Positions 1 to 41,035 of a stretch of DNA of 41,035 bases are shown here, in pieces. Numbering within the stretch: the first letter of the stretch is position 1; each line of letters opens with the position of its first letter. Origin of the DNA: Tissierellia bacterium (GTDB taxonomy: Bacteria; Bacillota; Clostridia; Tissierellales; Peptoniphilaceae). The notes beneath the pieces were generated by a model, which saw only the letters and a list, made by a program, of their open reading frames with translations, was not told the origin of the DNA and made no database searches. Where the stretch lies: contig JAUNVC010000012.1 in assembly GCA_030537875.1 (NCBI GenBank), forward strand, positions 1 to 41,035, written 5' to 3'. The translations under genes were made by a program, and so were the position numbers.

Positions 1-173
1 AAAAATGGGAACGATAAAAGAAAAGCCGCTAAATAACACATTACATGTAGTAAAAGTATGTTTACAGCGGTTATTTTTGGTATATACGGTAAGGCGACTA
101 CAGAGAGAGCCGTCGCCAAGAGAGCAATGAAAAACACGATATATTCGATGCTACGATGGTTTTTTCTGTACAT
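1..173 (-). CDS. N-terminal part of an unidentified membrane protein (runs off left edge)
   Basis: An open frame on the minus strand begins with ATG at 173..171 and stays open for 57 codons to the window edge. A GGAGGG ribosome binding site (186..181) lies 7 bases upstream, and a TATAAT box lies just before that. The peptide starts MYRKNHRSIEY and then has two strongly hydrophobic stretches, about residues 11-31 and 36-57, typical of transmembrane helices. I do not recognise the family from this short piece. The regular hydrophobic pattern, the good ribosome binding site and the promoter make it a real gene rather than a chance frame. Its function is unknown and the C-terminus lies outside the window. 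Confidence 0.72.
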   Translation of the reverse strand, partial: MYRKNHRSIEYIVFFIALLATALSVVALPYIPKITAVNILLLHVMCYLAAFLLSFPF

Positions 174-191
174 CAAAAAACCCTCCAATCT

Positions 192-210
192 GATATGAAT
201 TATACCATAT
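192..210 (-). promoter_or_regulatory. Extended -10 promoter for the left-edge membrane protein gene
   Basis: Minus-strand TATAAT at 204..199 is preceded by TGG, giving the extended -10 form TGnTATAAT. No good -35 box is seen. Transcription would start about 20 bases before the GGAGGG ribosome binding site of the gene at 173, so the leader is very short. Confidence 0.5.
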
Positions 211-248
211 TTGAAGGGTTTTTTACAGGGACTACCTGTAACTTTCTT

Positions 249-764
249 TTATTTCCTATTTTCTTCCCCTGCGATAAGCTCTTTTATCGAAAGAAGAGAA
301 ATCTTATCTTTTGGAATTTGAAGTTTTTTCAAAATTTCATTCATTTCTTCTTGATCCGGTGCTTCAATTTCCATATAGGGATGGGGATACACCCTTGGAT
401 CCCATTGATCAATATCGAAAATAAAATGATTCCAAGTGTATTTCCGACGAATCTTTCTCTGAACAATGGGCTTATACCCTAAAATCTCCAAAATTTCAAG
501 AAACGTTTGAGGTTCCGATATGGTGACATTTCTTTCTATATTTTCACGAATCCCCTGATGATCTACCCTCTCCTTGTAAGTGAAAGTAGCTTGACCGTCA
601 ATAAGACGTAGCCGCAAATATCCATTTTCTCCAACAGGTGCATCTTTAAACCAATACACAACCTGTTCTTCCGTGGACAGATAAGTTGCTCCCAAGGATT
701 TTACCATGGTTTCATAGGCATCCAATGTATATCCCAAAATCTTAACCTCAAGTTCTCTTTCCAC
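249..764 (-). CDS. CYTH domain protein (triphosphate-binding tunnel family)
   Basis: This is a 171-residue protein of the CYTH superfamily (CyaB adenylate cyclase / thiamine triphosphatase). Members bind a triphosphate inside a beta-barrel lined with basic and acidic residues. The family's ExExK signature is at residues 4-8 (ELEVK). It is followed by the expected alternating charged strands: YLRLRL, FTYKE, ENIERN, a RRK cluster, and a late MEIEA strand that supplies acidic metal ligands. All core elements are present, so it is probably an active enzyme. Whether it hydrolyses thiamine triphosphate, inorganic triphosphate or something else cannot be told from sequence. Its ATG overlaps the last base of nagB, and it is the last gene of the operon that starts at 5633. 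Confidence 0.85.
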   Translation of the reverse strand: MERELEVKILGYTLDAYETMVKSLGATYLSTEEQVVYWFKDAPVGENGYLRLRLIDGQATFTYKERVDHQGIRENIERNVTISEPQTFLEILEILGYKPIVQRKIRRKYTWNHFIFDIDQWDPRVYPHPYMEIEAPDQEEMNEILKKLQIPKDKISLLSIKELIAGEENRK

Positions 765-1489
765 TATAGAGCTCCCTCCAACTCCTCATCAATGACCACC
801 GTCACATTGGGATGAAGTTTCAGCAAAGTGACGGGACATGCTGTCGTTATTTTATCCCCTTTGAGCAATTGACGAATGGCTTCCGCTTTTTTCTTTCCAT
901 TGGCGAGCAAAAGAATTTCTTTGGCCTCCATAATCTTTCCAACTCCCATGCTAATGGCATAGGTGGGAACATCTTCTCTCTTGTCAAAGAATCGAGCATT
1001 GGCATCAATGGTCGAATCCGTGAGTTTAATAATCGATGTGTTATAATTGAGTTCATTGTCGGGCTCATTAAATGCAATGTGTCCATTGACTCCTACACCG
1101 AGAACTTGCAAATCCACACCACCCAAGGAATCAATCAGTTGATCGTATTCTACACAGGCGGCATCATCATTTTTGTCCTTAGCATGGGGTACATGGGTTT
1201 TTTCTTTATCAATATCCACGTGATCAAAGAGTTTATCGTTCATGAAGTAACGATAACTTTCCTTGTGACCTTCGGGTAAACCAATGTATTCATCCAAATT
1301 GACTGATTTCATCTCTTGAAAGGATATTTCCCCCTTCTGATTCATCGCAGCCAACTCTTTATACATCCCTTCCGGTGTGCCCCCTGTGGCTAAGCCAAGA
1401 ACCTTGGCGCTTTTCATTGCTTTTGCAAATACCTCTGCTGCTTTTTTGCTCATCTCATCGTAGTCTTTTCCAACAATTACTCGTATCAT
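764..1489 (-). CDS. nagB: Glucosamine-6-phosphate deaminase
   Basis: The 241-residue protein matches NagB over its whole length. NagB converts glucosamine 6-phosphate to fructose 6-phosphate and ammonia in the cytoplasm, feeding amino sugars into glycolysis. The phosphate-binding loop GLATGGTPEG is at about residues 32-41. The catalytic LDEY aspartate is at 66. The GVNGHIAFNEP block at 133-143 carries the catalytic His137 and Glu142; an Asn at 135 instead of Asp is also usual in Bacillus NagB. The length equals the short Gram-positive form, without the allosteric tail of E. coli NagB. There is no nagA next to it. It is placed after metallophosphoesterase genes in the same operon, with one base between stop and start. 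Confidence 0.95.
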   Translation of the reverse strand: MIRVIVGKDYDEMSKKAAEVFAKAMKSAKVLGLATGGTPEGMYKELAAMNQKGEISFQEMKSVNLDEYIGLPEGHKESYRYFMNDKLFDHVDIDKEKTHVPHAKDKNDDAACVEYDQLIDSLGGVDLQVLGVGVNGHIAFNEPDNELNYNTSIIKLTDSTIDANARFFDKREDVPTYAISMGVGKIMEAKEILLLANGKKKAEAIRQLLKGDKITTACPVTLLKLHPNVTVVIDEELEGAL

Positions 1490-1490
1490 A

Positions 1491-2174
1491 TTACCTCCGT
1501 ATTAATTTTGGTGTGAAGTCAATGAAATCCGCAGCCGTTAAATGATACTCTACCCCATCTACTAAGCCTTCTACCGCTTGTTGATGGCCCACACCGTGTA
1601 GGTGGCCGTATATGCAAATTTCAACATTATTCTTCTTCAAGAGTTCATGGATGATATTGGGCTCTTTCTTGCTATTGAATGGCGGATAATGAATCATAGC
1701 TATGAGAGGTCTATTTTTTTTCGCAGAATCAATGCTAAGTTGCAATCGTATCAATTCGCGATCCAGTATTTTTTGATCCTCGGCAGTAAACTCTTTGCTC
1801 TGAGGATCAAGCCACGAACGACTTCCCACAACTTCATATTCTTCCACTGAATAGGCATTGTTTTGGACAAAGTCAATTGTATGAAGACCCAATGCCCTCA
1901 TTTTTTTCAAACTTGCCCACCAATAATCATGGTTCCCCCTAGAAATCAATTTTTTCCCAGGGAGTGAATCTATAAAACGCAGATCTTCTTCCGCCTGCTC
2001 AAGTTTCATAGCCCAACTTATGTCTCCAGCTAAAAGTACCCAATCTTCTGGACGAATAATTTCCACCCAATGGTTGCGTATCTTCTCTTGATGGTTTTCC
2101 CAACAAGAGGAGAATATATCCATGGGTTTATCTTGTTCACCATCAAAGTGGGTGTCTGCTAACGCATAAATCAA
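1491..2174 (-). CDS. Calcineurin-like metallophosphoesterase (COG1768 type)
   Basis: This 227-residue protein carries the full set of metal-binding motifs of the calcineurin-like phosphoesterase fold, in order: DTH near the N-terminus (residues 7-9), LLAGDIS, SRGNHDYWW, IHYPPF and YGHLHG. It resembles the stand-alone predicted phosphohydrolases of COG1768, whose substrates are unknown. Its ATG overlaps the stop of the YhaN-like gene in an ATGA arrangement, so the two are translationally coupled. It is a second metallophosphoesterase in this operon besides the YhaO-like one, but it lacks the extra C-terminal domain of that protein. The family call is firm; the substrate is not known. Confidence 0.88.
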   Translation of the reverse strand: MIYALADTHFDGEQDKPMDIFSSCWENHQEKIRNHWVEIIRPEDWVLLAGDISWAMKLEQAEEDLRFIDSLPGKKLISRGNHDYWWASLKKMRALGLHTIDFVQNNAYSVEEYEVVGSRSWLDPQSKEFTAEDQKILDRELIRLQLSIDSAKKNRPLIAMIHYPPFNSKKEPNIIHELLKKNNVEICIYGHLHGVGHQQAVEGLVDGVEYHLTAADFIDFTPKLIRR

Positions 2175-3727
2175 GTTGAACCCTCCTTTATTATTATATT
2201 TCTATTTTCAAAAATGTCCAGCACTCTTTTGTTAGATGTAAACAATAGTATTTGTTTTTTATCAGAAAACTCTTCCAGCAATTCGGCTATTTTAGCCAAT
2301 CTTTTTTCATCTACATACACAAACGCATCATCTAATAGCAAAAAATCTTTTTTTGAAAAGTAGAGATGAAAAGCAAGTTTAATAGAAAAATTGACAACCT
2401 CCATGGTTCCAGATGAAAATTTTCCATCTTCTAAGGAATGGTCTCTGCGGATATACTGTTGAAATTCGGGAGTAATCTGTAATTCGTTCTTTCCTGTGAT
2501 TTGAAAGTATATCTCTGAGGCCTTTTTTGTAATCTCTTCAATAACTGGAGATGGACCATCTTTTGCCACGCCACGAAGAAGTTCCACTGCCATGGAAGTA
2601 ATCTTATACTCCTCATGTAAGGCGTTCAATTCATCTTCTTTCAAAATTAGTTCATCTCTAAGAGATATGACCTCTTGCATCTTTTCTTCCAGTACTGTCA
2701 ATTTACCCTGTAAAAAACTTTTATCATTCTTTACCTTGTCCAGTGCATCATAAATGGCCATTTGATTTTCGTTGTCTTCTTCTTCACAAGCAACATCTGC
2801 CAGATCTTCTTTTTTCGATTCCGGCAAAATCAAAAAGATAATAAACATGAAAAATCCAAGAACAATAGATACGGTTAGTTTTGAGAAAATCCACAAATCA
2901 GCACCATAAAGATAGTAGTACCCGACACCAACCATACATGATAAAAGAAACATAAGCAAGGTAGAAAGAATCTTTGATTTGGTCTCTTTTCTTTGTTCTT
3001 CCACACTGATTTTTTCAAAAGCCTTATCCAAAAGGGCTTTCTTTTTTTCCTCTAGTTCCTCGCTCCTTTTTTCGAGATCAAGCAATTGATTCCTGTGATC
3101 ATGGATTTCCTCATGAAGATTTCGAGTCTCTCGCAGTTTATCCTTTACTTCTTCAATCTCTCCCATGAGGACGGATCTTCGTTTCGTAGGAGCGCGCAAG
3201 GAACCAATCTCTTGCAATTCTTTCTCTCCCAATAAGATGGCCTCATGGAGGGACCCATGGTTCATTGTTTTCTCCAAGATTTTCAGAGCTTCGTCATCTT
3301 CTTTTTCCCTTGTTCCCATGTGGAAATACCTATGATAAATAGAACTGTCAACCTTTAAAAAAGTCCTTCCAGGTAAGACAATTCTATGCTCTTCTTCCAT
3401 TGACTCGGTGACATCAACACCATTTTCATCAAAAACACGGCAAGTTTCGTGATAAAAATCCCTCTCGATACCATAGACTCGCCCCTCATGCTCAATGGTC
3501 AATCGTACACGATAACTACCACTTTTATATTTTTCATATAGAGCATCATATACCTTTACCTTGCGATATGGTTTTAAAAATCCATATAGAGCACCGTCAA
3601 TGGCATCGACAAAGGTAGTTTTTCCCCACTCATTGGGAGCCATCACCAAATTGATTCCCTCTGTAAATGTCAAACTCCTTCTTTGAAAGGCACCAAATTC
3701 ATAAAGATATATTTCTAAAATCTTCAT
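2171..3727 (-). CDS. yhaN: YhaN-like SMC/SbcC-type ATPase with a membrane segment
   Basis: This is a 518-residue ABC-class ATPase of the Rad50/SbcC/YhaN kind, the predicted DNA-repair partner of the YhaO-like nuclease encoded directly upstream. The P-loop NEWGKTT is at residues 32-38, the signature-like segment SSGTMEVVNFS lies near 440, and the Walker B LLLDDAFVYVDE is near 465-480. Between the head halves there is only a short charged coiled coil on each side of two hydrophobic helices (about residues 255-305). The Rad50-type long coil is therefore replaced by a membrane hairpin, as in the YhaN group. I chose ATG at 3727 over an ATG 15 bases earlier: it has GGAGG 8 bases upstream and forms an ATGA overlap with the upstream stop. 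The C-terminal end overlaps the next gene by four bases. Confidence 0.85.
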   Translation of the reverse strand: MKILEIYLYEFGAFQRRSLTFTEGINLVMAPNEWGKTTFVDAIDGALYGFLKPYRKVKVYDALYEKYKSGSYRVRLTIEHEGRVYGIERDFYHETCRVFDENGVDVTESMEEEHRIVLPGRTFLKVDSSIYHRYFHMGTREKEDDEALKILEKTMNHGSLHEAILLGEKELQEIGSLRAPTKRRSVLMGEIEEVKDKLRETRNLHEEIHDHRNQLLDLEKRSEELEEKKKALLDKAFEKISVEEQRKETKSKILSTLLMFLLSCMVGVGYYYLYGADLWIFSKLTVSIVLGFFMFIIFLILPESKKEDLADVACEEEDNENQMAIYDALDKVKNDKSFLQGKLTVLEEKMQEVISLRDELILKEDELNALHEEYKITSMAVELLRGVAKDGPSPVIEEITKKASEIYFQITGKNELQITPEFQQYIRRDHSLEDGKFSSGTMEVVNFSIKLAFHLYFSKKDFLLLDDAFVYVDEKRLAKIAELLEEFSDKKQILLFTSNKRVLDIFENRNIIIKEGST

Positions 3728-4794
3728 TTTCCTGTCCTCCAAAGTAGGTCCAAGGCTTTTCTTAAAACTTTTTCTTGATACTCATACCTCAGGTGTTGGC
3801 TTTCCATTTGTTTTTTTAACCTATCGATGAAAGAATTCTCTATATGATCCTCTTTGTATTCAATCCTTGCATCTCGGACTTGTACTTTTGAGAAATGTTC
3901 CAACAGTACAGCTTGAAGTTCTTTGGGATAAATTGTATGGTGCATCCGACCAGTCAAAGTGACTCTAAGAGCCGTTTCTTTCTCTCCATTTTTTTGCCCA
4001 CAAATTTCTTTTTCGATTTCTTGGATGGTTTTTTCATCTACATTAACGACAACATCCAAGTATTCGGAGAGGGAAAGATCTGAAAAATATAGTTGAAGAC
4101 TTTCATCTACAGTATCTAGCATACCCAGTATTCCACCATGGGTGCCAGTTTCTTTCATACTCAGTGGTTCGAGACTACCTGCATAGGCAGCATTTCTATC
4201 CACCACTCCAGGTTTATGAACGTGACCCAAAGCAATATAATCGAAAGCATGGGGCAGTTCTTTTAAAGACATGGGAAAATAGGGACCGTCTGTTTCCAAT
4301 CCAGAATGGACCATAAAAATATTAAATCGATTTTTAAAATCCAGCCTTTGTGACAAAAGTTTATCCACTTGATTCTTCTCATAGCTTGGTTGGGTCCATG
4401 AATGGGCCCATATAGTTGTTTGGTAGGAGGGAAAATCCAAGGAGACAATCCCATCTTCTCGAACAAGAGTGAAATTTTTAGGAGCTTTTTCACCATCAAA
4501 CACACTCACTCCTTGATAATAATCATGGTTTCCACCTATCATAATGGTTTGAATTCCTTGAAATCCTGCTATGACATCCAGAAATCTTCTACAATGGGCT
4601 GAGGTAAAATATTCTCTTTCATACACATCCCCAGAAAGTAATAGGAAATGAACATTCTTTTGGTTGGCATAAGAAACTGCCCTTTCCAAAGCACGCCACT
4701 GCATCTGTCTCTTGGCATAGGGATCAAAAAAGGTTTGTGTTTTAAACGTATCACATAGATGGAGATCCGAAATGTGAAGAAATTTGACGATCAT
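3724..4794 (-). CDS. yhaO: YhaO-like (SbcD/Mre11-type) metallophosphoesterase
   Basis: This 356-residue protein belongs to the SbcD/Mre11-like nuclease group. The five phosphoesterase motifs are all visible: HISDLHL (about residues 7-13), LLLSGDVYE, MIGGNHDYYQG, MVHSGLE and ALGHVHKPG. About 130 residues follow that correspond to the capping and ATPase-contact region of this family. It overlaps the PfkB-like gene upstream and the YhaN-like gene downstream, each by ATGA, so the nuclease and ATPase would be made together as in Bacillus yhaO-yhaN. The known family role is DNA end processing, and Bacillus YhaO/YhaN is linked to resistance to DNA damage. I infer a membrane-associated two-subunit nuclease complex here because the partner has a membrane segment. 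Confidence 0.88.
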   Translation of the reverse strand: MIVKFLHISDLHLCDTFKTQTFFDPYAKRQMQWRALERAVSYANQKNVHFLLLSGDVYEREYFTSAHCRRFLDVIAGFQGIQTIMIGGNHDYYQGVSVFDGEKAPKNFTLVREDGIVSLDFPSYQTTIWAHSWTQPSYEKNQVDKLLSQRLDFKNRFNIFMVHSGLETDGPYFPMSLKELPHAFDYIALGHVHKPGVVDRNAAYAGSLEPLSMKETGTHGGILGMLDTVDESLQLYFSDLSLSEYLDVVVNVDEKTIQEIEKEICGQKNGEKETALRVTLTGRMHHTIYPKELQAVLLEHFSKVQVRDARIEYKEDHIENSFIDRLKKQMESQHLRYEYQEKVLRKALDLLWRTGK

Positions 4795-5633
4795 GGATGT
4801 AACACCCTTGCAGTTACTGTTTTTCCAATCTCGGCCATCTCTCCTATGGTTGCATTGTCTGTTGCCATATTGGCCCCTACGATAAATTGCATCAATTTTT
4901 CTTGGGGATATTCTGACTGGAGAGCAAATAAAACGCTAAACAGAGTACGATCCATATTGGTCTGATTCACATCAAATACATAGGACGTATTCTCTTTTAA
5001 GAAGAACATTGAATATCTATCTAAAATCAAGAGTCTTGTTTGTTTTTCATCTACAAATGAATGGGCATAGAGATTGAGCTCCGCATCAGAAGTCACACGG
5101 AAGGGCGCCATTTCCTCCACCTGTTCACGAGTTACAATGATATAATTAGGATCGTATTTGGCAAACTCCAGAGCATTCTCTCCAAAAATAACAGACCTTC
5201 TGTAGTATTCCTTGGATCGAGTAATAAATTCTGCAGCGAACTCTTTTTCTAAATCAAAAATAGGGAGTAAAAATACCTTTTCTCCGTAGAGGGTTGCATA
5301 GAAATTCTTTTTAATACTTTGGACATCCTTAAAAGTCAATTTGTGTTCCGGTGCATGGCCTCGATAGGTTCGATGATCCATCACCAAAGATGCTTCAACG
5401 GGCGCATCATCTCGAACAGAAATTCTTTCCACCTGAAATTTCTGGTCGATCAATACTTTCTCTAATTCATCGCCCATGGGACCACCTGTTGCTAAATAAA
5501 TCGTCAGGGACACTCCATGGCGCCGAAACAAATTTGCCACTCCACCACTTCTTAAAAGCGCCTTTTTGCGCGGAGACTCATCTTTGTTATATTCTAAAAG
5601 CAGTTTTGGACCTAATTCGACAATCATTGCCAT
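4791..5633 (-). CDS. PfkB/ribokinase-fold protein lacking the GAGD catalytic motif
   Basis: The 280-residue product aligns by eye with 1-phosphofructokinase-type PfkB sugar kinases. A SGGVANLFRRHGVSLT stretch (residues 29-44) corresponds to the family's GGKGxNVA region. A VEASLVMDHRTYRG lid segment and a TREQVEEM equivalent of the PNxxEL motif follow, and the C-terminal helix pair is recognisable. The diagnostic DTxGAGD motif, which holds the catalytic aspartate and anion hole, reads QTNMD at 224-228: the aspartate is kept but the glycines are gone. It is therefore probably not a normal kinase. I chose ATG 5633, 8 bases after AGGAGG, over an upstream GTG. It is the first gene of the operon and overlaps yhaO by four bases. 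Confidence 0.65.
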   Translation of the reverse strand: MAMIVELGPKLLLEYNKDESPRKKALLRSGGVANLFRRHGVSLTIYLATGGPMGDELEKVLIDQKFQVERISVRDDAPVEASLVMDHRTYRGHAPEHKLTFKDVQSIKKNFYATLYGEKVFLLPIFDLEKEFAAEFITRSKEYYRRSVIFGENALEFAKYDPNYIIVTREQVEEMAPFRVTSDAELNLYAHSFVDEKQTRLLILDRYSMFFLKENTSYVFDVNQTNMDRTLFSVLFALQSEYPQEKLMQFIVGANMATDNATIGEMAEIGKTVTARVLHP

Positions 5634-5653
5634 AGGTAGCACCTCCTAAATCT

Positions 5654-5659
5654 ATTATA
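5654..5659 (-). promoter_or_regulatory. -10 box of the operon running to the CYTH gene
   Basis: A minus-strand TATAAT (5659..5654) lies about 20 bases before the ATG at 5633 and just upstream of AGGAGG. The -35 region is weak. It would drive the six-gene operon that ends at 249. Confidence 0.45.
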
Positions 5660-5794
5660 CACTATATGAACAAGAATTACATACCAACCATGGGATTTCT
5701 TATCTTACAGATATCAACATCAAGCATATCTTTATCACCGAGTACAATCCTATGATTTCCTATGAATTATCTTTCCCTTTACAAGAATTTGGTG

Positions 5795-5811
5795 TATAAT
5801 GGATTAGGTGA
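5795..5811 (+). promoter_or_regulatory. -10 box and ribosome binding site of the amidohydrolase-like gene
   Basis: TATAAT at 5795-5800 is followed directly by AGGTGA (5806-5811) and ATG 5816, so the transcript would begin close to the ribosome binding site. This spacing argues that ATG 5816 is the start and not the in-frame ATG at 5762, which has no ribosome binding site and lies upstream of the -10 box. Confidence 0.45.
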
Positions 5812-5815
5812 TTAT

Positions 5816-7693
5816 ATGAAAAAGAATTTCATCCATGGGTTACTCATGGCTTTCTTTTTATATTTTGTGTTTATTACAACCCTATATGCCGAAGAACCAA
5901 ACTATGATTTGGTCATTTTACATGTCAATGTATATGATCCTGGGTCTGGAAAATCCTTTAAAGACTTTAACGTTGGAATAAAAAACGGGAAAATTATGAC
6001 CTTGACCAGATCGCCCATTGTCGGTTCAAGAGAGATCCAAGGGGAAGGAAAATTATTGACGCCAGGGTTTATTGATACCTTTCAAAGGCACTATGGAGAA
6101 ATCTTTGATGGAATTCGTTTAAAAGATGGCGTCACTTCTTCTATATATGCCATGAATGCAACCTCTGAAAAAGCCCTGCTCGATGAGGGCAATACCATCT
6201 CCCACATTCATAGGGTTCTTTTATTTGATCTTTCTCCTGTCTTTGCCACCTATGAGGGAAATACATCCCGTGTTTATGACTTTTCGGAAGCCGATGCTTC
6301 TTTCTTAAAAGACCAACTGAATCAAAGTTTTAGTGGATTGTATCTAGATGTGAAACAACTCATGCTCCTGCCCAAATTTGACTTTATTGATGATTCGATT
6401 CCCCTTTATATCAACCTATCTCACCAGAAAGATTCCCATGTCTTACCTTTTATTGAGGAGGTACGAAAACACAATCCCAATCGACCGATCCATTTGGTGG
6501 AAGCCAATCGATTTACGTCTATCATGGGATCCTTACTGAGCTATGCTAAGGAGGATCCACTATTTACGCTAGGGGGCTATCCCTTTGGCTATGTGAATAC
6601 AGATCCCCAGCTCGAAGTAGCAGAACGCATTTCCTCATGGATTCACAAGCCCATCTACAACCAAAAGGAAAAAGAAATGTTGGAACTAGATGGGAATTTT
6701 AGACAGAAAAACGGAACCTGGGCCGTTTTGGATCTTCTAAGCGAATCTTTACGACAAGAAATCCTTGGCACACCATCTTTTACGGGAGAAAGTTATGGTT
6801 CCTATCCCGGACCTGTTATGTCGACTCAAGACGCCAACACTTTTTTAGGAAAGGTATTTTTGTCTGAGAAAGATGAGAGTTCTTTATATAAGGTAATCGA
6901 TAGCCACACCATTGTTCCTACTCAGATATTTCCATCCGCCACATCTCCCTTCCTTGCCAAGGGGCGTATTCAGATTGGTATGGATGCTGATCTGCTGATA
7001 TTCGATCCAGAGCAAATTCCACAGTTTTCATTTATCAATGAGGATATCCACCCATCATCGGGGCTGGATTACGTCATACGAGAAGGGGTGGTTGTGTATG
7101 AACAAAACGAGCTTGTTCCCAACTATCCTAAGGCCAGATATCTCTCCGTTGGCTCTTTACCTTATGAACGAATCAAGCACGTAGAGGTTAAGTGTGAGGG
7201 GCTCAGCAAGAAGGAGATGACATTTTTAAAATATCAAGATAGAGTGTATCTCCCTTTGTGTTCTTTAATTGACTACTTAGAACTCCTTTACGAAGAAGAT
7301 GGACCCAAAATCTATGTTGGTGGTTTGCTACAATTGGAGATAGGACAGCATTTCTTTTCCATGGGTTCAAATAAGACGAATTTAGAACATGATATTTTAC
7401 TTATGAACGATCAGGTCCATATGGAACTGGAAGATTTCAAAAGACTCTTTACTGATTTTTTTGTGATTGGCTCCGAAGATGATGAACTTCTCATTGAAAG
7501 AGGCGAAAAGTACTCTCTTCTCAACAAAGTCGGCAATGAGTCACAAGATGTACGTTTCGAAAAGAAATGGTACACCATTCCCCTTTTGTATTCCATCGCT
7601 TTGATCTTGGTTCTTATGTTTTTTATAAACTTAAATAGACCTCGGTTAAGACACAAAAATCTAACCCCAAAAAAGAAGAAAAGAGAAAGGTAA
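5816..7693 (+). CDS. Secreted, membrane-anchored amidohydrolase-like protein with degenerate metal site and stalk domain
   Basis: The 625-residue protein starts with a signal peptide (residues 1-25, cut near LYA). A composite-type amidohydrolase domain of the D-aminoacylase/dihydroorotase class follows: a beta-sandwich start DLVILHVNVYDPGSGK, then LLTPGFIDTFQRH at 81-92, and the typical late strand GRIQIGMDADLLIFDP. The metal-binding HxH that should follow PGFID is replaced by TFQRH, so the normal metal site cannot form. Residues about 465-575 resemble the copper-amine-oxidase-N 'stalk' domain common in clostridial surface proteins. A transmembrane helix and a highly basic KKKKRER tail close the protein, so the body would face outside. 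Three bases separate it from sdaAB, so it is probably co-transcribed with serine dehydratase. Its function is unknown. Confidence 0.7.
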   Translation: MKKNFIHGLLMAFFLYFVFITTLYAEEPNYDLVILHVNVYDPGSGKSFKDFNVGIKNGKIMTLTRSPIVGSREIQGEGKLLTPGFIDTFQRHYGEIFDGIRLKDGVTSSIYAMNATSEKALLDEGNTISHIHRVLLFDLSPVFATYEGNTSRVYDFSEADASFLKDQLNQSFSGLYLDVKQLMLLPKFDFIDDSIPLYINLSHQKDSHVLPFIEEVRKHNPNRPIHLVEANRFTSIMGSLLSYAKEDPLFTLGGYPFGYVNTDPQLEVAERISSWIHKPIYNQKEKEMLELDGNFRQKNGTWAVLDLLSESLRQEILGTPSFTGESYGSYPGPVMSTQDANTFLGKVFLSEKDESSLYKVIDSHTIVPTQIFPSATSPFLAKGRIQIGMDADLLIFDPEQIPQFSFINEDIHPSSGLDYVIREGVVVYEQNELVPNYPKARYLSVGSLPYERIKHVEVKCEGLSKKEMTFLKYQDRVYLPLCSLIDYLELLYEEDGPKIYVGGLLQLEIGQHFFSMGSNKTNLEHDILLMNDQVHMELEDFKRLFTDFFVIGSEDDELLIERGEKYSLLNKVGNESQDVRFEKKWYTIPLLYSIALILVLMFFINLNRPRLRHKNLTPKKKKRER

Positions 7694-7695
7694 GT

Positions 7696-8382
7696 ATGAA
7701 AGATTTTAGTTTATTAGAAGTACTGGGCCCCATTATGATTGGCCCCTCAAGCTCTCACACAGCAGGAGCAGCACGTTTGGGACGAATGGGCAGCAAAATT
7801 GCCGGTCCCAATTTTTACAAGGTCGTCTTTGAGCTTCATGGCTCCTTTGCAAAAACATATGCAGGTCATGGTACGGACAAGGCTCTTCTGGCCGGTGTTA
7901 TGGGATTTACACCCAGTGATGAGAGAATTCGAGACTCCTATGCTTTGGCAGTTGAATCAGGATTAGAATTTGAATTTGTGGAAGTGGATCTAGGTTATGT
8001 TCACCCAAACACGGTCCGGATGCAATTTATGTATAAAGACCAAGAAACCTTTTATGTGCAAGGCTCCTCCATCGGTGGAGGAAATATTATCATCACCGAT
8101 ATCAACGGTACGGAGATTGAATATCGAGGAGAAAGACCTACTATTATTGCCAAATATGTGGATAAACGTGGGATTTTATCAAAAATTACGTCTCTTTTCT
8201 CCATATCAGGTATCAACATTGCTAATATGTCCGTTATACGGAATCGAAAAATTGCTACTTTGGTCTGCGAGTTGGAAGGTGAAGTGGATAACTCCATTGT
8301 CGATGACATCAATCGATTGTATACCTTTGACTTCATAAAGTTTATTAGCCCCGGGAAGGAGGATGACGCATATGTACAATAA
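7696..8382 (+). CDS. sdaAB: L-serine dehydratase, iron-sulfur-dependent, beta subunit
   Basis: This is the 228-residue beta subunit of the two-subunit Fe-S L-serine deaminase, which turns L-serine into pyruvate and ammonia. The N-terminal SDH-beta domain is recognised by LGPIMIGPSSSHTAGA at about residues 10-25. The C-terminal ACT domain (about residues 150-220, IIAKYVDKRGILSKI) is the regulatory part. An AAAGG ribosome binding site sits 5 bases before ATG 7696, overlapping the end of the gene upstream. The alpha-subunit gene follows with overlapping ends. The length and motifs are normal for clostridia, where the enzyme supplies pyruvate during amino-acid fermentation. Confidence 0.96.
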   Translation: MKDFSLLEVLGPIMIGPSSSHTAGAARLGRMGSKIAGPNFYKVVFELHGSFAKTYAGHGTDKALLAGVMGFTPSDERIRDSYALAVESGLEFEFVEVDLGYVHPNTVRMQFMYKDQETFYVQGSSIGGGNIIITDINGTEIEYRGERPTIIAKYVDKRGILSKITSLFSISGINIANMSVIRNRKIATLVCELEGEVDNSIVDDINRLYTFDFIKFISPGKEDDAYVQ

Positions 8383-9280
8383 AGCCCTTGATGTATGGCA
8401 AATTCACACCTCTACCGGAAAAGAAGTCTGGGAGATTGCCTTGGAGAAAGACATTGAAAACACAGGTCTTGGCAGAGAGGAACTTTTAGAAAAATTACGA
8501 AAAACACTCCAGGTCATGCGAGAAAGTGCATACAAAGGTTTGGATGAGGCCGTTTATTCTCTTTCTGGCATCACAGGTGGAAACGGTAAAAGATTGAACG
8601 ATTATAAGAACGAGGCTGTCTCTGGTACCGTCATGTCGAGGGCTATGGCCATGGCCCTATCAGTTGCAGAGGTAAATGCTTCCATGGGGAGAATTGTCGC
8701 CGCCCCAACTGCCGGTGCCAGTGGAATTTTGCCCGCCGTCCTATTTACAATGCAAGAACAATATAACTATTCCGATGAAGAGTTGCTGAAAGCTCTTATC
8801 ACTGCTGGAGTCATCGGTCAAATCATTGCACAAAATGCGAGCATATCCGGTGCTGAAGGTGGATGTCAAGCAGAGTGTGGAAGTGCCGCTGCTATGGGAG
8901 CTGCTGCTATTTGTTATTTGAAAGGCTATGACCTTCATGTAAGTTTTGCAGCTTCTGCTTTTGCCATAAAAAATGTTCTGGGACTTGTGTGTGATCCCAT
9001 TTGTGGCTTGGTTGAATACCCATGTAACTTGCGGAATGCCAATGGCGTTGTCAATGCCATTGTATCGGCCGACCTTGCCATGGCAGGTGTCCCCTGTCTC
9101 ATTCCCTTAGATGAAACCATTGATGCCATGCGAAGAGTGGGAGGATCCTTGCCAGAGGCCTTGCGAGAAACAGCTCTCGGTGGAGTTGCCGCAACACCCG
9201 CGGCCAAAAGCATCGAAGCCGCTTGGAGAAATTCTTCTGAATCAACTTGTGAAACGAAATGTGGCGGAGCTTGTCACTAA
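8372..9280 (+). CDS. sdaAA: L-serine dehydratase, iron-sulfur-dependent, alpha subunit
   Basis: The 302-residue catalytic subunit has the conserved cysteine-bearing blocks that hold the 4Fe-4S cluster: GGCQAECGSAAAMG, GLVCDPICGLVEYPC, and a Cys-rich C-terminus (CETKCGGACH). It forms the active serine dehydratase with the beta subunit encoded upstream. I chose ATG 8372 because AAGGAGG ends 9 bases before it; the ATG at 8363 directly abuts that site and would be unusable. The gene overlaps the sdaAB stop by 11 bases, which suggests translational coupling. A strong terminator at 9311-9336 closes the unit. Confidence 0.96.
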   Translation: MYNKALDVWQIHTSTGKEVWEIALEKDIENTGLGREELLEKLRKTLQVMRESAYKGLDEAVYSLSGITGGNGKRLNDYKNEAVSGTVMSRAMAMALSVAEVNASMGRIVAAPTAGASGILPAVLFTMQEQYNYSDEELLKALITAGVIGQIIAQNASISGAEGGCQAECGSAAAMGAAAICYLKGYDLHVSFAASAFAIKNVLGLVCDPICGLVEYPCNLRNANGVVNAIVSADLAMAGVPCLIPLDETIDAMRRVGGSLPEALRETALGGVAATPAAKSIEAAWRNSSESTCETKCGGACH

Positions 9281-9310
9281 AAAACATAATATGATTTGTC
9301 AGACATAAAA

Positions 9311-9336
9311 ATCAGGATGTTTATCCTGATTTTTTT
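9311..9336 (+). terminator. Bidirectional terminator between sdaAA and the MATE gene
   Basis: An 8-bp perfect stem ATCAGGAT/ATCCTGAT with a 4-base loop is followed by seven T on the plus strand and preceded by a run of A. It can therefore end transcription of the convergent genes on both strands. Confidence 0.9.
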
Positions 9337-9343
9337 ATCTAAC

Positions 9344-10729
9344 CTATTCATACAATTTAATATCCATCCATTTGTAGCTCCTGTACCTTGTTTCAATCAC
9401 GATAAAACGTATGATTTGCTCAATGGCAAGAGCATACCAAGCTCCCATCAGACCCAGTCCCAATTCTAAAACAAAAAATCTCGAGAGTAGGGTTCGCACA
9501 ACCAAAATACCAATAAAAGCCGATACTAAGGGGGGAATCGTATCTCCCGCTCCCCTCAGCGCCCCCGTCGTTAACAGTTGCACTGTCTGAAATGGTTGCA
9601 CCAGAGCGATAATACTTAATAATTTTCCACCCATATTGATAATCTGTTCCGAGTTTCTGTAAAGACTCACAATGGATTTCCCAAAAAACAAAAAGATGGA
9701 TGCAGCGATAATGGATACAATCAGACCCATTTTTTTTGTTTCACTAATATAGTGTTTTGCCAATTCTTTACTTTTTGCTCCAAGGGAATGACCCACCAAG
9801 GCTGCTGCTGCAATGCCCAGTGCCTGTCCTGTAGTAAAACTTAAAGAATAGATATTCAAGGCAATGGCATGGGTAGCATAGGCTATTGTTCCCAAAGACA
9901 AGATGATTCGTATAAAGAAGAATATACCAACCCGTAAAACCATTTGTTCCAAACCGGAGGGGATTCCAATCTTTATCATGTTTCGAATGATGGTGGGATT
10001 GATACGAAAACCCGCCTTCAATTGAACCTGTAACTTTTTTTCTTTTTTTAATACATAATATGTCATTGCACTGGCTGAAAGGAACCAACAGAAGGTCGTA
10101 GATATTCCTGCCCCAACCACTCCCAATGCAGGAAGGCCGAGTTTACCATAGATAAGTATGTAGTTTCCGATTACATTCAAAAAATTCGCACATAAATTTA
10201 TAATCATGGGCGTCTTTGTGTTTTGTACCCCACGCAAACACGCAGTAATGGCAAATTTGTACGATTGCAATAAGACCCCAAACCCTAGGATCCTAAAATA
10301 GACTGGACCATATTGTAAGTGATCTGGCGTAGCACCGATAAATTTCATTAGAGGAATGGTAAAGAATTGGGTGGCCAAAAACAGAGGAATACCAACTATA
10401 CATACGCTCAAAACTACAACATGCTTCACCACATCTTGCAATTTTTCTCTTTGATTGGCACCTAAGTACCTGGAAACAAGAGCCGTTCCCCCGACACAAA
10501 AGGCCTGGATAAGTGCAATCCCTAAGAAAACCATTTGATTTGTAATTCCGACAGAACCAACCGATGCAGCTGCCTCAACTTCATTGGTTATATTTCCAAG
10601 CATCATCATATCCACCATGCCAAACAAAGCGGATACAACGAGTTCCATAAAAACAGGCCATGCTGTGATTACAATTTTCTTTCTTACCTGTTTTAAATCG
10701 GTTGGTAACGGTACTTTTTCATCCTTCAT
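9344..10729 (-). CDS. MATE family multidrug/metabolite exporter
   Basis: The 461-residue protein is strongly hydrophobic with about 12 transmembrane helices. It has the internal two-fold pattern of the MATE (NorM/DinF) family. Typical pieces are the N-terminal TAWPVFMELVVSALFGMVDMMMLG and the second-half GIPSGLEQMVLRVG, with TTGALRGAGDTIPPL near the end. The family exports cationic compounds using a sodium or proton gradient; the substrate here cannot be predicted. Its ATG overlaps the stop of the phosphohexomutase gene in an ATGA arrangement, so the two genes are coupled although functionally unrelated. A shared terminator follows at 9311-9336. Confidence 0.93.
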   Translation of the reverse strand: MKDEKVPLPTDLKQVRKKIVITAWPVFMELVVSALFGMVDMMMLGNITNEVEAAASVGSVGITNQMVFLGIALIQAFCVGGTALVSRYLGANQREKLQDVVKHVVVLSVCIVGIPLFLATQFFTIPLMKFIGATPDHLQYGPVYFRILGFGVLLQSYKFAITACLRGVQNTKTPMIINLCANFLNVIGNYILIYGKLGLPALGVVGAGISTTFCWFLSASAMTYYVLKKEKKLQVQLKAGFRINPTIIRNMIKIGIPSGLEQMVLRVGIFFFIRIILSLGTIAYATHAIALNIYSLSFTTGQALGIAAAALVGHSLGAKSKELAKHYISETKKMGLIVSIIAASIFLFFGKSIVSLYRNSEQIINMGGKLLSIIALVQPFQTVQLLTTGALRGAGDTIPPLVSAFIGILVVRTLLSRFFVLELGLGLMGAWYALAIEQIIRFIVIETRYRSYKWMDIKLYE

Positions 10730-12357
10730 TTTGCTCTCCTTTTCATTTCTTCTCCCAAACTATGAACCTCCTCTTCCGCTTTTCTGTGATTGAGATCCAC
10801 AGCATAAATATAAAATTTTAATTTTGGTTCTGTCCCAGAGGGACGTATGGCAAGTCGAACGCCACCTTCCAAAGTATAGACCAGGGCATTGGTCCTCATA
10901 AATGGATCTTTTTCTAGTGAATAGTCTACACGGTTTAGCACCTTTCGGTCTGCTAAGGTATCTATATCCTTATTTCTAAAGGTTTCCATCAGTTGATCCA
11001 TTCTCTTTTTCCCATCAAGGCCTTCAAAATACACAGAGAAATTATTTTCTGCATGGAATCCATATCGTCTATATAGATCTTGTAGTATATCCCATAAAGT
11101 CTTTTCCTTGACGGCATAATATTCCGCCATTTCCGCTAAAAGAAATGCTGCGGAAATGCCATCCTTATCTCTCACAAAATCAGTGAGTTCATATCCAATA
11201 CTTTCCTCGTATCCCAATACAAAGTCTTCCTCACTACCATCTAAGCGATGGGCAATTTCTGCAATGTTTTTAAAACCAGTAAGAGTTTCTACTACACGAT
11301 GTCCATAGTCTTTCGCTATTGTTGCGCCAAAATCATCGGTGACAATGGTTTTTACCAAAACACCGTGTTTCGTTTTATCCTTTCTCTGCTGACATAGATA
11401 GGCAGTAAACAATGCACCCAATTGATTGCCGGTCAAGTGGTGGAAGGCATCCCCTTTCCAAACCATGGCACTCAATCTATCCCCATCCGGATCATTGGCC
11501 AATATGAGATTTCTGTTTGTCTTGATTGCCAATTTTTTTGCAATGGCAAAGGTTTCTTCCATCTCTGGATTGGGATAGGGGATGGTCGAAAAGTCTGGAT
11601 CTGGATATATTTGTTCTTCGGGCATAATGAAGTCAAATCCTGCCTTTGTAAAAATAGACTCCATCGCTCTTTTTGCACATCCATTATAGGGTGAATATAC
11701 AAAGGGAACCTTTGGAGTTGAAATCTCAAAGGTTTGTAAAGCCATGACCTCATTTTCATACTCCTGAAGAAGATCCTTGGGAACCGTTTGCCATGCAACT
11801 CCTTCGGTTGTTTTCAACGCCTCATGGGGAACCTTGGACATCCATTGCTGTATCCTATCTGCATCATCGTATAAAATCTGAGATCCTTTTTCTGCATACA
11901 CCTTATAGCCATTGTAGTCCCTAGGGTTATGAGATGCAGTGACCATAATACCAGCCGATGTCTTTAAGTATCTGATGGCATAACTAAGTTCGGGTGTCGC
12001 TACAATCGTATCAAAAAGGAAAACTCTCACTCCAAGATTTGAAAGAGTTCTAGCTGATTCTTCTGCAAATTCTTTGGAGTGATGACGCATATCATATCCT
12101 ATTACAATAGATGTATTGTTTGGATATTTTTCAAGAATCCATTGTCCAATGGCAATAGCCGCTTTTTTTACGGTATAGATGTTCATTCGATTGGTTCCCA
12201 GGCCCATCAATCCTCGCAACCCAGCCGTTCCAAAGGTCAAATCTCCCAAAAAAGCTCCTTCTATTTCTTCTTCCGACATGGCTTTCATTTCCTTCTTCTG
12301 TTGTTCTCCGATGATGGGTGATTGTAACCACTCCATATATTTTTCTTTTGGTATCAT
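10726..12357 (-). CDS. pgcA: Phosphoglucomutase/phosphomannomutase (alpha-D-phosphohexomutase)
   Basis: The 543-residue enzyme belongs to the alpha-D-phosphohexomutase family, which interconverts hexose 1- and 6-phosphates. All four active-site loops are present: TASHNPRDYNGYK with the phosphoserine, the metal loop DPDGDRL, the sugar-binding GYEESIGYE, and the phosphate-binding RPSGTEPK near the C-terminus. The length matches the Bacillus PgcA/PgmA type. I chose ATG 12357, right after AAAGGAG, over an in-frame ATG at 12396, because the latter lies inside the terminator hairpin of the tRNA-Sec gene. It lies downstream of tRNA-Sec and overlaps the MATE gene. Confidence 0.94.
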   Translation of the reverse strand: MIPKEKYMEWLQSPIIGEQQKKEMKAMSEEEIEGAFLGDLTFGTAGLRGLMGLGTNRMNIYTVKKAAIAIGQWILEKYPNNTSIVIGYDMRHHSKEFAEESARTLSNLGVRVFLFDTIVATPELSYAIRYLKTSAGIMVTASHNPRDYNGYKVYAEKGSQILYDDADRIQQWMSKVPHEALKTTEGVAWQTVPKDLLQEYENEVMALQTFEISTPKVPFVYSPYNGCAKRAMESIFTKAGFDFIMPEEQIYPDPDFSTIPYPNPEMEETFAIAKKLAIKTNRNLILANDPDGDRLSAMVWKGDAFHHLTGNQLGALFTAYLCQQRKDKTKHGVLVKTIVTDDFGATIAKDYGHRVVETLTGFKNIAEIAHRLDGSEEDFVLGYEESIGYELTDFVRDKDGISAAFLLAEMAEYYAVKEKTLWDILQDLYRRYGFHAENNFSVYFEGLDGKKRMDQLMETFRNKDIDTLADRKVLNRVDYSLEKDPFMRTNALVYTLEGGVRLAIRPSGTEPKLKFYIYAVDLNHRKAEEEVHSLGEEMKRRAK

Positions 12358-12373
12358 ACCTTCTCCTTTTTGC

Positions 12374-12397
12374 AAAAAAAGATGCTCAAAGAGCATC
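12374..12397 (-). terminator. Terminator of the sel operon after tRNA-Sec
   Basis: A 7-bp stem GATGCTC/GAGCATC with a 3-base loop is followed on the minus strand by seven T. It lies 3 bases after the CCA end of tRNA-Sec and before the ribosome binding site of the phosphohexomutase gene. Confidence 0.88.
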
Positions 12398-12400
12398 TAT

Positions 12401-12497
12401 TGGCGGGAGTACGTGCGAATCGAACACACCAATGAAGCTCTGAACTCCATTCGCCGGTTTTGAAGACCGGAGGGCTCACCAGAACCCATCTACCCCC
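12401..12497 (-). tRNA. selC: tRNA-Sec (anticodon UCA)
   Basis: This is a 97-base tRNA with encoded CCA. The anticodon loop CTTCAAA is closed by CCGGT/ACCGG and gives anticodon UCA, which reads UGA. The features special to tRNA-Sec are visible: a long acceptor strand (8 bases, 5' GGGGGTAG against GTACTCCC, with the eighth pair a G-G mismatch as I read it), a 6-bp D stem GGGTTC/GAGCCC with a 4-base loop, and a long variable arm with a 7-bp stem AATGGAG/CTTCATT. The T arm is GTGTG-TTCGATT-CGCAC. It lies in the same direction as selD-selA-selB and is followed by a terminator, so one transcript can carry the whole selenocysteine pathway. Confidence 0.95.
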
Positions 12498-12542
12498 TCG
12501 TAGTGACCTATATAGTATAGACCATTTACGAAAAAATTGCAA

Positions 12543-13232
12543 CTAGTCTTCAGGAATTTTAAAGAAATATCCTGTGCCATACTTTGTGTGAATGTATTTT
12601 GGATGCTTTGTGGAGGGTTCTATTTTTCTTCTAACTCTTCGTACATGAACATCCACTGAACGAAGGTCTCCATAGAATTCATACCCCCAAACCAGACTCA
12701 TTAACTCTTCACGTGTAAAAATTTTTCCTGCATTGGATGACAATACATAGAGCAAATCAAATTCTTTCCCAGTTAGGGGGATGACTTCATCTCCTTTTAC
12801 CAAGACTCTTCCTAAGGTCTTGACCTGATAATCATCAAAAGATATATCTCCACGATTGTGATCTTGTTTTTCCGTATTCTGTCTTCTTTTGATGGCCTTG
12901 ATTCGCGCCTTTAGCTCCAATATGTTAAAGGGTTTCACCACATAATCATCAGCACCGTATTCCAAGGCAAGAATCTTATTGATGTCCTCATTATTTTTAG
13001 AAATCACGATGATGGGTATGTCAGATACCCGTCGAATATCTTGAATAAAGGTAAAATCTTGCTTTTGCTGCATCTCAATATCCGTAAGCACGATATCGTA
13101 ACTATTAGACTTGACCCTCTTAAGCGCTTCCCCCGTATCATCGCATAGCACCACCGAATAGTCATCTTGTTGCATAGAATATTTTACATTCTTAGCCAAC
13201 ATTTGGTCACTATCTACAATTAGAATTTTCAT
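12543..13232 (-). CDS. OmpR/PhoB-family response regulator embedded in the sel operon
   Basis: This 229-residue protein has a receiver domain (residues 1-120) and a winged-helix DNA-binding domain (about 130-227). The phosphoacceptor is Asp51 (DIVLTDIEM), the switch lysine is Lys100 (YVVKPF), and Ser78 occupies the switch Ser/Thr place. One member of the acidic pair near the N-terminus is replaced: it reads VDSD where VDDE is usual. Its start codon overlaps the selB stop as TAATG, so it should be translated with selB. No histidine kinase gene is found anywhere in the window, which makes it an orphan regulator. A link to selenium metabolism is only suggested by position. tRNA-Sec follows 45 bases later. 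Confidence 0.92.
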   Translation of the reverse strand: MKILIVDSDQMLAKNVKYSMQQDDYSVVLCDDTGEALKRVKSNSYDIVLTDIEMQQKQDFTFIQDIRRVSDIPIIVISKNNEDINKILALEYGADDYVVKPFNILELKARIKAIKRRQNTEKQDHNRGDISFDDYQVKTLGRVLVKGDEVIPLTGKEFDLLYVLSSNAGKIFTREELMSLVWGYEFYGDLRSVDVHVRRVRRKIEPSTKHPKYIHTKYGTGYFFKIPED

Positions 13233-15115
13233 TAGATATCCTTTCTTTTCAACAAGACTCTAACATCACCGTTTCTCTTAGTTATCTTTTTTGCATCGAA
13301 ATATTCTAATAATCCCACTGCTGTCTTTCGATTGGTGTCGCACAGATCTCTATATTCTTTGACATCCAGCTCTTCGTGTTCTTTAAACCATTGATACAGT
13401 GCATTTTGTGCCTTCAAAAATGCAGCATGGGTCAAATACTCACCATGAATATCGACCAGTTTCTTATCTGCCGCCATGGCCGATACTAGATCTGAGGAAA
13501 TCTCTCCAAGCTCGTCTTTTCGATACAATCGATTTTCTTGTTCCATGAGGAGGAGCACTTGCTCCATTTGTTTCTTATCTTGGTCCGTGTAGGTTCTTAT
13601 AAAATCACTCTTAAATAAAACTTCCTTATCCGTTCCAATTTCCTCTTCCGCTGCAATCCGTTCCAATAGGATGTCTTGAATTTTTCCAGACAATCCCTTA
13701 AAGAAACGATTTCTTACCTCCTCAACGGGGATTCCCGTACGTAGAGGTTGGTTTTTGTGGAAATCGGTTAGCAAAGCGAGTATGTTTTCTTTTAGCTGAG
13801 CCAAATCCTCTTTCAATACAATGATGTGATCTTTCAATATCTCAGCTTTGCCTTGGTCTTCCAAGGTTTCTATCAATGTCTTCGCCTCTTCATCTTCAAT
13901 ATTCATATGGCGACTCAAATCATTCAAGGTTAAATAATCTTTCTTGTGATCTAATAATATGCCCATGGCCGATTGTAGGATATCTCCATCTTTCAACGCC
14001 ATATGATGGAGTGCCTCTTCTTTGAATCGTTTCTTCCTTGAGGCCTGCAGCTCTAATATTTCTCCACCACCAATGGTAATCACAGGACTAAAAAATCGAA
14101 TGATAAACTTATCTTTTCTTCTCGCCGAAATCTTCTCCTCCAGTTTAAGTTGGACAAAGGCACTTTCCCCTGGCAATAGCTCATCTCTGTCTAACAAATG
14201 CACCCTTGCGAAAGTCTCTGTGCTCGATACATAAAAGCGAACTCTCGATTTGTTTTTTAGGGTATAGGGTGAATCCTCCAATAAGACGAGTTTGGCATCC
14301 AATAGATCAGAGACCAATAGGCTCTCTGGAAAAGCAACAACCGAGCCTCTCTCAATATCTTCCGTCTTTAATTTATTCAAGTTCATAGCCACTCTCTGAG
14401 AACTGTGGCTTTCTGTTGTGTCCTCTCCGTGGACCTGTAAACTCCTAATTTTCGTCTCCAGTTTTTGAGGATAAATCATTACTTCATCGCCGACGGAGAA
14501 TTTACCCATAATTTGTGTCCCCGTTACAACCGTGCCAATACCTTTTAAACTAAAAACACGATCGACAGGCAAAATTCCTTCCTTCTCCGACTCAACATCA
14601 TCCAATTCCTGGGCTGCCTTGGATATGAGGTCTTTCAATTCATCAAAACCTTCCAATGTTTTTGAACTAACCAAAACAATGGGGGCATCTTTTAAAAAAG
14701 TTCCCTGGAGCTGATCATGGATATCTTCTCTTACCAGCTCTGCCCATTCTTCTTCAACCATATCCTTTTTTGTGAGTACCACAATTCCTTTTTCAACTCC
14801 CAAGAGTTCAAGAATATGGAGATGTTCCTTGGTCTGTGGCATAATTCCCTCGTCAGCTGCAATGACCATGAGTACCATATCCATCCCGTGGACACCAGCC
14901 AACATATTTCTAACAAATTTCTCATGACCTGGAACATCCACAATTCCAATACGAATCCCCGTGGGATCGTCATAATAGGTAAATCCCAAGTCGATGGTAA
15001 TACCTCTCTTCTGTTCTTCTTCCAGTCGATCTGTATTTCTTCCTGTTAGCCCACGAACCAAGGATGTCTTTCCATGGTCAATATGTCCTGCTGTCCCCAA
15101 TATAAAATGTTTCAT
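13232..15115 (-). CDS. selB: Selenocysteine-specific translation elongation factor
   Basis: SelB (627 residues) is the GTPase that brings Sec-tRNA to UGA codons marked by a SECIS hairpin. The GTP-binding motifs are G1 GTAGHIDHGKTS (residues 7-18), DVPGH at 60-64, and TKKD. Translation-factor beta-barrel domains follow, and then a C-terminal half made of winged-helix domains that bind the SECIS RNA (from about residue 370 on). The length is usual for the family. Its ATG overlaps the selA stop by four bases, and its stop overlaps the response-regulator start. It works with SelA, SelD and tRNA-Sec encoded in the same operon. At least one target, the UGA codon of selD, lies in this window. Confidence 0.97.
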   Translation of the reverse strand: MKHFILGTAGHIDHGKTSLVRGLTGRNTDRLEEEQKRGITIDLGFTYYDDPTGIRIGIVDVPGHEKFVRNMLAGVHGMDMVLMVIAADEGIMPQTKEHLHILELLGVEKGIVVLTKKDMVEEEWAELVREDIHDQLQGTFLKDAPIVLVSSKTLEGFDELKDLISKAAQELDDVESEKEGILPVDRVFSLKGIGTVVTGTQIMGKFSVGDEVMIYPQKLETKIRSLQVHGEDTTESHSSQRVAMNLNKLKTEDIERGSVVAFPESLLVSDLLDAKLVLLEDSPYTLKNKSRVRFYVSSTETFARVHLLDRDELLPGESAFVQLKLEEKISARRKDKFIIRFFSPVITIGGGEILELQASRKKRFKEEALHHMALKDGDILQSAMGILLDHKKDYLTLNDLSRHMNIEDEEAKTLIETLEDQGKAEILKDHIIVLKEDLAQLKENILALLTDFHKNQPLRTGIPVEEVRNRFFKGLSGKIQDILLERIAAEEEIGTDKEVLFKSDFIRTYTDQDKKQMEQVLLLMEQENRLYRKDELGEISSDLVSAMAADKKLVDIHGEYLTHAAFLKAQNALYQWFKEHEELDVKEYRDLCDTNRKTAVGLLEYFDAKKITKRNGDVRVLLKRKDI

Positions 15116-16515
15116 TTCACTTCCTCCAAAGAAGAAAACGCCTCATAAATAACCTCATCATCTCCCGCCAGTAGTGTTCTTGGATCTATGATATATTGTC
15201 CATTATGGATACGACCAACAATTGGAATTATATATGATCTCATCTTCCTATCCAAAGCCTGTTCTGAAATATCCTTGTGCCGAATCAACAATACATAGGT
15301 GGGTAATTTTTCTGTAGGTAGACTGCCTCCACCCACTTCACTATAGCTTTCTTCAATGGTTATCTCTAGAGATCCCAACGACTCCAACCTATGTTTTAAC
15401 TTTTCGGCCCTTTCTCGTACTTCACATTTCTCAAGGGTGAGCATGTGAAGCGTTGGAACGTCTTTTACAACCTTATCCCGGTGATAATAAAGTTTCAAAA
15501 TTTCTTCTAATAATTTTATGGTTATCTTATCCACCCTCAGAGCTCTTGTCAATTGGTTTTGCTTTAGCTTTTGAATGTAGTCTTTTTTCCCCACTATGAT
15601 TCCTGCTTGGGGTCCCCCTAGCAATTTATCTCCGCTGAAAGTCACCACATCAATTCCATTTTGAATACTTTCTTGGACGGTGGGTTCGTGGGTTAAGCCA
15701 TACTCTTCGAGATTGATGAGAATTCCACTTCCCAAATCCTCAATCAAAGGAATCCCATGTTCTGTAGCCAGTGCTCGGAGTTCTGATGCAAGAACTTCTT
15801 CTGTAAATCCGAAGATTCTATAATTTGACGTGTGAACTTTCATAATGGCACCCGTATCTTCTGTGATGGCATTTGCATAATCTTTTAAATGGGTTTTATT
15901 TGTCGTACCCACTTCCTTCAGCGTACAACCCCCATATTCCATCACATCGGGTATGCGAAAAGAACCACCAATCTCGATGAGCTCTCCTCGGCTTATAATC
16001 ACTTCTTTACCTTTGGCAAAGGTTGAAAGAACCAATAAAACAGCTGCCGCATTGTTGTTGACAACAATGGCATCTTCCGCACCCGTAATATCACAGAGAA
16101 TCTCTTCCAGATGAGAATAGCGGGAACCACGTTTTCCATTTTCCAAGTCATATTCTAGATTGGAATAGGTTCCCAAAATGTCACTGACTTTTTCCGAAAG
16201 CTCTTGAGGAACCAAACTTCTTCCCAAATTGGTATGAATGACCGTGCCCGTACCATTGATAACTCGCTTGAGTCGATTTCGAAACTTGTTTTTTAAGCGT
16301 GTTTCCAGATCACTTGAAATATTGGATATGGCCATGGATATGTTCTCGGCCGATTCTCCTGATTGAATTTTCTCTCGAATTTTTTCCAACACAAAACATA
16401 CTTCCTTGTGTAGAAGATCTGCTGGATACTCTTTTTTTAATGGAATCAATGGATCGCTCTTTAAAAGTTCATCGACTTTGGGTATCATCCGATACATATT
16501 TTCTTGTCCCTTCAA
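15112..16515 (-). CDS. selA: L-seryl-tRNA(Sec) selenium transferase
   Basis: SelA (467 residues with the start used here) is the PLP enzyme that converts Ser-tRNA-Sec to Sec-tRNA-Sec with selenophosphate. The PLP lysine is Lys297 in TFSGDKLLGGPQAG. The N-terminal IPKVDELL and the block RVINGTGTVIHTNLGRS are typical for the family. The start given is TTG 16515, overlapping the selD stop as TTGA with AAGGGG upstream. An ATG at 16497 with AAGGGA upstream is an equally reasonable start and would remove six residues. Its end overlaps selB. The chain of overlaps from comEA through selB indicates one transcript and coupled translation. Confidence 0.96.
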   Translation of the reverse strand: MKGQENMYRMIPKVDELLKSDPLIPLKKEYPADLLHKEVCFVLEKIREKIQSGESAENISMAISNISSDLETRLKNKFRNRLKRVINGTGTVIHTNLGRSLVPQELSEKVSDILGTYSNLEYDLENGKRGSRYSHLEEILCDITGAEDAIVVNNNAAAVLLVLSTFAKGKEVIISRGELIEIGGSFRIPDVMEYGGCTLKEVGTTNKTHLKDYANAITEDTGAIMKVHTSNYRIFGFTEEVLASELRALATEHGIPLIEDLGSGILINLEEYGLTHEPTVQESIQNGIDVVTFSGDKLLGGPQAGIIVGKKDYIQKLKQNQLTRALRVDKITIKLLEEILKLYYHRDKVVKDVPTLHMLTLEKCEVRERAEKLKHRLESLGSLEITIEESYSEVGGGSLPTEKLPTYVLLIRHKDISEQALDRKMRSYIIPIVGRIHNGQYIIDPRTLLAGDDEVIYEAFSSLEEVK

Positions 16516-17561
16516 TCTAAACCCCTTTCTTTCACATAAATTCTCTTTTCTTTCTTTTCTGTGACGCGGCCAATATAGGCAGGCGCGAAGGGTGCATTTT
16601 GTAAGTTTTCTAAAATTTTATGTCCCCTCTTCTCATCCACAGAAATAAGTAACCCTCCGGATGTTTCTGGATTGAATATCAAGTCATCCATATAATCCTT
16701 AAAATCGGATTCATATTTGTCTCTAAAGTATTTTTTATTGTCATATGCACCTTTTGGTACCAACCCCATCTTGGCAAAATCCGTGGCTGATTGCAACGCA
16801 GCAATCTCTTCCCCGTAAAGTTCGCAGGATAAATCTGCCCCCTCCATCATCTCAATGAGGTGACCTCCCAGTCCAAACCCTGTAATATCTGTTAATCCAT
16901 TGGCTCCTCCAGCTTTTTGTATGGCATCGAGACCAAAGGCATTGAGGGTAGACATGGTGGCAACCGCTTCTTCAATATCCGAAGCTTTTGCCAAATCGCC
17001 TTTGATGGCGGTGTTGATGATCCCCGTGCCAATGGGTTTTGTCATGAGAATGATATCTCCAACTTTTGCTCCCTTATTTGTTATCAATTCATCGGGTTTG
17101 CAAAATCCAATCACGCTCAATCCATACTTGGGTTCATCATCTTGGACCGTATGTCCTCCAACGACAAGGCAACCTGCCTCCACCATCTTGTCATATCCTC
17201 CTCTTAAAATATCTTTTAGAACTTGAGGTTCTAGGCAATTGGGAAAACAGACAATATTCATGGCCATGGTGGGACGCCCCCCCATAGCATAGACATCACT
17301 CAGCGAATTGCATGCAGCTATTTGTCCGAACGTGTAGGGATCATCCACAATGGGTGTGAAAAAATCCAAGGTACTGATTAAATACCTTCCATCTTTCAGA
17401 TCATACACCGCTGCATCATCGTTGGTTTCCAATCCAACCAGTAAGTTTTCTGGTTCTTTTTGTATCGCAAAATCACTCAAAACTTGAGCCAATACGTCGG
17501 GACCGACTTTCGCTGCTCATCCGCTGGTTTTTGCATATTGGGTTAGACGTACATCACTCAT
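16512..17561 (-). CDS. selD: Selenophosphate synthetase, itself a selenoprotein (Sec at residue 15)
   Basis: SelD makes selenophosphate from selenide and ATP. A simple frame would begin only at a TTG at 17492. In the same frame the coding sequence extends 23 codons further up, through one TGA (17519..17517), to ATG 17561, which has GGAGG 8 bases upstream. The N-terminus then reads MSDVRLTQYAKTSG-U-AAKVGP, so the TGA falls exactly at the catalytic Cys/Sec of SelD with the essential Lys three residues later (U15, K18). Downstream motifs are normal, including NDDAAVY, VGGHTVQDDEP and TDITGFGLGGH. The full product is 349 residues, the usual length. The ATG overlaps the comEA stop by eight bases. 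The presence of selA, selB and selC nearby supports reading TGA as Sec. Confidence 0.96.
17486..17519 (-). promoter_or_regulatory. Bacterial SECIS-like hairpin directing Sec insertion in selD
   Basis: Starting at the UGA, the mRNA can fold so that GAGC, which includes the last two bases of UGA, pairs with GCUC 26 bases later. The top is a 4-bp helix GUCG/CGAC closing a GUCC loop. The apical GGUC sequence is the same as in the E. coli fdhF SECIS loop, and it lies 13 bases after the UGA. Structure was drawn by hand only. Confidence 0.65.
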
Positions 17562-18120
17562 ATACCGTTCCTCCTATGGAAATTTTCCCTTTGAAACTCT
17601 CCAATCGTTTTTCACCAATACCATCCACATTCAAAAGATCTTGAAAATCAATGAATTCATGGGTTTCTCTGTATGCGATTATGGCACTAGCTAGTTTTTC
17701 ACCTACTTTAGGTAATTTCATCAACTCTTCCTTGGTTCCTAAATTTAAATCAACAATCAAATGCTCCTCGGAGACACTTTGAACTTTTTCTCCCACTTTG
17801 GGAATGTGTATTTTTTGACCATCCTTTATAAATTCTGCCAGATTAACCACATCCACATCGGCATCAATGGTAAAGCCACCGGCTGCCTCCACCACATCTT
17901 CGACCCTTGCGTCCTTCGGCATGGTATAGACACCACGGCGTTTTACTTCGCCAGTAATGTGGACTTTTATTCGATTCAATTCTTCTTTCTTTTCACCACT
18001 GTCTGACTGCTGATCCACCAAAGACAATAACTCATCTTTCTCTGTGCATCCCATTAGAAAAAAGTGACAATAAAAAAGAAGGAGACAAAGCAAAAAAGAA
18101 TATAATACCTTTCTTTTCAC
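17554..18120 (-). CDS. comEA: ComEA-like lipoprotein with SLBB and helix-hairpin-helix DNA-binding domains
   Basis: The 188-residue protein starts at GTG 18120, with GGAGG 7 bases upstream. It has a lipoprotein signal ending in the lipobox LMGC (Cys25), so it would be tethered outside the membrane by lipid rather than by the transmembrane helix usual for ComEA. Residues about 50-105 form an SLBB/Grxb-like domain (VHITGEVKRRGVYTMP). The last 60 residues hold the double helix-hairpin-helix that binds DNA (LPKVGEKLASAI and VDGIGEKRL). ComEA is the DNA receptor for natural transformation. No other com gene is near; instead it is the first gene of the selenocysteine operon and overlaps selD by eight bases. 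Confidence 0.9.
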   Translation of the reverse strand: MKRKVLYSFLLCLLLFYCHFFLMGCTEKDELLSLVDQQSDSGEKKEELNRIKVHITGEVKRRGVYTMPKDARVEDVVEAAGGFTIDADVDVVNLAEFIKDGQKIHIPKVGEKVQSVSEEHLIVDLNLGTKEELMKLPKVGEKLASAIIAYRETHEFIDFQDLLNVDGIGEKRLESFKGKISIGGTVYE

Positions 18121-18165
18121 CTTACCACCTCCAAATTATGAATTATTATCCATATTCTTATGAAC

Positions 18166-18194
18166 ATTTTACCATAGGATTTAATATTTTGCAA
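18166..18194 (-). promoter_or_regulatory. Promoter of the comEA-selD-selA-selB-RR-selC operon
   Basis: The minus strand carries TTGCAA (18194..18189), a 17-base spacer and TAAAAT (18171..18166), with TGG in front of the -10 box (extended -10). It lies about 45 bases upstream of the GTG start of comEA. It is divergent from the pabB pseudogene. Confidence 0.75.
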
Positions 18195-18246
18195 TGAAAA
18201 ACCATCCATCCCAAAGTAATTGTAAAAGAATACGCCTGTAAGAGAA

Positions 18247-19477
18247 GTGGAGAAGAAAGAAATTGAGATTAAAAAGGGAAATGGTAAGATAAGACTTAAC
18301 CAAAGGTTCTTTGACTATATGGATACAGAGTTGATGAAAAGAAAGACTAGCTTTAAAGATGACAAGTATGATGTTTTGCCCTTTTGCTTGGGATATATTG
18401 GGTATTTGGAATATGAAATGAAGGGAGAAACAGAGGGAGAATACGCTCACGAATCCCATCTTCCTGATGCTTTATTTCAATTTGTCGACCGTGCCTATAT
18501 TCTAGACCATCAAAAGAAGATTCTTTATGTCCTGTTCTATGAAGACGACGATCCTTCCATTCTCAAATCAATTACAAAGCGTCTACTATCAATGAGATCT
18601 ACCAGGACAAAAGCTTTTCCTCGTGGAGATATTCAAAATCTATATTTAGAACAAAATAAAGATGCGTACATGACCCAAATTAAAGCCTGTCAAGATTTAA
18701 TATCTCAGGGCAAATCTTATAGATCTGTCTTACCAATCGTCTATACATTGAAGGACCCATTGATCCCGAACCATATTATAAGGAGCTGAGAAAAGTTTCT
18801 CCAGCCCCCTATGCTGCTTTCCTTGATTTTGACGCTTTCCAAATCTGCAGTTCCTCCATGGAAAGATTCTTAAAAATTACAAAAGACCATATCGAAACCA
18901 AACCCATTAAAGGCACGCTCCCTAGAGGAAAGAATGAAGAGGAGGACAGAGAAAACATTGGTCTTTTAAAAGAAAATCCTCAATATTTTGCAAAGAATGT
19001 CATGATTGTTGACTTGTTAAGAAATCATTTGGGAAAGATATGTAAAGTCAATTCCGTTCAAGTTCCAAAGTATTTGAGCGTGGAAACCTTTTCTACTCTA
19101 CACCAACTGGTATCAACTGTTGTGGGCAAACGAAAATAAGGGATACCATTGATGAGCGTAATCAAAGCTACTTTCCCCGGCGGTTCTATGAACGGACCCC
19201 AAAGATTCGAACGATGTCCATCATTGATTCTTTAGAGAAATCACCTCGCAGAATTTATTCCGGTATCATTGGATATCTATCTCTTTATGACTGTGCTAAT
19301 TTTTCCATTGTCATCCGGACGACGGTCATTGAAAAAGACCAATCCGTCATCGGTGTCGGAGGTGCCATCATTGCCATGAGTAGTCAAGAAGAAGAGTATG
19401 ACGAAATACTACTCAAAGCCAAAGGATCTCTTCATGCGATGGAAAATTACATCGGCAAAAAACTCCATCTTAAATGA
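18247..19477 (+). pseudogene. pabB: Frameshifted and 5'-truncated chorismate-binding enzyme (pabB-like)
   Basis: The remains of aminodeoxychorismate synthase component I (or the related TrpE) are spread over three frames. Frame one ends around 18720, where GKSY should continue as ICLTNRLY but a base is missing. The next piece carries PIKGTLPRGKNEEED, VDLLRNHLGK (the usual RNDLG Asp is His) and LHQLVSTVVGK. It breaks near 19133 and again near 19157 (IRDTIDE, then VIKATFPGGSM), and a fourth shift near 19197 restores PKIRTMSIIDSLE to the C-terminus. The first 50 or so residues expected for the family, and a promoter, are also missing. The reading is by eye but the motif order is unmistakable. 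The gene is dead unless sequencing errors are responsible, which four separate shifts make unlikely. Confidence 0.9.
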
Positions 19478-19485
19478 ATAAAAAA

Positions 19486-19513
19486 ATTCTGAAGTCCATT
19501 CTTCAGAATTTTT
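19486..19513 (+). terminator. Bidirectional terminator between the pabB pseudogene and radA
   Basis: A 9-bp stem ATTCTGAAG/CTTCAGAAT with a 6-base loop is preceded by a run of A and followed by a run of T. It can serve both the plus-strand pseudogene and the minus-strand ctsR-to-radA operon. Confidence 0.85.
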
Positions 19514-19587
19514 ATTTTATCTTTTTTCAGGTTTTCATTGAAATCCATTGATACAATATACTGTCATACCCCCTTCAACACGGCATT

Positions 19588-20958
19588 CTATGGTCTCAAA
19601 TAGGTACGAATTGCCTGTTCTATTGTGTCAAAGGTCTTGACCGTTGCATGTTTGGTCTTCAATGGATTGTTCCTACTACTGATGGCGATTTCTTTAAATC
19701 CCAAGCGATCTGCCTCCGCTGCTTTGCTCTCGAGGCCCGGTACTTTTCGAACTTCACCCGTCAATGCCACATCTCCCAAAAACACAACTTCTTTATTCAT
19801 GGGAAGTCCATAGTAGGAGGAGGCAATGCTCATTACAATGGCAAAATTAAGGGAAGGATCGGTGGCTTTCAATCCTCCCACCGCTTTTAATACCACATTT
19901 CTATCAAATAATTTCAGTCCCATGGTATCTTCTAAAATACTAATCATAATGTTGAGCGTGTCCTTGCTGACCGATTCCGTAATTCTCGAAGGATAGGGTG
20001 TAAATGTTCTATTCATCAAACTTTCAACTTCAAGTAATATGGGCCTTGTCCCTTCTTTTATTACGCCCAGTGCCGATCCCTTGACGGCACCGTCTGGTCG
20101 CATGGTCATAAAGTATTCACTTGGATTGTTAATGGAAATGAGCCCTTTTTCTTCCATGTGGAAGAAACCCATTTCACCTGTGGAACCATACCGATTTTTG
20201 GTTGACAGCACAGAACGAAGCACCTCCCCTTTTTCTCCCTCAATATAAAGGACCGTATCCACCAAGTGTTCGATGCTCCGAAGACCTTTCAATTCATCAT
20301 CTTTATTCATTTGACCCACGATAAAGACAATCCGGGGTTTCGCGGGATCCTTTGCAAGCTCCACGCATTTGTAGGTACACTCTAAGGTCTGGGTGGGACT
20401 GCCTGCACGACTGGGCATATGTTCATCCAAAACAAAGGTTTGAATGGAGTCCACAATTAGAACATCAATGTCCAGAGCATCCACCCCATTCAACACTTGA
20501 TCAAAGGAGGTGGTTCCCAATACATAAAGAGTATCTTCGATGGATGGTAGGATGCGTTCTCCTCTCTTTCGTATTTGACTTTCGCTTTCCTCTCCTGACG
20601 CATACAAAACCTTGTATCCTTGCTTAGCCAGTGCATTGGATAGTTGGAGGAGCAAGGTACTTTTCCCAGCGCCAGGCCTAGCTGTTAAAATCGTCACACT
20701 GTCTCTGACAATACCGCCACCCATGACTCGATCCAATTCCTCAATGCCGGACAAAATCCGACTGCTATTTTGTCCTTCTACATCCAACAACCGACTCGGC
20801 ATAAGGGTGGTGGATCGACGAACTTTCGTTGATCCAACCACTTCTTCCATCACTTCTTGGAAGGTGGACCACTGTCCGCACATGGGACACTTCCCAAGAT
20901 ATCCCGGAGATTCATATTCACAATTACTGCATCGATATAGGTTCTTTTTCTTTGCCAT
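19588..20958 (-). CDS. radA: DNA repair protein RadA (Sms)
   Basis: RadA (456 residues) is the RecA-like helicase that promotes branch migration in recombination and repair. A four-cysteine zinc finger is at residues 10-27 (C10, C13, C24, C27). The Walker A ARPGAGKST is near 93-101. The RadA signature KNRFG reads KNRYG here, a conservative change. A Lon-protease-like C-terminal domain follows. The start ATG has AAGGAG just upstream, but it lies 35 bases inside the end of clpC in another frame, so the two genes share their ends. Position at the end of the ctsR operon is common in Firmicutes. Confidence 0.96.
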   Translation of the reverse strand: MAKKKNLYRCSNCEYESPGYLGKCPMCGQWSTFQEVMEEVVGSTKVRRSTTLMPSRLLDVEGQNSSRILSGIEELDRVMGGGIVRDSVTILTARPGAGKSTLLLQLSNALAKQGYKVLYASGEESESQIRKRGERILPSIEDTLYVLGTTSFDQVLNGVDALDIDVLIVDSIQTFVLDEHMPSRAGSPTQTLECTYKCVELAKDPAKPRIVFIVGQMNKDDELKGLRSIEHLVDTVLYIEGEKGEVLRSVLSTKNRYGSTGEMGFFHMEEKGLISINNPSEYFMTMRPDGAVKGSALGVIKEGTRPILLEVESLMNRTFTPYPSRITESVSKDTLNIMISILEDTMGLKLFDRNVVLKAVGGLKATDPSLNFAIVMSIASSYYGLPMNKEVVFLGDVALTGEVRKVPGLESKAAEADRLGFKEIAISSRNNPLKTKHATVKTFDTIEQAIRTYLRP

Positions 20959-23347
20959 GCTCTCCTTCTTTCGTAATGGTCACATCATCATCATAATCAA
21001 CAAGAAGAATGTCTCCTTCTGTTATGTCGCCATCTACAATCCTTTCACTTAAAGCATCTTCCAAAGACTTGGTCAGCGCCCTCTTAAGAGGTCTTGCACC
21101 ATAGAGCTCACTGAACCCGTCTTCCGCAATATGATCCACAAAAGCATCGGTAACGTGGATTTCGTACTTATCCTCTATGCGCTTCTGTATAGCTTCGATT
21201 TCTAGTTCTACAATTTTTCGAACATGTTCTTTATCTAGGGTGTGGAATACGACAACTTCATCTATTCTATTTAAAAATTCTGGACGGAACATATCTTTCA
21301 ATGCCTTATCCACTTTTTCTTTTAAAGCCTTCCTGTCTCCTTCTTCCTCCGTTCCAAATCCAAAGGTATTTTTCTTTTTCAAATCCTTGGTTCCCGCATT
21401 GGAGGTCATAATAACAACTGTATTTTTAAAATCAATTTCCTTTCCCTTACTGTCTGTGAGTCTTCCCTCTTCTAAAATTTGCAAGAGAATATTGAAAACA
21501 TCGGGATGGGCTTTTTCAATTTCATCAAAAAGTAAAACTTGATAGGGACGTCTGCGGACAATTTCTGTCAATTGACCCCCATCATCAAATCCCACATATC
21601 CCGGAGGACTTCCGATGAGTTTTGACACAGAGTGTTTTTCCATGTATTCACTCATATCGAGGACCGTCAGCTTATTTTCATCTCCAAATAGCTCATATCC
21701 AATTCGTTTGGCAAGATAGGTTTTTCCCACTCCGGTGGGACCAACAAATAAGAAACTTCCTATGGGCCTATTGGGATCTTTTAACCCTGCTCGGGATCTT
21801 TTGATAGCCCGATCAATCACTTCAATGGCCGTATCTTGTCCTATGACCTTACGTTTTAGGTTCCCAGCAAAATTTCTTAATTTTTCCAACTCCGTTGCCG
21901 TTAATTTGCTAACGGGAACGCCGCTCCATCGACTGACCACTTCTTCAATAGATGAAACACCGACAAGTTTATCTTTTTCTTCGCAATCCTCCTGGGGCTC
22001 TCCTTGCATATGGGTTTCTAAGATGCGCTCTTCATCGCGGAGTTTTGCGGCACGTAAAAAATCTTCCTCTGATATGGCCTGCATTTTCTTTTCTTGAATC
22101 GTTTCCAATTTTTCTTTTAGAATCCAAAGACTATTTTTCGTTTTGAGGGCCGCTCTTTTTTTACTCATGGCCTCATCCATAACATCAATGGCCTTATCCG
22201 GTAAAAAACGATCCTGAATATATCTGGCTGAAAGCTCCACCGCTTCTACCAATGCATCATCGGTTATCTTCATTCCGTGATGTTTCTCAAAACGTGGTCG
22301 TAATCCTCTCAGTATCTCAATTGTCGATTTTTTATCCGGTTCTTTGACTAAAATAGTTTGCAATCTTCTCTCCAAAGCGGAATCTTTTTCAATATATTTT
22401 CTATATTCATCAAGGGTGGTGGCTCCAATAATTTGGATATCTCCTCTTTGCAAATAAGGTTTTAAAATATTGGAGGCGTCTAAACTTCCTTCCGCTCCTC
22501 CTGCTCCTACAATATTGTGTAACTCATCAATAAAAAGAATAATAGAATCATCATTTTTTGCTGTTTGTAAAAGTTTCTTAATTCGATCTTCAAAATCCCC
22601 TCTATACTTGGTCCCGGCAACCAGGGCTGTCAGATCAACCATATAGACTTCCTTGTCCTGTAAATAATAGGGAACTTCTTCTTGAACAATACGCTGTGCA
22701 AAACCTTCTACGACTGCGGTCTTCCCGACACCCGGTTCACCTATAAGGGTGGGGTTATTCTTGGTGCGCCTAGATAAAATCTCGATCATACGATCGATTT
22801 CCTCATCTCTTCCGATTACGGGATCAAGTCGACCGGATTTTGCTCGCTGATTTAAATTGACGGTAAATTCTTCAAAAACATCTTCATTCGGTTCTCCGTC
22901 ATCATCATAATCAGATTCGTCACCGCTGGTCATATATTTTAAAAAGTCAGCCTTGTCAAAGTTCAAATGTTCCAACACAATCCCAATGACATCATAGGGA
23001 TCGCTTATAACACTTGTGGCCAAGACATCTACCGAAACTTCACTTTCTCCCAAAAGCGTTTTCTTGAGAAATACGTCCTTCATAACAATATTTCTAAATC
23101 CCGAAGTATGCCCTAGAATCTTCCCATCTGCCTTTTTACCTACAATGGCAATGAGAGCATTCAAAAATCTCTCATAGCTCAATCCAAATTGGGCTAGAAT
23201 GTTGGTAATTTTTAAGTCTCTTTTATTTAAAATGGCGAGCAAAATGTGCTCTGCTCCTACATATCCATGACCAAGAACCAAGGCTTCATGATTTGCTGCT
23301 TGCAATAGGGCACGGGCCAAGGGGTCAAAATTCGAATAGTCAAACAT
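20924..23347 (-). CDS. clpC: ATP-dependent Clp protease ATPase subunit ClpC
   Basis: ClpC (807 residues) is an AAA+ unfoldase that feeds proteins to ClpP. The N-domain (1-140) has two Clp repeats. The first AAA module has GEPGVGKT at 203-210. A middle region with a UVR-type motif ([14 protein letters not shown]) follows, and then the second AAA module with GPTGVGKT, Walker [12 protein letters not shown] and the sensor arginine region. In the N-domain the first repeat keeps GAEHILL with Glu33. The second repeat reads [13 protein letters not shown] with Asp107 where the phosphoarginine-binding Glu106 of Bacillus ClpC would be, and the rest of that repeat has drifted. The gene lies in the ctsR operon and overlaps radA. 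Confidence 0.96.
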
Positions 23348-23364
23348 TTGTTACCTTCTCCTTC

Positions 23365-24315
23365 TCAATTCTCCATATACGTTTCTATGGATTGTTTATA
23401 AAAAGCCGGTACATCTTCAGCATGTATGGCCAATCTTTTTAAATGTTCTGGTTGTGTGCGTACAAGAATCTCTTTCATTTTATCATATCGGAAAGGAAGA
23501 ATGCCAACCTTTCCCGCCAAGGAAACATCATCTAGGGTACGAAGAAAATCGGGAAAATACACCCGATCCTTTATTTGATAGTCTCGTATATGTTCCTTTA
23601 AAAAAGAAAGAAAATCCGGGTTTTCTCGAAGAGAAGTTACCTCTGCCTCTTCCATCACCGTCAGTTCCTCAACCATGTTCTTTGCAAATCGAATGTCTTC
23701 TGCAATGTTTCCTTTGGATATGACCCGAACAATAAAAAATGCATTGGGGCGACTCACTTGATTAAATGGAAGCAACATCCCTCCAGTGTATTTCATTGTC
23801 TTTTGGGCTGCATTGACTACCTTATTCTGGCTCATGAGCGCCGGAATATGCACCATAGAATCGATCACCAATCCATTGCCACAGAGAGGAATACTAGAGC
23901 TCAAATATTGGAACGTGCGATCTCTTTGAAAAGGGAAAATCTCTTCCAGTTGGTCTGATATTTTCTTCACTCTTTCGTAAAGGGCTTCTACATCCCCCGT
24001 ATCCGTGGACATGCTTATGAGCATATGATCCATATCATTTAACATAAAAGTGATGGGTGGATCGGTTGCATACAAAATAGCAGGATCTTTTCCAACCGTC
24101 ACATCCATCGATAGGAGAAAATTTTCCTTCATATAATCCACTTCATCCATGGCATTTTTATAGGAGGGGATGTATCGTAACGGCAACTCTAATTTTGCAA
24201 TGCCATCCACCATATAATCCCTTAACATTTCTTTTTCTCCATCGGTTAACATGTCGGCATACTTATATCCATGAATATTTCGTAATAAATCCATACTATA
24301 ACCTGAAACTATCAT
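23365..24315 (-). CDS. mcsB: McsB homologue lacking the arginine-kinase catalytic motifs
   Basis: The 316-residue protein aligns with McsB protein-arginine kinase along its length and sits in the canonical place between mcsA and clpC, but its active site is gone. SSRIRLARN reads SGYSMDLLRN at 4-13, so the nucleotide-binding arginines are lost. LNEEDH reads LNDMDH (92-97), losing a catalytic acid. YLTSCPTNVGTG reads YLSSSIPLCGNG (137-148). The RGxYGEGS block and the C-terminal RDxxRA phosphoarginine motif cannot be found. Fold-marking pieces such as SMVHIPAL and the C-terminal TQPEHL remain. It also lacks the first ~25 residues of McsB. It overlaps mcsA by ATGA. I infer a pseudo-kinase that may act only as an adaptor. 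Confidence 0.85.
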   Translation of the reverse strand: MIVSGYSMDLLRNIHGYKYADMLTDGEKEMLRDYMVDGIAKLELPLRYIPSYKNAMDEVDYMKENFLLSMDVTVGKDPAILYATDPPITFMLNDMDHMLISMSTDTGDVEALYERVKKISDQLEEIFPFQRDRTFQYLSSSIPLCGNGLVIDSMVHIPALMSQNKVVNAAQKTMKYTGGMLLPFNQVSRPNAFFIVRVISKGNIAEDIRFAKNMVEELTVMEEAEVTSLRENPDFLSFLKEHIRDYQIKDRVYFPDFLRTLDDVSLAGKVGILPFRYDKMKEILVRTQPEHLKRLAIHAEDVPAFYKQSIETYMEN

Positions 24316-24725
24316 ATCATATTTCCTTCCAAGAGTCCTTTGATTTCCTCCGCCCTTTCATAATCCTCCGTCCGAATGGCAACTTCCAATTCTTTCCGTA
24401 ATTGCTCCATTCTCGCAATATCATTTCTGTCGGCGGAAGGCAGTAAGTTCTTCTTCTTCAATATCTTCAAAATCTCCTGTTTAAAAGTAGAATAACATAC
24501 TTGACATCCAACCACCATACTGGAACGTATCTCCTTCAGTGAGCGACCACATTTGGGGCAGACTTTATCCCCTTCCATGGTTGCATCTTCTGAAAGTTCG
24601 TCTAAATCTTTAAACAACTCAAACAAGTCCTCCGTGATCACCACTTGGACGTCCATCTTTGGGCCGCGATTTCGTTCGCTCTGATTGAAGTCATTGTTTT
24701 CTTCATACCAATACATATTATTCAT
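24312..24725 (-). CDS. mcsA: McsA-like UVR-domain protein with a single zinc finger
   Basis: McsA is the activator/adaptor of McsB and modulator of CtsR. This 137-residue version keeps one treble-clef zinc site, CPKCG at 56-60 and CQVC at 74-77, with the intervening GRSLKEIRSS typical of the second McsA finger. It also keeps a C-terminal UVR motif (LRKELEVAIRTEDYERAEEIKGL is the region, about residues 109-131). The N-terminal zinc finger of standard McsA is absent and replaced by a polar, acidic stretch, so it is shorter than the usual 170-180 residues. The start overlaps the end of ctsR. The change goes together with the loss of the McsB active site. Confidence 0.88.
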   Translation of the reverse strand: MNNMYWYEENNDFNQSERNRGPKMDVQVVITEDLFELFKDLDELSEDATMEGDKVCPKCGRSLKEIRSSMVVGCQVCYSTFKQEILKILKKKNLLPSADRNDIARMEQLRKELEVAIRTEDYERAEEIKGLLEGNMI

Positions 24726-25191
24726 TATAATCCCAATCCCTTGCTAATGCTAGTAGCATGTTTCGTAAAACGGAAGAACGGAGTCTATTTTTATCAATAC
24801 CTTTCACATCAAAACTTCGATCTTCCATGGCCGCTTTGAGCAATGCTCTCTCATTCTTTTTTATAAATCCATGAAGATATAAATGATCTATGATGGCATC
24901 GGCGCCGTGTAACGTTAAAGATGTTCCAATGGATTCATCCAGCATCTTAAGATGTTCTTCCTCCGAATCCATTTCCACCTTAACTATTTTAATATATCCT
25001 CCACCCCCACGTCTACTCTCTATATAATATCCCATACTTGGCTGAAACCGGGTTTCTAAAACATAATTGATCTGGGAAGGAGAACAGTTGAAGTTTCCGG
25101 CCAATTCATTTCTGCGCAACTCAAAAATTCCATCATTGTCTTCTAACATTTGTTTTAAAAATTCTTCAATAACCGTGCTTAGGGCTGCCAT
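24718..25191 (-). CDS. ctsR: Transcriptional regulator of class III heat-shock genes
   Basis: CtsR (157 residues) represses clp genes at normal temperature. The N-terminal winged helix is clear (ELRRNELAGNFNCSPSQINYVLETRF). The glycine-rich thermosensing wing RGGGGYI sits at 61-67, the feature that lets CtsR sense heat by itself. The C-terminal half is the dimer and McsB-contact domain. It is the first gene of ctsR-mcsA-mcsB-clpC-radA and has a likely CtsR site in its own leader, so autoregulation is expected. With McsB apparently inactive, relief of repression would depend on the intrinsic heat response or on adaptor action. Confidence 0.96.
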   Translation of the reverse strand: MAALSTVIEEFLKQMLEDNDGIFELRRNELAGNFNCSPSQINYVLETRFQPSMGYYIESRRGGGGYIKIVKVEMDSEEEHLKMLDESIGTSLTLHGADAIIDHLYLHGFIKKNERALLKAAMEDRSFDVKGIDKNRLRSSVLRNMLLALARDWDYNE

Positions 25192-25204
25192 AGTTCCTCC
25201 TGAC

Positions 25205-25221
25205 TTTGACTTTCTTTAACT
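25205..25221 (-). promoter_or_regulatory. CtsR operator upstream of ctsR
   Basis: The minus strand reads AGTTAAA-GAA-AGTCAAA, a near-perfect match to the CtsR direct repeat RGTCAAA-NAN-RGTCAAA with one mismatch in the first half. It lies 14-30 bases before the ctsR ATG. A possible promoter (TTGTTT, 18 bases, TATATA) sits directly upstream, so bound CtsR would cover the transcription start. Confidence 0.75.
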
Positions 25222-25266
25222 ATTATGTATATACCCTACCTTCATCATTTAAAACAAGGAAAAGAA

Positions 25267-25291
25267 AAAAAACCGGGGAAACCCCGGTTTT
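25267..25291 (-). terminator. Terminator of the EF-G-like gene
   Basis: A 9-bp stem AAACCGGGG/CCCCGGTTT with a 3-base loop is followed on the minus strand by a long T run. It starts 4 bases after the stop codon at 25295. Confidence 0.9.
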
Positions 25292-25294
25292 AAA

Positions 25295-27355
25295 TTATTC
25301 TTCATTTTTATAATCAGCTTGAATCTTTTCAGAAATCTGTCCGGGAACTTCTTCATACCGGATAAATTCCATTGTGAAAGAACCTCTGGCCTGTGTCATT
25401 GCTCTAAGATCAATGGCATATTGGAACATTTCAGCATGCGGTGCCTCCGCAATGAGTTTTTGTGTTCCATCTCTTTGCTGTTCCATTCCAAGAATACGAC
25501 CTCTTCTCTTATTCATATCCCCCATAACATCTCCCAGATATTCATCTGGAATGGTGATTTCTGCTTTTACAATGGGTTCGAGAAGAATGGGTTTAGCTTC
25601 TTGCATCCCTTTCTTAAACGCCAACTGGGCTGCCAATTTAAATGCCATTTCGTTGGAGTCTACATCGTGATAGGATCCATCATACAATACTGCTTTAAGT
25701 TTTACCACTGGATACCCAGCCAAAACTCCATGCTCAATGGAATCTCTCAAGCCCTTTTCAACGGCAGGGAAATAGTTCTTTGGAACTGCTCCACCAAATA
25801 CTTCTTCCGCAAAGACAAAATCTTCTTCACAGGGTTCGAAGCGAATCCAAACATCTCCATATTGTCCTGCACCACCAGATTGTTTCTTGTGTTTACCTTG
25901 TACGCTGGCAGTTGCTTTGATGGTTTCTCTGTAGGCAATTTTGGGATCCCGTAATTCAATTTCTACACCAAAACGGTTTTTGAGTTTATCACTGATAACC
26001 TGTAATTGCATATTCCCCTGTCCACCTACAAGCAATTCTTTGGTTTCACTGTTTCTATCAATGATGAAGGACGGATCTTCTGCGCTCAATTTGTTTAAGC
26101 TGGTTCCAACCTTTTCCTCTTCTCCCTGTTTTTTCGGATATACGGCCATGTAGAGGGTGGGTTGTGGATAACGAATTGTTTCATAGACAATAGGATTGTC
26201 TTTGTCACAAAGAGTATCACCGGTTTTTGTATAATTCAATTTGGAGGTGGCAGCAATGTCGCCAGCCTTTACCATATCTGTGTCCACTTGATTCTTTCCT
26301 CTCAGGAAGAAGAGTCCTCCTGACTTTTCGTCTTTATCTTCCGTGGAGTTATAGATATGGGTGTTTTTATCCATTGTTCCTGAAATTACTTTAAACAAAC
26401 TTAATTTTCCAACAAAGGGGTCCACAATTGTTTTAAATACCACAGCTGAAAATGGTTCATCTTCTGTTGGTTTTCTCTCAACAATTTCGTCGTTCCATAA
26501 TCCCTTATAGACCGGATGTTCTGCAGGAGATGGCAAATAACGTTCACAGGCTTCCAATGCACGTAAAACTCCCTTTGCTTCACTTGCAACACCTACAAAC
26601 AATGGACATAGTTCCCCAGTAGATACGGCCGTTTTAATTCCCTTGATAAATTCTTCCTGTGTGAAGGCTTCTCCGGAAAAATACTTTTCCATCAATTCTT
26701 CTGAGCTTTCTGCAACGATTTCATTCAAGGCTTCAATGTATTTTTCTGCCTTTTCTGCGTACTCAGCAGAGGCTTCCGTTTCTTTGACGTCAGCACCATT
26801 GTATTCATAGGCTTTTTTATCTAGAACGTCAAAATAGCCTTTCAAAGTATCTGCTTCCCCTATGGGAATGGTGAAAGGAATGACCTTATCTCCCAGTTTT
26901 TGCTTGATGATCTGATAGACTTTATCAAACACCACATTTTCCTTGTCCATTTTGTTGAGGAAAATCAAACGTGGAGTGTTGTACTTTTCAACGTTGTTCC
27001 AAGCTTTTTCAGTTCCCACTTCCACTCCAGATTGGGCATCCACCAAAATGATGGAACCGTCCGATACTCTTTTTGCACCGTACATCTCTCCCACAAAGTC
27101 AAAATATCCTGGAGTATCCAAAATATTAAACTTTGTATTATGATGCTCTACTGGAATGACCGAAGTACCTATGGATACACCACGGGCAATTTCCTCTTTA
27201 TCAAAGTCCGAAACTGTATTTTTATCCTCTACGCGACCTTGACGATTGATAACTTTAGTGGCATAAAGCGCCGCTTCGGTAAACGTGGTTTTTCCACTGC
27301 TGGAGTGACCCAGAAGGGAAATATTTCTGATATTTTGGCCTGAATAAGCTTTCAT
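25295..27355 (-). CDS. EF-G-like translation factor GTPase (EF-G2 type)
   Basis: The 686-residue protein has the five-domain layout of elongation factor G. G1 is GHSSSGKTT at 16-24, where true EF-G has GHxDxGKTT. The other GTPase motifs are DTPGYFDF and NKMD, and domain IV is recognised by the GGAGQYGDVW and AVEKGLRDS regions. The changed G1 and sequence drift mark it as the paralogous EF-G2 group, whose role is unclear, rather than the housekeeping FusA of the str operon. I chose ATG 27355, which follows AGGAGG, over an in-frame ATG 19 codons upstream that overlaps the promoter. It forms a single-gene unit with its own promoter and terminator. Confidence 0.9.
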   Translation of the reverse strand: MKAYSGQNIRNISLLGHSSSGKTTFTEAALYATKVINRQGRVEDKNTVSDFDKEEIARGVSIGTSVIPVEHHNTKFNILDTPGYFDFVGEMYGAKRVSDGSIILVDAQSGVEVGTEKAWNNVEKYNTPRLIFLNKMDKENVVFDKVYQIIKQKLGDKVIPFTIPIGEADTLKGYFDVLDKKAYEYNGADVKETEASAEYAEKAEKYIEALNEIVAESSEELMEKYFSGEAFTQEEFIKGIKTAVSTGELCPLFVGVASEAKGVLRALEACERYLPSPAEHPVYKGLWNDEIVERKPTEDEPFSAVVFKTIVDPFVGKLSLFKVISGTMDKNTHIYNSTEDKDEKSGGLFFLRGKNQVDTDMVKAGDIAATSKLNYTKTGDTLCDKDNPIVYETIRYPQPTLYMAVYPKKQGEEEKVGTSLNKLSAEDPSFIIDRNSETKELLVGGQGNMQLQVISDKLKNRFGVEIELRDPKIAYRETIKATASVQGKHKKQSGGAGQYGDVWIRFEPCEEDFVFAEEVFGGAVPKNYFPAVEKGLRDSIEHGVLAGYPVVKLKAVLYDGSYHDVDSNEMAFKLAAQLAFKKGMQEAKPILLEPIVKAEITIPDEYLGDVMGDMNKRRGRILGMEQQRDGTQKLIAEAPHAEMFQYAIDLRAMTQARGSFTMEFIRYEEVPGQISEKIQADYKNEE

Positions 27356-27402
27356 GTTCTTCCTCCTTGTATTTCGATAGAGTTCATAGAACTCATATAC
27401 CC

Positions 27403-27431
27403 AGTATAGCACAAGTTTATTTCTTTTTAAA
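27403..27431 (-). promoter_or_regulatory. Promoter of the EF-G-like gene
   Basis: The minus strand has TTTAAA (27431..27426), a 17-base spacer and TATACT (27408..27403), about 47 bases upstream of the ATG at 27355. Confidence 0.6.
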
Positions 27432-27615
27432 GAGTTTACTTCATTGAAACTACATAAAAAAGCACAAAATTATTCTGGTTTTTCTCCGAATCTATCATAT
27501 TCTGTTCTAGAGCAATGAAAATTTTAGATAAAATGTTTCATGGGTCACTGTGAGAAAAATTTAACCTTCTACTTCAAATGTAAAAAGTATTGTTCATTTG
27601 GTTCTCCATTTATGG

Positions 27616-27621
27616 TATACT
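27616..27621 (+). promoter_or_regulatory. Extended -10 promoter of thyX
   Basis: TATACT at 27616-27621 is preceded by TGG (extended -10). Transcription would begin just before the AAGGAGG ribosome binding site of the gene at 27646. The -35 region (TTGTTC at 20 bases) is poorly spaced. The rest of 27432-27597 holds no gene that I can see. Confidence 0.5.
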
Positions 27622-27645
27622 TTAGAAAAGGATAAGGAGGCAATT

Positions 27646-28344
27646 ATGAAAAAAGTTTTGGACAAAGGATATGTGCGTTTAGTAGATGTCTTGGGAAGTG
27701 ATTTAACGGTCGTGAATGCGGCAAGGGCAAGTTATGCCAAGGAAAGCAAAGAGATGAGTGAGAAGGACGAATCTCTCGTAAAATACCTCGCTAAGCACGA
27801 TCATACTTCTCCATTTCGTCATGCAATGCTTCAGTTTGAAGTATTTGCCCCGCTTATGGTGGCAAGACAGTGGTGGAAATACATTATTGGTAGTTCCCAC
27901 CTAGAAGCAACTGGCGATGCCATGAATGCATGGAATGAATCCTCCAGAAGATATATCACCATGGAACCTACATTCTACATTCCCACAGAAAACGAGTGGA
28001 GAGGTGCTCCCGACAATAATAAACAGGGCTCCAAAGAACCGGTTGCCCAAGAATTGGGAGCAGAGTACACAAAAAAATTGATGGAATATGTGGATCAAGG
28101 TGTAAAACTTTATGAAGAAGCCATGGAAAAAGGAATTTGTGCAGAAGAAGCCCGTCTATTCCTCCCTGCCTACGGAATGTATGTCAGTTGGTACTGGACT
28201 GCATCCTTGCAGGCTGTTGCCCACTTTATAAAGCAAAGACAGGACAGTCACAGTCAATATGAAATCCGCCAATATGCTGCCGCTGTTCGTGAATTGGCAG
28301 AAGAAAAATTCCCCCTAGGAATCAAAGCATTTTTAGACGACTAA
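27646..28344 (+). CDS. thyX: FAD-dependent thymidylate synthase, variant motif
   Basis: ThyX (232 residues) methylates dUMP to dTMP using methylene-tetrahydrofolate and FAD. ARQWWKYIIGSSHLE at 73-87 lies where the family has RQWxRHR, so the RHR part of the ThyX motif is KYI here. The second half NESSRRY (97-103) is intact, with an insertion of about ten residues between the two halves. The N-terminal ARASYAKES and HDHTSPFRHA and the C-terminal QRQDSHSQYEIRQYA are standard. It belongs to a divergent ThyX subgroup that I also associate with phages. ATG 27646 follows AAGGAGG; the upstream ATG at 27598 lies upstream of the promoter. A terminator follows at 28351. Confidence 0.93.
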   Translation: MKKVLDKGYVRLVDVLGSDLTVVNAARASYAKESKEMSEKDESLVKYLAKHDHTSPFRHAMLQFEVFAPLMVARQWWKYIIGSSHLEATGDAMNAWNESSRRYITMEPTFYIPTENEWRGAPDNNKQGSKEPVAQELGAEYTKKLMEYVDQGVKLYEEAMEKGICAEEARLFLPAYGMYVSWYWTASLQAVAHFIKQRQDSHSQYEIRQYAAAVRELAEEKFPLGIKAFLDD

Positions 28345-28350
28345 TAAAAG

Positions 28351-28380
28351 AGGGTTACTTGAAACCAAGTAGCCCTTTTT
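28351..28380 (+). terminator. Terminator of thyX
   Basis: An 11-bp stem AGGGTTACTTG/CAAGTAGCCCT with one G-U pair and a 4-base loop is followed by five T. It lies just after the thyX stop and before the convergent histidine phosphatase gene. Confidence 0.88.
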
Positions 28381-28389
28381 GATTGCCTA

Positions 28390-28998
28390 TTATTTGTCTT
28401 TTTCTATGGCCCAGACACCTACTGGGTCAAGATGAAAAACATTCCTTTGAATATGATTGGTTTTCATGTCCACTGCAATTACTTCGCAATTTTCAATAAA
28501 GTCTCGGTGATAGAGTTCAACCAATTCTTTTCCCTCTAATAAATTTAGCCAAGTGAGAATGACCAAGCCATGGGTTACCACTACAGTGTTTTCTTCTGGA
28601 CAAATCTCCCTTTGAAAGGATTCAATTCGTTCGATCAATTCATGAAAGGATTCTCCATGTTGAGGGGCATACAAATGAGGTTGTTCCCGAAATTGAATAT
28701 AGTCTGGCTCCTGTTCAATGTGAAATTTCACTTTTCCCTGCCATTTTCCCATGTGAATCTCTCGCAAACGAGGATCGATCATGGGAACAAGGTTCTTTTT
28801 GGCCCCTATAATTTCTGCTGTTGTCCTAGCTCTTTTTAAGTCCGACGTATAGATTCGATCAATGTCCACATCTTTTAAATTGTGTGCGACAAGCTCTGCA
28901 GCGGCGATTCCCTCTTCATTGAGTGGTATGTCCAAGGTTCCTTGAAACATTCTCTTTGCATTGTACTCCGTCACACCATGTCTCACAATATATAACAT
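28390..28998 (-). CDS. Histidine phosphatase family protein (phosphoglycerate-mutase-like)
   Basis: This 202-residue enzyme has the catalytic RHG motif at the N-terminus (IVRHGVTEYN), the second arginine in SDLKRARTTAEII, the acidic REIHMGKWQG segment, and the second catalytic histidine in VVVTHGLVI. The family includes cofactor-dependent phosphoglycerate mutases, alpha-ribazole phosphatase (CobC) and broad-range phosphatases. The length and the lack of the mutase insertions point to a phosphatase. A cobalamin operon is nearby but on the other side of the tRNA cluster, so a CobC role is only a possibility. The start has AAGGAAGGA upstream. It lies just downstream of the tRNA terminator. Confidence 0.88.
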   Translation of the reverse strand: MLYIVRHGVTEYNAKRMFQGTLDIPLNEEGIAAAELVAHNLKDVDIDRIYTSDLKRARTTAEIIGAKKNLVPMIDPRLREIHMGKWQGKVKFHIEQEPDYIQFREQPHLYAPQHGESFHELIERIESFQREICPEENTVVVTHGLVILTWLNLLEGKELVELYHRDFIENCEVIAVDMKTNHIQRNVFHLDPVGVWAIEKDK

Positions 28999-29017
28999 AC
29001 TCGTCCTTCCTTATAAG

Positions 29018-29038
29018 AAAAAAGAGACCTACGGTCTC
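29018..29038 (-). terminator. Terminator of the tRNA operon
   Basis: A 6-bp stem GAGACC/GGTCTC with a 3-base loop is followed by six T on the minus strand, 6 bases after the CCA of tRNA-Leu. Confidence 0.85.
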
Positions 29039-29044
29039 ATATTC

Positions 29045-29130
<86 letters not shown>

Positions 29131-29133
29131 TTT

Positions 29134-29210
29134 TGGTGACCCATCCGCGACTCGAACGCGGGACACCTTGATTAAAAGTCAAGTGCTCTGCCAACTGAGC
29201 TAATGGGTCA
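29134..29210 (-). tRNA. tRNA-Lys (anticodon UUU)
   Basis: The acceptor is TGACCCA/TGGGTCA with encoded CCA. The anticodon stem CTTGA/TCAAG closes the loop CTTTTAA, giving anticodon UUU. The T arm is GCGTTCGAGTCGC. Confidence 0.95.
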
Positions 29211-29288
29211 TGGGGTGGATGATGGGAGTCGAACCCACGATCTCCAGAACCACAATCTGGCGCCTTAACCAACTCGGCTACATCCACC
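29211..29288 (-). tRNA. tRNA-His (anticodon GUG)
   Basis: The anticodon stem CCAGA/TCTGG closes the loop TTGTGGT, giving anticodon GUG. The gene encodes the extra 5' G (G-1, at 29288), which faces C73, the identity feature of tRNA-His. The CCA end is encoded and abuts the next tRNA directly. Confidence 0.95.
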
Positions 29289-29295
29289 ATTTGTT

Positions 29296-29369
29296 TGGAG
29301 CGGGTGAAGGGAATCGAACCCTCGTAATCGGCTTGGGAAGCCGGTGCTCTGCCACTGAGCTACACCCGC
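29296..29369 (-). tRNA. tRNA-Gly (anticodon CCC as read)
   Basis: The acceptor is GCGGGTG/CACCCGC with encoded CCA. The loop TTCCCAA lies between CCGGC and GCCGA, giving anticodon CCC; the outermost C-A pair of the anticodon stem is a mismatch. The T arm is GAGGGTTCGATTCCCTT. It is the first gene of the tRNA operon. Confidence 0.9.
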
Positions 29370-29395
29370 GGCATACAAACCGCTAACAATATATT

Positions 29396-29424
29396 ATTAT
29401 ACAGGAGCTATGTCCCTTTGTCAA
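29396..29424 (-). promoter_or_regulatory. Consensus promoter of the tRNA operon
   Basis: The minus strand has a perfect TTGACA (29424..29419), a 17-base spacer and a perfect TATAAT (29401..29396), 26 bases upstream of tRNA-Gly. It is the strongest promoter in the window and drives tRNA-Gly, -His, -Lys and -Leu. Confidence 0.92.
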
Positions 29425-29452
29425 CCATTTCCTTGAAATATTTCTTTTTTCT

Positions 29453-30220
29453 TTAAAGTTTTGGAAGAATAATCTGTTCGCCATCCAACTCTTTGGAAAT
29501 CAATTGGGTGTCATATATGTCTTCAAGCTGAATGACACTTAAATGATCTCCCTTTTTTCTTCGCACTGTCATTTCTTCATTTTTCATGTAAAGAAACTCT
29601 TGTCCGAAGACATGGGCAATATTGATGTCGTGTAAAGATACAATCATGGTTTTCTTTTTTTCTCTATTATATTGCAAAAGCCCCTTTAAAAGTTTGGCTT
29701 GATACTTCAAGTCTAAATTATTCAGCGGTTCATCCAATAGTAAAATATCCGCATCTTGCGCAATAGATCTTGCAATCATCACTCTCTTCATCTCTCCCCC
29801 GCTCAATTCATTCATTCTGCGTTTCCTAAAGTCCATCAATCCGCAAAGGTTAAGGGCCTGTTCAACCGCCTCTTGATCTCTAGCACTAAATGGTTCAAAG
29901 ATCCTTTTGTAAGCATATCGACCTTGACCTACGACGTCTTCAACCTCGAATTCAAAGGCTATGGGCATAAGCTGTCCCACATAGGAAATTCTTTTTGCCT
30001 TTTCTCTTATCGTATAACTAGAAATCCGTTTGTTTTGAAGGTAGACCTCTCCTCTATTCGGTTCTATGAATCCCCCCATAATATCAAGTAGAGTGGTTTT
30101 TCCCGACCCATTGGGTCCCAACAAAACCACCACACTTCCCTTTTCAATTTCCATAGAAAAGTCACGTATTACCGTCTTTTCCCCATAGGAAAAACTTACT
30201 TGATTTAATGTAAGTTCCAT
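29453..30220 (-). CDS. ABC transporter ATPase of the cobalamin/iron-siderophore class (BtuD/FecE-like)
   Basis: This 255-residue ATPase has the Walker A GPNGSGKTT (about residues 35-43), Q-loop YVGQLMP, signature LSGGEMKRVMIARSIAQ, Walker B ILLLDEPLNNLDL and switch SLHDINIA. It is of the FecE/BtuD/FhuC type that powers metal-chelate and vitamin B12 importers. The permease gene ends on the base where this gene begins. Because a cob(I)alamin adenosyltransferase gene is at the head of the same operon, cobalamin or a cobinamide precursor is the most likely cargo; iron-siderophore or heme import is the alternative. Confidence 0.93.
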   Translation of the reverse strand: MELTLNQVSFSYGEKTVIRDFSMEIEKGSVVVLLGPNGSGKTTLLDIMGGFIEPNRGEVYLQNKRISSYTIREKAKRISYVGQLMPIAFEFEVEDVVGQGRYAYKRIFEPFSARDQEAVEQALNLCGLMDFRKRRMNELSGGEMKRVMIARSIAQDADILLLDEPLNNLDLKYQAKLLKGLLQYNREKKKTMIVSLHDINIAHVFGQEFLYMKNEEMTVRRKKGDHLSVIQLEDIYDTQLISKELDGEQIILPKL

Positions 30221-31251
30221 TAGGCATTCCTCCTATGACGTCTTAATAACAAGAGGAAGAAAGGTCCTCCAAAGCATGCAGTAATGATTCCAACAGGTAT
30301 ATCCACATTTTCTACCAGAGTTCTAGCTAAGGTGTCCGATACAATCATAAAAATGGCTCCACCAAAAATGGATGCAGGCAGCAGTGTTTTATGATTGGGC
30401 CCCAAGATGATTCTTAAGAAATGGGGTACAATCAATCCAACAAATCCTATAATTCCACTAATGCTTACGGCAAGGGCTGTCAAAAAGGCCCCCAAGAGGA
30501 GAAGGATTTTCTTAACTCGTTCTACATTAATGCCGATGGATTCTGCCTCCCGATCTCCCAGTGCCAAACCATTCAATTCTTGAACAAAACATCCCAATCC
30601 CAATACGCCAAGAATAAAAACAGGGGCAGCCAAACGTAGAGATGACCAGGTCACTGCACGGAAACTCCCCATGGTCCATAGATAAATTCTGGCCAAATCA
30701 TCCCTATGAAAAATCATCAACAACGAAATAATGGCCGTTAAGATAGAGTTTAGCACCACGCCTGCTAGCAGCAAGTGTACGGTTTGAATCTTCCCTTTTT
30801 TATAGGATAGACCATAGACAATGAGTGAAGTTATTAAAGCCCCAAGAAAAGCGGAAAGTCCAATTACTGAAAAAGAGAGGATATTGAAGGTCGAAAAAAA
30901 TAGGATTGCTATGGTGGCTCCAAAGGCTGCACCCGAAGAAATTCCCATAACATAGGGATCGGCCATGGGATTTCGAAAGATGGCCTGATACATGACACCA
31001 ACCACCGAAAGAAGGGCTCCCACAATTCCAGCCAATAAAATTCTCGGAAGACGAAGTTCCATGAGAATAAACACATTGGTTTCATCAAGAGGTGTGGTAC
31101 GAACATGACCAAAACCATTGGCAATCTTGGTTGATAGGATTTCAACACTCTCTTTCACAGGAATCTTGACAGAACCAAAGGCCATGCTAAAGAGCATGGC
31201 CATCAACGTTCCTATAATCAAAATAAGAAAGAAAACTTTCCTAGTCCACAT
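30220..31251 (-). CDS. FecCD/BtuC-family ABC permease
   Basis: The 343-residue membrane protein has about ten transmembrane helices and the hallmarks of the FecCD family: GALLSVVGVMYQAIFRNPMADPYVMGISSG in its first half, split here as GVMYQAIFRNPMADP and ISSGAAFGA, and GLIVPHFLRIILGPNH with the GxxxP coupling helix near the end. I chose ATG 31251, two codons past the upstream stop, rather than a TTG 21 bases earlier; the ribosome binding site is weak for both. It forms the translocation pathway with the ATPase and the binding protein in the same operon. Confidence 0.92.
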   Translation of the reverse strand: MWTRKVFFLILIIGTLMAMLFSMAFGSVKIPVKESVEILSTKIANGFGHVRTTPLDETNVFILMELRLPRILLAGIVGALLSVVGVMYQAIFRNPMADPYVMGISSGAAFGATIAILFFSTFNILSFSVIGLSAFLGALITSLIVYGLSYKKGKIQTVHLLLAGVVLNSILTAIISLLMIFHRDDLARIYLWTMGSFRAVTWSSLRLAAPVFILGVLGLGCFVQELNGLALGDREAESIGINVERVKKILLLLGAFLTALAVSISGIIGFVGLIVPHFLRIILGPNHKTLLPASIFGGAIFMIVSDTLARTLVENVDIPVGIITACFGGPFFLLLLRRHRRNA

Positions 31252-31252
31252 A

Positions 31253-32464
31253 CTAGAAATCCAACTTTTCAAGAACTTCTGGATGTGCTGCCTTTAAAAG
31301 CTGTTTGAGTCCAACACGTACCATCGAAGCCGTGGGTCTTCCCAAGGTATTGTCATCCACCTTGTAGACCTTTTTATTTTTGACAGCATCAATGGTGCGA
31401 TAATTCTCGCCACCAGTGATGGTATCATAGGCCCATGTTGATGCGTAGATAATAGATGGATTCTGTTTTACGATAAGCTCCGTTGTGTATTCCCAAGTGT
31501 CATTGGCTGCAGCGACGTTTTCAACTCCTGCCGCTTCCATAAGATCATTCATGTAGGAGCCTTGGGGTGAGGTATATTCGCCAAATTCTCCGGCACTTAA
31601 AGAATAATAAACAGAAGGTTTGGACAAACGCTTGGTATAGAACCTTGTGGTAGTTATTTGAGCCTTCATTCCACTAATGATGGCTCTTGCCACAAATTCT
31701 TTATCCATAATGCGTCCCGTATCTAAGATATATTGATAGACATCTTCCATGGTGTGTTGCATGGGCTCAGCAAATACTTCAATACCGGCACTTCTTAACT
31801 TCTCCATCACAGCGGAAGCCGCCTCTCCTGTAATCATAAATACAGCATCGGGCTTTACACTGACAATTTTTTCAATATCTGGATTCATCATATCAGGAAC
31901 AACTACTTTGATATCTGATGCCTCTTCAATGTCCTCACCATATCCCGATTGACCAACCATGGCATCTTTTTCGCCAAGATCGATCAATATCTGGGTAAAA
32001 GCGGGAGAACCTGAAACAATTCTCGTGGGAGTTTTGGTGATAAGAGTATTCTCTCCCCCTCTTTCAAAACTGATAGGATAGCGTACATCTAACTCTCTTG
32101 CAAAAGTATACGCACCTTTTTCCCATCCCACCTTATATCCTAGAGTTTCCAAGATAAAACGCATGGGTAACATTAGCTTTCCGTCTCTAGATGTGATTTT
32201 TTTATCCATGTAGACATCTACACCATTGACCTTGGCTTGTACATTTCCCAGTGTAAATTCTAGAACTACATTCAGCCCAGTTAAAATGGCAGTGTTACCT
32301 TTTTCTTCTACGACGAGGCCCAGTTTTTCGTATTCGGATGGTTCAAAATATGTTCTTCCCTCTGTTACATACGCGTGTTCCACATCCAGATTGATTTTTG
32401 CGGCAATAGGTTGTGTCAAAAGCATTAAGACAACCATCAGTACCATCAGTTTGATTTTTTTCAT
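31253..32464 (-). CDS. Substrate-binding protein with N-terminal stalk domain (BtuF/FepB-like)
   Basis: The 403-residue protein starts with a signal peptide (about residues 1-22, no lipobox). A copper-amine-oxidase-N 'stalk' domain follows (about 25-125, with the typical end LMLPMRFILETLGYKVGWEKGA as region markers LMLPMRFI and LGYKVGW). The rest (about 135-403) is a class III periplasmic-binding fold of the BtuF/FepB/FecB type, with TRIVSGSPAFTQILIDLG and IEKIVSVKPDAVF. Gram-positive binding proteins are usually lipid-anchored; here the stalk domain seems to replace the anchor. It overlaps or abuts the permease gene and follows the EamA gene by 9 bases with GGAGGAAAC before its ATG. Confidence 0.9.
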   Translation of the reverse strand: MKKIKLMVLMVVLMLLTQPIAAKINLDVEHAYVTEGRTYFEPSEYEKLGLVVEEKGNTAILTGLNVVLEFTLGNVQAKVNGVDVYMDKKITSRDGKLMLPMRFILETLGYKVGWEKGAYTFARELDVRYPISFERGGENTLITKTPTRIVSGSPAFTQILIDLGEKDAMVGQSGYGEDIEEASDIKVVVPDMMNPDIEKIVSVKPDAVFMITGEAASAVMEKLRSAGIEVFAEPMQHTMEDVYQYILDTGRIMDKEFVARAIISGMKAQITTTRFYTKRLSKPSVYYSLSAGEFGEYTSPQGSYMNDLMEAAGVENVAAANDTWEYTTELIVKQNPSIIYASTWAYDTITGGENYRTIDAVKNKKVYKVDDNTLGRPTASMVRVGLKQLLKAAHPEVLEKLDF

Positions 32465-32473
32465 TGTTTCCTC

Positions 32474-33343
32474 CTATGATAATGTTTTATCTTTTAATGA
32501 ATGAGTTTTACTTTTATAGACCAGATAGGCTGCTCCAAAAATAAGAACGATTCCGATAAAACTCATTGTGTCAATTGTGTCTCTAAAGAAGATATACCCC
32601 AATACGGCAGAAAATATCACATTGGTGTAATTATAAATGCTCACGATACCGGGCTGTGCCATGGTATAGCTCTTGGTTAAGAAATATTGTCCGAAGGCCC
32701 CTGCAGTTCCAATCGCTAAAAGTCCTAGGATCTCCACAAAACTCGGAAGATAAAATTGAAAGATGACCAATGGTAGCATGAAAACTGTTGTAATGACAGA
32801 AAATGATAGCATAATAGTAAAGTTATCTTCTTTCCCTTTTAAAGTTGAGATGATGACATAAGCCAGAGCTGCAAAGATGGCAGAAAAAAGTCCCGCCAAA
32901 CTCGGCAGCGAAAGATGACTAAGAGATGGTTTGGTTACAAATATTGTGCCGGCAAAGGCAATGACAAATGCCAACACTTCCAATTTGGTAATCCGTTCTT
33001 TTAGAAACAATACAGAAAAAATAGCCACGAAAAATGGGCTGGATTTCTGTAAAATAGCAGCATCTGCACTAGGTAAATGCTTGGTAGCATAAAAATACAG
33101 TAAAACTCCAATCATTCCAAAAAAACCCCGGAAAAACAATCCCTTAAAATTCTTCTTGTCACGATATAAGGGTTTTCCAGCCATCTTTAAAGAAACGGTG
33201 GCTATTACCAACATTATCAAATTCCTCACGAACACTTGTTCGTACACAGGAACGGATTGGGATGTAAATTTAACAGCCATCTGCATAAAAGAAAAACTAA
33301 ATGCTGATAACATCATGTATAGAGCAGCTTTACGATCATTCAT
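32474..33343 (-). CDS. EamA/DMT-family transporter in the cobalamin operon
   Basis: This 289-residue protein has ten predicted transmembrane helices in two homologous halves, the EamA (RhaT) pattern of the drug/metabolite transporter superfamily. Examples are the end of the first half, LKERITKLEVLAFVIAFAGT, marked by LKERITKLEV, and the second-half equivalent FFRDTIDTMSFIGIVLIFG, marked by FFRDTIDTMS. Its ATG overlaps the stop of the adenosyltransferase gene as TAATG, and the binding-protein gene follows directly, so it is embedded in the uptake operon. The family moves small metabolites; a cobalamin-related substrate is only an inference from location. Confidence 0.9.
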   Translation of the reverse strand: MNDRKAALYMMLSAFSFSFMQMAVKFTSQSVPVYEQVFVRNLIMLVIATVSLKMAGKPLYRDKKNFKGLFFRGFFGMIGVLLYFYATKHLPSADAAILQKSSPFFVAIFSVLFLKERITKLEVLAFVIAFAGTIFVTKPSLSHLSLPSLAGLFSAIFAALAYVIISTLKGKEDNFTIMLSFSVITTVFMLPLVIFQFYLPSFVEILGLLAIGTAGAFGQYFLTKSYTMAQPGIVSIYNYTNVIFSAVLGYIFFRDTIDTMSFIGIVLIFGAAYLVYKSKTHSLKDKTLS

Positions 33344-33876
33344 TAAAACTCAATCCCCTTCCTCGCTTGGATTCCTTCTTTGTAATGGTGTTTTATTTCC
33401 TTGACCTCACTTACCATCTTCGCTATCGATTTCAATTCTTCTGGAGCATACCGTCCAGTGACCACGATATCTTTTTTCTTTGACGCCTCTTCCAATACTT
33501 TTAGAACATGATCTATAGAAATGAGTTCATAATATAGAGCGATATTTAGCTCATCTAAAACGTAGAGGTCGTAGGAATCCTGCAATGCCTCTTGAAACAA
33601 AGCGAAGGCATTTTGTGCTCGCTGATAATCTTCTTCATCGGGGTCTCTGCGTATAAAACATTCTCTTCCTGTGATGTGAACATCTACACCCTCCAGTTGT
33701 CGCAATGCTTTTATTTCACTATATTCTTTCCCTTTTATAAATTGCATAAAGAAAACACGACCACCTGCCCCCAGCATTCGTAAACTCATGCCCAGTGCCG
33801 ATGTCGTCTTTCCTTTTCCGTTTCCTGTAATGACAAATAACATTCCTTCACCTTCTTTATACATCTGATTATACAT
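33343..33876 (-). CDS. cobO: Cob(I)alamin adenosyltransferase (CobA/BtuR type)
   Basis: The enzyme makes adenosylcobalamin from cob(I)alamin and ATP. The unusual P-loop GNGKGKTTSALG of the BtuR/CobO family is near the N-terminus, followed by VFFMQFIKGKEYSE, the LYVLDELNIALYY block, and VVTGRYAPEEL, all standard. The given start (ATG 33876, AAGGA upstream) yields 177 residues. An in-frame ATG at 33843 would give 166 residues and starts closer to the family norm. It is the first gene of the operon with the EamA transporter and the ABC importer, which suggests uptake and activation of corrinoids. No cobalamin riboswitch is seen in the 46 bases before it. Confidence 0.93.
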   Translation of the reverse strand: MYNQMYKEGEGMLFVITGNGKGKTTSALGMSLRMLGAGGRVFFMQFIKGKEYSEIKALRQLEGVDVHITGRECFIRRDPDEEDYQRAQNAFALFQEALQDSYDLYVLDELNIALYYELISIDHVLKVLEEASKKKDIVVTGRYAPEELKSIAKMVSEVKEIKHHYKEGIQARKGIEF

Positions 33877-33896
33877 GATGCATCCTTATTCTTCAA

Positions 33897-33922
33897 TAGA
33901 AAAGAACCCCGAAGGGTTCTTT
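33897..33922 (-). terminator. Terminator of the pepC pair
   Basis: A 9-bp stem AAAGAACCC/GGGTTCTTT closed by a TTCG tetraloop (minus strand) ends in TTTT. It starts directly at the stop codon of the second aminopeptidase gene and precedes the cobalamin operon. Confidence 0.88.
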
Positions 33923-35260
33923 TTATGCCAAGCTTCCCATAGGATCCCAGGGTTTGAGAACCGTGGGCTCTTGATCATATTCTTTTTGTAATTCTTCAGG
34001 TAGATATTTTTTGTGGACTACAACTTGGTACATATATTGACGGAACCAATCACGGCTCATGGTCAAATATCCCTTGTATCCATAATCCTCTCCCCAAGAA
34101 TTCTCGACTTTCCAACGAATGGCTTCTCCCTTTTCATCGAGGTGAACTCCGGTGAAGGTCATTGCGTGGGTCATCAGTGAATCACCATAATCCAAGGCCT
34201 CTGCCTTATCTAAAGTAAAGTCAACTTGGAAAAGATTTTCAAAATCCATAGCTTCCATATCTAGGAGAGCTCTTTCTTTGTCACTGTAGTATCTTTGTCC
34301 TACATCACAACCAAACCAAACGGGATGACCGTCCTTAAGCTGTTTTATAGCTGCTTTTTCCAATTCTTCAATGGGAAGATTCAAGTGTTTTACAATTCTA
34401 CCTTCCACCACGTTTCCTAAATACTGAATCGTGTATGTTTTGTGGTAGGGCTTATCTGCCGTAGGAGCGTTGATCAAAGAAATATATTGATCAATTTCCA
34501 TGCCGATATATTTATTGAAAAAGTCTTGAGGTGTAATTTCTCTATCTTCAATAATCTTATCGTCCTTATCCTTCATGACAAGGTCAAATTTCACCGGTGG
34601 TTGACCTAGAGAAATGACCAAAACGTCATAAATCTTTTGCATGAATTTGGTTTTGATTTCGTAAATCTTCTCTTCCGAAACATTCTCTTTAATTGCACTT
34701 CTTAGTTCGTGAGCACCTTTTCTCAAAATCTTGGCCAAGTATTTGCTCATTTGGTAGGTGTTGGAAGAGTTGAAGCTCTCAGGATAGGCATATTTGGGAA
34801 CCACACCATATTTTTTCACCAAGTTGACAAACATATCCCATTGACCACCATCACAAAGTGGATCTCCCAATAGGAATTGCATGACACGGCTATCCAATGT
34901 TTCATCAGCCGTCGCAATCATATTCTCTAAAAAGTAGTTGCAACGTTCCAATTTGTCAAAGAATAAAGGATAGGCTTGTGAAAGTTCAAAGGTTTTTAAG
35001 TTATGTTTTTGCATGAGAAGATTTCTCATAACATTTAAACTTGCAAACATCCAGCATCTTCCACTAGCTTTTTGGTTGGTTACATCTCCCTGTTTAAGAT
35101 CCACATTGAAGGTAAAGGATTCTTCCATAAAGCGTTCGGGATTCAAACAAACCTTGCCCACTCCATTAAAAGAAGCGGCATTCATCATTGCAACACCAGA
35201 AGGATCTGCTAAAAACTTCTCCTCCATTGCCCTAATTTTATCTAATGTTAAATTTCTCAT
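33923..35260 (-). CDS. pepC: C1B aminopeptidase (PepC/bleomycin hydrolase family), copy 2
   Basis: The 445-residue cysteine aminopeptidase has the papain-like catalytic set: oxyanion Gln and Cys in VTNQKASGRCWMFASLN (about residues 60-76), His in LMTHAMTFTGVH, and Asn in WKVENSWGED. Enzymes of this family are cytoplasmic hexamers that trim N-terminal residues from peptides, useful for an amino-acid fermenter. The gene is 9 bases downstream of a paralogue with the same layout, so the pair is co-transcribed. The C-terminus, which enters the active site in bleomycin hydrolase, ends GSLA here, whereas the sister protein ends MPWEF, suggesting different peptide preferences. Confidence 0.94.
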   Translation of the reverse strand: MRNLTLDKIRAMEEKFLADPSGVAMMNAASFNGVGKVCLNPERFMEESFTFNVDLKQGDVTNQKASGRCWMFASLNVMRNLLMQKHNLKTFELSQAYPLFFDKLERCNYFLENMIATADETLDSRVMQFLLGDPLCDGGQWDMFVNLVKKYGVVPKYAYPESFNSSNTYQMSKYLAKILRKGAHELRSAIKENVSEEKIYEIKTKFMQKIYDVLVISLGQPPVKFDLVMKDKDDKIIEDREITPQDFFNKYIGMEIDQYISLINAPTADKPYHKTYTIQYLGNVVEGRIVKHLNLPIEELEKAAIKQLKDGHPVWFGCDVGQRYYSDKERALLDMEAMDFENLFQVDFTLDKAEALDYGDSLMTHAMTFTGVHLDEKGEAIRWKVENSWGEDYGYKGYLTMSRDWFRQYMYQVVVHKKYLPEELQKEYDQEPTVLKPWDPMGSLA

Positions 35261-35269
35261 ATCGTCCTC

Positions 35270-36589
35270 CTAGAATTCCCAAGGCATGAGCGTAATGGGT
35301 TCTTGCTCAAGGGCCTTCTTCTCTTCGTCATTCAGATAAGATTTTTTCGCAACAATTTCATAGACATAGCGATCGAACCATTTGTCATCCATCACTAGAT
35401 AGCCTTTGCTTCCACGCTTGTCACCCCAAGAGTTTTCAACTTTCCAACGGAGATGATTTTCTCCTTCATCAAACCCTTGGAATACCATGGCATGGGTTGG
35501 AGTAGAGTGTTGTAGGGATAGTGCATCACCTTTATCAATTGTGCTATCAAAGCGGAACATGCCATCCATGTTAAGAACGCCTTCTGCAAGAGTGCCGTTG
35601 CCTTCATCATCAATTAAGCTTTCCTGTCCAACGTCGGCTCCAAACCAAACTGGTGTACCCCCTTCAATCATTTTCTTTGTAATCTCTTTCAGGCGTTCAC
35701 CACTTACCGACAAGTATTGAATTCCTTCAAATTCTACTGGAAGCTTCATATAGGGACGAACATACAATGTGTTTAGTTTCTTACCTTCCACTGGCATATG
35801 AGCTATTTCAACATATTGCTCTAAATCTTCTTTTACATATTCTTCATAGAATTCCATGGGGGTCATTCCGCGTTTTTCAATCAGTTTATCGTCCTTATCT
35901 CTCAAAATGAGATCAAAGGTTCTGGGGGGAATTCCCATGGCAATGGCATCCATACGGAAGATATCTTCCATGCATGCATCTTTTATTGCTACCAATTCTT
36001 CTTCGCTCTTTCCAGCTTTATGAGCTTCACGAATATCCTTTGCACCTTTTTTCAATCTCTTGGAAAGAAGTTCTACAAATTCGTCTGTTTTCTTGACGTT
36101 GGCAGGATCTTGGTAGGCATAGTCGGGAACAATTCCATATTTTTCAACAAGACGGACAAAGGTAGACCACCATCCGCCATCTTCCATGGCATGGAATACC
36201 ACAATATGATTCAAACGATCTTCTAAATCTTTATCTTTTAACTCGATAACATTTTCAAGGTACGCATTGGCCCTTTCCAACTTATCAAAAAAGTATAGAT
36301 ATCCGTGAGAAAAAGTAAAATCTTTCAGATTCCATCTTTTTATCATATCTACACGTAACATATTGAGAGATGCATACATCCAGCAACGACCAGACTTTTT
36401 CTGATCAGTGATAGATCCAGGTTTTAACTCTGTTTTGAAGACATTTGGATTGTCTCTCAAAATCTCTTGATCTACAGATGCCTTTAAAACACCCACATTC
36501 GTCGCAGCATGTTTCTCTGCGCCTTTAAAGTTTTGATCATGAGCCTCTTTAAAGGAAGCCAAATCTTTTAATTCAATACTTTTATTCAT
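35270..36589 (-). CDS. pepC: C1B aminopeptidase (PepC/bleomycin hydrolase family), copy 1
   Basis: The 439-residue paralogue of the gene at 33923 has Gln and Cys in SITDQKKSGRCWMYASLN, His in TPTHAMVFQGF, and Asn in WKVENSWGDK. Length and motifs match active PepC-type enzymes. It starts with ATG 36589 after a GGAGG-type ribosome binding site, behind a promoter with a consensus -35 box. The two copies are clearly related along their whole length but have diverged well beyond a recent duplication, so both are probably kept for a reason. Confidence 0.94.
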   Translation of the reverse strand: MNKSIELKDLASFKEAHDQNFKGAEKHAATNVGVLKASVDQEILRDNPNVFKTELKPGSITDQKKSGRCWMYASLNMLRVDMIKRWNLKDFTFSHGYLYFFDKLERANAYLENVIELKDKDLEDRLNHIVVFHAMEDGGWWSTFVRLVEKYGIVPDYAYQDPANVKKTDEFVELLSKRLKKGAKDIREAHKAGKSEEELVAIKDACMEDIFRMDAIAMGIPPRTFDLILRDKDDKLIEKRGMTPMEFYEEYVKEDLEQYVEIAHMPVEGKKLNTLYVRPYMKLPVEFEGIQYLSVSGERLKEITKKMIEGGTPVWFGADVGQESLIDDEGNGTLAEGVLNMDGMFRFDSTIDKGDALSLQHSTPTHAMVFQGFDEGENHLRWKVENSWGDKRGSKGYLVMDDKWFDRYVYEIVAKKSYLNDEEKKALEQEPITLMPWEF

Positions 36590-36607
36590 GTTTTTACCTC
36601 CTCCCTA

Positions 36608-36636
36608 AACTTAATACAAAAAAACAAACTTGTCAA
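36608..36636 (-). promoter_or_regulatory. Promoter of the tandem pepC genes
   Basis: The minus strand has a consensus TTGACA (36636..36631), a 17-base T-rich spacer and TAAGTT (36613..36608) just upstream of the GGAGG of the gene at 36589. Confidence 0.65.
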
Positions 36637-36652
36637 TACCTTTTTTTATGCA

Positions 36653-36685
36653 CATAAAAAATAAAAGAACCTCCTTGCGGAGGTT
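36653..36685 (-). terminator. Terminator of gpmA
   Basis: A 7-bp stem AACCTCC/GGAGGTT with a GCAA tetraloop is followed by a T-rich tail on the minus strand. It starts about 10 bases after the gpmA stop. Confidence 0.88.
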
Positions 36686-36695
36686 AAGCCATTTT

Positions 36696-37376
36696 TTAAC
36701 GAAAACTTTTTTTATCAACTATTTCTAAACGATCATTTAATTCATAGAGAATTGGACAACCTGTCGGAATTTCTAGACTCATAATATCTTCATCGGAAAT
36801 ATGTTCCAAATGTTTCGTTAACGCTCTTAGTGAATTCCCGTGGGCTGCTACAATCACATTTTTCCCATTTAAAAGATCCAAAGCAATGCGATCTTCCCAA
36901 ATGGGCATCACCCTGTGCAGAGTAACTTTTAAGTTCTCTGTATGGGGCACAGCAGCTTTATAAAGGTATTTTCTATCGTGGACTTGACTCAATGGATGAT
37001 CTTCCTTTAATTCCGGTGGAAGGGTGTCATAGGAGCGACGCCATATATGAACCTGCTCTTCCCCATATTGCTCTGCAGTTTCCTTTTTATTGAGACCTTG
37101 CAATCCTCCATAATGACGCTCATTGAGTCGCCAAGATTTATACTCGGGGATCCAAAGTTGATCCATCTCTTCTAATATAATATGGAGGGTTTTAATTGCA
37201 CGTTTTAAGACCGAGGTATAAGCTTGATCAAAAGCAATTTTTTCTTGTTTCAATAACTCTCCCGCTTCCTTCGCTTCCATGGTTCCCTTTTCACTTAAGT
37301 CCACATCCACCCAACCGGTAAATCGATTTTGTAAATTCCATTCACTTTGTCCGTGACGCACCAAAACTAACTTCAT
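36696..37376 (-). CDS. gpmA: 2,3-bisphosphoglycerate-dependent phosphoglycerate mutase
   Basis: GpmA (226 residues) interconverts 3- and 2-phosphoglycerate in glycolysis. The catalytic His is in [10 protein letters not shown] at residues 5-14. Next come [14 protein letters not shown], the substrate loop [25 protein letters not shown] and the second catalytic His in [12 protein letters not shown] chose ATG 37376, which follows AAAGGAACG; the in-frame ATG 15 codons earlier lies in the terminator hairpin of hup. The length is at the short end of the family (228-250), but all blocks are complete. Confidence 0.95.
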
Positions 37377-37397
37377 ATCGTTCCTTTCCTTTTTCAA

Positions 37398-37421
37398 AGA
37401 AAAATGCTCCCAAAGGAGCAT
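37398..37421 (-). terminator. Terminator of hup
   Basis: A 7-bp stem ATGCTCC/GGAGCAT with a 4-base loop is followed by TTTTTC on the minus strand, 10 bases after the hup stop codon. Confidence 0.88.
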
Positions 37422-37431
37422 CTTTTATGGT

Positions 37432-37737
37432 CTATTTCTTCTTGCTTTTTTTGGTTGCTTTTTTGTTGACCATTTCTTTCAAAGCTTTTCCGGCCTTGAA
37501 AACAGGTGCTTTAGAAGCAGGAATCTTGATAACTTCCTCAGGATTTCTGGGGTTTCTTCCTTCTCTTGCTTTTCTTTGTCTTACTTCGAAAGTACCAAAG
37601 CCAACGAGTTGGACTTTTTCACCTTTAACGAGAGTTTCGTTTACAGCTTCTAAGAAAGCGTTTAAAGCTCTCTCGGAATCTTTTTTGGTGAGTTCGGACT
37701 TCTCAGCAATTGCTGCGATGAGTTCGGATTTGTTCAT
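37432..37737 (-). CDS. hup: HU-family DNA-binding protein
   Basis: This 101-residue nucleoid protein has the HU signature [18 protein letters not shown], the proline-tipped beta arm [14 protein letters not shown], and the C-terminal helix. It carries about ten extra residues in a lysine-rich tail ([10 protein letters not shown]), longer than the usual 90-residue HU and likely to add nonspecific DNA contacts. It has a ribosome binding site AAGGAGG and its own promoter and terminator. Its place after the yabN-like gene agrees with the clostridial mazG-hup order. Confidence 0.96.
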
Positions 37738-37799
37738 AATTTCCTCCTTATGATTGCTATTGCTACGAAAGTCTAGGTATTCAACTTCCGCTTACTATC

Positions 37800-37828
37800 A
37801 TTTTACACAAAAGAACTGATAAGTGCAA
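37800..37828 (-). promoter_or_regulatory. Promoter of hup
   Basis: The minus strand has TTGCAC (37828..37823), a 17-base spacer and TAAAAT (37805..37800), about 63 bases upstream of the hup ATG. The T-rich stretch 37830-37895 just upstream may help end transcription of the YabN-like gene but has no clear hairpin. Confidence 0.75.
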
Positions 37829-37895
37829 GCTTTTTTTCTTATTTTTTTGATATTTTAGCGTTTTTTCGTGTTTTTTTACCTTTTTTCCCATATTT

Positions 37896-38765
37896 TTACT
37901 TAAAAATCGACACTTTTAGTGCAGAAAAAATATCTTTCAGTTCCCAAAGGCCTTCGGAAGTCCCCTCTTCGAAATATGACAGTAGTTCATACAGTCTCTG
38001 GATATTTTCATCAAAAACTTGGTCATCGATCTCTTGACAATCCACATCGTAGAGTTGTTCTCTGAGTTGAAATAGCAAATTCTCCACCGTAGGAAGCGAG
38101 TCATCCTTTGGAACAACCATAGTTAAACGGACACTGGGTGATAGCCTTCGATCCATTTCATATAGGGGAAGTTGCACTTTTCTTTCCTCACCTATGATAC
38201 CTGCATCATAGAGAGCAATCACTTCGTAATCTTCGGGATAGATTTCCATAAGACTGAGTTTGACTTTAGATAATAAAAATTCATTCCAAAGCTGCGTAAT
38301 AAGTAAATGCTGCTTGGTATCTAACTGAAAGGGATGAATTTCCTGTGCATCGAGAAGAGTAAACCCCTCCACAGGATCCACATTTGCCAGTGCGAAGCAA
38401 GGCTCCAAGAAAGAGGGTGCCTCCACAATAGAAAGATGCACATCCATGTCCTTTGCTCTTTGTCGTATAATCTGAACAGATGTCTCCGCAACCGAAGGAC
38501 TTCCCGGTACACAATAGACCACATCTCCATTTTGATGCTCTTCAAGCAATCGTTGAGCAATGGAAGTGTAGATCTCTTCAAAAGTTTCTTTCTTTTCATA
38601 CAAATCGTCAAAAGTGGAAAATTCAATGCCCAGTTGGTTCAAATATTCTACCGTCGGGTGATCTTTGGTACGAATGAAAACTTTTCTGGCCTTTTGTATT
38701 GTTTCTAATCCTCTTAACGTGAGTGCTTTGGGATCTCCATATCCTAGTCCTACAATGGTTATCAT
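37896..38765 (-). CDS. YabN-like tetrapyrrole-methylase-domain protein lacking the MazG domain
   Basis: Normal YabN/MazG proteins of Firmicutes have an N-terminal SAM-dependent tetrapyrrole methylase domain and a C-terminal MazG nucleotide pyrophosphohydrolase domain, near 480 residues in all. This 289-residue protein keeps the methylase domain (TIVGLGYGDPKALTLRG at the start and the YCVPGSPSVAETS loop near 85-97). It then has only about 65 residues starting VENLLFQLREQLYDVDCQE and ending in a segment without the MazG EExxE metal motif. The DNA after the stop is T-rich and non-coding, so no frameshifted remainder is present. It overlaps the SpoVB-like gene by four bases, the usual yabM-yabN order. 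Confidence 0.85.
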   Translation of the reverse strand: MITIVGLGYGDPKALTLRGLETIQKARKVFIRTKDHPTVEYLNQLGIEFSTFDDLYEKKETFEEIYTSIAQRLLEEHQNGDVVYCVPGSPSVAETSVQIIRQRAKDMDVHLSIVEAPSFLEPCFALANVDPVEGFTLLDAQEIHPFQLDTKQHLLITQLWNEFLLSKVKLSLMEIYPEDYEVIALYDAGIIGEERKVQLPLYEMDRRLSPSVRLTMVVPKDDSLPTVENLLFQLREQLYDVDCQEIDDQVFDENIQRLYELLSYFEEGTSEGLWELKDIFSALKVSIFK

Positions 38766-40354
38766 TGGTCTTTCCTCCGTATCCCTTTGAGTTCTTCCTT
38801 GCTGATTGTTTTTGTGACAATGATCAATCCGCCATACACGATGGCACCAAGGACCACCGCACCAATGGTTGCAAGTTTTGTCACGCCTCGATCCAATCCT
38901 ATTACTGGTAATATGTTTAGCAAAAGTCGATGCCCATAATATACAACTCCACCCATGAGAAGGGAATTGATCAAGGGCTTGGGAAGTTGACGTAAAATTT
39001 TAATGGGAATCAATCGATTGCAAGCATACACATCCAAAGCAAAGGTAATCCCATAGGCAACTAGACTTGCAATGGCAGCACCGAACACATGAAAGATAGG
39101 ATTTCGAGTTAGAATATAGGTCAGTATAATCTTTACAACTGCTCCACCAATTAGATTGTAGACGGGAATGCGTTCCTTTCCGATGGCTTGTAACATGGAG
39201 GTGATTACCGTGATGAACATCAACGGAACCACTTCTAAGGATAAAATTTTAAGGATCTTTGCTGTACCAGCAATGGCTTCAGGACTTGTAGTAAAATAGA
39301 GCAATTCCACAATGGGTTGGCTCAAAACGTAGAGTCCCACAGAACATGGTAGTGCAATTAACAAAGTAATCTTGATAATCGTATTGGTTCGTTCTTTTAA
39401 TTTTTGTACTTCATGGAGAACTTTTAGAGAGGATAGGACTGGGATAATACTGACTCCAATGGCAATGGCAATAACTTGTGGCACGCCAATGAGAGTTTGT
39501 GCCATACCTTTAAGCCAGCCAAATCGTAAGTTTGCCGCTGCTTCCGTAAATCCAGCATCCAATAGTCCCGTCATCACCAAGCGAATATCAATAAAATCCA
39601 TGATGGGAATAATGGCAGCACCAAGAGAAATAGGTAGTGCAATCCTAATCATTTCCTTCAATATGGATTTGCTATCTTCTCCCCTGCTCTTATCGTGTAT
39701 CCACTCTTTTTCCATTTCTTTTTTATGGCGAAGGTGAACATAAACCATATATAAAAGCCCTACAAAGGCGCCAAAAGAAGCACCAAAAGAAGCCCCGCCT
39801 GCCGCCACTTCATATCCTTTTGGTAACAACAAATAGGTGATATAAAGTCCTGATAAGACACGGAAAAATTGAATAATAATTTGACTTATGGCCGTAGGTG
39901 TCATGATTTGAAGTCCTTGGTAATAGCCCCGAATAGCCGCCAACATGGGAGACAATACCATGGCCGGTACCAATGCCACAACGGCATAATATGCTCCAGG
40001 ATTTTTAAAGAAATGTACCAAAGAGTGACTAAAAAAATATGTTCCCACACCAAGGATCATTCCCAAGGTTGCCATGAGATAGAAGGCAACTTGAAATGTA
40101 CGATAGGAGTCCTTCCATCTTTTTTCAGCCAAAGCTGAACTGACCATTGTTGCCACTGCGACAGGTAAACCTGCCGTTGTGATGGCTAACATAATTTCAT
40201 ATATGGGATAGGCCGCCTGATAATATCCTATTCCCTCATCTTGAATCATGGACGTGATGGGGATTCGATACACAGCTCCCAAAATTTTTACAAGTATCCC
40301 TGCCGCACCCAGTATGGCTGCATTGATTCCAATGGATCTTTTCTTGCTCTTCAT
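38762..40354 (-). CDS. SpoVB/MurJ-like polysaccharide flippase (MOP superfamily)
   Basis: This 530-residue protein has about 14 transmembrane helices and the start IGINAAILGAAGILVKILGAVYRIP, marked by GAVYRIP, typical of the SpoVB/YabM group of the MVF (MurJ) family. Such proteins flip lipid-linked cell-wall precursors across the membrane; SpoVB serves spore cortex synthesis, and YabM is the vegetative relative encoded next to yabN in Bacillus. The internal segments RGYYQGLQIMTPTAISQI and GIPQV-type loops fit the family. ATG 40354 follows AAGGAGT. It lies between rplY and the yabN-like gene, matching known synteny, though pth, mfd and spoVT are missing between it and rplY. Confidence 0.92.
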   Translation of the reverse strand: MKSKKRSIGINAAILGAAGILVKILGAVYRIPITSMIQDEGIGYYQAAYPIYEIMLAITTAGLPVAVATMVSSALAEKRWKDSYRTFQVAFYLMATLGMILGVGTYFFSHSLVHFFKNPGAYYAVVALVPAMVLSPMLAAIRGYYQGLQIMTPTAISQIIIQFFRVLSGLYITYLLLPKGYEVAAGGASFGASFGAFVGLLYMVYVHLRHKKEMEKEWIHDKSRGEDSKSILKEMIRIALPISLGAAIIPIMDFIDIRLVMTGLLDAGFTEAAANLRFGWLKGMAQTLIGVPQVIAIAIGVSIIPVLSSLKVLHEVQKLKERTNTIIKITLLIALPCSVGLYVLSQPIVELLYFTTSPEAIAGTAKILKILSLEVVPLMFITVITSMLQAIGKERIPVYNLIGGAVVKIILTYILTRNPIFHVFGAAIASLVAYGITFALDVYACNRLIPIKILRQLPKPLINSLLMGGVVYYGHRLLLNILPVIGLDRGVTKLATIGAVVLGAIVYGGLIIVTKTISKEELKGIRRKDQ

Positions 40355-40365
40355 GTGGACTCCTT

Positions 40366-40390
40366 AAAAAAAGATCCGTTTCCACGGATC
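40366..40390 (-). terminator. Terminator of rplY
   Basis: A 6-bp stem GATCCG/CGGATC with a 6-base loop is followed by seven T on the minus strand, about 6 bases after the rplY stop codon. Confidence 0.88.
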
Positions 40391-40396
40391 CAAATT

Positions 40397-41035
40397 TTAT
40401 TCTTCAGTTTCTTCGGTCTCTTCTTCACCAACTACGGGTACTTCACCAGCTTCAGCAACTTCCTCTTCTTCTGGTTCTTCCGTTTCCATTCTCTCATGGG
40501 TCAAGATACAAATCGTCTCGTCCAAGTCGTGAAGTATGGTAACTTTTTCGTCTTTGGTAATATCCAAATCTGCAATGGTGAAACTGTCGTCATATTGCAT
40601 ATCTTGAACGTCTATGGAAATAGACTCAGGAATATCTCCTGGTAAACATTCAACATTCAGGGTGTTCATAACCTGCATAAATACAGATGGCTGGACACGA
40701 ATGCTGTCTTTGTTCAAATACTCGATTGGAATCTCAACTTTAATCGTTTCGTCCATTCGAATTCCTTGGAAATTAACATGTAAAATCTGATTTTTAAAAG
40801 GATGTCTATCCACATCTTTAATAATTGTGGGATATTTTTTCCCATCCACAATAACATCAATAATACTGGTCATTCCGGCGTCTTTAAAAACTACATCGAA
40901 ATCTCTAGCACTGATGGTAATGGGACGAGTATCTTCCCCTTTTGCAAAGATTGAAGCAGGAATATTTTTCTCCGCTCTAATTTTTTTGGAGCTATTTTTC
41001 CCTAAGGATTCTCTCACCTTTGCATCTAATGAAAT
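40397..41035 (-). CDS. rplY: 50S ribosomal protein L25 (CTC family), start beyond right edge
   Basis: L25/CTC binds 5S rRNA. The visible 212 residues begin ISLDAKVRESLGKNSSKKIR, which matches the usual N-terminus, so only a few residues lie outside the window; the internal GTG at 41017 is not the start. Residues 1-95 are the L25 core, which binds RNA (IPASIFAKGE, then HPFKNQILHVNFQ). The C-terminal TL5/CTC beta domain follows (IPIEYLN... to about 185), and then a strongly acidic tail rich in Glu. The two-domain long form is typical of Firmicutes, where it is often a general stress protein gene. Its own terminator follows. Confidence 0.94.
   Translation of the reverse strand: MSLDAKVRESLGKNSSKKIRAEKNIPASIFAKGEDTRPITISARDFDVVFKDAGMTSIIDVIVDGKKYPTIIKDVDRHPFKNQILHVNFQGIRMDETIKVEIPIEYLNKDSIRVQPSVFMQVMNTLNVECLPGDIPESISIDVQDMQYDDSFTIADLDITKDEKVTILHDLDETICILTHERMETEEPEEEEVAEAGEVPVVGEEETEETEE

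Follow-up and report, generated by a model that had tools for sequence, protein, structure and literature searches.

In Bacillus, McsB marks proteins with phosphoarginine and ClpC binds the mark through Glu32 and Glu106. The Ezakiella locus described here, contained in a stretch of 41,035 nucleotides (the window), carries between mcsA and clpC a homologue of McsB without the residues needed for this chemistry, which raises the question of what such a protein does and why it has been kept. The reading that we favour, with a probability of about 0.53, is that it is a pseudokinase maintained by selection, and that McsA and pseudo-McsB together may form a phosphorylation-free binding module acting on CtsR and ClpCP.

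A conserved operon order with a degenerate McsB

The locus is the heat-shock operon of an anaerobic bacterium and showed the order ctsR-mcsA-mcsB-clpC, with all four genes on the minus strand. The ctsR gene (24718..25191) encodes a repressor in which both domains were matched (PF05848 with 110 bits, PF17727 with 56.9 bits). It is followed by mcsA (24312..24725), the mcsB homologue (23365..24315; 316 amino acids) and clpC (20924..23347), whose product is an AAA+ ClpC with an N-domain and a UVR-like middle domain. Upstream of ctsR, ending 13 bases ahead of its start codon, lies a CtsR-box-like direct repeat, AGTTAAAGAAAGTCAAA (25205..25221, minus strand), with one mismatch to RGTCAAANANRGTCAAA; the chance expectation for matches with up to two mismatches is 0.85 per window. 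Three other Ezakiella genomes carry the identical box, and CtsR-type boxes were seen repeatedly before ctsR throughout the family: with up to three mismatches they were present in 33/34 genomes with a pseudokinase, 27/29 with a kinase-type McsB and 16/18 others (shuffled mean 4.8). The domain matches, the box and the gene order thus bear out the claim of an earlier note that CtsR, its operator and the operon order have been kept.

The McsB homologue matched PF00217, the catalytic domain of phosphagen kinases, with 53.6 bits (cut-off 22.4). Its comparison with solved McsB structures, proposed in the same note, gave the McsB chains 8gqd, 8wtb, 6tv6 and 6fh1 as the closest structural relatives by sequence, and a clostridial McsB profile aligned to it over 281 columns with a probability of 99.3%, which supports the view that the fold is retained. 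However, all NCBIfam equivalog cut-offs for the kinase were missed widely (59 bits against 385 at best; 45.5 against 500 for McsB-Bac). In an alignment of 63 proteins, 29 of them kinase-type, the catalytic residues R, R, E, R, C, R, R and E are replaced in the window protein by S, D, D, L, S, V and L, with a gap at the eighth column. SSRxRxAR, NEEDH (now NDMDH), CPTNxGTG, RGxxGEG and RDxxRA are absent as motifs, as had been noticed earlier. The RDxxR pocket for phosphoarginine, of which the last arginine alone is invariant in the 29 kinase-type proteins, reads V-P-Y. In this alignment the protein has none of the residues that are known to keep ATP and arginine in place for the reaction; it is probably inactive. 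It resembles the arginine kinases of B. subtilis, G. stearothermophilus and S. aureus in at least 281 homologous profile columns and in the position of its gene, and differs from them in having none of the eight catalytic residues and no RDxxR pocket, and in that no YwlE was found with it.

Fourteen of the 49 columns that are invariant or nearly so in the kinase type are retained in the window protein, among them R12-N13, D96-H97, G146, G148 and E222. Since Arg12-Asn13, His97 (of NEEDH), Gly146 and Glu222 recur in all 34 pseudokinases of the family, it might be thought that enzymatic activity persists, in an active site rebuilt for another phosphoryl donor or acceptor. But none of the five arginines, two glutamates and cysteine is left in 24 of these 34 proteins and only one to three in the others, and the lineages share no common replacement at the catalytic positions. 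We consider a rebuilt enzyme very unlikely.

Writer, eraser and reader across the family

Among 73 genomes of the family (the wider first set comprised 121), McsB retained six to eight of the eight catalytic residues in 17 and zero to three in 34, and was not found in 22, including G016, whose contig ends before mcsB. Retention was bimodal, since all 29 aligned kinase-type proteins had six to eight residues and all 34 pseudokinases three or fewer. The distribution of the phosphatase YwlE, the eraser of the mark, followed that of the writer: it was found in 17/17 family genomes with a kinase-type McsB (one copy being degenerate) and in 0/34 with a pseudokinase. All four independent tree pairs pointed in the same direction, four pairs giving a p value of 0.125. 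For the searches for McsB and CtsR, sensitivity is vouched for solely by the PF00217 matches in 94 and CtsR matches in 111 of the 121 genomes. The 14 control genomes, with no match to PF00217 or to NCBIfam McsB and one to CtsR, do not validate them; B. subtilis, one of the controls, has both McsB and CtsR as neighbouring genes, and our guess is that the control copy is missing a stretch around them.

Several genomes deserve separate mention. G016 and G114, both of the first 121, possessed a YwlE-type P-loop and no McsB match. Genus g122 has its phosphatase domain fused to Sua5, where it is apparently preserved in a dead form. Thirty additional genomes, mostly low scorers, were picked by hand from 265 matches and show recurrence rather than frequency. 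Three of them run against the writer-eraser rule: G319 combines 3/8 catalytic residues with a CTGNTCRS phosphatase, and in G440 and G165, with 6/8 residues, no canonical YwlE P-loop was found. The McsB of a fourth, G272, is truncated by the contig end.

The assembly containing the window is only 71.6% complete, and a working writer and eraser could therefore lie in the missing 28%. The search for a second McsB and for YwlE that had been suggested earlier found neither, in this genome (where LMWPc gave no match) or in five sister Ezakiella genomes with a stated completeness of 99%. A single PF00217 match was obtained in each of the five, in every case a pseudokinase, and none has a YwlE-type phosphatase, so that we give next to no credence to arginine phosphorylation persisting through hidden genes. 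Because the catalytic residues are all missing and no eraser was found, proteins in this cell most likely do not carry phosphoarginine.

The earlier note had proposed that part of the reader was lost together with the writer. The ClpC residues are indeed as claimed: Glu33 (23249..23251, minus strand) is the equivalent of Glu32, and Asp107 (23027..23029, minus strand) that of Glu106, leaving a glutamate at only the first of the two phosphoarginine sites of the N-domain. When the comparison was extended to relatives, however, both glutamates proved to survive in 22/34 pseudokinase genomes, including three of the six from Ezakiella. They are present in 29/29 genomes with a kinase-type McsB as against 32/51 without one. 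Of that proposal, the writer that is dead by sequence stands, and no eraser was found; the loss of the ClpC site alongside the writer is not supported. Coordinated decay of ClpC was rejected, the change agreeing with writer loss in 0.5 of four tree pairs on average; it looks like a later relaxation, lineage by lineage.

Selection and the probable contact with McsA

A tree of 21 proteins indicated that catalysis was lost on four or five separate occasions, with McsB itself retained. One explanation would be that mcsB is a pseudogene in the course of being lost, which its position inside the operon has so far preserved. The protein does evolve faster (5.2-10.1 relative to ribosomal proteins, compared with 2.9-4.7 for the kinase type), which points to weaker constraint, and mcsB was not found in the 22 of 73 family genomes mentioned above. 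But the frame is open and full-length in 34/34 pseudokinase genomes, and dN/dS is 0.04-0.14 in seven close pairs, compared with 0.075-0.10 in three pairs of the kinase type. Judged by these ratios, purifying selection acts on the dead proteins. Moreover, one and the same segment has been kept in lineages with separate losses of catalysis. We therefore reject the pseudogene, which is improbable in the extreme.

The kept segment is the McsA-contact loop (residues 131-137; 23905..23925, minus strand), equivalent to Tyr147-Tyr153 of S. aureus McsB. In the pseudokinases of the family it is the best retained of 336 eight-column windows, with a retention of 0.66 compared with 0.68 in the kinase type, whereas the mean for the catalytic residues falls from 0.99 to 0.03. 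The loop of the window protein itself has Gln136 in place of a near-invariant glycine (Gly in 33/34). In 23 degenerate McsB proteins from outside the family the loop was not the top-ranked window.

McsA would supply the other half of the contact. Its sole remaining zinc finger, C56-C59-C74-C77 (24495..24560, minus strand), has its cysteines spaced as in the C-terminal finger, which binds McsB according to the available parts of two reports (PMC12467219, PMC7235348). The protein scored 30.7 bits against the NCBIfam McsA equivalog (cut-off 210), and a Pfam search at a threshold of 0.001 gave no match, UVR included; a UVR-like C-terminal helix pattern was recognised by eye. It thus shares with the McsA activator the CxxC-CxxC finger, the gene position after ctsR and, apparently, a UVR-like tail, and differs in having lost the N-terminal finger. 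Since ctsR overlaps the start of mcsA, there is no room for a hidden first finger, and the description of this McsA as one-fingered is correct. As a general part of the decay it fails: both fingers are present in 24/34 pseudokinase genomes, the first being missing in all six Ezakiella genomes and in the three of genus g21. The second finger, in contrast, is present in 34/34 pseudokinase genomes and gone in 14/17 genomes without mcsB.

A possible binding module for CtsR and ClpC

Retention of the loop in the lineage, and of the McsA finger that would grip it, suggests that pseudo-McsB probably acts as a binding protein and not as a kinase. Together, McsA and pseudo-McsB would then make up a binding module within the stress circuit of CtsR and ClpC. 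The module would hold CtsR and possibly damaged proteins and take them to ClpCP purely by contact, and the McsA finger would be its on/off joint. It might be a main route for loading ClpC in a lineage where no MecA was found: MecA gave no match in the 121 genomes, the control being positive in B. subtilis and Lactococcus. ClpP is present in the genome of the window. Delivery by contact would liken pseudo-McsB to MecA and other phosphorylation-free adaptors of ClpC, although MecA is, to our knowledge, not homologous to McsB.

In other bacteria McsA and McsB bind the ClpC N-domain, as far as the accessible text of PMC12583610 goes. In B. subtilis the kinase-dead C167S form of McsB slowed degradation of MgsR less than did deletion of mcsB, but deletion of clpC left this degradation unaffected and ClpX was suggested instead, so the effect would not run through ClpC (available part of PMC7235348). 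Stimulation of ClpC by McsB was reported to require kinase activity in the same organism (excerpt of PMC5506225). The phosphorylation-independent adaptor proposed in the earlier note is thus plausible in view of the loop, the finger and the lack of any MecA match, while the B. subtilis stimulation result speaks against it.

The evidence that McsB can act on CtsR independently of its kinase is no weaker than that for a role as ClpC adaptor. In B. subtilis, McsB is released once McsA is oxidised and then displaces CtsR from DNA, its kinase being off (excerpt of PMC5506225). Pseudo-McsB could accordingly be a redox anti-repressor, held by McsA, freed when the finger is oxidised and stripping CtsR from DNA with no adaptor role. 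The parts this would require (CtsR, the box, the second McsA finger and the contact loop) are the parts kept. In the family, ctsR was present in each of the 51 genomes carrying mcsB, and the four without a ctsR match lack an mcsB match too. However, 17 family genomes keep a full ctsR-clpC operon without McsB, which shows CtsR to be independent of it, and G101, from another family, has McsB and no CtsR match. The anti-repressor also leaves unexplained how ClpC works where no MecA was found. We regard it as possible but doubtful. The binding module, which we prefer, has its own difficulties in those 17 genomes, the lost glycine of the loop and the faster evolution.

Selection is known to keep the fold of a kinase family after loss of catalysis in the Ser/Thr pseudokinases of eukaryotes and bacteria. 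Pseudo-McsB appears to be a comparable case, although its fold is that of the phosphagen kinases rather than the protein kinases, and its catalysis was lost several times inside one bacterial family. Loss of McsB catalysis is no local accident, having occurred repeatedly among related bacteria. More widely, it is conceivable, at somewhat less than even odds, that anaerobic Firmicutes have switched off arginine phosphorylation many times by killing the kinase in place, the dead protein becoming an McsA-held subunit for ClpC and CtsR. If so, the mark would have been lost by deadening the kinase and not by deletion alone. McsA would have split accordingly, the second finger going with McsB and the first able to serve alone where McsB is gone, and genus g122 would combine a pseudo-writer with a pseudo-eraser.

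Lineages that have dropped the kinase and retained the protein under selection amount to a natural experiment in which the two are separated, and they point to the McsA-contact loop as the surface that matters. They also offer a paired test for the phosphoarginine-specific sites of ClpC, which should be those relaxing only after the writer has gone. Finally, the joint disappearance of writer and eraser, seen in separate lineages, would be a genomic signature of absent arginine phosphorylation, of use in annotation because pseudo-McsB proteins match the Pfam kinase family well above its cut-off.

The ctsR operon and its McsB

The contig of the window (C42) belongs to an assembly of 1.19 Mb that is 72% complete. 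Its minus strand carries ctsR (24718-25191), mcsA (24312-24725), mcsB (23365-24315), clpC (20924-23347) and radA (19588-20958), and at 25205-25221 there is a CtsR box with a single mismatch. The repressor gene, its operator and the gene order, which the earlier note had described as kept, are all in place. A scan of named genomes with McsB from the window's genus gave four loci, all from Ezakiella (E. peruensis, E. coagulans and two MAGs). A tRNA-Sec gene elsewhere in the window, at 12401-12497, makes it probable that the organism produces selenoproteins.

The McsB of the window is over the PF00217 cut-off, but the NCBIfam kinase model that fits it best gives 59 bits vs a cut-off of 385; among solved relatives ranked by sequence, McsB chains come first, with 8gqd at the top. 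Eight catalytic residues were placed through their motifs, and we take their roles to be those known from phosphagen kinases. When 63 McsB proteins were aligned, all eight proved to be replaced in the window, which agrees with the earlier proposal, made from lost motifs, that the enzyme is inactive. Of the 49 columns nearly invariant in kinase-type McsB (six to eight catalytic residues), 14 are retained. The fold appears to be kept, judging from profile alignment: the Ezakiella profile matched that of 12 kinase-type proteins over 281 columns with a probability of 99.3%, and five other pseudokinase groups did so at 98.8-100% over 306-346 columns. A whole-genome search of the 72% complete assembly with two McsB models, directed at the second copy that the earlier note had thought worth seeking, found this single gene.

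Repeated loss of writer and eraser

The family set comprised 73 genomes, the window's and 72 relatives. McsB was matched in 51 and not in the other 22, among them G016, whose contig ends before mcsB. CtsR was matched in 68 of the family relatives, and their ctsR regions were compared together with those of 12 of 48 sampled genomes from other families of the order. Thirty-four family proteins are pseudokinases, keeping no catalytic residue in 24 cases, one in seven, two in two and three in one, vs eight in 27, seven in one and six in one of the 29 kinase-type proteins, 17 of which come from the family and 12 from elsewhere in the order. Wherever a locus reaches clpC the order ctsR-mcsA-(mcsB)-clpC is preserved, and where mcsB is missing an mcsA-like gene adjoins clpC directly.

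A tree of 80 genomes (27 with a kinase-type McsB, 34 with a pseudokinase and 19 without McsB), built by a quick method from 2904 columns of 21 ribosomal-operon proteins, required five changes of the pseudokinase label, at least four of them forced by starred branches, and nine changes when three states were used. All 12 outgroup rows are of the kinase type. Assuming that catalysis is not regained, there are eight maximal clades without the writer (kinase-type McsB), and five contain pseudokinases: Ezakiella with genus g16 (nine pseudokinase genomes), a clade of 14 genomes, genus g21 (three), genus g6 with genome G043 (three) and the genera g24/g33/g11 (five). Catalysis would thus have been lost four or five times in the family with the protein retained, the number depending on the unresolved branch between g21 and the g6 group.

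The eraser follows the same distribution. When PF01451 matches were typed by their P-loop, a YwlE-type phosphatase was found in all 17 kinase-type family genomes (C[T/A]GNTCRS in 16, CIGNTARS in genome G022) and in none of the 34 pseudokinase genomes, which bears out the absence that the earlier note had led one to look for. Any PF01451 match at all was present in nine of these 34; the eight that were read are of the C-x-H-N-S-C-R-S type, presumably arsenate-reductase-like, and the ninth, in G003, is a match of 49 residues, with no P-loop motif seen in the stretch read for it. G016 has a YwlE-type P-loop. For the 12 genomes from elsewhere in the order, PF01451 matches served to assign YwlE, and the P-loop, read in seven, was CTGNTCRS each time. 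Writer and eraser varied in the same direction in four of four independent tree pairs, a number that cannot reach significance. G022 (loci L154, L084) looks as if both were now being lost, since its McsB has R->K and E->T changes and its phosphatase P-loop has become CIGNTARS.

Some further genomes show partial changes. In G165 (L325, L272) McsB carries C->S and E->N and a phosphatase-like P-loop, SNEDTARAP, lacks the cysteine; here, as in G022, writer and eraser are each partly degraded within one genome. Serine replaces the catalytic cysteine, with the other catalytic columns complete and a YwlE-type phosphatase present, in G125, G217, G380 (L270, L271, L273) and G014 (L076), and these proteins are perhaps active kinases with a natural change.

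Beyond the family, 265 of 391 sampled genomes of the class had a PF00217 match. Thirty of these were chosen by hand, mostly low scorers: 23 keep five catalytic residues or fewer, six keep six to eight, and one is cut. Among the phosphatases read in the 23, a YwlE-type P-loop (CTGNTCRS) occurs in one, G319 (L319, L278; McsB 3/8), an exception to the joint loss of writer and eraser; for the rest either none was found or the matches read were of the C-x-G-N-I-C-R-S or the arsenate-reductase-like type. In genus g122 McsB is degenerate (0-2/8) in all ten sampled genomes. The second phosphatase match, read in eight of them, is a C-terminal low-molecular-weight phosphatase domain within a protein of about 600 residues (L324:199-2031, L326:238-2031, L314, L315, L316, L317, L321, L323), its P-loop lacking the arginine; Sua5 precedes it in the two proteins tested with Pfam, L324 and L326. 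From its sequence this is possibly a pseudo-eraser that shares the genome with a pseudo-writer.

The B. subtilis control genome gave no PF00217 or CtsR match in the genome searches. B. subtilis has a PF00217 protein and CtsR, encoded by adjacent genes, and the mcsB/ctsR stretch may be absent from the control copy.

The McsA contact and the ClpC reader site

Pseudokinase McsB is under constraint, but a weaker one than the kinase type. By the Nei-Gojobori method dN/dS was 0.04-0.14 for pseudokinase genes (seven close pairs, two sharing a genome) and 0.075-0.10 for kinase-type genes (three pairs), while protein distance relative to ribosomal proteins was 5.2-10.1 in five pseudokinase groups vs 2.9-4.7 in four kinase-type groups. 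According to a review, the C-terminal finger of McsA (finger 2) in S. aureus grips an extended McsB loop, Tyr147-Tyr153, just before the catalytic Cys157 (PMC12467219), and in B. subtilis, too, it is the second finger that is reported to bind McsB (PMC7235348). The place of the loop in our alignment (reference columns 149-155) was taken from how far it lies from the catalytic cysteine. While mean identity over six pseudokinase groups fell from 0.99 to 0.03 at the eight catalytic columns, columns 149-156 kept 0.66 vs 0.68 and ranked first of 336 windows (median 0.24). The window's own loop has Gln where 33 of 34 have Gly, which counts against a retained loop. All 23 degenerate class proteins have Gly-(Tyr/Phe)-Leu in the loop; in that set the loop does not rank first, and the catalytic columns average 0.21 vs 0.03 in the family.

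The window's McsA has a single finger, spaced like the C-terminal one, so the N-terminal finger (finger 1) is missing as earlier claimed. Both fingers occur in 29/29 kinase-type genomes; pseudokinase genomes have finger 2 in 34/34 and finger 1 in 24/34 (G043, with one CxxC pair changed, counted as lacking it); and among the McsB-less genomes, G016 set aside, 17 have an otherwise full operon, 14 of them with finger 1 only and three with both. By these counts finger 2 tracks McsB, and finger 1 can persist in its absence. Few events lie behind this pattern (two changes on the tree for finger 2, three for finger 1), and two of four independent pairs go in the same direction, the other two showing no difference. 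On inspection by eye, 26 McsA sequences show a UVR-like tail. In the 14 McsB-less genomes (e.g. L070, L089, L073) the finger-1-only McsA-like protein is encoded directly before clpC, which suggests that finger 1 has its own job with ClpC or CtsR.

ClpC of the window has Glu33 and Asp107 at the aligned reader positions, the equivalents of Glu32 and Glu106, as first read. It had also been proposed that writer and part of the reader were lost together, and this does not hold across relatives: both glutamates are present in 29/29 kinase-type, 22/34 pseudokinase and 10/17 McsB-less genomes (writer vs no writer, Fisher p 6e-5, uncorrected for kinship), and Ezakiella itself has Glu/Glu in three of six, Glu/Asp in the window and His/Asp in two. 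The reader site thus appears to drift once the writer is gone rather than to fall with it. Other conserved N-domain positions, e.g. Thr82 (0.51) and Arg84 (0.35), are also relaxed, and the two glutamates are thus no special case. The resting state of S. aureus ClpC is reported to be loosened by E32A and E106A together (PMC12583610); by analogy, reader-site changes may therefore also tune ClpC.

A possible role for McsB without catalysis

None of 121 genomes, the window's own and those of 120 relatives, gave a MecA match, the control being positive in B. subtilis and Lactococcus, so ClpC probably works there without MecA. The window's genome has ClpP. In B. subtilis McsB is reported to aid MgsR degradation in part independently of its kinase, C167S being milder than deletion; clpC deletion was without effect there, and ClpX was suggested (PMC7235348). 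A review states that ClpC stimulation requires the McsB kinase, and also that in B. subtilis, when McsA is oxidised, McsB takes CtsR off DNA independently of the kinase (PMC5506225). We place first, at a probability of roughly one half, a model in which McsA and the pseudokinase would deliver CtsR and clients to ClpCP through contact. Placed second, and held only tentatively, is pure anti-repression, in which McsB would act on CtsR alone.

Full-text searches, in which subscription journals lie mostly outside and which thus do not show absence from print, gave no title or abstract opening on McsB pseudokinases, and a single paper near the topic mentions McsB in its references only. The pseudokinase, common to delivery and anti-repression, is held far more surely than either mechanism, and we regard the pseudokinase McsB as a new, repeated variant within a known family.
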